Shown: positions 1 through 40,869 of the stretch, piece after piece
Position numbering within the stretch: the first letter of the stretch is position 1
Layout: each line of letters opens with the position of its first letter
Origin: Martelella mediterranea
GTDB lineage: Bacteria > Pseudomonadota > Alphaproteobacteria > Rhizobiales > Rhizobiaceae
Direction: 5' to 3'
Length of the DNA stretch: 40,869 nucleotides
Assembly: GCF_004342225.1 (NCBI RefSeq)
Contig: NZ_SMAR01000032.1
Coordinates: 1 to 40,869, forward strand
The notes under the pieces: model-generated
Seen by the model: only the letters and a program-made list of their open reading frames with translations
Told to the model about the DNA's origin: nothing
Database searches by the model: none
Position numbers and translations under genes: made by a program

Positions 1-81
1 ACAGCAATCATGCGAAAGCTTATCGAAATCGCAAACGCACTCATCCGCGACGACAGAAAATGGGCGCAAAATCCTGCTTGA
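1..81 (+). CDS. IS110-family transposase, C-terminal end (partial)
   Basis: The window opens inside a reading frame whose visible end reads TAIMRKLIEIANALIRDD and then RKWAQNPA before TGA at 79-81. A short MRKL-x(4)-NAL-x-RD tail is typical of the C-terminus of IS110-group DEDD transposases (family knowledge; only 26 residues can be seen). The rest of the gene, and any catalytic residues, lie left of the window. No terminal inverted repeat is visible downstream, as expected for IS110 elements. A perfect 18-bp palindrome begins 33 bases after the stop. The identification rests on a short motif, so it is moderate. Confidence 0.55.
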   Translation, partial: TAIMRKLIEIANALIRDDRKWAQNPA

Positions 82-113
82 TAAAGACGGATACTCTAAC
101 CTATTGAATATAA

Positions 114-153
114 GCATCGGCCCGAAAATCGATTCCGATTTTCGGGCCGATGC
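114..153. repeat. Perfect 18-bp inverted repeat, 4-nt loop
   Basis: Bases 114-131 and 136-153 are exact reverse complements around the loop ATTC. Neither side carries a clear T-run, so it is not an obvious intrinsic terminator. It lies between the IS110-type transposase end and the gcvP terminator. It could be a REP-like palindrome, part of the insertion sequence end, or a processing hairpin. Confidence 0.6.
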
Positions 154-190
154 TGTAGCTGAGGAACTGTTGGTTTCCACGCAGAGAGCT

Positions 191-237
191 TTAAAAGCGC
201 GATGCCACCCATGAATGAAAGCCATGGGGTGGCATCG
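191..237 (-). terminator. Terminator of the gcvTHP operon
   Basis: On the minus strand, downstream of the gcvP stop, a 14-15-bp stem with one bulge forms between 223-237 and 200-213 (arms CATGGGGTGGCATCG and CGATGCCACCCATG). It is followed by GCGCTTTTAA. The stem is strong but the T-tract is only four bases. Confidence 0.55.
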
Positions 238-264
238 TTGCTGCATATACTTGTTCCTAAGCCG

Positions 265-3129
265 CTATTCGGCTGCCTCGGCGTAATCGCTCATCGGCGG
301 GCAGGCGCAGACGAGGTTGCGGTCCCCATAGACATTGTCCACCCGGTTCACCGGCGGCCAGTATTTGTCGACGCGGAAGGCGCCGGGCGGAAAACATGCC
401 TCTTCACGGGAATAGGCGTGGTTCCACTCACCGACGAGGTCTTCTACCGTGTGGGGTGCATTCTTGAGCGGGTTGTCGGCGCGGTCAGCCGTGCCATCTT
501 CAATCGCCCGGATTTCATCACGAATGGCAAGAAGTGCATCGCAGAAGCGGTCCAGCTCGGCTTTGGTTTCCGATTCCGTTGGCTCGATCATCAGAGTTCC
601 GGGAACGGGAAAGCTCATTGTCGGAGCATGAAAGCCACAATCGATCAGCCGTTTTGCGATGTCGTCGACACTGACATCTGCGCTGTCTTTCATTGGGCGC
701 GTATCAATGATGCACTCATGAGCAACACGGCCCTTTTCCGACTTGTAGAGCACATCATAGGCTCCTTTCAGCCGGGCTGCGATATAGTTGGCGTTCAGGA
801 TCGCAACGCGTGTTGCCTGCGTCAGTCCTTCTCCGCCCATCATCAGGCAGTAACTCCACGAGATTGGCAGTATTGAAGGCGACCCGAAAGGCGCTGCTGA
901 AACCGCGCCGCCATCCACATTGTTTGCAGGATTGCCGGGCAGGTGCGGGGCCAGATGCGCCCTGACGCCGATCGGTCCCATGCCCGGACCGCCGCCGCCA
1001 TGAGGAATGCAGAAGGTTTTGTGCAGGTTCAGATGACTGACATCAGATCCGATGTCGCCGGGGCGCGAAAGTCCGACCATGGCATTCATATTCGCGCCGT
1101 CGAGATAAACCTGACCACCGTGCTCATGGGTAATGTCACAAACCGTTTTCACGGTCTCTTCAAACACGCCATGGGTAGACGGATAGGTGATCATACAGGC
1201 AGCAAGATTTTCCGCATGCTGGCTGGCTTTATCGCGAAAATCATCGATATCGATATCACCGTTTTCGCGTGCCTTGACCGGCACAACTTTCATGCCTGCC
1301 ATTTGCGCCGAGGCGGGGTTCGTGCCATGGGCTGACATGGGAATAAGGCAGATGTTGCGATGGCTCTCGCCATTGGCGCGGTGATACCTGCGAATGGTCA
1401 GCAGTCCTGCATATTCCCCCTGAGCGCCGGAATTCGGCTGCATGGAAAATGCATCATAGCCGGTGATGGCGCAGAGCTTTTCCGTCAGGTCGGAAATCAT
1501 TTCGCGGTATCCAGCTGTCTGATTTTCCGGTGCGAAGGGATGAATATCTGCAAACTCCGGCCAGGTGATCGGCAGCATTTCCACTGTGGCATTCAGCTTC
1601 ATGGTGCATGATCCAAGCGGGATCATCGCCCGGTCAAGTGCCAGATCCCGGTCCGAAAGCCGGCGCATGTAGCGCGTCATTTCGCTTTCGGCGCGGTTCA
1701 TGTGAAAGATCGGGTGCGTCATGTAAGCGCTTGTTCGCAATAGACTTTGTGGAAGTCTGTAATCCGAATCGAATTCCGAAATTGAAAAACTACCGCCGAA
1801 AGCATCCCATACGGCTTCGACATGGGCGGGACGTGTGCGTTCGTTGACGGAAATTCCGATTTTGGTGTCGCCGACCTTGCGCAGGTTAATGCCGTTTTCT
1901 ACCGCATTGCGCATGATCAGTCCCTGAAAGGCCCCGACTTCGACGGTGATCGTGTCGAAGAAGTTTTCGGGCTCGATCTTAAAGCCGAGCGCTTCCAGAC
2001 CCCTAGCCAGAAGAACGCCTTTGCGGTGAACCTGCTGCGCAATCGCCTTCAGCCCGTCCGGCCCGTGGAACACGCCATACATGGACGCCATAACAGCAAG
2101 AAGCACCTGGGCCGTGCAGATGTTGGACGTCGCCTTTTCGCGGCGGATGTGCTGTTCGCGGGTCTGCAGGGCAAGCCGGTAGGCGCGATTTCCACGGCTG
2201 TCGACCGAGACCCCCACAAGACGACCCGGCATGGAACGCTTGTAGGCGTCCTTGACCGCCATGTAGGCCGCGTGCGGGCCACCATAACCAAGCGGTACGC
2301 CAAAGCGCTGCGATGAGCCGATGGCGATATCGGCGTCCATCTCGCCCGGCGATTTCAGAAGCGTCAGCGCCAGCGGGTCAGCCGCCATCACCGCAATCGC
2401 TTTTGCGTCATGCAATGCAGTGATGGTCGATGTGAAATCGTGAATATGGCCGAAAGTCCCTGGATACTGAAAGATCGCGCCGAAAACATTTTCGGCGATA
2501 AGGTCAGTCAGCGGATTGCCAACTACGATCTCCCATCCAAGCGGCTCAGCACGGGTTTTGAGAAGAGCAATCGTTTGCGGATGACAGTTCTCGTCGACAA
2601 AGAAGGCCGTGGCTTTCGATTTGGCAACGCGGTTTGCCATTGCCATCGCTTCTGCCGCCGCTGTTGCCTCGTCGAGAAGCGAAGCGTTGGCGACATCAAG
2701 CCCCGTGAGGTCAGCGATCATTGTCTGGAAGTTCAAAAGGGCCTCAAGGCGTCCCTGACTGATTTCCGGCTGGTAAGGCGTATAAGCCGTATACCAGGCC
2801 GGGTTCTCCAGAATATTGCGCTGGATTACCGGCGGGGTAATGGTGCCGTAATAGCCCTGACCGATCATTGAGGTCAGTGGTTTGTTCTTGTTTGCCGTTT
2901 CGCGCAGCTTGTCGAGCGCTTCTCGCTCGGTCATTGCCGGTCCCCATTCAAGCGGGGCATCCTGCCGGATTGCAGCGGGAACAGTGTCATCAATCAGCGC
3001 ATCGAGGCTTTCGTAGCCAATCGTTTTCAGCATCTCCGACATTTCCGCCGGTGATGGGCCGATATGACGCCGGTTGGCGAAGTCATACGGCTGATAATCA
3101 GTAAACTGGAATTCTGCAGGCGTTGTCAT
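265..3129 (-). CDS. gcvP: Glycine dehydrogenase (decarboxylating), P-protein
   Basis: This is the PLP-dependent P-protein of the cytosolic glycine cleavage system. It decarboxylates glycine and passes the aminomethyl group to the lipoyl arm of GcvH. At 954 residues it is the full-length single-chain form (E. coli about 957). The PLP-lysine motif [17 protein letters not shown] is present, with Lys704 as the Schiff-base residue. Other family blocks include [19 protein letters not shown] near 109-127 and [18 protein letters not shown] near 272-289. The start is coupled to gcvH: TGA and ATG share one base (TGATG). It is the last gene of gcvT-gcvH-gcvP, controlled by the upstream glycine riboswitch. 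The sequence most resembles Hyphomicrobiales homologues as I remember them; no search was run. Confidence 0.97.
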
Positions 3130-3494
3130 CAGGCGATGAACTCCTTGTAGGCCGCTTCATCCATCAGCGGGTCTGCATCGGCCGGATTATCGAGCTTCAG
3201 TTTAAAAAACCATCCGTCGCCCATCGGCTGCTCGTTGACGAGCTCCGGCTTGTCGGCAATGGCTTCGTTGACCTCGGTAATTTCGCCCGCCAGCGGGCAG
3301 AAAACGTCAGAGGCTGCTTTGACGGATTCCACGGTTGCCGCATCGTCGTTCTTGTCGAATTTGGCGCCAACCTCCGGCAGTTCCACAAAAACGAGGTCGC
3401 CAAGCTGTTCAGCTGCGTGGGCCGTGATGCCAACGGTTGCAACACCATCTTCGATCTTCAGCCACTCATGTTCTTCAGTAAATTTAATGGTCAT
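3129..3494 (-). CDS. gcvH: Glycine cleavage system H protein (lipoyl carrier)
   Basis: A 121-residue H-protein that shuttles the aminomethyl and reduced intermediates between P, T and L proteins on a lipoyl swinging arm. The lipoylation motif ESVKAASD places the modified lysine at residue 59. The frame is open upstream, but homology begins at [11 protein letters not shown], so the ATG at 3494 is chosen. It lies 16 bases after gcvT and its stop overlaps the gcvP start by one base. Lipoylation needs octanoyltransferase, and lipB is present in this window at 12375-13085. Confidence 0.96.
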
Positions 3495-3510
3495 TGTAAA
3501 GGCGTCCCGC

Positions 3511-4653
3511 TCAGCGTTTGTAGGTGGGTTTAATAAAAGGCATTTCAGCGATGGTAACGGGCAGGTATTTGCCGCGTACTTCCGCAAAAATCGTCTTTCC
3601 GGCTTCAGCACAGTCTGTGGCAACATAGCCCATTGCGACCGGCGTGCCGGCAGAGGGGCCGAATGAGCCAGAGGTCACATAGCCGATTTCAGTCGTGCCG
3701 GTTTCGTCTGCGAATAACCGCGCTGGTGGGCGGATCGGTGCACGGCCTTCAGCTTTCAGCCCGACGCGAAGGCGCGATACGCCATCTGAGAGCTGCCGGA
3801 AAATTGTCTCGCTTCCCGGAAAGCCACCGGCGCGATCGCCACCGGGGCGGCGGGCTTTCTGCATGCCCCAGACCAGCGCCGCTTCAACCGGCGTCGTTGT
3901 TTCATCGATATCGTTGCCGTGAAGGCAAAGTCCGGCTTCCAGTCGCAGCGAATCGCGCGCACCAAGGCCAATCGGCTCGCAGTCTTCATGCGCCAGCAGT
4001 CGTCGTGCCAGATCTTCTGCCTTTTCAGCTGGTACGGAAATTTCAAACCCGTCCTCGCCAGTATAGCCGGATCGGGAGATGATGCAGGTCGTTCCCTCAA
4101 TTTCGCAGGCGCGGACATCCATGAATTTCATGTCCGTAACGGCTTTGCACAGTGACATCAAAACGGCTTCCGCCTTTGGTCCCTGAAGCGCAAGCAGCGC
4201 CTTGTCATCGAAGTGCTCCTCAACCACACAAAGGTCTGAAACATTCGTCTTGAGATGTAAAAGGTCGGCATCCTTGCAGGCAGCATTTACGATCACCAGA
4301 AGATGATCGCCGCGGTTTGCAACCATCAGGTCATCCAGTATGCCGCCGTTTTCGTCGGTGAAAAAGGCATATCGCTGACGTCCGGCTTTCAGGCCTGCAA
4401 TGTCAACCGGAACCAGCTTCTCAAGAGCCAGCGCGGCATCTGCGAGATTGCCTGAGATCGGCTTGAGGTAGATCTGCCCCATGTGGGAAACGTCGAAAAG
4501 TCCAGCTTTTTCACGTGTATGCAGGTGTTCTTTCATGACGCCAAGCGGGTACTGAACCGGCATATCATAGCCGGCAAACGGCACCATGCGTGCGCCGAAC
4601 GTCTGATGAAGAGCGTGGAGCGGTGTGTGTTTCAGGGAAGTATTGTCGTCCAA
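3511..4653 (-). CDS. gcvT: Aminomethyltransferase, glycine cleavage T protein
   Basis: The tetrahydrofolate-dependent T-protein releases ammonia and forms 5,10-methylene-THF from the aminomethyl group on GcvH. Family signatures are visible: [17 protein letters not shown] near the N-terminus, [11 protein letters not shown], and the C-terminal barrel ending in FIKPTYKR. An ATG at 4704 gives 397 residues. I prefer the TTG at 4653 (380 residues, protein beginning [15 protein letters not shown]), because a perfect GGAGG lies 7 bases upstream of it and the 17 extra residues look like leader sequence. It is the first gene of the operon, about 80 bases below the tandem glycine riboswitch. Confidence 0.95.
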
Positions 4654-4730
4654 CAAAATGCCTCCGGATTGCGTATCATAACGCCGGCTCAAAAGGTTGG
4701 GCAAATCTGTTGATTTACCGCGCGAATGAG

Positions 4731-4897
4731 CCCCCTCTGTCCTGTGCGCCTGAGATTATTATCCCTTCGGCCAGCCCGCCTTGAAGTTCCAAGGAAAGCC
4801 TTGTCTCCAGAGTTATCGATTGCGTGCTGGTCCTTTTGCCTGAGAGTTTCCGGGGCAGTTGCTCCTTCGGCCTCGTCCTGAGTGACGACTTCTCCCG
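4731..4897 (-). promoter_or_regulatory. Tandem glycine riboswitch of gcvTHP
   Basis: On the minus strand two glycine aptamers follow one another. Aptamer 1 (about 4897-4807) starts CGGGAGA and contains GCCGAAGGAGCAACTGCCCC, then GGAAACTCTCAGGCAAAAGG and ACTCTGGAGAC. Aptamer 2 (about 4812-4731) contains GGCCGAAGGGATAATAATCT, then CAGGCGCACAGGACAGAGGGG. These are the conserved CCGAAGG and CTCAGG-x-AAAGGAC blocks of the family. Glycine binding normally raises gcv expression. No obvious intrinsic terminator lies between the aptamers and the TTG start with its GGAGG, so control at translation initiation is plausible (inference). Confidence 0.95.
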
Positions 4898-4914
4898 GCA
4901 CGCTTTTGGCTGTG

Positions 4915-4942
4915 ATTATCCGCGAACCCGGTGACATTGCAA
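4915..4942 (-). promoter_or_regulatory. Putative sigma-70-type promoter of gcvTHP
   Basis: On the minus strand TTGCAA (4942-4937) is separated by 16 bases from GATAAT (4920-4915). This would start transcription about 10 bases before the first riboswitch aptamer, where it is expected. The -10 matches the consensus in five of six positions and the -35 in four of six. Confidence 0.5.
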
Positions 4943-5113
4943 GAGGGCTTCTCACGAATTCCATTTGATATTTCATCGTGAATGCCGCGCGATAGCCTGG
5001 AACGTCGCCGAGATGGTTTTATCAGACATGAAAAACACAGGGGCTTGCTCGTTGGCCCCGGCTTTGAAAAGATCGTCGCAGGTTTTCAATCTCTGCATAA
5101 AAGGAATTTCCGG

Positions 5114-5503
5114 GTGTCTCAGATATTTACGCATGCGCTTCTCGCCGCCGCCGGTGGCGCGCTTGGAACTGTTGGGCGTTACTTCGTCGGCTTGTTTGCA
5201 GAGCGTTTATGGGGACCTAATTTTCCGTGGGGTACGTTGATCGTCAATGTAGCTGGTTCGCTGATGATCGGTCTTCTTGTTGAGGCAGTCGCCAGAGCGA
5301 TGAACCAGTCTGCAGATATGCGGGTGTTCATCGTGACCGGGTTCCTTGGTGGTTTTACGACATTCTCATCGTTTTCACTTGATACGATGAACATGCTGGA
5401 GCGCGGTGATGTCGTGCCCGCTCTGCTTTATGTGCTTGGATCGCTGATCATCGCGTTTGCCGCTGTTTTCGCTGGGCTCGCGATTGGCCGGATGGTTTTT
5501 TAA
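5114..5503 (+). CDS. crcB: Fluoride ion channel CrcB/Fluc
   Basis: A small inner-membrane protein of the Fluc family, which exports fluoride as an antiparallel dimer. The frame is open from 4982 (173 residues), but Fluc proteins are about 125 residues. The GTG at 5114 gives 129 residues (protein starting SQIFTHALLAAAGGALGTVGRY) and has AAGGAA 7 bases upstream. Four hydrophobic segments are present. The signature TGFLGGFTTFSSFSLDT, about residues 76-92, matches the G-F-x-GG-x-TTFSTF pore motif. It is transcribed away from the gcv operon and followed by rluC after 63 bases. No fluoride riboswitch was recognised upstream. Confidence 0.93.
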   Translation: MSQIFTHALLAAAGGALGTVGRYFVGLFAERLWGPNFPWGTLIVNVAGSLMIGLLVEAVARAMNQSADMRVFIVTGFLGGFTTFSSFSLDTMNMLERGDVVPALLYVLGSLIIAFAAVFAGLAIGRMVF

Positions 5504-5566
5504 ACCATTTCAATTCTGCGCATCTTGCGCTAGAAGCCAGCCCTTAAGAGCAAGGGTTTAAGAGCA

Positions 5567-6556
5567 ATGGCAGGTATCGAACATATCGAGGTAGATCAGG
5601 ACGAAGCGGATATGCGCCTCGATCGCTGGTTCAAGGTGCATTATCCGGGGCTGGGCTTCGGCGCACTGCAAAAGCTGTTGCGCTCGGGGCAGGTACGGGT
5701 CGATGGTGGCCGGGTTAAATCCGATACCCGCGTTCAGCCCGGTCAGACGGTGCGCATTCCGCCCATGCAGGCCGATCATAAAAAGTCTGGCCCGATTGCG
5801 GGCAAAGCACTCAAGCACTCTCCCGATGCCGAGCTTCTGTCGCGGATGCTGATCTATGAAGACAAGCGTGTGTTTGTGCTTAACAAGCCGGCTGGAATGG
5901 CAGTGCAGGGCGGTTCGGGTGTCGTGAGGCACATCGATAAGATGCTGGAAGCGTGGACAAACCAGAAGGGCGAGAAGCCCAGGCTTGTTCATCGTCTGGA
6001 TCGTGACACATCCGGCGTTCTGGTCATCGCTCGCTCGCGCGGCGCGGCACAGAAGCTGACGGAGGCCTTTCGCCATCGCACCACAAAGAAAACCTATTGG
6101 TCGCTTGTGAAAGGCATGCCGCGCAAGAATGAGGATAAGATTTCAACCTGGCTTGTGAAAGAGCAGACGCCGGATGGTGACCGCATGCGGGTTGCCAGAC
6201 ACGGTGAGCCGGATTCCGATCATGCTGTGTCGTACTATCGTGTCGTAGATACGGTTGCGAACCGGCTGACCTGGCTGGAGATGGAGCCTTATACCGGACG
6301 AACCCACCAACTGCGTGTTCATGCGCTGCATATCGGGCACCCGATCATCGGGGATCCGAAATACTTTATTGATGACCCGAACTGGGAGTTTCCGGGCGGC
6401 ATGCAGAAGAGACTGCATCTGCACGCGCGCCACATCGATATTCCGCATCCCGATGGCGGGCGGCTGAAGGTCACTGCACCACTGCCGCCGCATATGGTTC
6501 AAAGCTGGAACCTGCTTGGTTTTGACGCAGATCGTGAAGATCTTGCGAAGGATTGA
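5567..6556 (+). CDS. rluC: RluA-family 23S rRNA pseudouridine synthase (RluC-like)
   Basis: A 329-residue pseudouridine synthase with an N-terminal S4 RNA-binding domain (about residues 12-75: RLDRWFKVHYP, LLRSGQVRVDGGRV) and a RluA catalytic domain. The catalytic motif HRLDRDTSG (142-150) places the nucleophilic aspartate at 145. GRTHQLRVHALHIGHPIIGD is the other conserved block. Two-domain RluA proteins with S4 are RluC or RluD; RluC is the usual name for this alphaproteobacterial locus (inference). It is followed after three bases by a HAD gene, as in many related genomes. Confidence 0.9.
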   Translation: MAGIEHIEVDQDEADMRLDRWFKVHYPGLGFGALQKLLRSGQVRVDGGRVKSDTRVQPGQTVRIPPMQADHKKSGPIAGKALKHSPDAELLSRMLIYEDKRVFVLNKPAGMAVQGGSGVVRHIDKMLEAWTNQKGEKPRLVHRLDRDTSGVLVIARSRGAAQKLTEAFRHRTTKKTYWSLVKGMPRKNEDKISTWLVKEQTPDGDRMRVARHGEPDSDHAVSYYRVVDTVANRLTWLEMEPYTGRTHQLRVHALHIGHPIIGDPKYFIDDPNWEFPGGMQKRLHLHARHIDIPHPDGGRLKVTAPLPPHMVQSWNLLGFDADREDLAKD

Positions 6557-6559
6557 TAC

Positions 6560-7267
6560 GTGACAACAAAACTCGTTCTTTTCGATTGCGACGGCACGCT
6601 TGTCGACAGTGCGCGCCGGATTCACGAAACAATGCGGCGTGCCTTCGTCGCGTTCGGTTATCCCGAGCCCGGTTATGATGCTGTGAAAGCAACCATAGGG
6701 CTCTCTCTGGATGTCGCCATGGCAGAACTTTTGGGGCGCGCAGTCCGGAATTCGGAGATTGTTGAAATACGAAAATATTTCAAGTCTTTGTTTGCTGAAG
6801 TTCATGCAGATCCTTCGATGATGGAACAGCTCTTTGAAGGCATCGATACGCTCATTGGCGCGCTCTCGCAGCAAGATGATATCGTCATTGGAGCGGTGAC
6901 CGGAAATTCACGCCGCGGACTTGAGCATGTGCTTTCAATGCATGGTCTGAAACCGCATTTCAGCGTTTCGCGCACTGCCGATGATTGCCCTTCCAAGCCC
7001 AATCCGGCAATGGTGCTTGAATGCTGCGCCGATCAAAATATACACCCGGAAAATGCTGTGGTGATTGGCGATGCAGCTTTCGATATGGCGATGGCTGTTG
7101 CTGCCGGTGCTGGTTCCATTGGTGTCAGCTGGGGATATGGATCGGTTTCGGATCTGAAGAAAGCAGGTGCAGGCGCAATTGCTTCGCATCCGGATGAAAT
7201 TCCGGCACTTCTGCTCGGTGAACGCGATCTTTCAAAAGTTGTCGATTGTATTGATACAATTGGATGA
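6560..7267 (+). CDS. HAD-superfamily hydrolase (phosphoglycolate phosphatase-like), copy 1
   Basis: A 235-residue HAD phosphatase with GTG start three bases after rluC. The motif LFDCDGTLVDS holds the nucleophile and acid aspartates. TGNSRRG is motif II, the lysine of SKPNP is motif III and VIGDAAFDM is motif IV. The substrate cannot be read from sequence. Housecleaning of small phosphates such as phosphoglycolate is the usual annotation. It is closely similar to the next gene (roughly half of residues identical by eye), so the pair is a tandem duplication. Confidence 0.9.
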   Translation: MTTKLVLFDCDGTLVDSARRIHETMRRAFVAFGYPEPGYDAVKATIGLSLDVAMAELLGRAVRNSEIVEIRKYFKSLFAEVHADPSMMEQLFEGIDTLIGALSQQDDIVIGAVTGNSRRGLEHVLSMHGLKPHFSVSRTADDCPSKPNPAMVLECCADQNIHPENAVVIGDAAFDMAMAVAAGAGSIGVSWGYGSVSDLKKAGAGAIASHPDEIPALLLGERDLSKVVDCIDTIG

Positions 7268-7291
7268 CGCTGCATGGCAGGGACAGACAGG

Positions 7292-7957
7292 ATGAAACTT
7301 GTACTCTTTGATTGCGACGGCACACTCATCGACAGCATTGCGATCATTCAGGAGACGATGACCCGGACGTTCCGTTCTTTCGGTTATTCCGAGCCTTCTG
7401 TCGATGAAACGCGCGCAACGGTCGGCCTGACGCTCGACGTTGCCATCGCACGCTTACTAGGGCGTGAAGCCGTTGATGCCGAATGCAGTGACATGATGGG
7501 CTATTATCGGTCGCTGTTCGTTCAGGTCCGCTCTGATCCGGCCATGCAGGAAAAGCTGTTTGATGGCATTCGGCCAATGCTGGAGCAATTATTTCTGCAT
7601 GACGATATCCTGGTCGGAGCGGTGACAGGAAAATCCCGGCGTGGTTTGGATCACATGCTGAAAACGCATGGTTTCAGCCGCAACTTCATAACAACACGGA
7701 CTGCGGACGACTGCCCTTCCAAGCCCAATCCGGCGATGGTTCTGGAATGCTGCGCTGAAACCGGAATGGAGCCATCTGAGGCGATTGTGATCGGTGATAC
7801 TGTTTTCGATATCGAAATGGCAAAATCTGCAGGCGCGCCTTCGCTCGGTGTGTCATGGGGCTATGGAGCGCCGGCTGAACTGTTGCGGACAGGCGCATCT
7901 TCGATTGCAGAAACGCCGTCTGACATTCTGAAATTTGTTTTAGAGGGGGCAGTATGA
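7292..7957 (+). CDS. HAD-superfamily hydrolase, copy 2
   Basis: A second HAD phosphatase of about 221 residues with the same motifs: LFDCDGTLIDS, TGKSRRG, SKPNP and VIGDTVFDIEM. An ATG at 7274 is also possible. I chose the one at 7292 (MKLVLFD) because AGGGA lies 8 bases upstream and this start aligns with copy 1. The stretch RTADDCPSKPNPAMVLECCA is identical in the two copies. Its stop overlaps the ATP12 start by four bases (ATGA), so the two are translationally coupled. Confidence 0.9.
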   Translation: MKLVLFDCDGTLIDSIAIIQETMTRTFRSFGYSEPSVDETRATVGLTLDVAIARLLGREAVDAECSDMMGYYRSLFVQVRSDPAMQEKLFDGIRPMLEQLFLHDDILVGAVTGKSRRGLDHMLKTHGFSRNFITTRTADDCPSKPNPAMVLECCAETGMEPSEAIVIGDTVFDIEMAKSAGAPSLGVSWGYGAPAELLRTGASSIAETPSDILKFVLEGAV

Positions 7958-8721
7958 CTTCCGAAACTGACAATAAAGCCAACCCGGTTCTACGGGCTCA
8001 GGAACTGATGCGGGCAGAATTGCCAAAGCGGTTCTACAAGCTGGCGAGTGTTGAGCCACGTGAAGGCGGTCGTGCTGTATTGCTGGATGGCCGTCCGGTT
8101 AAAACGCCGGGCCGCAATGTCCTTCTTTTGCCCACTGACAGTGCTGCCAGCCTGGTGCGCGACGAATGGGAGCAACAGAAAGAGGTTATTGATCCGGCCA
8201 GAATGCCGATAACCCGACTTGCCAATACGGTTATCGATGGCGTGACCTTGAACCATGAAGCCGTGTTTGAAGAGATCATCGCCTATAGCGGCAACGACAT
8301 GCTTTTCTATCGTGCTGAAAGCCCGCGCGAGTTGGTCGATCGCCAGCATGAGAAATGGGATCCGATTCTGGACTGGGCTGGTGAAGAACTTGGTGCCCGT
8401 TTTGTGCTTGTGGAAGGCATCGTTCACGCTGGCCAGCCCGAGGAAAGTATTTTGGCCATACGGCGCGAAATGGGGCAGCATCGCGATCTCTTCGCGCTTG
8501 GAAGCCTGCATGTGATCACGACGGTTACCGGTTCGGCGTTGCTGGCGCTGGCGCTTGTCAGAGGTCGTATTGATCTGGACGAGGCGTGGCAATTGGCCAA
8601 CCTTGAAGAAGACTGGACGATTGAGCACTGGGGGCGCGATGAGGAAGCTGATAAGCGTCGTGCAAAACACTATGAAGACCTGAAGGCGGCGCATGATCTG
8701 GCGAAAGCCGTTCAGGAGTAG
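7954..8721 (+). CDS. ATP12-family F1-ATPase assembly chaperone
   Basis: A 255-residue homologue of mitochondrial Atp12, which assists assembly of the F1 alpha subunit. The family signature is visible: RFYKLASVEP, VLLDGRPVKTPGRN, EWEQQKEVIDPARMPITRLANTVIDGV, and a C-terminal acidic helix. The protein is cytoplasmic, with no signal peptide. It is the last gene of the crcB-rluC-HAD-HAD-ATP12 block and is followed by an intrinsic terminator. The bacterial proteins of this family are found mainly in alphaproteobacteria. Confidence 0.92.
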   Translation: MTSETDNKANPVLRAQELMRAELPKRFYKLASVEPREGGRAVLLDGRPVKTPGRNVLLLPTDSAASLVRDEWEQQKEVIDPARMPITRLANTVIDGVTLNHEAVFEEIIAYSGNDMLFYRAESPRELVDRQHEKWDPILDWAGEELGARFVLVEGIVHAGQPEESILAIRREMGQHRDLFALGSLHVITTVTGSALLALALVRGRIDLDEAWQLANLEEDWTIEHWGRDEEADKRRAKHYEDLKAAHDLAKAVQE

Positions 8722-8765
8722 CGCTGTTTCGCGGCCCGTTTTGGCCAAGGATATCAGTTGCAAAG

Positions 8766-8797
8766 GCCCGCAGCGAACAAACGCTGCGGGCTTTTTT
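8766..8797 (+). terminator. Rho-independent terminator after ATP12
   Basis: A perfect 10-bp stem (GCCCGCAGCG with CGCTGCGGGC, loop AACAAA) is followed directly by six T residues at 8792-8797. It lies between the convergent ATP12 and S-formylglutathione hydrolase genes. The opposite strand has only a weak T-run (CTTT), so it mainly serves the rightward operon. Confidence 0.9.
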
Positions 8798-8822
8798 CAT
8801 CGTACTGATCGGCAGGCGCTGG

Positions 8823-9656
8823 TTATCCCAGACGCGTTGCATGCCAGCGCAGGTGGTCATCCATAAACGTTGAAATGAAGTAGTATGAATGATCGTAGCG
8901 CTCATGCATGCGGAGCGTCAGCGCGATGTCGGTTCCTTTGACGGCATCTTCGAACATCCACGGCTTGAGACCGTTTTCGAGGAAACCATCGGCCTTGCCC
9001 TGATCGATCAGGAATTCGGGGAAACGCGCGCCATCTTCCACCAGTGCGCAGGCATCATACTGCCGCCACTGGCTCTGATCCTTGCCGAGATACTGTTCAA
9101 GCGCCCCGATTGACCAGTCTGAGGTCATTGGCGAAACGATGGGCGCGAAGGCCGAGCAGCTTTTGAAGCGCTCCGGATTCTTCAGCGCAATCGTCATTGC
9201 GCCGTGGCCGCCCATAGAATGGCCGAAAATCGCCTGACGGCTCATGTCTGCGCGGAAATTTTCCGCCACCAGAGCCGGAAGCTCTTCGGTTATGTACGTG
9301 TACATCCGGAAATTTGCAGACCAGGGGGCTTCTGTCGCGTCGATATAAAAACCAGCGCCTTGCCCGAGCTGCCAGTTTGTAAGCTCATCGGGAATATCCT
9401 TGCCACGGGGACTTGTGTCCGGGCAGACGATGATCAGGCCGAGCTCTGCGGCCAGACGGCGATATTCACCCTTTTCCATGACGTTAGCATGCGTGCAGGT
9501 CAGGCCTGAAAGGTACCAGACAACCGGGCAGGGCTCTTTTGTTGCCTGCGGTGGAACGAACACAGCAAAGGTCATTTCACAGCCACAGGCGGTCGAGTCG
9601 TGAGAGAAAACGGCCTGCATCCCGCCAAAGGCGGTATTTTCAGACAGGATATTCAT
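8823..9656 (-). CDS. fghA: S-formylglutathione hydrolase
   Basis: A 277-residue alpha/beta-hydrolase of the esterase D family that cleaves S-formylglutathione to formate and glutathione. The nucleophile elbow GHSMGGH places the catalytic serine at 147. The conserved LSGLTCT block (49-55) and the RYDHSYYFI histidine block near the C-terminus are present. It is the last gene of the formaldehyde-oxidation operon, 18 bases after the DUF188 gene, and supplies the second step after the class III alcohol dehydrogenase at 10603-11730. Confidence 0.95.
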   Translation of the reverse strand: MNILSENTAFGGMQAVFSHDSTACGCEMTFAVFVPPQATKEPCPVVWYLSGLTCTHANVMEKGEYRRLAAELGLIIVCPDTSPRGKDIPDELTNWQLGQGAGFYIDATEAPWSANFRMYTYITEELPALVAENFRADMSRQAIFGHSMGGHGAMTIALKNPERFKSCSAFAPIVSPMTSDWSIGALEQYLGKDQSQWRQYDACALVEDGARFPEFLIDQGKADGFLENGLKPWMFEDAVKGTDIALTLRMHERYDHSYYFISTFMDDHLRWHATRLG

Positions 9657-9674
9657 GGCTGGCTCCTTGGAAAA

Positions 9675-10136
9675 TCAGTCAGCTTTATGTTGATTGATGG
9701 ACTTTGCCTGACGGCAAAACCGCTCCATCGTTTGCAGGAATGACGACCGGTCCCGTGCCGAAAACGCAGCGTTATAGCCCTTGCTTTCGCCGGTCTCGCG
9801 CAGGTGCTGTCCGAGATCACGCATGGCACGCGCGGTCCCGATGTTGGTCGCATCAAAGATTCGACCGTTCGGACCGGTTACCAGTGCGTTTTCCGCGACG
9901 CAACGCTGTGCCAGAGGGACATCGGCGGTGACGACAATATCTCCGGATGAGGCCCGTTCTGCAATCCAGTCATCGGCGGCATCAAAACCATCGGAGACAA
10001 TGACATTGCGGACCATAGGGTCGCGCGAGGGGCGCAGCCCTGAGTTTGCAACAAAGGTAACCGGAATGTTGTGACGCTCTGCCACCTTGATGACTTCAGC
10101 TTTTACCGGGCAGGCATCTGCATCCACGTAGATCAT
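9675..10136 (-). CDS. YaiI/YqxD family protein (DUF188, UPF0178)
   Basis: A 153-residue DUF188 protein, PIN-like fold, of unknown function. Homology begins at MIYVDADACPVKAEV, so the ATG at 10136 is used although the frame is open further upstream. The aspartates of the DADACPVK motif and the downstream VTADVPLAQRC and GRIFDATNIG blocks are typical. The start overlaps the acetyltransferase stop by four bases (ATGA). Its position inside the formaldehyde operon does not by itself show a role in that pathway. Confidence 0.9.
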   Translation of the reverse strand: MIYVDADACPVKAEVIKVAERHNIPVTFVANSGLRPSRDPMVRNVIVSDGFDAADDWIAERASSGDIVVTADVPLAQRCVAENALVTGPNGRIFDATNIGTARAMRDLGQHLRETGESKGYNAAFSARDRSSFLQTMERFCRQAKSINQHKAD

Positions 10137-10603
10137 GACGCGATACTGCCTGCCGGGGAGCGTAACATATCCACATGCGGTATCCCGTCTTCGAGATATT
10201 CTTCCGATGTCGTGACAAAGCCTGCGCGTCCGTAAAAGCGCTGAAGATGGCTCTGCGCCGAAATTTCGATTGGGATATCGCCGTAGAGCCTCTCGCATGC
10301 GGTGATCGCCTCATCCATCAGAACAGGACCGAGATGTTCGCCCCGCCTTAAAGGCGCAACGATGACGCGACCGATCCGCGCGGCTGAATTCCCTTTTTCC
10401 GGGGCAAACAGCCGCGCATATGCGATCAGGTTATCACCGTCGAGAAGCCGCAGATGGAGCGCTTCGCTGTCCTTGCCGTCGAGTTCGGGGTAGGGGCAGT
10501 TCTGCTCCACCACGAAAACATCAACGCGCAGTTTCAGCACGTCATACAGTTCGGCAGGTGTGAGCGCCTCCATGCGGGACAGCTCGACAGTATACGCGCT
10601 CAT
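10133..10603 (-). CDS. ElaA-family GNAT N-acetyltransferase
   Basis: A 156-residue GCN5-related acetyltransferase of the ElaA type. The N-terminal LRVDVFVVEQNCPYPELDGKD block defines the ElaA subgroup. IGRVIVAPLRRGEHLGPVLM is the acetyl-CoA-binding region (RxxGxG/A loop variant RRGEHLG). The substrate is unknown. The start shares one base with the dehydrogenase stop (TGATG) and its stop overlaps the DUF188 start, so it is translated as part of the formaldehyde operon. Confidence 0.88.
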   Translation of the reverse strand: MSAYTVELSRMEALTPAELYDVLKLRVDVFVVEQNCPYPELDGKDSEALHLRLLDGDNLIAYARLFAPEKGNSAARIGRVIVAPLRRGEHLGPVLMDEAITACERLYGDIPIEISAQSHLQRFYGRAGFVTTSEEYLEDGIPHVDMLRSPAGSIAS

Positions 10604-11730
10604 CAGTAAACGACCACCGAACGAATGCTCTCGCCCTTGTGCATCATATCGAAGCCTTTGTTGATGTCCTCAAGCTTCAGAAGATGGGTGATCATCGGAT
10701 CAATTTCGATTTTACCATCCATGTACCAGTCGACGATTTTGGGAACATCGGTCCGTCCTCTGGCGCCGCCAAAAGCCGTCCCCATCCATGACCTTCCCGT
10801 CACAAGCTGGAAGGGGCGGGTGGAGATTTCCTGACCAGCGCCAGCGACACCGATAACCACGGATTTACCCCAGCCGCGATGAGCGCTTTCGAGAGCCTGA
10901 CGCATGACATTGGTGTTGCCGGTGCAGTCGAACGTGTAATCGGCGCCGCCGATGGTGTCGGCACCACGTTTGGTCATGTTGATCAGGTAGGGGACAATCT
11001 CTTCGCCGACTTCTTTCGGGTTGACGAAGTGAGTCATGCCAAAGCGTTCCCCCCATTCCTTTTTCTCGTTGTTGAGATCAACGCCCACGATCATGTCAGC
11101 GCCGGCAAGCCGCAGCCCCTGAATAACATTCAGCCCGATACCGCCGAGGCCAAACACAATGGCTGTCGATCCGACTTCGACCTGAGCCGTGTTGACGACA
11201 GCGCCGACACCGGTCGTAACACCGCAACCAATGTAGCAAGCCTTGTCGAAGGGCGCATCCGGATTGATCTTTGCCACAGCGATTTCGGGCAGAACCGTGT
11301 AATTGGCAAAGGTGGAGCAGCCCATGTAATGGTGTATCGGCTTGCCATCGAGCGAGAAGCGGCTGGTGCCATCGGGCATCAGGCCTTGTCCTTGGGTGGA
11401 GCGGATCGCGGTACATAGATTGGTCTTGCGCGAAAGGCAGGAGGGGCACTCCCGGCATTCAGGCGTATAAAGCGGAATAACATGGTCACCTTTTTTCACC
11501 GAGGTGACCCCGGCGCCGACATCGACAACAACGCCTGCGCCTTCATGGCCCAGAATTGCCGGGAAAATACCTTCCGGATCTGCGCCTGAAAGAGTGAAGT
11601 CATCGGTGTGGCAAAGACCTGTGGCCTTCACTTCGATGAGGACTTCACCTGCTTTCGGCCCTTCCAGCTGAACCGTTGCGATTTCAAGCGGTTTTCCCGC
11701 TTCAAGGGCGATTGCTGCGCGCACATCCAT
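10603..11730 (-). CDS. frmA: S-(hydroxymethyl)glutathione dehydrogenase, class III alcohol dehydrogenase
   Basis: A 375-residue zinc- and NAD-dependent dehydrogenase that oxidises S-hydroxymethylglutathione, the adduct of formaldehyde and glutathione. Catalytic zinc ligands are Cys40, His62 and Cys169. Structural zinc is held by Cys92, Cys95, Cys98 and Cys106. The Rossmann motif [13 protein letters not shown] is present. The frame is open to 11835, but the ATG at 11730 has GGAGG at a spacing of 8 bases and matches family length, so it is the start. It is the first gene of frmA-elaA-DUF188-fghA. A divergent XRE regulator begins about 220 bases away and is a candidate controller (inference). 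Confidence 0.95.
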
Positions 11731-11954
11731 TGGCATTTCCTCCTGCCCGAATGAAGATCTGATTTTATACAAGAAACTGTGACATGCGGCGGCTAGATTG
11801 CGCAAGAGTGTTTCCCTGCACGCAACTGCATACATAGCGAGCTGTGCGCATTTACGGGATCTGCCATGACTGGCGTTTAGCCGCAGAATTGGCTAAATAT
11901 AATTTAAAAGACCGGGAATTCCGGCAGAATTTAAAGGGATGGAGAGGACCTCTT

Positions 11955-12341
11955 ATGGCGCAGCTCGATGAGCATTACTACGCCGATGATACGCTTGGCG
12001 GGCGGCTGCTTGCCGCCCGGGAAAGTGCCGGGCTGACGATGGCTGCGCTTTCAAAGCAGATTGGTGTCTCTGCTTCCAGTGTCAGGGACTGGGAGTGCGA
12101 CCGCGCTGCGCCTCAGACCGATCAGCTCGTTCGAATGGCCGCTGTCATGGGCGTCCGCCCGCTCTGGCTGATGTCTGGCGATGTTGATGGAGCAGCACAG
12201 GCGTCCAGACGTTCAATCGCCGCTGATCGCAGTCAGAGGCGCGAATTTATTGATTTCTCGACCCTGCGCCGCTCGACGACCGATGGCCGCATTATCGTTG
12301 GAATTACGCTCCGTTCGGCGCGGTCGCGTTCAACCCACTAG
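11955..12341 (+). CDS. XRE-family transcriptional regulator
   Basis: A 128-residue protein with an N-terminal helix-turn-helix, about residues 15-70 (GGRLLAARESAGLTMAALSK, then QIGVSASSVRDWECDRAAP), and a basic tail. The frame is open from 11844. The ATG at 11955 has GGAGAGG 7 bases upstream and starts just before the domain, so it is chosen. It is divergent from the formaldehyde operon and convergent with lipB. No partner or ligand domain is visible. Confidence 0.8.
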   Translation: MAQLDEHYYADDTLGGRLLAARESAGLTMAALSKQIGVSASSVRDWECDRAAPQTDQLVRMAAVMGVRPLWLMSGDVDGAAQASRRSIAADRSQRREFIDFSTLRRSTTDGRIIVGITLRSARSRSTH

Positions 12342-12374
12342 AGTATGCCTGTCCGCTCAGATGATTCGGAACGA

Positions 12375-13085
12375 TCAGGCTGTCGGTCCGAATACCTGTT
12401 CGAAGGCCTGACGGTAGCGCATGTCGACGTCTTCCATTGTTACCGGTAAACCAAGATCGATGAGACTGGTAACGCCGTAGCCGGAAATTCCGCATGGCAC
12501 GATACCGGTGAAGTGCGACAGATCAGGTTCGACATTGATCGACAGGCCGTGAAAGCTGATCCAGTGGCGAAGCCGTATGCCGATTGCAGCGATCTTGTCT
12601 TCTGATTCCGCCCCATTGGGTAATGGCGGCTTTTCAGGACGGCGCACCCATACGCCCACGCGGTCTTCGCGCCGTTCTCCGCGTATATTCATTGAATCCA
12701 GAGTTCGTATGATACTGTCTTCAATGGCGGCAACAAATGCCCGGACGTCACGTTTCCGGCGCTTCAGATCAAGCATGATGTAGACGACGCGCTGTCCGGG
12801 CCCGTGATAGGTGTATTCGCCGCCACGCCCGGTCTCAAATACCGGAAAGCGGTTTGGCACGAGCAGATCCTGAGCGCGTGCGCTTGTGCCTGCAGTATAA
12901 AGTGGCGGATGCTCCACCAGCCAGACAAGTTCGTCGGCCTCACCATGCGCGATGCGCTCGACCTCCTGCTCCATGAACGCGATTGCTTCCGGATAAGGCG
13001 TAAGCCCTTCGGAAACCAGCCAGCGCACAGGCGGCTCTGAGTCGGATTCAGGATGCATGAGGGTGTCGAGTTCGCGTCTTTCCAT
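12375..13085 (-). CDS. lipB: Octanoyl-[acyl-carrier-protein]:protein N-octanoyltransferase
   Basis: A 236-residue LipB that moves octanoyl groups from ACP to lipoyl domains such as GcvH, the first step of lipoate assembly. The conserved [12 protein letters not shown] block is at 87-98. The catalytic pair is Lys164 ([11 protein letters not shown]) and Cys198 ([15 protein letters not shown]). The frame is open to 13295, but the ATG at 13085 has AAGGAGA a few bases upstream and starts at the usual place. It converges with the XRE gene across a 33-base gap. Confidence 0.95.
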
Positions 13086-13243
13086 GAGAATCTCCTTACA
13101 GATTTCAGGCGCTTCGGCAAGCCGGGCAGAGCATTTGCGAGAATGTATCGAATAATTGAAAAAAAACGCTTTTGAGCGCTTGTGTGCTGTCAGTCCTTTT
13201 GCTACATGCAGCGGCGCCGGAGCAATCTGGCATCTACCACGAT

Positions 13244-13328
13244 GCGGTCGTGGCGGAATTGGTAGACGCGCAGCGTTGAGGTCGCTGTGGGGCAACCCGT
13301 GGAAGTTCGAGTCTTCTCGACCGCACCA
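13244..13328 (+). tRNA. tRNA-Leu(GAG)
   Basis: An 85-nt class II tRNA. The acceptor stem GCGGTCG pairs with CGACCGC. The anticodon stem CAGCG/CGCTG encloses the loop TTGAGGT, giving anticodon GAG (leucine CUC/CUU). The long variable arm contains GGGGCAACCC, the T-loop is TTCGAGT, and the discriminator A is followed by an encoded CCA. The prophage integrase gene lies 55 bases downstream on the opposite strand, so the 3' half of this tRNA is the likely attachment site. Confidence 0.97.
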
Positions 13329-13329
13329 T

Positions 13330-13355
13330 TTACACCAAGCGGGTGTAATGTTTTC
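13330..13355 (+). terminator. Possible terminator after tRNA-Leu
   Basis: A 7-bp stem (TTACACC, 13330-13336, with GGTGTAA, 13342-13348, loop AAGCG) is followed by TGTTTTC. It begins two bases after the encoded CCA. On the other strand it could also end the integrase transcript. Because it is at the host-phage border, it may have been brought by the phage. Confidence 0.45.
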
Positions 13356-13383
13356 AAGAATTTAGTGTCGTAAGTGTACCACG

Positions 13384-14466
13384 TCATAACCATGCGTGGG
13401 ACACATTGAGTCTTTCCATCGCATTCACAGCGAGTTTCCAGCGCTGCACGCGGCGCGTATAGACCTCGCTTGTCTTGGCCTCTGAATGACCGAGAATCGC
13501 CATCATTTCATATTGGGAGCATCCGAGTTCAGCCAGCAATTCGGCTAGGCCTTTACGCACACCATGCGCAGACAGGTGCGGCAATCCCGCCGTGACGCAC
13601 CAGCGTTTGAACATTGCTGACATGCTGTCACCGCTGGCGAACGGCCTACCTCCTCGACCGAGAACATACGTTGCGCCCTGAACCTTTGATTCTCGCGTTG
13701 CGGTCTTGAGTGGCGGCAGCAAGGGGATAACGACCTCGCTCGACCCTTTCTTTTTCGGTGTCCAACGAAGGGCCTCGACGCCCTCAATCGTGCATTCGTG
13801 GCTGCGTCCAAGCATCGTCAGGTCTTCGATCCTACAGCCGGTCCAAAGTAGAACTGACATCGCGATGTGTGCCTTGCTGCCAGCCGGGTGGGTCGCGAAA
13901 AAGGCTTTGACATCTGCCGCTTTCCAAGGCGTTGCACCGTTTCCTTTTTTGTAGGTTCTATCGATCCCGCGTGCCGGGTTCTGGCTTATGTATTTACGCT
14001 TGATAGCCCAATCATACATGACTGCGACTGCCTCAATGAAAGCGTGAGCCTGCGCTGGTGTCGCGCTCATATCATCCTGCATGGCGATCAGCTTTTCCTG
14101 CGGTATAAGCATGACCTTGTCAGGATCGACTGTAAGCCTTTTCAATAGGTTGCGCTTCTTTTTTAGTGTCTTGATGCTGGTTGTTCCCGCTTCGACACGT
14201 TTTTCCAAAAACTCAAAATAAAGATGCACAAGCCAGCCGATGGAGCGTGCTTTCGCATAGTCGGACGCCTTTTGTATTGGCTGCGGTTTGTCTCCGGCTC
14301 GGGCAATCAGGTATTGCCGTTGGAAGTCGTCGTCATCCGGGCCGCAATGGATCCTGATCTTGACGTTTCTTCGACCTTCTGGACGCACGCGCCAGCGGAA
14401 ATTGCCAGACGGAAGCTCTTCGCGCACAAGCCCGGGATAGTTCACTTTCATTTTAGCCCTCACCAT
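13384..14466 (-). CDS. int: Phage tyrosine recombinase (integrase)
   Basis: A 360-residue integrase that would recombine phage and host attachment sites. Catalytic residues are recognisable: Arg212 (TGCRIEDL), His301 and Arg304 (HGVRK), His327 (LGHSEAKTSEVYTR) and the nucleophile Tyr336. An N-terminal arm-binding region and a SAM-like core-binding domain (about 75-165) precede the catalytic part. It ends close to tRNA-Leu, as usual for tRNA-targeting phages. It is the last gene of the leftward operon controlled by the operator cluster at 15382-15442, and it overlaps the preceding small gene by 7 bases. Confidence 0.95.
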   Translation of the reverse strand: MVRAKMKVNYPGLVREELPSGNFRWRVRPEGRRNVKIRIHCGPDDDDFQRQYLIARAGDKPQPIQKASDYAKARSIGWLVHLYFEFLEKRVEAGTTSIKTLKKKRNLLKRLTVDPDKVMLIPQEKLIAMQDDMSATPAQAHAFIEAVAVMYDWAIKRKYISQNPARGIDRTYKKGNGATPWKAADVKAFFATHPAGSKAHIAMSVLLWTGCRIEDLTMLGRSHECTIEGVEALRWTPKKKGSSEVVIPLLPPLKTATRESKVQGATYVLGRGGRPFASGDSMSAMFKRWCVTAGLPHLSAHGVRKGLAELLAELGCSQYEMMAILGHSEAKTSEVYTRRVQRWKLAVNAMERLNVSHAWL

Positions 14467-14669
14467 TCTTTCAGGCCCTCATCATTTGGCGCGGGGCTTT
14501 TCGGCTCAATGCCAGCAAAGTGGATTTCATACTGTCCACCGGTTATGCACAGCCTTTCCACAGACAGGCCTTCCTCCCGGGCAGCGCGCAACGCTTTGCG
14601 CAATGCCGCCTCGCTTGAGCGTAAACGCGTCTGTTTTTCTGGCAGGGGCGGGCTGTTGTGTGCGATCAT
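14460..14669 (-). CDS. Small phage protein of unknown function
   Basis: A 69-residue protein between the integrase and the 183-residue gene. Its start overlaps the upstream stop by four bases (ATGA) and it overlaps integrase by seven, so all are translated together. The N-terminal half is basic and helical (EAALRKALRAAREEGLSVER). The C-terminal half, ITGGQYEIHFAG, resembles short proteins beside integrases in alphaproteobacterial prophages. This is an impression from memory. An excisionase role is possible by position only. Confidence 0.65.
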   Translation of the reverse strand: MIAHNSPPLPEKQTRLRSSEAALRKALRAAREEGLSVERLCITGGQYEIHFAGIEPKSPAPNDEGLKEW

Positions 14670-15217
14670 CCTCTTCGCCTCCAGTGTTCAAAATCTTTGA
14701 CCATCGCGCGCCAGCGGGCGGCGGCTTGGCGGTCTTGGTTCAAGTCTGCGCGGCTGGCGATCATCAGTGCCTTGCGCACAGCGTCCGTCACGCGTTCGTC
14801 TGTCAGCGGCCTTGCGATGCCATGGCGGGCTTCCATGAAAGCTTTGAATGCCGGTTCTGAACACTTCATCGCGCATTCAGCCGCGTAATCCTTCGCCGGC
14901 CTGCCGCCTTTTTCTTCAAGCTTGAGGCGCAATGCATTCAGGTCAGCGTTCTGGCGCTCCGTCAGCTGCTTGAGTGCATCCACCATGCGGATGAGCTGCG
15001 CGGGGATGTCTGCGTGCTTCAAGAGCAATTCCCGGTTCGCTGTCGGGCATGTGTGCGGCACGGATGCCATGACTTCGGGTTCAGCCGGGTCCATGCCGTC
15101 TGTTTCGCGGTGAAGGCCTGCTGTATCCGACGAAATTTCTTTGACCGGCGCGGCACTGACGACAAGCGAGCGTATCCGCTCCAGCCGTTCTTTGGCGGGC
15201 AGGTGTGATTGCGTCAT
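14666..15217 (-). CDS. Phage protein of unknown function
   Basis: A 183-residue cytoplasmic protein starting at MTQSHLPAKERLERIRSLV. The frame is open to 15433, but the ATG at 15217 overlaps the stop of the upstream 47-residue gene (ATGA), which sets the start. The centre (about 85-115) is a charged helical stretch, ALKQLTERQNADLNALRLKL. The C-terminal half is basic. No known domain is recognised. It lies in the leftward integrase operon. Confidence 0.7.
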   Translation of the reverse strand: MTQSHLPAKERLERIRSLVVSAAPVKEISSDTAGLHRETDGMDPAEPEVMASVPHTCPTANRELLLKHADIPAQLIRMVDALKQLTERQNADLNALRLKLEEKGGRPAKDYAAECAMKCSEPAFKAFMEARHGIARPLTDERVTDAVRKALMIASRADLNQDRQAAARWRAMVKDFEHWRRRG

Positions 15218-15357
15218 TGCTTGCGCGCCTGATGCTTTGAAATGGAGGCGCGCGTTCGTTTTATCGATCTGAGCGTGGCAACGCCCGCGATCAGGGAATA
15301 AGCTGTGACAGCAAGACATGCTCCACAAAAGAAACCTGTTAGGTGATCCAATGTCAT
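15214..15357 (-). CDS. 47-residue single-pass membrane protein, first gene of leftward phage operon
   Basis: Residues 5-27 (HLTGFFCGACLAVTAYSLIA and following) form one hydrophobic segment. They are followed by a very basic tail (RSIKRTRASISKHQARKQ), giving a probable N-out, C-in topology. An ATG at 15399 would start inside the operator palindrome. The ATG at 15357 has GAGG 6 bases upstream and lies downstream of the predicted promoter, so it is preferred. The stop overlaps the next start (ATGA). Superinfection-related or regulatory roles are possible but not shown. Confidence 0.6.
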   Translation of the reverse strand: MTLDHLTGFFCGACLAVTAYSLIAGVATLRSIKRTRASISKHQARKQ

Positions 15358-15381
15358 CTGGTGCCTCAATCCAATCAATAA

Positions 15382-15442
15382 TGAAAGATATGCTTTCATC
15401 TAATTGCATAAAAAATGAAAGCAATGCTGTCAATTGCTTTCA
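15382..15442. promoter_or_regulatory. Left operator cluster (OL-like) with leftward promoter
   Basis: Site 1 at 15382-15398 reads TGAAAGATATGCTTTCA. Site 2 at 15416-15432 reads TGAAAGCAATGCTGTCA. An extra half-site GCTTTCA lies at 15436-15442. These match the operators at 16323-16380 (consensus TGAAAGC-NNN-GCTTTCA). On the minus strand a perfect -35 TTGACA (15433-15428) overlaps site 2. With a 17-base spacer the -10 is the weaker TATGCA (15410-15405), and transcription would begin near site 1. Repressor binding should block this promoter, which would drive the 47-aa, 183-aa, 69-aa and integrase genes. Confidence 0.75.
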
Positions 15443-15513
15443 GCTTGAATTGGACCCTCTCTCTCTTTCGCGATGAAACGGTTATTGAGGTGATCTTGGG
15501 TTGAGGCCGTGTG

Positions 15514-16305
15514 TTAGCGCCTTGAAATCACGCCGCAAATTCGTCCTAGGATCTTCAAACGGTCGAGTTCAACCGTGAAGTCCTGAAGGTTTTCGTTATC
15601 CGAAATAATAATCACTTCAGCAGGTGCGCTGAATGGAACGCGCTGGAGACGCTTGATTTGTGGTTCCGTCTCCCCATCCGAAATGGCGTAGACGGTGTCT
15701 GAGGTCATAGTGTCTTGCGAAAGGTCCACTAGAACTCGGTCTCCGGGTAGATAGGTGGGGGACATGGAATCGCCTACGACCTCCATGACAATTGTTCTGG
15801 AAGGGGAGGCTTTGGCCTCATTTCGCAAGTATTCTATCGGCAATATCCACTCGGCTTTTACAGCATGCCCCGAAATAGCATTGTTTCCGACCGGCAAGTT
15901 GATGACTTCGCCCAGTTGTCCTTGGCCCGCGCCCAGCTTTCCGTCGATCTCCGGTATGGCTCCCTCTTGCGAGCCCTGCCAGTGTTCTCGTGAGTAGCCG
16001 ACTTCAGGTTGCTCTTCTTCAAGGCTGTCGGGATCGAAAGAAGAAATGATAGGTGCGTCGGGGTTGCCTCTGTTATAGGCGAGCCAGTTAAGGTCAACTT
16101 TTGCGAGCTTGCAAATCCGGCTTAGGTTTTCAATTCCAACCTCTTTGCCGGTTTCCCAATTGCCGACCGCGCCACGCGTGACTGCTGGGCCGTGCTGACT
16201 GAGCAGTTTCGCGAACTGCTCTTGTGAGCCGATCTTGAGTATCTCTGATCGCACATAGCGTATGCGTTCGCCGCGTGCCTTATCGATTTTTCTCTTGGTC
16301 ATCAT
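15514..16305 (-). CDS. S24-family phage repressor (CI/LexA type)
   Basis: A 263-residue lysogeny repressor. The N-terminal helix-turn-helix spans about residues 28-75 (QEQFAKLLSQHGPAVTRGAV, NWETGKEV). The C-terminal S24 peptidase domain has Ser180 in VVGDSMSPTYLPGD and Lys218 in EPQIKRLQR. An Ala126-Gly127 pair in KLGAGQGQ is a candidate self-cleavage site, longer than usual from the serine. It is divergent from cro, with three operator sites between, and a second operator cluster lies beyond its 3' end. RecA-stimulated induction is expected from the family but not shown. No strong ribosome-binding site precedes the ATG-ATG start. Confidence 0.93.
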   Translation of the reverse strand: MMTKRKIDKARGERIRYVRSEILKIGSQEQFAKLLSQHGPAVTRGAVGNWETGKEVGIENLSRICKLAKVDLNWLAYNRGNPDAPIISSFDPDSLEEEQPEVGYSREHWQGSQEGAIPEIDGKLGAGQGQLGEVINLPVGNNAISGHAVKAEWILPIEYLRNEAKASPSRTIVMEVVGDSMSPTYLPGDRVLVDLSQDTMTSDTVYAISDGETEPQIKRLQRVPFSAPAEVIIISDNENLQDFTVELDRLKILGRICGVISRR

Positions 16306-16322
16306 GCTTGGATTATGGCCGA

Positions 16323-16380
16323 TGAAAGCTAGGCTTTCATCGAAAGATATGCTTGCAGAGTCAAGAAAGATATGCTTACA
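16323..16380. promoter_or_regulatory. Right operator cluster (OR-like), three sites between repressor and cro
   Basis: Three 17-bp sites lie in the repressor-cro gap. Site A, 16323-16339, is the perfect palindrome TGAAAGC-TAG-GCTTTCA. Site B, 16341-16357, reads CGAAAGATATGCTTGCA. Site C, 16364-16380, reads AGAAAGATATGCTTACA. Start-to-start spacings are 18 and 23 bases. On the minus strand TTGACT at 16364-16359, between B and C, is a good -35 for the repressor promoter. The rightward promoter for cro cannot be placed with confidence. Confidence 0.8.
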
Positions 16381-16387
16381 AACGGGT

Positions 16388-16600
16388 ATGGAATATTTTT
16401 GTACCCTTGCAAAACAAACAGCTGGCGGTCCCGTCGCGCTTGCGAAGGCGATTGGAAACGTTTCGCCTCAGGCTGTCTCTCAGTGGAAACGCGTCCCAGC
16501 TGGCCGTGTGCTTCAAGTCGAACGCATTGTCAGTATCTCCAGGCACGATCTGAGGCCGGACATTTATGGTCATCACTCCAGTGAATTGGAGGCGGAATGA
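16388..16600 (+). CDS. cro: Cro/YdaS-like phage repressor
   Basis: A 70-residue DNA-binding protein with a helix-turn-helix of the Cro/YdaS type: GGPVALAKAIGNVSPQAVSQ then WKRVPAGRVLQVERI. It would oppose the S24 repressor at the shared operators. The ATG at 16388 lies just past operator site C; an earlier in-frame ATG lies inside site B. The ribosome-binding site is weak. Its stop overlaps the next small gene by four bases (ATGA). Confidence 0.82.
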   Translation: MEYFCTLAKQTAGGPVALAKAIGNVSPQAVSQWKRVPAGRVLQVERIVSISRHDLRPDIYGHHSSELEAE

Positions 16601-16758
16601 TCATCCGAATGAAAAGTTCACCCGGCAAGAGCGCGCATATTTCCTTTCTCCTGCGGCATTCGTGCCACGGCGATGGCTACAATGCAGATATAGCGTCGCA
16701 TTCAGCCGGTCGCAGTGAATGCGTTCTCCAAAATCATTCCTATAGTGAGGTGCTTTGA
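16597..16758 (+). CDS. 53-residue early phage protein, unknown function
   Basis: A short reading frame begins MIIRMKSSPGKSAHISFLLR and ends NHSYSEVL. GGAGG lies four bases before its ATG. The start overlaps cro (ATGA) and the stop shares a base with the next start (TGATG). This junction style is the same as at every neighbouring gene, which is the main reason to believe it is translated. It has four histidines and two cysteines but no recognisable domain. It might act only as a coupling leader for the next gene. Confidence 0.55.
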   Translation: MIIRMKSSPGKSAHISFLLRHSCHGDGYNADIASHSAGRSECVLQNHSYSEVL

Positions 16759-17246
16759 TGCAGCGTTTGCTTGCTCAAAAGGCCGTTGATGGCCTGCGTG
16801 AAGCATCCCGTCGTGCCGTCGTCCAAGGCGGTGGGCCGGAACGTTTTCAATATGTCACGCGGCTCAATCAGAGCCAGCTTTCGAAATGCTGGATCTGTGA
16901 TCCCAGCCGGAAAAATCAGCTCGTTATGGCAGTCGATGTTGCTGTTGAGGCGGACATGGAAGCAGGCGCGCCGGTCATTCTTGGCGAAATGGCGCGGCTG
17001 GAAGGCTACCGGCTTGAGCGGGATGACTTTGAAGAGGCGGGCAAGGGTGGCCTTGGTATTGCCGATATCGGTACGTTTCAGGCGGCTTTTCATGCCCTGT
17101 CGCAATCGATGATGGATGCGGCAGCCGATGGACATGTTGATGCGCGTGAAGCTGCCGACATCCTCGAACATTTCGCGAAATTTTTGCGGGTCGCGCATGC
17201 CGTCGAGTGCAAGGCCCATGACTGCGACGATGGGGGCGAGGTGTGA
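16758..17246 (+). CDS. Putative phage CII/CP76-like regulatory protein
   Basis: A 162-residue early protein. The region around residues 15-85 (AVVQGGGPERFQYVTRLNQS, QLSKCW, MAVDVAVEADMEAGAPVILG, EMARLEGY) resembles the CP76/CII phage regulator layout: a helix-turn-helix followed by a residue block on dedicated 'days and doses' of lineage-specific helices. The C-terminal half contains a helical stretch, DAREAADILEHFAKFLRVAH. Position directly after cro fits a delayed-early regulator. The match is by eye, so function remains tentative. The ATG at 16758 is coupled to the 53-residue gene; a TTG one codon earlier is also possible. Confidence 0.55.
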   Translation: MQRLLAQKAVDGLREASRRAVVQGGGPERFQYVTRLNQSQLSKCWICDPSRKNQLVMAVDVAVEADMEAGAPVILGEMARLEGYRLERDDFEEAGKGGLGIADIGTFQAAFHALSQSMMDAAADGHVDAREAADILEHFAKFLRVAHAVECKAHDCDDGGEV

Positions 17247-17416
17247 TGAAGCCGAACGACACCAAACCTCAGACCGCTTCCAGCCGCTGCCGGATCATTT
17301 CCAGCTGCGGCTTTACCTTTTGCCTGACCTGTCACGGCAATGACTATGACGACCGCCCGTTTGCCTGCTGTTCACATCCACAAAATTCAAAGGAGCGCGC
17401 GCATGAACACGCATGA
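17246..17416 (+). CDS. 56-residue cysteine-rich early phage protein
   Basis: A short frame starting [20 protein letters not shown], coupled to the upstream gene by TGATG and overlapping the GapR-like gene by 14 bases. It has six cysteines (15, 21, 26, 29, 41, 42), including CLTCH and a CC pair. This could bind zinc or iron, but no known fold is recognised. Evidence for reality is junction style and uninterrupted tiling of the operon. Confidence 0.5.
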
Positions 17417-17765
17417 CGATTCCTATGATCCGCTGGCCGTTGCCGGGCAGGATCGCACTGAAGAAAACCGCAAGGTCCGGAAAGATGTGAAAGCGGGTGG
17501 GCCGAATGTTGCGCGTGATCAGCTTCGCGCCTTCATCGAGCGGGTTGAGCGGCTGGAAGAGGAAAAATCGACAATCGCTGACGATATCAAGTCGGTCTAC
17601 AGCGAGGCAAAGGCCAGCGGTTTTGACACCAAGGCCATGCGCAAGATTGTCCGGCTTCGCGGTCAGGATGAGCAAAAGCTGGCTGAAGAAGAGGCGATCC
17701 TTGATAGCTACAAGGCCGCTCTTGGCATGTTGCCACTGTTTGAAAACGACGGTGATGCGGCATGA
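17403..17765 (+). CDS. GapR-like nucleoid-associated protein (DUF2312)
   Basis: A 120-residue DUF2312 protein. The core [40 protein letters not shown] and KIVRLR is the conserved helical region of GapR. In Caulobacter GapR binds overtwisted AT-rich DNA ahead of polymerases. The frame is open from 17340, but the ATG at 17403 follows AAGGAG and matches family length. A phage-encoded copy in an early operon could help phage replication or transcription (inference). Its stop overlaps the next start (ATGA). Confidence 0.88.
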
Positions 17766-18043
17766 GGGCGGCACGTATCATCAAGGTTATCTGCCCGGAA
17801 TGTGTCGGTCAGGGTTACCTTTCAGAGCGAAAATTGCGGTGCGCGATGTGTTGCGGGAATGGCCGTGTGAGCGTCTGCGATGCACGCCAGCACGCGATTT
17901 CATGCCGGAAAGCTGCGGACCGGCTCGGGCCGGGAACGCTTTATCGCGCCCGCCGTCAGAGGCTCTATCAGGTTGCCGAATGGGTCTTTGAAACCATCGG
18001 AGAATTGCCGCCGTGGCGACGCCACCGGGAGGTGACCTGGTGA
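17762..18043 (+). CDS. Small zinc-finger protein (DnaJ-type CxxCxGxG repeats)
   Basis: A 93-residue protein with two motifs, CPECVGQGY (about 11-19) and CAMCCGNGR (about 27-35). This is the two-half zinc site found in DnaJ cysteine-rich domains. The rest is basic, with [12 protein letters not shown] helical. Similar short proteins are common in phage early operons, but their role is unknown. It is coupled on both sides (ATGA upstream, GTGA downstream). Confidence 0.75.
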
Positions 18044-18780
18044 CAGAGCTGCGCGTCCTTATCGGTTGCGAGACATCGGGTGTGGTGCGCCGCGCTTTTG
18101 CTGCGCTGGGGCATGACGTGTGGTCGTGCGATATTCTGCCTGCCGAAGATGGCAGCAACCGGCATATCATCTGCGATATCCGCGAAATCCTGCATGATGG
18201 CTGGGATTTATTGGCCGTGATGCATCCGCCGTGCACGCGGCTGTGCAACAGCGGTGTGCGCTGGCTTTCCGGTCCGCCTAAGAATGCGCCGAATGAGGCG
18301 ACGCTGGCGGAAAAGCAGGCTTGGCCGGTTCTTTCTGTTGATGACCGGAGAGCCATCATGTGGCGGCTGCTGGATGAAGGCGCGGCGTTGTTTTCCGCCT
18401 GCTGGAACGCACCGGTTGACCGGGTAGCGATTGAAAACCCGGTGATGCACCGTCACGCCAAAGAACGGATCGTCAACTATCAGAAACCGGCGCAGACCGT
18501 GCAGCCGTGGTGGTTTGGCAATCGTGCGTTCAAGGCGACCTCGTTTTACCTGCGCGGGCTGCCACCTCTCATGGAAACCGATCGGCTGGAGCCGCCCAAA
18601 CGCGGCACAGACGAACACAAGAAATGGTCGATTGTGCATCGGGCTTCACCGGGGCCTGACCGCTGGCGACTCAGATCACGAACATATCCGGGCATTGCCT
18701 ATGCAATGGCCGATCAATGGGGCGGGGCGGCCTTATCAGCTGCCACTGCCTTGAATGGTGTACTGGAGGTGGCGTCATGA
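18040..18780 (+). CDS. Cytosine-C5 methyltransferase-like phage protein
   Basis: A 246-residue protein with a Rossmann-type start (LRVLIGCETSGVVRRAFAAL), an acidic strand end WSCDI, a PPC motif at 63-65 (MHPPCTRLCNSG) and IENP at 131-134. These parallel motifs I, II, IV (PC) and VI (ENV) of m5C methyltransferases, but the protein is short and no clear target-recognition domain is seen. It may modify phage DNA or be a divergent relative. The GTG start at 18040 has GGGAGG 7 bases upstream and overlaps the previous stop. An ATG at 18013 is less likely. Confidence 0.65.
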   Translation: MTELRVLIGCETSGVVRRAFAALGHDVWSCDILPAEDGSNRHIICDIREILHDGWDLLAVMHPPCTRLCNSGVRWLSGPPKNAPNEATLAEKQAWPVLSVDDRRAIMWRLLDEGAALFSACWNAPVDRVAIENPVMHRHAKERIVNYQKPAQTVQPWWFGNRAFKATSFYLRGLPPLMETDRLEPPKRGTDEHKKWSIVHRASPGPDRWRLRSRTYPGIAYAMADQWGGAALSAATALNGVLEVAS

Positions 18781-19610
18781 GCGAGATGCCTTATGTGCGG
18801 TTCTATATGTCTGACTGGCTTTCTGCCACACGTGGCATGAAGGCGGCGGAAATGGGCGTGTACTTCACGCTGCTGGCGCTGATGTATGAGCGCGGCGAGC
18901 CTTTGACTGAAAACCATGAGCGGCTGGCGCGGCAATGCGGGTGCACCAAAAAGGTGTTTTCGCAATACCTCGATGTGTTTGTCGATGACGGCAAAATCAT
19001 CCGGGTTGAGGGCGGCCTCTGGAACCGGCGCGTGGAAAAAGAATTTCAATTTCGCGAAAAAAGTTCGGAGGACAAAAAACAGGCTGCGAAAAAACGCTGG
19101 AAAAAAGACAATAAAAACAATGCCTCGGATATGCAGCCGCATAGCACCTGCAATGCAGATGCAATGCTAAAGCCAGAAGCCAGAGTTAAGAAAGAAAGTG
19201 TTCCTAAAGGAACACAAAAGAAATCCGCAAAATCTGTTCTCTGCGAAGTGCTTTCACCCGACATCGCCGATGCCGTGATCGAACACCGTAAAGCGCTGCG
19301 CAAGCGGCTTTCGGTTCATGCGGCTGAACTGCTTTCCCACAAATTCGCCCTGATGCCTGAGCCTGACCGGGCGGCTGAAACGATGATCGGTCGCGGCTGG
19401 CAGGGTTTCGAGCCGGGCTGGGTGGCCGAACGCCCGAAGCAGGCGGCCAGAGCCTCGCCGGGCAAGCCTTCTCGCAGCGAGGAAATCAGAGATCACAATC
19501 AGCGCGTTCGAACGGGTTTGCGCAAACGGATGGGGCAAAGCGATGACAACGAAAGTGGCAACATTATCGACATCAGCCGGGGAGATTGGTCAGTTGCGCG
19601 AAGCGGTTAA
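18777..19610 (+). CDS. DUF1376 phage replication-associated protein
   Basis: A 277-residue protein. The N-terminal YVRFYMSDWLSATRGMKAAE then MGVYFTLLALMYE is the DUF1376 domain, a winged-helix-like module common at the position of replication initiator genes in prophages. A basic linker follows (EDKKQAAKKRWKKDNKNN). ATG at 18777 is preceded by GGAGG and overlaps the methyltransferase-like stop. By analogy with lambda O it may start phage replication, but no origin repeats were recognised in it. Confidence 0.8.
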   Translation: MSEMPYVRFYMSDWLSATRGMKAAEMGVYFTLLALMYERGEPLTENHERLARQCGCTKKVFSQYLDVFVDDGKIIRVEGGLWNRRVEKEFQFREKSSEDKKQAAKKRWKKDNKNNASDMQPHSTCNADAMLKPEARVKKESVPKGTQKKSAKSVLCEVLSPDIADAVIEHRKALRKRLSVHAAELLSHKFALMPEPDRAAETMIGRGWQGFEPGWVAERPKQAARASPGKPSRSEEIRDHNQRVRTGLRKRMGQSDDNESGNIIDISRGDWSVARSG

Positions 19611-20046
19611 ACCGGCCAACGATCATCAGGCCGATATCATGCTGGACAAGCTGATGGACCGGGGTTTCGTGGTGCCGGACAGCGTGAACCCGGATGAAGC
19701 GGGCGAGTACTATGCGGAAGTGCTGCGGGGCAAGCCTATCGGTGCGATGCGCCGGGTGTTCGACAATCTTCGGTTTGGTCGTTATCCGCGCTATCAGTCC
19801 TTTCTGCCGAAACCGGCTGAGCTTTCAGCGCTGATCGATGATGCCGCAAAGCACGACCGGGAAATGCTGCGGCTGGAGCGGGAAAAGGCGGAGCGCGAGC
19901 AGGAACGTCTGGAGGCGCAGAAGCGACGGAAACTTACCCCGGAGGAGCAAGAGCGGCGGCGCGAAAAGGTTCGGAAAGCCGTGGCAGAGCTGGCGAAATC
20001 AGCGGCTGAGCAGTCGCGTGGTGGAGGCGATGATGACGAAAGCTGA
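19543..20046 (+). CDS. Phage early protein of unknown function, charged C-terminus
   Basis: A 167-residue protein whose last 75 residues are a highly charged predicted helix (LRLEREKAEREQERLEAQKR). The N-terminal half contains DRGFVVPDSVNPDEAGEYYA and FDNLRFGRYPRYQSFLPKPA, which may be a small folded domain. Starting at the ATG at 19543 it overlaps DUF1376 by 68 bases. A TTG at 19594 preceded by GGGGAG would shorten the overlap to 17. Replication helper is a guess from position. Confidence 0.65.
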   Translation: MTTKVATLSTSAGEIGQLREAVKPANDHQADIMLDKLMDRGFVVPDSVNPDEAGEYYAEVLRGKPIGAMRRVFDNLRFGRYPRYQSFLPKPAELSALIDDAAKHDREMLRLEREKAEREQERLEAQKRRKLTPEEQERRREKVRKAVAELAKSAAEQSRGGGDDDES

Positions 20047-20764
20047 AGACCGCAAAGCCGTTCGCAAGGCCTTTCTGAAATTCTATCGCCAGTGGCCCAC
20101 CTATGGCGAAGACAGCGACGAACGCGCCTTTGCCGAATGGCAGGCTTTGACGGCTGAAGAGCGTGATGCTGCAACTTCGATGCTTTCAGGCTTTCTGACG
20201 TTTGAGGCGATGCATGGTCGGCAGGTAAAATTTGCCGCCAGCACCTACCTGAAGGATCGCCGCTGGCAGGGTGTGCCGGAAGGGCTTTCCAGCGCATCTG
20301 GTCCGGTGAATGCTGCGACCTATGGCAAGGCATGGATGGCTGAACGGTTTGCGCGACTTGGTGCACCGTGTGCCCGGCTGCCGTCGCTGACACGGTTTCA
20401 GGAATGGGAAATCCGGCAGGGGCATGTTGACCGGAATGCCCTGTGGCTTGAGCGCCAGCGCAAGATGGGCTGGCCGCACGTCAACGCGATGCATGAACAG
20501 GCCGTGGTTCAGCCCGCTAAGGGCGCACGTGTTTCGCCGGAGATTGCGCTTTTAGGTTCTGCTTTTGAGGCGGTGCGTGTGGGCAGCGATGAATGGGACG
20601 CTTGGATGCGCGAACACGCTGAATGCGGCTGGCCGTGGCTGCCTGACACCGGTCGGCATGAATGGGTTTATTTCCCGCGCCTTGATGGGGGAAAGCCTTC
20701 TGATGCGCTGTCGGCATTCTTCGAAAAGCTGGAACAGATGCAGGGCAGGGAGGCAGCTGAATGA
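20033..20764 (+). CDS. Phage early protein of unknown function
   Basis: A 243-residue protein starting MTKAEDRKAVRKAFLKFYRQ. GGAGG is five bases before the ATG at 20033; the frame is open much further upstream, but that part is the shadow of the previous gene. The segment ERDAATSMLSGFLTFEAMHG with STYLKDRRW resembles proteins of alphaproteobacterial prophage replication regions (recollection only). Tryptophan-rich C-terminus, about 11 Trp overall. Its stop overlaps the NusG-like start by four bases. Confidence 0.72.
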   Translation: MTKAEDRKAVRKAFLKFYRQWPTYGEDSDERAFAEWQALTAEERDAATSMLSGFLTFEAMHGRQVKFAASTYLKDRRWQGVPEGLSSASGPVNAATYGKAWMAERFARLGAPCARLPSLTRFQEWEIRQGHVDRNALWLERQRKMGWPHVNAMHEQAVVQPAKGARVSPEIALLGSAFEAVRVGSDEWDAWMREHAECGWPWLPDTGRHEWVYFPRLDGGKPSDALSAFFEKLEQMQGREAAE

Positions 20765-21396
20765 TAGCTTATGGTGAGATTGCAGCAAACGCCTTTGAGG
20801 CCGTTCCGGAGAAGTTCGAAGACCGGATGCGGCGCATTCGCAGGCAGTATCGTTTCCGCCTCAAACAGCCGGTTGGTGATGATGCGCCGTGGTTCGTGCT
20901 TTGTGTCAGAACCGGCTGCGAAAAACGCGTTGAAGAGGCATTGGGTGAGGCAGGTGTCGAGGTGTTTGTGCCGATGCGCAAGGGCAAGGCACGCAAGCGG
21001 CGCGGGCGCTGGCTGCCACCGAAGGATGAGGTTTTGATGATTGGCTATGTTCTGATCCGGTGCGTTTGTTCGAATGAGACGATGAACGCGCTGATGAGCT
21101 TTGAGCATGTGGCTGGCATACTGGGTGGCTGGGAAAAGCCATTCGCTGTCGGCCCTGAGAAGGTGATGAATATCAATTGCCTGGCGCGATCCGGTGAATT
21201 CAATTATGAGCGCGCTGTTGCGATCTCGCTGAAGGCTGGTGAGGTTATCCGGATAGCGGGCGGAATTTTTTCGGGCCTGTGTGGTGAGGTTGTTACGCCC
21301 AATGGCACGGGCAAAGGCGACGTGGTGGTCGAGGTGGAAATGTTCGGTCAGAAAACACCTGCAATTTTACCTCTTGCAATGATCGAAAAAATGTGA
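20761..21396 (+). CDS. Phage-encoded NusG-family protein (candidate antiterminator)
   Basis: A 211-residue NusG paralogue. The NGN domain, about residues 43-145, begins WFVLCVRTGCEKRVEEALGE with AGVEVFVP (69-71 is FVP). A KOW-like domain, about 158-195, contains LKAGEVIRIAGGIFSGLCGE. NusG/RfaH proteins ride on RNA polymerase and change pausing and termination. It is the last gene of the early operon, where lambda has Q, and two copies of a stem-plus-terminator element follow before the late genes. A role as late-gene antiterminator is inference. It is not the host nusG, which is expected in the secE-nusG-rplK cluster. Confidence 0.85.
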   Translation: MIAYGEIAANAFEAVPEKFEDRMRRIRRQYRFRLKQPVGDDAPWFVLCVRTGCEKRVEEALGEAGVEVFVPMRKGKARKRRGRWLPPKDEVLMIGYVLIRCVCSNETMNALMSFEHVAGILGGWEKPFAVGPEKVMNINCLARSGEFNYERAVAISLKAGEVIRIAGGIFSGLCGEVVTPNGTGKGDVVVEVEMFGQKTPAILPLAMIEKM

Positions 21397-21438
21397 ATGC
21401 TTTGGGACAGGATGCTTCGGTTCTTAGTGGAGCTTGCT

Positions 21439-21524
21439 CTCACGCCCGAAACCCTGCCCTTACGATAGCCGATCGGCAATGCGATTAAGGGCCAGTGCGT
21501 GAGCTATATCTTTTTCCTTTTTTT
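21439..21524 (+). terminator. Possible terminator of the early phage operon
   Basis: A two-part stem forms from CTCACGC (21439-21445) with GCGTGAG (21497-21503) and, inside it, GCCCTTA (21456-21462) with TAAGGGC (21486-21492). The inner loop holds the palindrome GCCGATCGGC. After seven bases a T-rich tract TTTTTCCTTTTTTT runs from 21511 to 21524. The stems are interrupted, so strength is uncertain. The T-tract could instead belong to the promoter of the element that follows. Confidence 0.45.
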
Positions 21525-21527
21525 GTG

Positions 21528-21608
21528 TAATATGATGTTCACAACCAATGGATGGGTGCGCCGTTCGACCTGGTTGTGCGATACGCGGATCGCTGAGGCG
21601 GTCCGCGT
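21528..21608 (+). ncRNA. Structured element, copy 1 (stem plus terminator-like hairpin)
   Basis: After the -10-like TATGAT (21531-21536), CACAACCA (21540-21547) pairs with TGGTTGTG (21571-21578). The apical core AATGGATGGGTGCGCCGTT (21547-21565) differs from copy 2 at one base in 19. A second hairpin, ACGCGGATCGC with GCGGTCCGCGT (21583-21608), follows with only a weak T-tract (TCTGTCTTTT). An indel of one base in the loop breaks any shared reading frame while both stems are kept, which favours RNA structure over coding. Confidence 0.55.
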
Positions 21609-21689
21609 TCTGTCTTTTGCGGTAAAGGAAGACACCGAAAACTCAGAGAGTGCGCAAAGAGATAACGGTTGTCTCGCCACCTGTCGGAG

Positions 21690-22835
21690 CTACTGGCTGC
21701 GAACAGCATTTCTTGCCATTGCGGCAATCAGGTCGGTTCGGGTGACGATCCCGATAATTCTGTCACCTTCAAGAATGGGAACGGCATCAACTTCACCCTC
21801 GGCCATCATCGGAAGCAGGGCGGCAACCGGGGTATCTTTTGCTGCCCTTGGGCCGGTGGTGGACATGATCCGACGGGCGTTCACTGTTTTTTCGCGGTCT
21901 CTGGCGAGTAACCGCCGGAATGCCAGTGTGAAGTCACTATTTTCCTGAAAGCCGGGTTCTCGGGCCTGATTGATCAGATGGATCTGGAATATTACACCAA
22001 GAAATTCATCATTCGTGCCAATGACGGGCAGTGAGGTAAAGCTGTGGTATCTGAACAGGTCCGCAACTTCTTTTAACCCGGTGTCCGGCCCGACTGTGAT
22101 CAGATCTCTGGACATTATGTCCTCTGCTTTCAGAGGTGTTGTCGTGTGGGTCGCGGCTTGTAGTTCCGCAGCTCCTATCAATCTGGCCAGATCTTCGACG
22201 CCAAGGTTGAATGACTGGCGATATCTTTCAAGGATCTCTGTCAGCTCACCCTCAGACAATCCCAGCCGTTCCGATGGATTGCGATCTTCTGTATGGTGTT
22301 TGCTTGGATCATCGAACTGGCGGAACGGGTAACGTCGCCCGGTGAGACGGGCATATGCAGCTGCGACAAGGACAAGTGCTACGGTACCAATCGCGACAGG
22401 CGCCAGCGCGAACCAGAAACCCAGTTGATCAATCGCCTCCGGGCTCATGACGGCCGTCATTGCGACAGCACCTGCTGGCGGATGGACTGCACGGCAGAGA
22501 ACTGTTGCGATGATGGAAAGACCGACAGCCAGCGCCACACTCAACGTCAGATCTGAAACAGCCATTCCGACGGCCACGCCGATCAGGGCTGCTATTGTGT
22601 TGCCGACGATGGCAGACCAGGGCTGTGCCAGTGGGCTATTGGGGACAGCGAACAGCAAAACCGACGTCGCGCCGAAAGGGGCAACCAGATAAAGCCCGAG
22701 TTGCAAATCTATAGCCGGTGATAACAGGAACAAACCCACCAGACCAAGGCCGACGAATGCACCGATCCCTGCGCGGAAAGCTTCTTTTGAAGATGCATGT
22801 GAAACGGCTGGACCAAAAGAGCGGTGAAAGTGCAA
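21690..22835 (-). CDS. HPP-family membrane protein with tandem CBS domains
   Basis: A 381-residue inner-membrane protein. The N-terminal half (about 18-165) has several hydrophobic segments and the family motif HPPAGA at 118-123. The C-terminal half (about 240-375) is a pair of CBS domains (EDIMSRDLITVGPDTGLKEV; PILEGDRIIGIVTRTDLIAA), probably an adenine-nucleotide sensor. Plant plastid HPP proteins have been linked to nitrite transport; the bacterial substrate is not established. The start is TTG at 22835 with AGGAG 9 bases upstream. It runs against the phage genes and is bracketed by two copies of the structured element, so it is probably cargo. Confidence 0.88.
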   Translation of the reverse strand: MHFHRSFGPAVSHASSKEAFRAGIGAFVGLGLVGLFLLSPAIDLQLGLYLVAPFGATSVLLFAVPNSPLAQPWSAIVGNTIAALIGVAVGMAVSDLTLSVALAVGLSIIATVLCRAVHPPAGAVAMTAVMSPEAIDQLGFWFALAPVAIGTVALVLVAAAYARLTGRRYPFRQFDDPSKHHTEDRNPSERLGLSEGELTEILERYRQSFNLGVEDLARLIGAAELQAATHTTTPLKAEDIMSRDLITVGPDTGLKEVADLFRYHSFTSLPVIGTNDEFLGVIFQIHLINQAREPGFQENSDFTLAFRRLLARDREKTVNARRIMSTTGPRAAKDTPVAALLPMMAEGEVDAVPILEGDRIIGIVTRTDLIAAMARNAVRSQ

Positions 22836-22977
22836 GCCGGGCTACTCCTGTTTGATACGGGTCTGGCATGTCAAAGGATTGATAATTCTCAATTGCCGGA
22901 CTCAGAGAAAGGCAGGCTTCTAGATTATCCGTCAGGTTTTCACCAATAGGCAAGCTATCGGCATTTCGCCATTTTGA

Positions 22978-23064
22978 TGTATATTAGAATTCACAACTAA
23001 TGGATGGGGGCGCCGTTGAATTTGTTGTGCTGAGAAGCGGATCGCGTATGCGGTCCGCTTTTTT
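22978..23064 (+). ncRNA. Structured element, copy 2 (stem plus strong intrinsic terminator)
   Basis: A -10-like TATATT (22980-22985) precedes CACAAC (22992-22997), which pairs with GTTGTG (23024-23029). The apical core is AATGGATGGGGGCGCCGTT (22999-23017). A 10-bp hairpin AGCGGATCGC/GCGGTCCGCT (23036-23059, loop GTAT, one G-U) runs into T5 at 23060-23064, a classic terminator. The predicted product is about 75 nt if transcription starts near 22992. It ends 30 bases before the first late gene, so readthrough would be needed for late expression from this promoter. Confidence 0.6.
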
Positions 23065-23093
23065 CGTATGAGGGCAGAGAGGTTTTTCTGCCC

Positions 23094-23834
23094 ATGATTT
23101 CCACACAGATAGAGATTGATCTGACGCGCTTTGAGGCAAAGCTGACATCTGCCCAGCGCCGTGAGCTGCCGAAGGCGGAAATGCTGGCGCTGAACTGGCT
23201 GGCCTATGACGGGATGAAGGCTGTCCGGTCAAAGATGAAGGTGGTGTTTGACCGGCCAACGCCTTACGCGATGCGCGGGATCATCTATGACAAGGCCAGT
23301 CTTGCTGACCGGACGGCGTCTGTTGTTGCCACCGGGGACCGGACTAAGGGCGGGCTTCCGGCCACAGCCTTTCTTGGCCCGGAAATCCATGGCGGGATGC
23401 GTCGGCACAAAGCCTTCGAGGAGCAGCTCATCGGGCGCGGACTGATGGCACGCAATGAGGTGGCTGTGCCAGCGCGGATGGCGCCGCTTGATCGCTACGG
23501 CAACATGTCGAAGGGGTTTCTAAACCGTGTGATGCGGGATTTGCGGATTGATTATCGCGGAGCAGGTGCAACGCGGGTGCCTAAGAACAGTTCGCGGCGC
23601 AAACGCAAGGCCAAACCCAACCAGTATTTTGTGCCGCAGGGCAGGCCGGATCTGATCAAGGGTATCTGGTTTTCCGGACGCGGTGAGGGCGGCAGAGAAT
23701 TCTATCCGGTCATCTTGTTTGTGAAGGCGACGTCCTATCGTGAGCGGCTGAAGCTGCAGAAGATTGTGACTGAGCTTGTGCGCAGCAAGAAAGACCGAAC
23801 GTTTAAGCGGGCATTCCGGAAGGTGTTTGACTGA
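23094..23834 (+). CDS. Phage protein of unknown function (structural-type)
   Basis: A 246-residue basic protein at the head of the late region. Recognisable conserved stretches are MKVVFDRPTPYAMRGIIYDK, GKGG-like TKGGLPATAFLGPEIHGGMR and VPARMAPLDRYGNMSKGFLN. I recall similar proteins near terminase genes of lambdoid phages of proteobacteria. Function is not known to me; a role in packaging or tail completion is only positional. Ribosome-binding site is weak (GAGG 11 bases upstream). Confidence 0.75.
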   Translation: MISTQIEIDLTRFEAKLTSAQRRELPKAEMLALNWLAYDGMKAVRSKMKVVFDRPTPYAMRGIIYDKASLADRTASVVATGDRTKGGLPATAFLGPEIHGGMRRHKAFEEQLIGRGLMARNEVAVPARMAPLDRYGNMSKGFLNRVMRDLRIDYRGAGATRVPKNSSRRKRKAKPNQYFVPQGRPDLIKGIWFSGRGEGGREFYPVILFVKATSYRERLKLQKIVTELVRSKKDRTFKRAFRKVFD

Positions 23835-23840
23835 GTGATA

Positions 23841-24125
23841 TCAGGCAGGCTGATCGATGTCGGTTGGGCTTGATGCGCGGCGGGCGCGGATAAGCTCGCC
23901 CATGAAGCGCCACTTCACTTCAACAGCCCCGGCTTCAACGGCAAGCTTTCGGCGCGAAACCGGAATATCGTAATGTTCTTTGGCGGTACCGGCATACTGC
24001 ACCCAGCGACGCTGAAGGCCGATCTGGTCAGCCATGGCATGCAGCTCCTCGCTGGTGTCGGCTAGCATATGGCACATGACCATGCCTTTGAACGGCCAGC
24101 GGGTATCATCGACGTAAACAGCCAT
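23841..24125 (-). CDS. DUF4031 domain protein
   Basis: A 94-residue small protein beginning MAVYVDDTRWPFKGMVMCHM and continuing with LADTSEELHAMADQIGLQRR. This is the DUF4031 signature, including acidic DD and the HM pair. Function unknown. It is encoded against the late genes in the gap before the small terminase gene and has its own upstream space (24126-24354). Like the other leftward genes here it is probably accessory cargo. Confidence 0.85.
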   Translation of the reverse strand: MAVYVDDTRWPFKGMVMCHMLADTSEELHAMADQIGLQRRWVQYAGTAKEHYDIPVSRRKLAVEAGAVEVKWRFMGELIRARRASSPTDIDQPA

Positions 24126-24238
24126 CGGTCTTGCTTTGCTTTTTTGTCTTGGCGGTGAGCGTGCCGTCTTATTCGAAACGCTGGTTTTGTCAACGAAACC
24201 GGCCCTCTGCAGACTTCACAGTTTTGCGACGGGTCCTT

Positions 24239-24262
24239 ACCCGGGCCCTTGGCCCTGCGGGT
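24239..24262. other. GC-rich inverted repeat upstream of small terminase (possible packaging region)
   Basis: ACCC-GGGCC, loop CTT, GGCCC, a three-base bulge TGC, then GGGT forms a 9-bp hairpin. It lies in the 229-base non-coding gap between DUF4031 and the small terminase gene, where cos-type phages carry their packaging site. AT-rich repeats (TTAAAATTAAAATTAAG) occur at about 24322-24340. No cos consensus is known for this phage, so assignment is weak. Nothing else was recognised in this gap. Confidence 0.3.
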
Positions 24263-24354
24263 ATTTGGCACCGCGCGGTATCGTCAGTCTGAGCCGGATT
24301 TTGAAGCCTTAAATTCGAGCCTTAAAATTAAAATTAAGAGACAGTTTCACTGCG

Positions 24355-25017
24355 ATGGAAAACGCACCGGAAAGCATGAGCAAAGGTGACTTTGCCAACC
24401 TGATTTCGGTGTCGGGCGCGTGTGTTTCGCAATACCTGAAATCAGGCAAGATCTACGGCGATGCGATTGTCGGTCAGGGCCATCGTGCGCGTATCCGCCC
24501 CGACATTGCGATCAGGCAGCTTGAGCTTTCCATTGACCCTTCACAAGGTTTGGGGGCCAACGGAAAAGCCTTCTTGAACGGTGGATCGGGTCGGCAAAAA
24601 ACACAAAAAGAGAAAGACGCTTCTGAGGCTCCGGCGTCAGAGCTTCCGCTGCATCAGCCGTCTGCTCAAGACGCAATGGCCGAACAGCTGGCGCGTGAGC
24701 GGCTTCGCCAGCAACAGATCAAAACCGGCCAGATGGAACGCCAGGAGCTGGAAGAGGCGGGGATTTATACGCGCAGCGAAGACGCCCGGCGCGATATGGG
24801 ACGCGGGATCTCGGAGGCGTTCAAGGTGATGGAGCAGGGGATCCCTGATCTTGCGACAGCACTTGCTGAAGAGTTCGGTTTGCCGCAGCGGGATCTGCAA
24901 AAGGCACTGGCGCGCCGCTGGCGCGGGATCCGCTCAAAGGCGGCTGCCGGTTTCAGGGATATCCGGGATGAAACACCGGAGATGGTTGAAGACGAAGAGG
25001 CGTATGAAACAACATGA
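24355..25017 (+). CDS. Terminase small subunit (Nu1-like)
   Basis: A 220-residue DNA-recognition subunit of the packaging motor. The N-terminal FANLISVSGACVSQYLKSGK is a winged-helix-like Nu1 module. A helical centre (QLARERLRQQQIKTGQMERQ) and a helical C-terminus that would contact the large subunit follow. It overlaps the GpA-type large subunit by four bases (ATGA), the normal lambda-like pairing. Confidence 0.88.
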   Translation: MENAPESMSKGDFANLISVSGACVSQYLKSGKIYGDAIVGQGHRARIRPDIAIRQLELSIDPSQGLGANGKAFLNGGSGRQKTQKEKDASEAPASELPLHQPSAQDAMAEQLARERLRQQQIKTGQMERQELEEAGIYTRSEDARRDMGRGISEAFKVMEQGIPDLATALAEEFGLPQRDLQKALARRWRGIRSKAAAGFRDIRDETPEMVEDEEAYETT

Positions 25018-27068
25018 CGATGCTCTTCAATCCCGAACGGCTGATGTATGAGGTACTGGCCGATGCCTGCGAGCCGCCGCCACCGGTCGATTATCTGGTG
25101 TGGGCGAAAGATAATATCGTTTTTTCCGAACGTATTTCCGCGTTTCCGGGGCCATACCGTGAAGACATGTTCCCGTTCTTCTCGGAGATACTGCGGGCGT
25201 TGTCGCCGGATGATCCATGCTCGATCATCTCGCTTGCCAAATCGGCACAGGTGGGTGGAACCGTTCTGGCGAACATCTTTCTGCTTGGAACGCTGGATCT
25301 CGACCCGTGCGATTTTCTCTATGTCCATCCGACAGAGGAGAATGCCTCGCGCTGGTCGAAGACAAAGCTGATGCCGTTGTTGCGGGAAACCACGTCTGTC
25401 CGTGCACTCTTTCCCGAAGCCGGGCGCGATGGCGGCAACTCGATCCTTTACAAAGAACGCGTTGATGGTCGTGGCGCCATTCAGGCAGCCGGAGCCAATT
25501 CTCCGGCCGGGCTTTCGATGATCTCGCCACGGGCACAGGTGCAGGACGACCTGGCCAAATGGAACAAGAATGATGCCGGTGATCCGGAGGCACAGGCAGA
25601 CAGCCGGTCGAAGGCATTCTTCAACCGCAAGGTTTTTAAGATATCGACCCCGCTGATTGCGCCGGGCTGCCGGATTACGGCCAACTATCTGGCCGGGACG
25701 CAGGAGCGCTATCATGTGCCGTGTCCGCATTGCGGTGAGCTGCAGGTGCTGGAATGGGAAAACATGCGCGATCATATTGATCCGCAACACCCGGAGAAGG
25801 CGCACTTCTGCTGTGTTCATTGCGGTTGCGAAATCCATGAACATCACCGTGCATGGATGGTCGATCCGGCCAATGGTGCAAAATGGATTGCCAGATATCC
25901 GGAGCGCGCGCGCTATCATCGCTCGTTTCATATCTGGGTGCCGTATTCACCGCTTGAAAGCTGGGAGTCGATTGCGCGGGCATGGCTGACCGTTCAGGCC
26001 GGTGGTGCTGACGACAAGGAAAAGGGCGCCGGTGCTGAACAGGTGTTCTTTAACGATACGCTGGGTCTGGCCTTTGAAGCGGACAATAAAGCGATTGACT
26101 GGGAAGACCTGCGCGACCGGGCTGAAGAAACCGGCTTTAAACGCGGTGTTGTGCCGGGGGACATGCTGGCTCTGACGATTGGCATTGATGTCCAGGGCGA
26201 CCGCGTTGAATGGCTTTTGCGCGGCTGGGGCCGCAACAAGATGAGCGCGGTGATTGATTACGGTGTGATCGACAGCCGGGCGGGCAGTCATCTTCCCGGC
26301 TATCGTGAGCATTCAGGCCATATCAGCGAGGTGGCGGTGATGGCCGCGCTTGACCGGCTGATCGAAAAACAATGGCCGGATGAGAACGGCAAACTGCGAA
26401 GCGTTGACCGGATCGGGATCGACGGCAACGCTTATACAGAGGATGTCTGGTTCTGGGCGCGGCGCCATCCGCGTTCAAAAGTGATCATGGTTCGCGGCGA
26501 TAACCGTGATGCAGCGCCGATGCTCAGCCATGTGAGCGAGTATGATAAGCGCGGCAGACGGAAAAAGCAGAAGTGGTCGAGCCGGTTTTATAACTTCAAT
26601 GCTTCAGTGATGAAGATGGGGCTTTACCGGGACTTTCGCAAAGATGATCCCGACCAGCCGGGCTTCATCCGTTTTGCCAGTGGCCTTGGTGATGACTTTT
26701 ATCAGCAGGCAACCTCGGAAGTGCGCATTCAGGAAAAGGATCGCAACGGCTATCCGCGCTGGCGGTGGAAGCTGCCGGACGGACAGCGCAACGAGGTTCT
26801 GGATATGCTGAACCAGTCGCGGGCTGCAGCCATCCGGCTTGGCGTTCCTTACTGGAGCGATGATGAATGGGATGCCCGGGCAGAAGCGCTTTCAAAGAAA
26901 GAGCCGGAAGCGCAGGGCGATCTTGAGGATCTGATCGGCAGTCTTGCAACAGCGGTTAATGCGGTCAGCCAGGCGGGAAAACCAGAACCGGATAACAGAC
27001 CATCAGATCGCGTGGCGGCTGCCATGCGACGGGCAGAACGTGCTCATCAGCGAAACCAGCAGGACTGA
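25014..27068 (+). CDS. Terminase large subunit (GpA family)
   Basis: A 684-residue packaging ATPase and nuclease of the lambda GpA family. The Walker A variant KSAQVGGT is at 76-83 and the acidic QVQDDL near 178 may act as Walker B. Zinc-binding pairs CPHC (237-240) and CCVHCGC (266-272) follow. GIDVQGDRVEW (390-400) starts the RNase-H-like nuclease domain, with Asp392 a likely metal ligand. The C-terminus is basic and helical. Three bases separate its stop from gpW. Confidence 0.96.
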   Translation: MTMLFNPERLMYEVLADACEPPPPVDYLVWAKDNIVFSERISAFPGPYREDMFPFFSEILRALSPDDPCSIISLAKSAQVGGTVLANIFLLGTLDLDPCDFLYVHPTEENASRWSKTKLMPLLRETTSVRALFPEAGRDGGNSILYKERVDGRGAIQAAGANSPAGLSMISPRAQVQDDLAKWNKNDAGDPEAQADSRSKAFFNRKVFKISTPLIAPGCRITANYLAGTQERYHVPCPHCGELQVLEWENMRDHIDPQHPEKAHFCCVHCGCEIHEHHRAWMVDPANGAKWIARYPERARYHRSFHIWVPYSPLESWESIARAWLTVQAGGADDKEKGAGAEQVFFNDTLGLAFEADNKAIDWEDLRDRAEETGFKRGVVPGDMLALTIGIDVQGDRVEWLLRGWGRNKMSAVIDYGVIDSRAGSHLPGYREHSGHISEVAVMAALDRLIEKQWPDENGKLRSVDRIGIDGNAYTEDVWFWARRHPRSKVIMVRGDNRDAAPMLSHVSEYDKRGRRKKQKWSSRFYNFNASVMKMGLYRDFRKDDPDQPGFIRFASGLGDDFYQQATSEVRIQEKDRNGYPRWRWKLPDGQRNEVLDMLNQSRAAAIRLGVPYWSDDEWDARAEALSKKEPEAQGDLEDLIGSLATAVNAVSQAGKPEPDNRPSDRVAAAMRRAERAHQRNQQD

Positions 27069-27070
27069 GA

Positions 27071-27307
27071 ATGGCACCTTTGACAGACGAACGGCTGACG
27101 CTGGAAACCCGGCTCGGCGAGGCGAAGCTTGCGCTTCACAAACTTGAGACCGGCCAGAGCGCTGTAACGCTTTCCTATGATGGCGAGAGCATCACTTACA
27201 GCGGGGCGGATCGGGCATCACTCAGGGTTTATATCCGCAGCCTTGAAACACAGCTCGGACTTCGCGGGTCGGCACGTCCACGCGGGCGGGGAGCAATCTT
27301 CGGATGA
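27071..27307 (+). CDS. Head-tail joining protein gpW-like
   Basis: A 78-residue protein of the gpW family, which closes the filled head and binds the portal. The helical start LTLETRLGEAKLALHKLETG, the hairpin VTLSYDGESITYSGADRASL and the final helix VYIRSLETQL fit the fold. It sits between terminase and portal as in lambda, and its stop overlaps the portal start. Confidence 0.88.
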   Translation: MAPLTDERLTLETRLGEAKLALHKLETGQSAVTLSYDGESITYSGADRASLRVYIRSLETQLGLRGSARPRGRGAIFG

Positions 27308-29067
27308 CAGTGGAAATTTACGGGCCGGACAGCCAGCCGCTTCCCTCCGGGTTGCGTCAGGCCGCCCGGATGCAGGCTGCACGCAATCGGCAAATGGCAG
27401 CAACAGTCTCAGGTGAGACGGTGACCCGGGCCGCCTATCAGGGTGCATCCTATGATCACCCAAGTTTTGCCGGATGGCGTGCGGGCAATTATTCCGGCCA
27501 GTCAGCGCTTTCGCAATCGCGTTCGACGCTGGTTGACCGGCTGAACGATGTCGCGCGCAATGACGGCTGGGGTGCGGCTGGCACTTCACGCCTTGTCGAT
27601 AATATCATTGGGGCAGGCTGGAAGCTTGCAGCGCGACCGAACCATACATCGCTGAACCTCACCTTCGATCAGGTCGAAGAGGTGGCATCACAGATTGAGG
27701 GGCTATGGCGTGACTATACGCAGGACGTTGACATGTGGTGCGATGCCGAGCGCACAAAGAACATGGCCGGGATCCTCGGTCTTGCTGCCAGAACGCGGTT
27801 CGGGCCTGAGGGTGAAAGCTTTGGCGTGATCGTCTGGCAGGATGATGCGCCGCTGTTCCAGACGGCAGTGCACATGATTGATCCGGCCCGCTGTTCCAAC
27901 CCTAAAGGTACGCTGGACACTGAATATCTGCGTGATGGTGTCGCCATTGATGGATATGGCGCGCCAGTCGGCTATCACTTCCGCAAAAGTCATCCCGGTG
28001 ATGTCTATGCGGGCAATACGCAGTTCTGGTCATGGGAATATGTCAGCCGGGCTACCGAATGGGGCCGACCGATTGTCGTTCATGCCTTTGATCCGAAGCG
28101 TCCGGGCATGACACGCGGTGCGTCTGACTGGGCGCCGATCATGCGCTCGATCAAGCAGTCCACGGATTATGAGGATTTTGAAAGCCAGGCGGCGATGCTG
28201 AATGCGATCATGGCCGCGTTTATCGAAACGCCGTTTGATCCGGAAGAAATGATGAATGCGCTTGATGCCGATGGTGGCGAAGGCACGATCGGGAAGATCT
28301 ATGGCGAGATCTCCGAGGCGCAGAAAGCCTATTACGGGGCTGCGCCGATCAATCTGCCCGGTGTCCGGGTCAACACGCTTCTTCCCGGCGAAAAGGCGGA
28401 ACTGACCAAGCCGGAACATCCGAATGCGAATTTTGAGGTGTTTGTGAATGCAGCCCTTCGCAAGGTCGCCTCTGCCGTGGGGCTGACCTATGAACAGCTG
28501 ACGATGGACTGGAGCCAGGTGAACTATTCGTCCGCGCGTGCAGCCCTTCTGGAAATCTGGCGGGGCTTTACGACGAAGAAAAGCAGCTTTGCGGCCCAGT
28601 TCATGGCCCCGATCTACCGGGCATGGCTGGAAGAAATCTTCGACAAGGGACTGATTAAACTACCGGAAGGGGCGGTGTCGTTCGAGGAAAACCCGGCTGC
28701 ATGGTGTCATGCGGACTGGATCGGGCCGGGACGCGGTTGGATTGATCCGCTGAAAGAGGCGCAGGCTGCCGGTGAGCGTCTCGACCGGAGACTGACAACG
28801 CTACAGCAGGAATCAGCTGAACAGGGCCGGGACTGGAAGATGGACGCGGATCAACTGGCGCGTGAGGCGCGCTACTATGAGCGGCTTGGCCTGAAACATC
28901 CCTCAACGTTTGAAGGTTCGCGACCGGCTCGCAAAGGCGGACGACAAAACAGTGATGTGGATCCGGACACAGAGCCTGAGAACAATGTGAACGGGCATTC
29001 GGAGAAGTCAGCACGCGCATCGCGGCATCCACTTGGCATTCCGCAGACAGGAAGGCAGAAACGATGA
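27304..29067 (+). CDS. Phage portal protein (lambda family)
   Basis: A 587-residue lambda-type portal (gpB) forming the dodecameric ring at one capsid vertex. Conserved stretches include RNDGWGAAGTSRLVDNIIGA, FGPEGESFGVIVW and ASAVGLTYEQLTMDWSQVNY with SSARAALLE. The C-terminal tail is polar and low-complexity. It overlaps gpW and the protease by four bases on each side. Confidence 0.95.
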   Translation: MTVEIYGPDSQPLPSGLRQAARMQAARNRQMAATVSGETVTRAAYQGASYDHPSFAGWRAGNYSGQSALSQSRSTLVDRLNDVARNDGWGAAGTSRLVDNIIGAGWKLAARPNHTSLNLTFDQVEEVASQIEGLWRDYTQDVDMWCDAERTKNMAGILGLAARTRFGPEGESFGVIVWQDDAPLFQTAVHMIDPARCSNPKGTLDTEYLRDGVAIDGYGAPVGYHFRKSHPGDVYAGNTQFWSWEYVSRATEWGRPIVVHAFDPKRPGMTRGASDWAPIMRSIKQSTDYEDFESQAAMLNAIMAAFIETPFDPEEMMNALDADGGEGTIGKIYGEISEAQKAYYGAAPINLPGVRVNTLLPGEKAELTKPEHPNANFEVFVNAALRKVASAVGLTYEQLTMDWSQVNYSSARAALLEIWRGFTTKKSSFAAQFMAPIYRAWLEEIFDKGLIKLPEGAVSFEENPAAWCHADWIGPGRGWIDPLKEAQAAGERLDRRLTTLQQESAEQGRDWKMDADQLAREARYYERLGLKHPSTFEGSRPARKGGRQNSDVDPDTEPENNVNGHSEKSARASRHPLGIPQTGRQKR

Positions 29068-29948
29068 ACTATCCCGAAATCGCCAGCCGCATGTTCAACA
29101 CGGCGCTGATGCTGCAGCCTGCCAAGGCTGACACGATTGCACGGTCTTTTGCCCCGCGTGTTCTCGGGCTTCCCGATGGTGACGGTTCTGAGATGGGGCT
29201 GATCGGTGAAAAGCTCCGCAGTGAGACCGACATGTGGGGCGAGAAGTCCTATCGCGGTGTTGACCGCCCGATGGATGGCATTGGCCTGATTGAGATTGAG
29301 GGCTCGCTGGTCAACAAGGGCCGGTGGATCGGCCAATCCTGCGGCATGACCTCCTATGAAGCCATCGGCATTCAGGCCGATGATTGCCGGGCTGATGACA
29401 GCATCAAGGGTGTTGTGATCGAAGTGGACAGTTTTGGCGGTGAAGTCACCGGTGCTTTCGACTGTGCGGAAAAGCTTTTTGAACTCTCGCAGGTCAAGCC
29501 AACGATTGCGGTTTTGACGGATCACGCCTGTTCTGCCGGTTATCTTCTGGCTTCTGCGGCCCGGCAGATTGTTCTGCCTTCGACCGGTCTTTGCGGATCG
29601 ATCGGCGTTGTCTCTGTTCATGTCGATGTCAGTGGCTGGCTCAAGAAGGAAGGACTGAATGTCACGATCCTGAAAGCCGGGGAACACAAGGCCGATCTGA
29701 ACCCGTATGAGGCCATCCCGCAGGATGTGCTGGCGCGTGAGCTGGCAGAGCTTGAAGAGCTGCGGGTGGAATTCGCCGAAACCGTCGCCCGGTTCCGTGC
29801 CGGGCGGCTTTCAAAAGACGCTGCACTGGCGACTGAAGCCGGTGTTTATCGCGGCGCAAAAGCGGTTGAGGCAGGTCTTGCCGATGCCGTTGTCCGTCCC
29901 TCGCAGGTGCTGGCCGCCTTCGGGGCTGAACTTGGCCGGGCGGCCTGA
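29064..29948 (+). CDS. S49-family capsid maturation protease (gpC-like)
   Basis: A 294-residue serine peptidase that degrades scaffold during head maturation. Signature-peptidase-A-type residues are Ser157 (DHACSAGYLLASAA) and Lys209 (GEHKADLNPY), 52 apart as in SppA and gpC. Unlike lambda gpC, the scaffold part is not fused: the protein ends at about the catalytic domain and a separate scaffold-like gene follows. Confidence 0.93.
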   Translation: MNYPEIASRMFNTALMLQPAKADTIARSFAPRVLGLPDGDGSEMGLIGEKLRSETDMWGEKSYRGVDRPMDGIGLIEIEGSLVNKGRWIGQSCGMTSYEAIGIQADDCRADDSIKGVVIEVDSFGGEVTGAFDCAEKLFELSQVKPTIAVLTDHACSAGYLLASAARQIVLPSTGLCGSIGVVSVHVDVSGWLKKEGLNVTILKAGEHKADLNPYEAIPQDVLARELAELEELRVEFAETVARFRAGRLSKDAALATEAGVYRGAKAVEAGLADAVVRPSQVLAAFGAELGRAA

Positions 29949-29979
29949 TCTTCAAAACTTCAAAACAAGGAAAGCGACT

Positions 29980-30525
29980 ATGTCGAATGTCACGCGCGGT
30001 CTGACCGCCAGCGTGCTCGCAGCCATGCGCGGCGGGCAGGCCAACACACATATGGAAGACGATCCGGAAAAGGACAATCCGGCAGAAGAGCTGGAAAACA
30101 AAACTACCGATCCGGACGCTGAAGGCGAAGAAACGGATCCTGATGCCGAAGGCGAGGGCGCACCGGGGGATGATCCAGAAGGCGAAGACAAACAGGACAC
30201 TTCGGCCAACAGATCGGCCCGGGCGGCAGAACGATCGCGCATTCAGGCAATCCTGACGCATCCCAAGGCCGAGGCCAATGCGGACCTGGCATCGCATCTG
30301 GCGTTTAAGACCGCCTATTCGGCCAAAGAAGCGATGGCGATCCTTGATGCGTCTTCTCCGTCGGCTTCGACCGGTGGCAATCGTCTTGCCGGTCGTATGG
30401 CGGGCAAGACGCCGAAACTTGGCGCCGGTGGCGCGCCTTCCGCTCAATCCGAAAAGCAGTCTCTGCTGGCAGCCGTCGGCGGTGTCATCAATGCGCGGCA
30501 TGGCCGCCCTACCAACGGAGAATAA
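29980..30525 (+). CDS. Scaffold-like head protein, separate from the protease
   Basis: A 181-residue protein from the ATG at 29980, with AAGGAAA upstream. Residues 25-70 are very acidic (DDPEKDNPAEELENKTTDPD, repeated TDPDAEGE units). Then RIQAILTHPKAEANADLASH LAFK-type sequence follows, which resembles the C-terminal segment fused to S49 proteases in related phages. Acidic plus helical composition, and position between protease and decoration protein, fit an Nu3-type scaffold. This is inference. Confidence 0.7.
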   Translation: MSNVTRGLTASVLAAMRGGQANTHMEDDPEKDNPAEELENKTTDPDAEGEETDPDAEGEGAPGDDPEGEDKQDTSANRSARAAERSRIQAILTHPKAEANADLASHLAFKTAYSAKEAMAILDASSPSASTGGNRLAGRMAGKTPKLGAGGAPSAQSEKQSLLAAVGGVINARHGRPTNGE

Positions 30526-30529
30526 TCTC

Positions 30530-30886
30530 ATGGCAACAGCACGTTTTGCCCCTAATGACCTGATTGTCAGTGACATTCAGGTCGTCACCCGCACAGTCAC
30601 GATTGCCAGTGGGCAGACGCTCGATCGTGGTGCTGTGCTTGGCGAGATTGCCGCTGACGGCAAGCATACGCTGTCACTGGCGGCATCTGAGGACGGTTCG
30701 GAAACACCGGATTGCGTTCTGGCCTTTGATGTTGAGGCGACCGGCGCTGACGTTGAGGCACAGGCTTATTTTGGCGGTGCTTTTGATGCCGCAGAGCTGA
30801 CCTTCGGCGCCGGGCATGATGCGGCAAGCGTTGAACAGGCCTTCCGTCGCAAGGGTGCGGCCCTGTTCGTGCGTCACCTCGATTAA
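30530..30886 (+). CDS. Head decoration protein (gpD-like)
   Basis: A 118-residue protein of the lambda gpD type, which trimerises on the expanded capsid to stabilise it. The segment TIASGQTLDRGAVLGEIAAD and the later DVEATGADVEAQAYFGGAFD are characteristic. Start at ATG 30530 follows GGAG. It directly precedes the major capsid gene, as D precedes E in lambda. Confidence 0.9.
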   Translation: MATARFAPNDLIVSDIQVVTRTVTIASGQTLDRGAVLGEIAADGKHTLSLAASEDGSETPDCVLAFDVEATGADVEAQAYFGGAFDAAELTFGAGHDAASVEQAFRRKGAALFVRHLD

Positions 30887-30931
30887 GGCCGCTTCCGCCA
30901 TTTTTCCAAAGATACACAGGATATCAATCTG

Positions 30932-31963
30932 ATGAGTGAACTTCTTCTCAATACGGCGGAACTGGTCACGGTTCTGCCACCGCGCGACCGGGCAGAGGCG
31001 TTTTTGCGCAATCGCTATTTTGGCACGACGGTGCTTTCCGAACAGGAAGAAATCGTGTTTGACAAGATCCTGCCGGATCGTGAGCTTGCTCCGTTCGTGC
31101 ATCCCGATGTGCCGGGCAAGGATGCCGCCAATCGCGGTTTCCAGGCCACCAGCCTGAAACCGGCTTATGTCAAACCGCAGAACACGCTGCGTCCATCGGG
31201 CAGCCTGATCCGAATGCCGGGTGAGCGTCCCGGCGGGGCCATGTCGCCGGAACAGCGCCATGCCTACAACATCGCGCAGATCATTGATGATCAGGACATG
31301 CGCATCACCCGGCGTGAAGAGCATATGTGCTCTGAAGTCATCCGCACCGGCAAGGTGATTGTCGAGGGTGAGGACTATCCCACGCAAACGGTGGACTTTC
31401 AGCGTGATGCGGCACTGACAATCGCGCTTTCCGGTGCAGCTCGCTGGGGTGAAAGCGGTGTCGATCCTTATGACGATGTCGAGGACTGGATTGAGCTTCT
31501 GGCGCTGACATCCGGCTTTACCGGTCGTGAGGTGGTGCTGGGGCCGGGGGCTTCATCGCTGCTCAAACGCTCTGAACGGTTCCAGAAAATCTTGGATAAC
31601 CGCCGTCAGGCCGGTGGCGGCATGGAGTTCGGGCCAGTCTCAACCGGTGCGGAAGGCAAATACTCTGCTGTGCTTGGTCAGATCGGGGAGATCACGTTCA
31701 TCCAGTATTCGCAAAGCTACACGAACAAGGGCATCAAAGGTAATTTCTGGCCGTCATATGGGGTTGGTGTCATCGATCCGCAGGGCTTTATGGGCCACTT
31801 CGGTTATGGCGCTATTCTGGATGATCAGGCTTTGCTGCCAATGGAGCGTTTTCCGGACATGTGGCGGGAGAAAAACCCCTCGCGCACGGTGCTGCAGACG
31901 CAGGCCGCGCCGTTGCCGATTGCGCCGGATCCCGATGCCAGCCTGTTTGCGCTGGTTCGCTGA
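30932..31963 (+). CDS. Major capsid protein (gpE family)
   Basis: A 343-residue major capsid protein of the phage_cap_E family. The conserved opening is TVLPPRDRAEAFLRNRYFGT with EIVFDKILPDRELAPFVHPD. Further blocks are GGAMSPEQRHAYNIAQIIDD and VDFQRDAALTIALSG. HK97-type fold is expected. A stable hairpin follows in the 61 bases before the next gene. Confidence 0.95.
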   Translation: MSELLLNTAELVTVLPPRDRAEAFLRNRYFGTTVLSEQEEIVFDKILPDRELAPFVHPDVPGKDAANRGFQATSLKPAYVKPQNTLRPSGSLIRMPGERPGGAMSPEQRHAYNIAQIIDDQDMRITRREEHMCSEVIRTGKVIVEGEDYPTQTVDFQRDAALTIALSGAARWGESGVDPYDDVEDWIELLALTSGFTGREVVLGPGASSLLKRSERFQKILDNRRQAGGGMEFGPVSTGAEGKYSAVLGQIGEITFIQYSQSYTNKGIKGNFWPSYGVGVIDPQGFMGHFGYGAILDDQALLPMERFPDMWREKNPSRTVLQTQAAPLPIAPDPDASLFALVR

Positions 31964-31969
31964 TGATCC

Positions 31970-31992
31970 CGGGCGGGCTTAAAGCCTGCCCG
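31970..31992 (+). terminator. Hairpin after the major capsid gene
   Basis: CGGGCGGGCT (31970-31979) pairs with AGCCTGCCCG (31983-31992) with one G-U pair and loop TAA. No T-run follows (TCATTCTCCC), so it is more likely a partial terminator or an mRNA 3'-end stabiliser that raises capsid expression over downstream genes. Confidence 0.45.
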
Positions 31993-32024
31993 TCATTCTC
32001 CCTTAAAAAAGCAGAGTTAAAACA

Positions 32025-32459
32025 ATGGCGAATACACGCAAGTTCAACACGACTGTGAAGCTCGGGTCCAAAACCTATGCACCGGGTGAAGACGTCCCGA
32101 TCTCGAAAAACGGCCTGAGTGAAGCCGATGCTGACAACCTCGATCAGATTTTTGGCAAGTGGCGGGCAGCGGAAGGTGACGCAGTCGACAAACGCTTCAC
32201 GGCCTTGACGGAAGAACGTGACACGCTGGCCGATCAGGTCACGGCACTGAAGGCAGAAGCAAAGCCGCTGGCCGATCTGAAAGCCGAACGCGACAATCTT
32301 GCTGAACAGGTGCGGGCTTTGACGTCTGAGCGCGATGAACTGACCAAAGAGCGCGATCAGGCGCTGGAGGATAATGCCACGCTGTCGGAGGCACTGAAAG
32401 CGCTTCAGGACGAAGAAAAGGGCGACGATGCCGCCACGAAAGACGGCAGCAAGGCATGA
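32025..32459 (+). CDS. Coiled-coil phage protein in the FI position
   Basis: A 144-residue protein. Residues 1-45 (VKLGSKTYAPGEDVPISKNG) look like a small beta domain. About 55-130 form a strong coiled coil with repeating ALTEERDTLADQVTALKAEA units. Lambda has the packaging factor FI at this place between E and FII; sequence similarity to FI is not evident beyond the short N-terminal pattern. Its stop overlaps the next start by four bases. Confidence 0.75.
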   Translation: MANTRKFNTTVKLGSKTYAPGEDVPISKNGLSEADADNLDQIFGKWRAAEGDAVDKRFTALTEERDTLADQVTALKAEAKPLADLKAERDNLAEQVRALTSERDELTKERDQALEDNATLSEALKALQDEEKGDDAATKDGSKA

Positions 32460-32791
32460 GGATCAACCGGCCCGCCGTCTTTGCCGGAATGGGACCGGCC
32501 TTTGCTGCCGCGCTCGGCAATGTCGATTGCCGGTTCACCATCGATGGTGTGCTGCAGCCTGAAACCTCTCGCGGGATTCTGCGGCAGAAACGTGAGCTTG
32601 AGTTTGCGGATGAATATGGACGGCAGGACGTTGAAGCGGTCACGCATGTTCTGTCAGTCCCGGCGACAGGCCTTGAAAAACTCGAAAGTGAGCGTGATCA
32701 GGTCGAGATTGATGACGCGTCTTTTGATATCCGCAATATCACCGATGATGGCCGGGCCATGCTGAAAATCTGGCTTCGCGGGGATATCTGA
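32456..32791 (+). CDS. Head-tail connector protein (FII-like)
   Basis: A 111-residue protein starting MRINRPAVFAGMGPAFAAAL. The middle contains ILRQKRELEFADEYGRQDVE and the end DDGRAMLKIWLRGDI. Length and position fit lambda FII (117 residues), which joins the head to the tail. Sequence support is modest. It shares one base with the next gene (TGATG). Confidence 0.7.
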   Translation: MRINRPAVFAGMGPAFAAALGNVDCRFTIDGVLQPETSRGILRQKRELEFADEYGRQDVEAVTHVLSVPATGLEKLESERDQVEIDDASFDIRNITDDGRAMLKIWLRGDI

Positions 32792-33255
32792 TGGCTCACA
32801 TGCGCACGAAAATCTTTGATGCTATCATCGCCCGTCTTGCGGCCATTCCCGAGTTTGCCGGTGATGGCAAGGTGAAACGTGCCCGCACAAGCGCTCTTCG
32901 CGAAAGCCAGCTTCCGGCGCTGACGGTCACATGGGCAGAGCATCAGGAAACGGCAGATATCCGCCCGTGTTCGGGGCCGAATGGCGAGGATGGTTACGAC
33001 CGGCGTTTGCCGATCGATGTGATCGCCCATTTCCAGACCGAAGAGCCGGATATCGAGTTCGACCGGATTGCTGTTCTGGTCGAGGCCGCACTTGGGTCTG
33101 CCATCAAGCTTGACGGCCTGGTGATTGAGCTCACGCTTTCAGAAAGCCGAAGCTTTATCGATCGCTCCACCGGCATGGCGCTTGGCGTTGGCGCACTCAC
33201 CTTCGTGGCGGATTATACGACCGTGGCAGCGGATTCGCGTGGCATTGCCTTGTGA
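32791..33255 (+). CDS. Tail terminator or completion protein (U/Z-like)
   Basis: A 154-residue protein, start MAHMRTKIFDAIIARLAAIP. Position between FII-like and tail tube genes fits lambda Z/U, which cap the growing tail. Residues from about 45 onward are almost the same as those encoded by the remnant at 35083-35393. Its last six residues, SRGIAL, differ from those of the remnant (which would read DPVVAVN), so the 3' end was replaced at the insertion junction near 33234. Confidence 0.75.
   Translation: MAHMRTKIFDAIIARLAAIPEFAGDGKVKRARTSALRESQLPALTVTWAEHQETADIRPCSGPNGEDGYDRRLPIDVIAHFQTEEPDIEFDRIAVLVEAALGSAIKLDGLVIELTLSESRSFIDRSTGMALGVGALTFVADYTTVAADSRGIAL
32924..33233 (+). repeat. Direct repeat, left copy (tail gene segment)
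   Basis: About 310 bases matching 35083-35392 at an offset of 2159, with scattered mostly synonymous differences (about 93-95% identity by eye). It lies inside the U/Z-like gene and marks the left border of the EamA-Rnk insertion. Confidence 0.9.
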
Positions 33256-33272
33256 CAAAGGTCAATGTCAGC

Positions 33273-34169
33273 CTACCGCAGGCTGTATCTCCGGCGTTCT
33301 TTTAGAACCGCTTGATAGTTCGAGAGGAGTATTATTGCTCCGCCGAGGAAAACCCAAAGGTCAATGGCCTCGCCATAGGCGTAGAAACCAACAATTGCGG
33401 CCAACGGTACCCGAAGGAAATCAATGGGTATAACAACAGATGCATCGAGCCTTTTTAGTGCCTGAGCCTGACAGAAGTGAGCACTGAGCGCCCCAATGCC
33501 AGCGAGCAACATCCATGGCACGTCGGTCAAATGAACCGGATGCCAGTCTGTGAGGGCGACGATAAACCCTAGCGGCAGTTGGATCAGGATCATCCAGACG
33601 ACGATCACGCCGGGGGAGCATTCGCGCGTCAACTCTTTCACGCAAATCAGAGCCAAAGCATAAAATGCTGCGGCCAGCAGGACGAGGCCTGCCGAGGGAT
33701 CGATCATTCCGACACCGGGGCGTGCAATAACCAATACACCGATGAAACCGCCAAGAGTAGCCAGAATGCGTGGTCGGGTCAGCTTCTCTTTGAGAAACAA
33801 CCATGCAAAGAAAGCAACCCAGATTGGCATTGTGAACTCGAGCGCGAAGACCGATGCCAGAGGCAGAAGGACGACGCCGATCGTCCAGAAATACTGACCT
33901 GTGAAGTGAACGACATTCCGGACGATATGGAGGCGGATCATCTTTGCCTGCTTTAGCTCGGGCAGGAACTTTCGCGCCAGAACTACAATGATACCTAGCC
34001 CAACCAGCGCCCGAAAAAACAAAACTTGTCTGATCGACAGTGATACCGCGAGTTCACGCGATCCAACGGACATCCCAATGAAAGCAACCATGCTAAGGAC
34101 GACCCATATGAGACCGTGTGTAAATTCCACTCTGCTGGTGGATTGATCAGGTGAAATGTTGGCTGACAT
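33273..34169 (-). CDS. EamA-family (DMT) transporter
   Basis: A 298-residue inner-membrane transporter with about ten hydrophobic segments in two EamA repeats. Examples are HGLIWVVLSMVAFIGMSVGS, LEFTMPIWVAFFAWLFLKEK and the second half ending VFLGGAIILLSNYQ. Substrates in this superfamily are small metabolites; none can be assigned. A GTG at 34226 would add 19 residues. The ATG at 34169 (MSANISPDQS) is the more usual start. It runs against the tail genes and, with the Rnk-type gene, fills an insertion bracketed by repeats. Confidence 0.88.
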   Translation of the reverse strand: MSANISPDQSTSRVEFTHGLIWVVLSMVAFIGMSVGSRELAVSLSIRQVLFFRALVGLGIIVVLARKFLPELKQAKMIRLHIVRNVVHFTGQYFWTIGVVLLPLASVFALEFTMPIWVAFFAWLFLKEKLTRPRILATLGGFIGVLVIARPGVGMIDPSAGLVLLAAAFYALALICVKELTRECSPGVIVVWMILIQLPLGFIVALTDWHPVHLTDVPWMLLAGIGALSAHFCQAQALKRLDASVVIPIDFLRVPLAAIVGFYAYGEAIDLWVFLGGAIILLSNYQAVLKERRRYSLR

Positions 34170-34335
34170 GATGTTTTCTGTTCTCGCTTGGAAGAGCGTC
34201 AATCGAGGTAAGCTGTTGTGGCTCACACCTTGCTGCGGATGAAAGGCGCCGTTTGCCCGTCATTCGCATGATTTTAGAATTGAATGAGCCGAAAAGATTT
34301 TTTGGCAGCGATTTGCCTGAACCTGGAAGTTCGCC

Positions 34336-34755
34336 CTATTCGTCTTCCAGGCTTGGCGGCTGACTGACAGCTTCGACTTTCAAACGGCACAACCGCCCAT
34401 CACGTGTATACCAGTCGATGGAGTGCCCGGCTTTCAGTCCAATCAGTGCGGCGCCAATGGGTGTGAGAACAGAAATTCTGGCTTCTGCTATGTCAGCATT
34501 TCCAGGGTAAACCAGCGTCACCTGTCGATCGTCCCCAATGTCTGTCGTAAAATGAATGGACGATCCCATCCGCACGACATCACTGGCTATGCGCTTATCA
34601 TCAACGATGCGGGCGCGTTCGAGCTCGGAGATAAGGAAATCGGCGAGGTCGGCATTCTGTTCGGCAAATCGTTCTGCAAGAAGGGACAGCCGCTTGTGAT
34701 CGGTTTTCGCAAGAACAATTGCAGGCTTGCCCAATTTCTTTTTTTTGGAAGTCAC
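34336..34755 (-). CDS. Rnk-type protein (GreA/GreB C-terminal domain)
   Basis: A 139-residue relative of Rnk, the nucleoside diphosphate kinase regulator, which has a short N-terminal coiled coil and a GreA/GreB C-terminal fold and can bind RNA polymerase. The C-terminal part reads DDRQVTLVYPGNADIAEARI and SVLTPIGAALIGLKAGHSID. The GTG at 34755 has AGGAGA about 7 bases upstream and gives family length; the frame is open to 34887. It lies about 170 bases upstream of the EamA gene on the same strand and is probably carried with it. Confidence 0.85.
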   Translation of the reverse strand: MTSKKKKLGKPAIVLAKTDHKRLSLLAERFAEQNADLADFLISELERARIVDDKRIASDVVRMGSSIHFTTDIGDDRQVTLVYPGNADIAEARISVLTPIGAALIGLKAGHSIDWYTRDGRLCRLKVEAVSQPPSLEDE

Positions 34756-35055
34756 AGTCCATCTCCTCGCTGAGGTTTTCAGCAAAATGAACGCCGCGAG
34801 AGCGGTCGTAGTCTCTGTTGTTTGGGATTGTATGTCGCTTGACAGGCGTCGTTTCCAACGCCTGATGGCAAACTGCCTATGCCCCACGACCGGGGCGCGA
34901 CGCGACCAAGTCGGGGGCTATTTGCCTAGGATAAGGCGAACCCTTTGAGAGCGGAGATGGTGGCGCGTGTTGTTCATGAGCAAGTTGTGTGCCTGAACCA
35001 GGCCAGAGTCAAGCGGACTCGTTTACGAGTTCGTGTGTCGAAGTGTCCTATCCTG

Positions 35056-35091
35056 AGATTATGGTGTTTCTGTCTGCATTCACCATAATCT
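35056..35091. repeat. 11-bp perfect inverted repeat at the right border of the insertion
   Basis: AGATTATGGTG (35056-35066) and CACCATAATCT (35081-35091) are exact complements around a 14-base loop. The right arm touches the point where similarity to the left repeat copy begins. It may be a border structure of the inserted DNA or a terminator-like hairpin. Confidence 0.65.
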
Positions 35092-35393
35092 GGGCGAAGC
35101 GTCAGGAAACGGCGGATATCCGCCCGTGTTCGGGGCCGAATGGCGAGGATGGTTACGACCGGCGTCTGCCGATCGATGTCATCGCCCATTTCCAGACCGA
35201 AGAACCGGATATCGAGTTTGACCGGATTGCGGTTCTGGTCGAGGCAGCACTCGGTCAGGCCATCAAGCTTGACGGCCTGGTGATTGAGCTCACGCTTTCA
35301 GAAAGCCGAAGCTTTATCGATCGTTCCACCGGCGTTGCGCTTGGCGTTGGCGCACTCACCTATGTGGCGGATTAGACGACCGTGGCTGCGGAC
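35083..35393 (+). pseudogene. Remnant of a U/Z-like tail gene (right copy of the direct repeat)
   Basis: This stretch encodes the C-terminal two thirds of the 32791-33255 protein (TIIWAKRQETADIRPCSGPN onward) without its first 45 or so codons. No ribosome-binding site or natural start is seen. A TAG at 35373-35375 replaces the TAT (Tyr) of the left copy. Reading through it gives TTVAADPVVAVN and a stop just before the tail tube gene, which looks like the original end. It is best explained as what was left of the resident tail gene when the EamA-Rnk segment entered with a near-identical copy. Confidence 0.85.
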
Positions 35394-35456
35394 CCTGTGG
35401 TCGCTGTAAACTAAAGAACATCCATTAGAAAATCTGGCAAGTGGAAGGAAAGTCAA

Positions 35457-35873
35457 ATGGCACTTGGCCGCGAACTGATCATTAAACGCAAGAATGACGC
35501 GACGGAAGAGTTCGATATCGTCTGTGTTGTCGAGCAGCGCTCACTCAACATCAACAATGAGGAAGTCGATACGACCAAGCCCGATTTCGAAAACCCCGGC
35601 GGGGTTCTCAAATACTCATCAATTGGCGGCGTTCAGTCGGTGCGCTGGTCTGGATCGGGGGCTTATGTTTCAAGTGCAACGCAGGCGCTGGTGCTGCAGG
35701 ATATTCTGGGGCAGACCAAGAGCGAATATCAGGTGACAGTTCCGTCTGTGGGAACGTTTGAAGGCCCGATGACGATGCTTTCGGCAAACTTCCAGGGGGA
35801 TAAATCCGGAGAACTGACCTGCGATCTGGCAGGTGTGTTTGACGGCAGCGTTGTGTTCGCGGCGGCAAACTGA
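35457..35873 (+). CDS. Major tail tube protein (gpV-like)
   Basis: A 138-residue tail tube subunit. MALGRELIIKRKNDATEEFD with VCVVEQRSLNINNEEVDTTK and the glycine-rich middle GGVQSVRWSGSGAYVSS fit the long-tail phage tube family. Hexamers stack around the tape measure. Its stop shares one base with the next start (TGATG). Confidence 0.9.
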   Translation: MALGRELIIKRKNDATEEFDIVCVVEQRSLNINNEEVDTTKPDFENPGGVLKYSSIGGVQSVRWSGSGAYVSSATQALVLQDILGQTKSEYQVTVPSVGTFEGPMTMLSANFQGDKSGELTCDLAGVFDGSVVFAAAN

Positions 35874-36280
35874 TGAACGGCCTTGCAAATCCCCTTCGTG
35901 GTGAGGCTGTCGTAACGCTGGGCAAGCAGTCGGTTACGCTGGCTGTGACCTTTGGCGGACTGATGCGTTTATCGCAGGCCATTGGCGCAAAGACGATGGA
36001 TGAGATCTATCAGCGGCTATTGGGTTTTGAGCCCTTCGCCGTTTCCTGCGCTATCCGTTGTCTTGCTGTGGCTGAAAGCGATGAACAGCGTTCGGACCTT
36101 TCCGCTCGTATCCTTTCAGAACAGAATATCTCGGCGGCTGATCAGAAAAGCTGGCGGGATGGCGTCGAGCAGGCACTGACCGCCCATATCGAAAAGGGGC
36201 AGGCGGTTCGCGAAAGCGTCTCTGTCTCAGAAGAGGTGGAGGCGGCTGTTACCGGAAAAAAGCATCAGACAGCGTCCTGA
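35873..36280 (+). CDS. Tail assembly chaperone, upstream product (G-like, GTA family)
   Basis: A 135-residue protein of the GTA/TAC family: MNGLANPLRGEAVVTLGKQS, LAVTFGGLMRLSQAIGAKTM DEIYQRL-type sequence. It corresponds to lambda G, which binds the tape measure. Near its 3' end lies A-AAA-AAG in the right phase for a -1 shift, eight codons before the stop, joining it to the following open frame. Confidence 0.88.
   Translation: MNGLANPLRGEAVVTLGKQSVTLAVTFGGLMRLSQAIGAKTMDEIYQRLLGFEPFAVSCAIRCLAVAESDEQRSDLSARILSEQNISAADQKSWRDGVEQALTAHIEKGQAVRESVSVSEEVEAAVTGKKHQTAS
36256..36262 (+). other. Programmed -1 frameshift site, A AAA AAG
   Basis: In the chaperone frame the codons are GGA-AAA-AAG, so the heptamer A-AAA-AAG is in the X-XXY-YYZ phase, the strongest bacterial -1 slippery class. 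After slippage the frame GCA-TCA-GAC-AGC is open to 36507. This is the same arrangement as lambda G/GT. Confidence 0.85.
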
Positions 36281-36507
36281 TTGCAGACCATATCAGGACG
36301 CTGTTTCAGATCGCGGTGACAGCAGAGCGGCTTCAATGGTCGCCATCCACCTTCTGGATGGCAACGGCCTTAGAGCTTTCCATGGCGATTGATGCCATCA
36401 CCGGTCAAACGAAGTCTGCTTCGCCGGTCAGCCGTGATCGGATCCGAGTTATCATGGCCGAACACGGTTCGCAGAAATCCATTCGCAACAAGGCAGAACA
36501 CCGATGA
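36262..36507 (+). CDS. Tail assembly chaperone extension (GT-like), made by -1 frameshift
   Basis: This frame has no ATG near its start. A GTG at 36316 would give 63 residues, with no ribosome-binding site. The frame is open back to the slippery site, and similarity to the TAC_6 family (TLFQIAVTAERLQWSPSTFW and ATALELSMAI) begins before that GTG. The fused product would be about 211 residues: 130 from the upstream frame and 81 from here. It ends by overlapping the tape measure start (ATGA). Confidence 0.8.
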   Translation, partial: ASDSVLIADHIRTLFQIAVTAERLQWSPSTFWMATALELSMAIDAITGQTKSASPVSRDRIRVIMAEHGSQKSIRNKAEHR

Positions 36508-38570
36508 GCAGGCCGGATATTCCTGTCAGAATTGGCGCTGACGACCGTGAGTTCAGAAGTGCCATGACCCGTATTCGTCTTCAGGCGCGAACGGCGGCCA
36601 ATGATACGGCCAGTTCGTTCCTGTCGATCAAGAACAAGATCGGCGGTGTTGATGGTATCTTTGGCATGCTGGCCGGTGGCCCGGGCGGTCTTGCTGCTTC
36701 GCTGGGGCTTGGCTCATTTGTCGCTGCCACACAGCAGGCGGTCGACTCTGTTGCCAACCTTGGCAAAGCCGCCAAAACGGCAGGCATAGAGTTTGAGGCG
36801 TTTCAGGAGCTGCGCTATGCGGCCGTGAAAAACAAGGTTGAAGTTGATGCCCTGACCGACGGCCTGAAAGAGATGCAGCTTCGCGCTGATGAGTTCATCA
36901 AAACCGGTGGTGGCCCAGCGGCGGAATCGTTTCAGCGTCTCGGCCTGTCTGCCCGTCAGCTGACGCGGATGCTGGAAGATCCTGCATCCATGTTTGAAAC
37001 GCTGATTGGCAAGATCAGACAGCTTGATCGCGCGGCACAGATCCGTGTTCTGGATGAGATGTTCGGCGGGACAGCGGCTGAACAGTTTACCTCACTTATG
37101 GATGAAGCCGGTCAGAGCATTGCCGATGCCCGTCAGGAAGCCCGCGACATGGGCGCGGTGATGGATGATGAGCTGTTGCGCAAGGCCGAAGATGTCAACG
37201 CCGAATGGGAAGCCATGGCGCTGGTGATCGGAACCCGCGTCAAAGGCAGCCTGGTGGAAATCGCTGATCTGGTTTCCGGGCTGATTACCAGCCTTGGTCA
37301 GTTTACCAGCCAGCTTGATGAAGCATTGCAGAAGGCTGGCAATGCCGGGATCTGGACTCAGATCGGAAATGGTCTCGGCATTGATATGTCCCAGAACATG
37401 ATCTGGGACGACGAACAGGGGTGGATCGCGTCTGGTTCGGGCAGTAGCGCGGGTCAAGGGGCGTCGAAAGGCGGACGTGTTATTCCCGGAGCCTCGGAGC
37501 AGGATAAGGAAGACAGCTATAACGCCTTGCGCGACAAGCTTGATGCCGCGCGTGAGGTGACCGAGGAGATTGACCGACAGAACGCGCTGACAGCTGAACA
37601 GGTCGCGCTGGAGCGGGAAGTGGCGAAGCTTCGCAATCAATATGAAAAAAGCGGTGCCTACTACAATGAAGATCTGTTGGTACAAAAAGCTCAGGAAACG
37701 GTTGACGCCCGTAACCGCCGCCGAGAAGCAATGAAAGCCAGTCGCAGTGGCGGCGGCGGTGGTGCCGCATCGGTCGACCGGGAACGCGAAGCCGTTGAAA
37801 AGCTCATTCAGGCGCTGCAGGACGAACTGCAGATGAGCGAAATGACAGCTGAGGAAAAGAAGGTCTTCGAAAACCTGCGCCGTGCCGGTGCTGCTGCAAC
37901 GGATGAGGAGCGGGCTTCAATTGAAGAGCTGACACGTGCGATTGAAGATCAAAAGGAAAAGCAGGAACAGGCCGCTGATACGGCTGATTTTTTCCGTGAT
38001 ACTGCCAGTGACAGTTTCATGGCGCTTATCCCGGCGATTGAGACGGGCAATGCAGCCCTCGACACACTGATCAACAAACTGATTGAGGCGGCTGCGCAGG
38101 CTGCATTATTCGGCCAGGGGCCGCTTGCCGGAATTTTCGGCGGCGGCGCCGGGCTTTTGGGCGGGTTTCTTGGTGGCGGCGGATCCGGAATGACCAGAGG
38201 TGGTCTGCCGGTTTACGGAGGCTCTATCCTCTCCGTTCTGGGCTTTCCCGCACATGAAAAGGGAACCAGCTTTGCGCAGGGCGGGGTCTCTCTTGTCGGG
38301 GAGCGCGGGCCGGAGCTGGTTAACCTTCCCCGTGGTTCTGAAGTTATCCCGAACCATCGTATTGGCTCGATGATGACCAGAACCAGCGGTGCCAGCACCA
38401 TCAATACTGTGAGCATTGGCGATATCAATGTTTCTGTTCCCGAAGGCACGGATCCGAAAGATGCAGCGGCGATGGGTCGCGAGTTCAGGAAACAGATTGA
38501 TGCCGCCATTGATGCGCGGCTTCAGGACAACAGCCGCGCACGCGGTATGCTGGCCGGAGGGCCGTTCTGA
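36504..38570 (+). CDS. Tail tape measure protein
   Basis: A 688-residue tape measure. It has a helical N-terminus (DDREFRSAMTRIRLQARTAA), a glycine-rich hydrophobic stretch near 50-80 (GIFGMLAGGPGGLAASLGLG), coiled coils at about 345-490, and a second glycine-rich hydrophobic stretch near 540-570 before a beta-type C-terminus (GGVSLVGERGPELVNLPRGS). The GERGPE-L-VNLPRGSEVIPN motif is frequent in tape measures. At 0.15 nm per residue it predicts a tail near 100 nm. Confidence 0.93.
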   Translation: MSRPDIPVRIGADDREFRSAMTRIRLQARTAANDTASSFLSIKNKIGGVDGIFGMLAGGPGGLAASLGLGSFVAATQQAVDSVANLGKAAKTAGIEFEAFQELRYAAVKNKVEVDALTDGLKEMQLRADEFIKTGGGPAAESFQRLGLSARQLTRMLEDPASMFETLIGKIRQLDRAAQIRVLDEMFGGTAAEQFTSLMDEAGQSIADARQEARDMGAVMDDELLRKAEDVNAEWEAMALVIGTRVKGSLVEIADLVSGLITSLGQFTSQLDEALQKAGNAGIWTQIGNGLGIDMSQNMIWDDEQGWIASGSGSSAGQGASKGGRVIPGASEQDKEDSYNALRDKLDAAREVTEEIDRQNALTAEQVALEREVAKLRNQYEKSGAYYNEDLLVQKAQETVDARNRRREAMKASRSGGGGGAASVDREREAVEKLIQALQDELQMSEMTAEEKKVFENLRRAGAAATDEERASIEELTRAIEDQKEKQEQAADTADFFRDTASDSFMALIPAIETGNAALDTLINKLIEAAAQAALFGQGPLAGIFGGGAGLLGGFLGGGGSGMTRGGLPVYGGSILSVLGFPAHEKGTSFAQGGVSLVGERGPELVNLPRGSEVIPNHRIGSMMTRTSGASTINTVSIGDINVSVPEGTDPKDAAAMGREFRKQIDAAIDARLQDNSRARGMLAGGPF

Positions 38571-38917
38571 TGGCGGACAAGTTTGAACCACCAGTCTGCC
38601 CGGTGATTTCGAGCAGAAAGAATGTCGCGTTCAAAACGCTCGAAACAGAATTTGGTGATGGATATACGCAAAGGGCTGGCGCCGGTCTGAACTCGGAAAG
38701 TGTCACATTCGACGCGACATGGACCGGGTTGACGATCACTGAAGCTGATCAGGTTGAAGCCTTCTTTCGGAAACAGCGTGGTTATTTGCCGTTTGAATGG
38801 ACGCTGCCAAGAGAAAGCAAGTCATGGCTCTATCGCTGCAAGTCGTGGTCGCGCAACGGTGTTGGCGGTCGCCACGACACCATCACGGCAACGATTGAAC
38901 GGGTTTATGACTTATGA
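38570..38917 (+). CDS. Minor tail protein M-like
   Basis: A 115-residue protein of the lambda gpM family. Conserved stretches are LETEFGDGYTQRAGAGLNSE and TITEADQVEAFFRKQRG then YLPFEWTLP. It is part of the tail tip assembly and is coupled to the tape measure gene (TGATG) and to L (ATGA). Confidence 0.9.
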   Translation: MADKFEPPVCPVISSRKNVAFKTLETEFGDGYTQRAGAGLNSESVTFDATWTGLTITEADQVEAFFRKQRGYLPFEWTLPRESKSWLYRCKSWSRNGVGGRHDTITATIERVYDL

Positions 38918-39624
38918 CCCTGATATCCGAAAACGCACAGTCACTGGCTGCCGATGATATCGTCCATCTTTACGAGCTGGATGCCTCGGTGATCGGCGGC
39001 GGGATCTATCGGTTTACATCATCGGCGTTTGAAGACGCGCCGGTGTCGTTCGGTGGCAATGTTTTTGAACCGACGCCGATTGAAACCGATGGCTGGGAAA
39101 TGTCGTCGCAGGGCACCATGCCAAGGCCAAAACTTAAGGTCGCGAATGTGTCCGGCGTCTTGTCAGCCGTCGTCAATGAATTCGGCGATCTGGTCGGCGC
39201 GACGTTTCGGCGGATCCGGACGTTTCGCCGGTTTCTCGATGGCATGGACGATACCGATCAGGACGCACACTTTCCCGTCGATGTTTACCGGATTGAGCAA
39301 AAGACCAATCAGAACCGGGTCTATATCGAGTGGACACTGGCAGCGGCCATGGATCAGCAGGGGCGAAAGCTGCCCGGTCGGCAGGTGATACAAAGCGCCT
39401 GCATGCATACCTATCGCCGCTATGATCCGGAAACCGGTTCGTTCGATTATTCGAAGGCGACATGTCCCTATGCCGGATCGGCCTGTTTCGATGCGAAAGG
39501 CAATGCGGTTGCCGCGTCAGAAGATCGCTGCAGCAAGCTTTTGCAGTCCGGCTGCGTGAAGCGTTTCGGCCATGGCGATCTGCCGACACGGGCCTTTCCC
39601 GGTGTCGGGCGGGCCAACACTTAA
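38914..39624 (+). CDS. Minor tail protein L-like
   Basis: A 236-residue tail tip protein of the gpL family. The C-terminal half has five cysteines (163, 184, 191, 206, 214) in QSACMHTYRRYDPETGSFDY, KATCPYAGSACFDAKG and DRCSKLLQSGCVKRFG. Lambda gpL carries a 4Fe-4S cluster in this region, so a cluster is likely here too. It is followed by K after 14 bases. Confidence 0.9.
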   Translation: MTLISENAQSLAADDIVHLYELDASVIGGGIYRFTSSAFEDAPVSFGGNVFEPTPIETDGWEMSSQGTMPRPKLKVANVSGVLSAVVNEFGDLVGATFRRIRTFRRFLDGMDDTDQDAHFPVDVYRIEQKTNQNRVYIEWTLAAAMDQQGRKLPGRQVIQSACMHTYRRYDPETGSFDYSKATCPYAGSACFDAKGNAVAASEDRCSKLLQSGCVKRFGHGDLPTRAFPGVGRANT

Positions 39625-39638
39625 GAAAGCTCAAAATC

Positions 39639-40334
39639 ATGTTTGATGATGATGTTGCACGGGATGCCCGTGCGCATGCGCTCGACGTCTGGCCGCAGGA
39701 AGCCTGCGGGGTGGTCTCCGATGATCGCTATATCCGTGCGCCAAACATTGCTGAGGATCCGGAGAATGCCTTTGAAATGCCCGCCGATGCCTGGTTGAAC
39801 TATCAGCCGGAAGCCGTCATTCACAGCCACAATGCAAAAATCCATCCGCACTGGCCGTCGAAGGGTGACATGGAAACCCAGATCGCGACCGGCTTACCAT
39901 TTGGAATTATCAGCTGCGACGGTGAAGTGACCACGCCGGTTTTATGGTGGGGCGATCATTGTCTTGATACGCCGCTTCTGGGCCGGTCTTTCGTGCCGGG
40001 TGTCTTCGATTGCTACGGGCTTGTGCGCAGCTGGTACTGGCAGGACCGAGGAATCCGGCTACCGGATTTTGCCCGCTCGAAAAACTGGTGGGAAGAGGGC
40101 GATCATCTGCTGACCGATCATTTTGAGGAGGCGGGCTTTAAAGCAATTGACGCTGATGAAGCCCGCCCCGGCGATGTGTTCTTCATGCGCCTGGTCTCGA
40201 AGGTGCCGTGTCATTCCGGCATTCTTCTCGATGACAGTCTTTGCCTGCATCACCTCGACGGGCGGCTTTCACGGCGTGAGCCGGTCGGGCCGTGGCTGAA
40301 ACGGATCACGCATTGGGTGCGGTATCGGGATTAG
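39639..40334 (+). CDS. Tail tip protein K-like (JAB metallopeptidase plus NlpC/P60)
   Basis: A 231-residue protein. The N-terminal JAMM-like domain has Glu21, the HSH pair at 62-64, Ser74 and Asp77. The C-terminal NlpC/P60 domain has Cys125 (GVFDCYGLVRSWY) and His192 (PCHSGILLDD). Lambda gpK has the same two domains and may act on peptidoglycan or on tail processing. The frame is open from 39462, but ATG 39639 follows the L stop and starts the JAMM domain. Confidence 0.9.
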   Translation: MFDDDVARDARAHALDVWPQEACGVVSDDRYIRAPNIAEDPENAFEMPADAWLNYQPEAVIHSHNAKIHPHWPSKGDMETQIATGLPFGIISCDGEVTTPVLWWGDHCLDTPLLGRSFVPGVFDCYGLVRSWYWQDRGIRLPDFARSKNWWEEGDHLLTDHFEEAGFKAIDADEARPGDVFFMRLVSKVPCHSGILLDDSLCLHHLDGRLSRREPVGPWLKRITHWVRYRD

Positions 40335-40639
40335 GCGGCCTCAATCTCCGGTATGGCGTCCAGCTCAGCTTTCAGTGCGGCTGCTTGTGTCTTCAGATCG
40401 TAGCTTGCCTGCATGTTCAGCCAGAATTCCGGTGTTGTGCGTAAGAACTTTGCCAGCCGAAGTGCCGTATCAGTCGTCATTGCTGTCTGTTCCGTTGCAA
40501 TGCGTTCGATGCGCGTGCGCGGAACATGCAGCTGCTTTGCCAGCGCTCCGGCGCTCATGCCAAGCGGGATCAGATATTCTTCGCGGAGAATTTCACTTGG
40601 GTGAACCGGGGGGAGGGCTGTGGGCATCATTCGATCCAT
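40331..40639 (-). CDS. HigA-type antitoxin/XRE regulator
   Basis: A 102-residue HigA/VapI-family helix-turn-helix protein: LPPVHPSEILREEYLIPLGM, SAGALAKQLHVPRTRIERIA and LRTTPEFWLNMQASYDLKTQ. Such proteins normally neutralise a HigB RNase encoded just upstream. Here the upstream gene is another HTH protein, not a recognisable HigB. It is coupled to it (TAATG), runs against the tail genes and overlaps K by four bases tail to tail. Confidence 0.88.
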   Translation of the reverse strand: MDRMMPTALPPVHPSEILREEYLIPLGMSAGALAKQLHVPRTRIERIATEQTAMTTDTALRLAKFLRTTPEFWLNMQASYDLKTQAAALKAELDAIPEIEAA

Positions 40640-40869
40640 TATGCAGAATGACGGTGTTCGAGAAGGTATCGCACAGCCAGCCCGACATGGCGCGGTATCG
40701 GCCTGTCTTTGGCATAGTAAGCCACCTGACGCCGTGAGAGTTCAAGCGCCCGCGCCATACCATCCAGCGTCTGATCGAGTTCGCTCATTGCGTTGCGGAA
40801 ATCGTCATTCGTGAATTCAGCCGGGGGCAGGGCTTCAAGCCACATGGCGGAAAAGTCCAGATCATCGTT
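40639..40869 (-). CDS. HTH-domain protein, 5' end beyond the window
   Basis: At least 76 residues are visible. An ATG at 40845 exists, but the frame stays open to the window edge (NDDLDFSA before it), so the true start may lie outside. The C-terminal SELDQTLDGMARALELSRRQ then VAYYAKDRPIPRHVGLAVRY is an XRE-like helix-turn-helix. Related proteins often have a DUF2442-type N-terminal part, which cannot be checked here. It would be co-translated with the HigA-type gene. Confidence 0.65.
   Translation of the reverse strand, partial: NDDLDFSAMWLEALPPAEFTNDDFRNAMSELDQTLDGMARALELSRRQVAYYAKDRPIPRHVGLAVRYLLEHRHSA

Follow-up and report, generated by a model that had tools for sequence, protein, structure and literature searches.

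A conserved structured RNA behind phage nusG paralogues and a proposed late-gene antitermination switch in temperate phages of the Rhizobiaceae

In phage lambda, the antiterminator gene Q is the last gene of the early region, and a terminator precedes the late genes. Three other systems are relevant here: in Bacillus velezensis, readthrough of an intrinsic terminator with the NusG paralogue LoaP, which controls antibiotic operons, requires an RNA hairpin in the dfn or mln leader (PMC12691694); the NusG paralogue RfaH is recruited to particular operons, and its site ops is a 12-nt DNA element with a short hairpin (PMC7819879); and the put RNA of phage HK022 changes RNA polymerase ahead of terminators, apparently by itself (PMC9378689). 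We analyzed a stretch of 40,869 nt from Martelella mediterranea (hereafter the window), in which a preliminary description had noted a duplicated hairpin element between a phage nusG paralogue and the late genes. The locus resembled LoaP systems in combining a NusG paralogue, a putative nascent-RNA hairpin, and a terminator before an operon, although the genes behind the terminator were phage late genes and not antibiotic operons. Its likeness to the lambda Q/qut/pR'/tR' system was a candidate antiterminator last in the presumed early region and a terminator before the late genes, whereas the protein was of the NusG family and the proposed site was an RNA instead of a promoter-embedded DNA site.

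The NusG paralogue of the window (211 amino acids; 20761–21396, plus strand) had the NGN and KOW domains of the NusG superfamily, and matched PF02357 (1.6e-17) and phrog_6386, "transcription antiterminator" (3.8e-37). In an AlphaFold2 model (pLDDT 88.9), its KOW domain formed a beta barrel and not the alpha hairpin of RfaH, and the best Foldseek matches were housekeeping NusG and not LoaP. Three paralogue proteins, those of the window, L125, and L076, were compared with NCBIfam models and scored below the cut-off in every case: 41.9, 44.0, and 52.5 bits, respectively, against LoaP (NF033641; cut-off, 125 bits); 28 (window), 21.2, and 47.8 bits against RfaH (TIGR01955; 144.5 bits); 62, 64.2, and 71.2 bits against UpxY antiterminators (NF033644; 100 bits); and 56.9, 67.1, and 50.2 bits against housekeeping NusG (TIGR00922; 135.7 bits). 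A weaker NusG-like match (30%) was present elsewhere in genome G000, on C15.

Directly 3' of nusG, the window contained a conserved structured RNA stretch (21397–21508, plus strand), here called element A, which the preliminary description had left out of its account of the locus together with the gene between the two repeat copies. The length of element A was 112–177 nt in 50 representatives, and its 5' domain was reduced in the clade of the window. In the window, a helix GCCCUUA/UAAGGGC with an inner hairpin (21456–21492, alignment A1) was followed by an end hairpin, AGUGC-GUGA-GCUAU (21493–21508). The RNA model R1, which was built from sequences that include the window, matched the 3' domain of A in the window with 51 bits (7.2e-10, filters off), the next best match scoring 8 bits. 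In the alignment of full-length A (24 sequences, 43 pairs), 94.1% of cells were paired, versus at most 47.3% when the pairing was slid, and 75 cells were doubly changed, versus 24.2 (sd 4.8) after shuffling (0 of 500 shuffles); the 3' domain alone (50 sequences) gave 58 doubly changed cells versus 18.5 (0 of 500). The folding energy of A was close to that of shuffled sequences (z of 0.02 in the window, −0.33 in L066, and −0.14 in L245); folding energy was therefore dropped as support, and the case for A rests on covariation. G-U outnumbered A-C by 20:4 in alignment A1, 18:6 in A6, and 12:4 in A5 in well-aligned, hand-picked helices, and the excess was weaker over all helices (30:22, 28:25, and 20:7), where this test of strand was weak.

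In the family, A ended in a small tetraloop hairpin (AGUGC-GNRA or UACN-GCUAU), the loops of which fell into a few classes. Among the matches listed, 68 distinct elements collected with the loop bases left free had 23 GNRA, 40 UACN, and 5 GANA loops; the corresponding numbers for 119 distinct elements were 74, 40, and 5, the 74 being inflated by the pattern used in the first scan, and UACG or any other UNCG loop occurred in none of these 119. One further loop was UAUA. The LoaP RNA, in contrast, is a small hairpin with a UNCG loop, to which LoaP binds in antagonizing NusA-dependent termination, whereas A has several helices and, unlike the LoaP leader, lies behind the paralogue's own gene. Element A also differed from ops in being an RNA with covariation. 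Scans of the window and of a further 18 loci plus 6 phage loci gave no Rfam 15 family over A at the gathering score, and a known Rfam RNA was rejected; the best sub-threshold matches were BjrC68 (14.1 of 39 bits) and BjrC174 (13.1 of 45 bits). A description of an RNA behind phage nusG was not found in searches of the open-access literature, and neither NusG nor antiterminat- nor terminator occurred in the available part of the phi2LM21/phi3LM21 paper (PMC5537653). Element A is apparently a folded RNA without earlier description.

The association of A with nusG was followed in both directions. A search with the NusG protein alone led to 59 viral loci, of which 58 had A 3' of nusG and one, the single miss, ended 114 nt past nusG; 48 of the 58 were on contigs outside the first RNA-pattern scan. 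When the RNA pattern was used, nusG was upstream of 132 of 143 viral elements, and the remaining 11 had less than 600 nt of upstream sequence. Among stretches of named genomes, nusG preceded A in 41 of 43, the two exceptions being a chance match (25 bits) and an element with less than 330 nt upstream; A was also behind nusG in all six named phage genomes tested of 21 records matched with the NusG protein. In every tested case, A was on the same strand as nusG, downstream, and began at the nusG stop codon. Related nusG paralogues had no A in 18 of 33 loci, indicating that the NusG-paralogue family does not need A everywhere, and, as A adjoins nusG, the linkage could be plain co-inheritance. Exact patterns of A, which overlook UACN and GAAA loops, were present in 17 of 394 genomes of the family and 1 of 397 of the order (reversed control, 0). 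The RNA-model search of 385 genomes of the class gave the window's own genome only, among the best 15 candidates per genome listed, and a DNA blast of the locus against 50,697 phages gave no match.

Of 82 loci, 49 had an intrinsic terminator no more than 120 nt past A, versus 45 of 820 shuffled sequences; the layout known for LoaP, an RNA hairpin and then a terminator of this type ahead of the regulated operon, was found in these loci. The terminator stem started at a median of 22 nt past A and within 28 nt in 43 of the 49. The strict scan, which includes a few doubtful hairpins (e.g., L036, L122, and L171), left 33 of 82 loci without a terminator, and a looser scan left 22. At loci of the window clade without intervening cargo, the gap between A and the terminator was roughly 50–120 nt. 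The genes after A in named phages were HNH, tail, or terminase genes, preceded in some by a small hypothetical gene. In the window, the first late gene encoded a minor tail protein (23094–23834, plus strand; phrog_1924), followed by the terminase small and large subunit genes (24355–27068) and the portal gene (27304–29067).

Two copies of a 72-nt repeat (21538–21609 and 22990–23061, plus strand) lay 1452 bases apart in the window with 75% identity and a 28-nt core differing at 2 positions; the preliminary description had reported this spacing and core, and the one-base indel that it had seen in the loop was real. Its hairpins were likewise confirmed: each copy folded into two, with energies of −38.7 kcal/mol (copy 1) and −32.3 kcal/mol (copy 2), z values of −4.67 and −4.01, and 0 of 200 shuffles equally stable. 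Copy 1 consisted of a hairpin (21540–21578) and a terminator-like stem (21583–21608) with a weak T tract, and copy 2 of a hairpin (22992–23029) and an intrinsic terminator stem (23037–23058) with a T run (23059–23064). A loop motif, GRYGGGTG, was located at 21551–21560 in copy 1 (GATGGGTGCG) and, with one base changed, at 23003–23012 in copy 2 (GATGGGGGCG). The terminator that had been assigned to copy 2 was supported by direct reading, in which the stem, six Ts, and a spacing of 30 bases to the late gene at 23094 were all present, but it was absent from the consensus terminator scan of the window, probably because the stem of copy 2 pairs into its own T run. That scan listed the 11-pair stem of copy 1, the tail of which (TCTGTCTTTT) is a poor T tract, and its terminator count was barely above that of shuffles (25 versus 19.6, sd 4.1). 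The −10-like box proposed upstream of each copy was not borne out, since 10 promoter-like sites were present versus 7.7 expected (sd 3.0) for a sigma-70 consensus that may not fit the host, one before copy 2 and none before copy 1. A late promoter within the repeat was consequently disfavored, and the proposed lambda-type layout with such a promoter gained no support: lambda has a late promoter, whereas none above chance, by the same consensus, was present between nusG and the terminator here, and most of the terminators found past A started within 28 nt of it.

With up to 3 mismatches, the repeat core occurred twice in the 4.3-Mb genome (reversed-pattern control, 0), and its pattern matched only one viral contig, the nusG of which was identical to that of the window. 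As the loop motif was also found in 0 of 72 non-Martelella loci, the repeat was rejected as a general antitermination site. The earlier suggestion of an antitermination RNA working with the NusG paralogue was the best reading in kind, but the general site would be A and not the repeat. Between the copies, on the minus strand (21690–22835), was a gene for a 381-amino-acid protein with HPP transmembrane (PF04982, 1.2e-44) and CBS (PF00571, 7.2e-21) domains and without a match in PHROG. In the sister prophage on contig C51 of this genome (L036), the gene was missing and only one repeat copy, with a diverged left half, was present. Homologues with 77 and 73% identity were located at the same junction in two other Martelella phages, L051 and L062, with terminator units on each side in L062 and downstream only in L051. 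An extra gene that is absent from a sister phage at the same junction and flanked by terminator signals corresponds to a moron; like phage morons, it is a foreign gene between phage operons, and in the window it is opposite in strand to them and bracketed by terminator units. The repeat is thus best explained as a terminator unit on both sides of an inserted HPP-CBS cargo gene, and this insertion would account for the duplication described earlier.

Sequence comparison showed that element A exists and covaries, that it goes strictly with nusG, and that a terminator and a cargo insertion are present. On this basis, we favor, with some reserve, a switch of the LoaP kind: the phage NusG paralogue would recognize A and carry RNA polymerase through the terminator into the late genes. 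The paralogue gene would be the last of an early operon, and its transcript would run on into A and then meet the intrinsic terminator before the late genes, where polymerase would halt until the paralogue is made. The paralogue would then recognize A as part of the nascent transcript, most likely through the terminal hairpin, and would remain on polymerase, allowing terminator readthrough into the head and tail genes. In the window, the cargo gene has entered the junction downstream of A and ahead of the late genes, and a terminator unit is now present on each side. Binding of the paralogue to A, antitermination, and the early and late timing are what we infer here.

Other roles of element A were considered. 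An RNA that is large, structured, and just 5' of a terminator might act on polymerase alone, with the NusG paralogue as a helper or mere neighbor, for which HK022 put is a known phage precedent (PMC9378689). Whereas put appears self-acting, A was always with a NusG paralogue where testable, with no testable exception in either direction, and a self-sufficient RNA would not need NusG; we regard this explanation as unlikely. A structured domain directly before a terminator is also the usual riboswitch layout, and, as A has no Rfam family, a ligand-sensing riboswitch or attenuator of a new class that switches base pairs at the terminator is conceivable. However, pairing of A with the terminator 5' arm in 60 loci was no stronger in native than in swapped combinations (15.8 versus 15.6, p = 0.85), a result that spoke against riboswitch-type switching with that arm and favored a trans-acting factor; A, moreover, sits between a transcription factor gene and virion genes, and a sensing role seems very improbable. 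The start of A at the nusG stop codon, downstream on the same strand, would suit a processed small RNA or a structure stabilizing the 3' end of nusG mRNA, with no role in antitermination, but an mRNA 3' end would need no placement before an operon, and the close spacing of most terminators, with late genes behind them, makes this quite doubtful. A DNA packaging site (cos or pac) is suggested by the HNH and terminase genes just downstream of A in several phages; it is hard to reconcile with the strand-specific excess of G-U over A-C, clear in the hand-picked helices, and with tetraloop classes that swap like those of RNA, and we give it hardly any weight.

For the Martelella phages, the recruitment site might instead be the repeated GRYGGGTG hairpin, used like ops by an RfaH-like protein. 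RfaH offers a precedent in a short DNA hairpin (PMC7819879), of which the GRYGGGTG loop is loosely reminiscent. The motif occurred within 120 nt of A in 6 of 10 unique Martelella-type loci, recurring there between A and the terminator, and was also present behind nusG paralogues without A. Combined with a GCGGRYCG-type stem, GACGGGTG gave 21 matches in 13 Martelella genomes (reversed control, 6), 10 of them directly behind nusG paralogues at loci both with and without A, and for a second type of terminator, each of the 2 matches was located behind nusG, whereas the control gave 0. On the other hand, 11 of the 21 matches were away from nusG paralogues, the motif was missing in 4 of the 10 Martelella-type loci and in all 72 remaining ones, at which A is the sole element ahead of the terminator, and in copy 2 of the window it was altered (GATGGGGG). 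We therefore consider this possibility rather unlikely; it concerns the Martelella clade only and is compatible with a role of A elsewhere. Given its recurrence near A and nusG, the motif could be a clade-specific second signal. That A is a new RNA class and part of a new late-gene switch in temperate phages of the Rhizobiaceae is a proposal to which we give even chances. In it, the antiterminator, recognizing the RNA behind its own gene, would act on the continuation of its own message and make the polymerase that transcribed it terminator-proof, and the GRYGGGTG hairpin would be a loading signal added in Martelella just before the terminator.

Searches of the open-access literature gave no account of a late switch based on a NusG paralogue in temperate phages that infect nitrogen-fixing and plant-associated Alphaproteobacteria. 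If the LoaP-like switch is true, one protein, an RNA of about 150 nt, and a terminator, all within about 1 kb, would provide a compact test system that shows how NusG paralogues find specific operons via RNA. A covariance model of A would then mark the starts of late operons in Rhizobiaceae prophages, and RNA-directed NusG antitermination, known from Gram-positive LoaP, would reach phages and the Alphaproteobacteria.

Comparison of the sequences behind the phage nusG paralogue (20761–21396, + strand) across relatives revealed, besides the duplicated stem-plus-terminator repeat that the preliminary description had proposed as a candidate antitermination site or small RNA, a second and stronger conserved feature, here called element A. 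Element A began behind the nusG stop codon, ended in CAGTGCGYRAGCTATG, and occupied 21397–21508 (+) of the window. In an alignment of its 3' domain (A1; 50 representatives out of 88 sequences, near-duplicates removed), a GCCCUGA/UCAGGGC helix was accompanied by an inner hairpin that varied and an end hairpin that was almost invariant; 91.4% of the cells were paired, compared with at most 44.2% in the slid control, and 58 cells were changed on both sides compared with 18.5 when shuffled, a value reached by 0 of 500 shuffles. The structure of the full element, based on 24 sequences picked for a common 5' motif (Rhizobium-type element), comprised 43 pairs in 10 helices with 94.1% of the cells paired (slid, at most 47.3%), a percentage biased in favor of this structure because it was derived from the alignment's own consensus; 75 cells were doubly changed compared with 24.2 when shuffled (0 of 500). 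The ratio of G-U to A-C in well-aligned helices was 20:4 in A1 and 18:6 and 12:4 in two other alignments of the element (A6 and A5), which points to the plus strand acting as RNA; the excess was smaller over all helices of the three alignments (30:22, 28:25, and 20:7). The folding energy of single sequences gave no support for element A (z = 0.02, −0.33, and −0.14).

The end hairpin, which varied in its loop, was the most informative part. When the four loop bases were left free and the search pattern prescribed the AGUGC and GCUAU flanks, the 68 distinct newly found elements among the matches listed had 23 GNRA loops (GAAA 20, GCAA 2, GAGA 1), 40 UACN loops (UACA 20, UACU 15, UACC 5), and five GANA loops (GACA 3, GAUA 2). 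Pooled with the first RNA-pattern scan, which admitted GYRA loops only, at least 119 distinct elements were obtained, with 74 GNRA, 40 UACN, and 5 GANA loops. Among elements found through the NusG protein, where the flanks were free apart from the RNA model, 42 of 45 distinct elements closed with a tetraloop and then GCUAU, and the set included one UAUA loop and a small number of flank variants. Judged from these sequences, the swapping of tetraloop classes over a fixed stem is the behavior of an RNA hairpin. UACA in place of GNRA was also observed in three individual loci (L246, L249, and L067).

The association between the paralogue and element A was analyzed in both directions. A profile of seven NusG paralogues searched against viral sequences gave 59 nusG loci, and in 58 of them the RNA model detected the 3' domain on the same strand, roughly 100–110 nt downstream; in the sole exception, L292, the sequence stops 114 nt after the nusG match. 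These 58 loci, 48 of which lay on contigs new relative to the first RNA scan, represented 45 distinct elements, and in their alignment, which was fitted to the model, there were 30 doubly changed cells (7.4 when shuffled, 0 of 500) and six pairs (3.0 when shuffled, reached by 6 of 500). One NusG query matched 21 phage records, and element A was found behind nusG, with E values of 6.3e-8 or better, in all six phage genomes examined: Nostoc phage Nsp-JY10, Agrobacterium phage Rivra, Sinorhizobium phages phi2LM21 and phi3LM21, and Rhizobium phage PPF1 and Mesorhizobium phage vB_MseS-P1, in the last two of which annotated genes overlap the element. The 15 records left out were a duplicate PPF1 entry and Listeria, Salmonella, faecal, and uncultured phages. 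Nsp-JY10 (PP395642.1), whose listed host is a cyanobacterium, has both element A and a NusG paralogue of the Rhizobium type; a wrong host assignment or a mixed culture may explain this. From RNA to protein, an exact 16-mer occurred in 105 viral stretches, 76 of them with nusG just upstream; five of the other 29 scored above 50 bits as element A and had less than 330 nt of upstream sequence, and 24 scored below 29 bits and were taken as chance matches. Among the viral elements listed by the RNA-pattern searches, nusG lay upstream in 132 of 143, the other 11 having less than 600 nt of upstream sequence. A stricter pattern applied to 84,980 named genomes gave 43 stretches, 41 with nusG just upstream; the remaining two were a chance match in Doudnabacteria and a stretch with less than 330 nt of upstream sequence (L218). 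Of the 43, 42 fall in Rhizobiaceae in the wide sense, and the genomes with element A include Rhizobium, Agrobacterium, Shinella, Neorhizobium, Ensifer, Hoeflea, Martelella, and several Brucella/Ochrobactrum-type species. The exact pattern occurred in 17 of 394 genomes of a family sample and 1 of 397 of an order sample (control matches, 0).

For the region behind element A, 129 loci were reduced to 82 by removal of near-duplicates. A strict scan found an intrinsic terminator within 120 nt after the element in 49 of the 82 loci (controls: 45 of 820 shuffled sequences, and three matches in windows inside nusG), and a looser scan in 60. The terminator stem started at a median of 22 nt after element A, and no more than 28 nt after it in 43 of these 49 loci. 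The terminator was followed by a start codon and, in named phages, by HNH, tail, or terminase genes, preceded in some by small hypothetical genes; the gene before nusG, in these phages and in the window, was a replication-initiation or helix-turn-helix gene or was unannotated. The order was thus early genes, nusG, element A, terminator, and late genes. A tRNA gene lay directly behind element A at one locus without a terminator there (L095, 685–758, −, by Rfam), and by eye a tRNA gene took the terminator's place in L204 and L225.

The duplicated repeat was confirmed as two 72-nt copies (21538–21609 and 22990–23061) with 75% identity and a spacing of 1452 bases, differing at two positions in a 28-nt core. 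With up to three mismatches, the core occurred only at these two sites in the 4.3-Mb genome (reversed control, 0), and each copy formed two hairpins with stability far above that of shuffles (z = −4.67 and −4.01). Copy 2 is, as had been described, a good intrinsic terminator by direct reading, with a run of six Ts that lies 30 bases ahead of the gene starting at 23094; copy 1 kept the stem with a poor T tract. A consensus terminator scan, whose total barely exceeded shuffles (25 vs 19.6), listed copy 1 and not copy 2. The −10-like boxes reported near the copies showed no excess over chance in a scan for promoter-like sites, and the proposed layout, right as to the repeat, had overlooked an opposite-strand gene between the copies encoding a 381-aa HPP + CBS membrane protein (21690–22835, −). 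A second prophage of the same genome (contig C51, locus L036), with a nusG 87% identical to that of the window, has the order nusG, single unit copy, and late gene, without the HPP gene; its upstream flank corresponds to the region before copy 1, and its downstream flank and the right half of the unit match copy 2, the left half having diverged. The HPP gene occurs at the same junction in two other Martelella phages, L051 (77% identical) and L062 (73%). L062 has a terminator unit on each side of the gene, both sharing a short leader sequence behind the terminator, and L051 has one only downstream. Given the cargo-free single unit of L036 and the HPP gene in L051 and L062, the best interpretation of the duplication is that it accompanied the insertion of a cargo (moron) gene between the early and late regions, as either a by-product or an insulating part. 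The recurrence of the HPP-CBS gene between nusG and late genes (window, L051, and L062) was accompanied, by eye, by a different sequence at this junction in L057, which suggests that the junction is an insertion hotspot in Martelella phages. Elsewhere in the window, a DUF4031 gene on the opposite strand within the late region (23841–24125, −) is likely another cargo gene, and Rfam matched a glycine riboswitch (4818–4907, −) and a tRNA gene (13244–13325, +), the latter of which may mark a prophage boundary.

Pfam, PHROG, and structure all place the window protein among NusG paralogues, and the three members tested fell well short of the curated cut-offs for NusG, RfaH, LoaP, and UpxY. The AlphaFold2 model contained an NGN domain and a beta-barrel KOW domain, and NusG structures ranked first in Foldseek; PDB 8f5g ('NusG-RNA complex'), which we take to be a LoaP-RNA complex, scored highest by query TM (0.44) among the structures listed, the domain arrangement being uncertain. 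This type of NusG occurred at 33 loci including the window; element A was present at 15 of them and absent from 18, two of which (L045 and L056) contain only part of the nusG match. GACGGGTG was present within 250 nt behind nusG, ahead of a terminator-like hairpin, in 10 of these 18. Searched together with GCGGRYCG in 13 Martelella genomes, it gave 21 matches, 10 directly behind nusG paralogues and 11 elsewhere (reversed control, 6); a second terminator type gave two matches, both behind nusG (control, 0). A nusG-paralogue block lacking element A is present in many copies in several Martelella genomes (L039–L043, L048–L050, L052–L055, L058, L061, L063, and L064) and may be a further mobile element or represent phage remnants; in most cases the copies cease to be homologous within about 300 nt downstream of nusG. 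By eye, the paralogue in L049 is followed by a gene resembling UDP-glucose/GDP-mannose-type dehydrogenases, an RfaH-like context.

LoaP recognizes a small RNA hairpin in its operon's leader by binding to it and promotes readthrough of the intrinsic terminator (PMC12691694). The nusG, element A, and terminator anatomy is nearer to LoaP than to any other system known to us. A classic riboswitch, in which element A would exchange pairs with the terminator, is less likely because complementarity between element A and the terminator arm was no greater than in swapped controls; and for a put-like RNA acting alone, the near-perfect association with NusG would be superfluous. With the likeness to LoaP, these points lead us to propose recruitment of the paralogue to element A in the transcript, presumably by binding it, which would enable polymerase to read through the terminator and on into the late genes. 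The sequences establish the RNA structure, its association with nusG, the terminator, the gene order, and the cargo, and from there binding, recruitment, readthrough, and timing are inferred.

The repeat hairpin could also contribute in Martelella. Six of 10 unique loci of the Martelella type, and 0 of 72 others, had the motif GRYGGGTG within 120 nt of element A, and the repeat hairpin of the window has the same loop. This hairpin could be a clade-specific loading signal, alongside or replacing element A. Such a role would be confined to that clade, and the confidences given to these alternatives are not mutually exclusive. No Rfam 15 family covered element A in any of the loci scanned (the window, six phage loci, and 18 others), and no description of it was found in titles and abstract beginnings of the open-access papers surveyed. 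Element A looks like a new RNA, and its working mode is probably a variant of NusG-paralogue antitermination.
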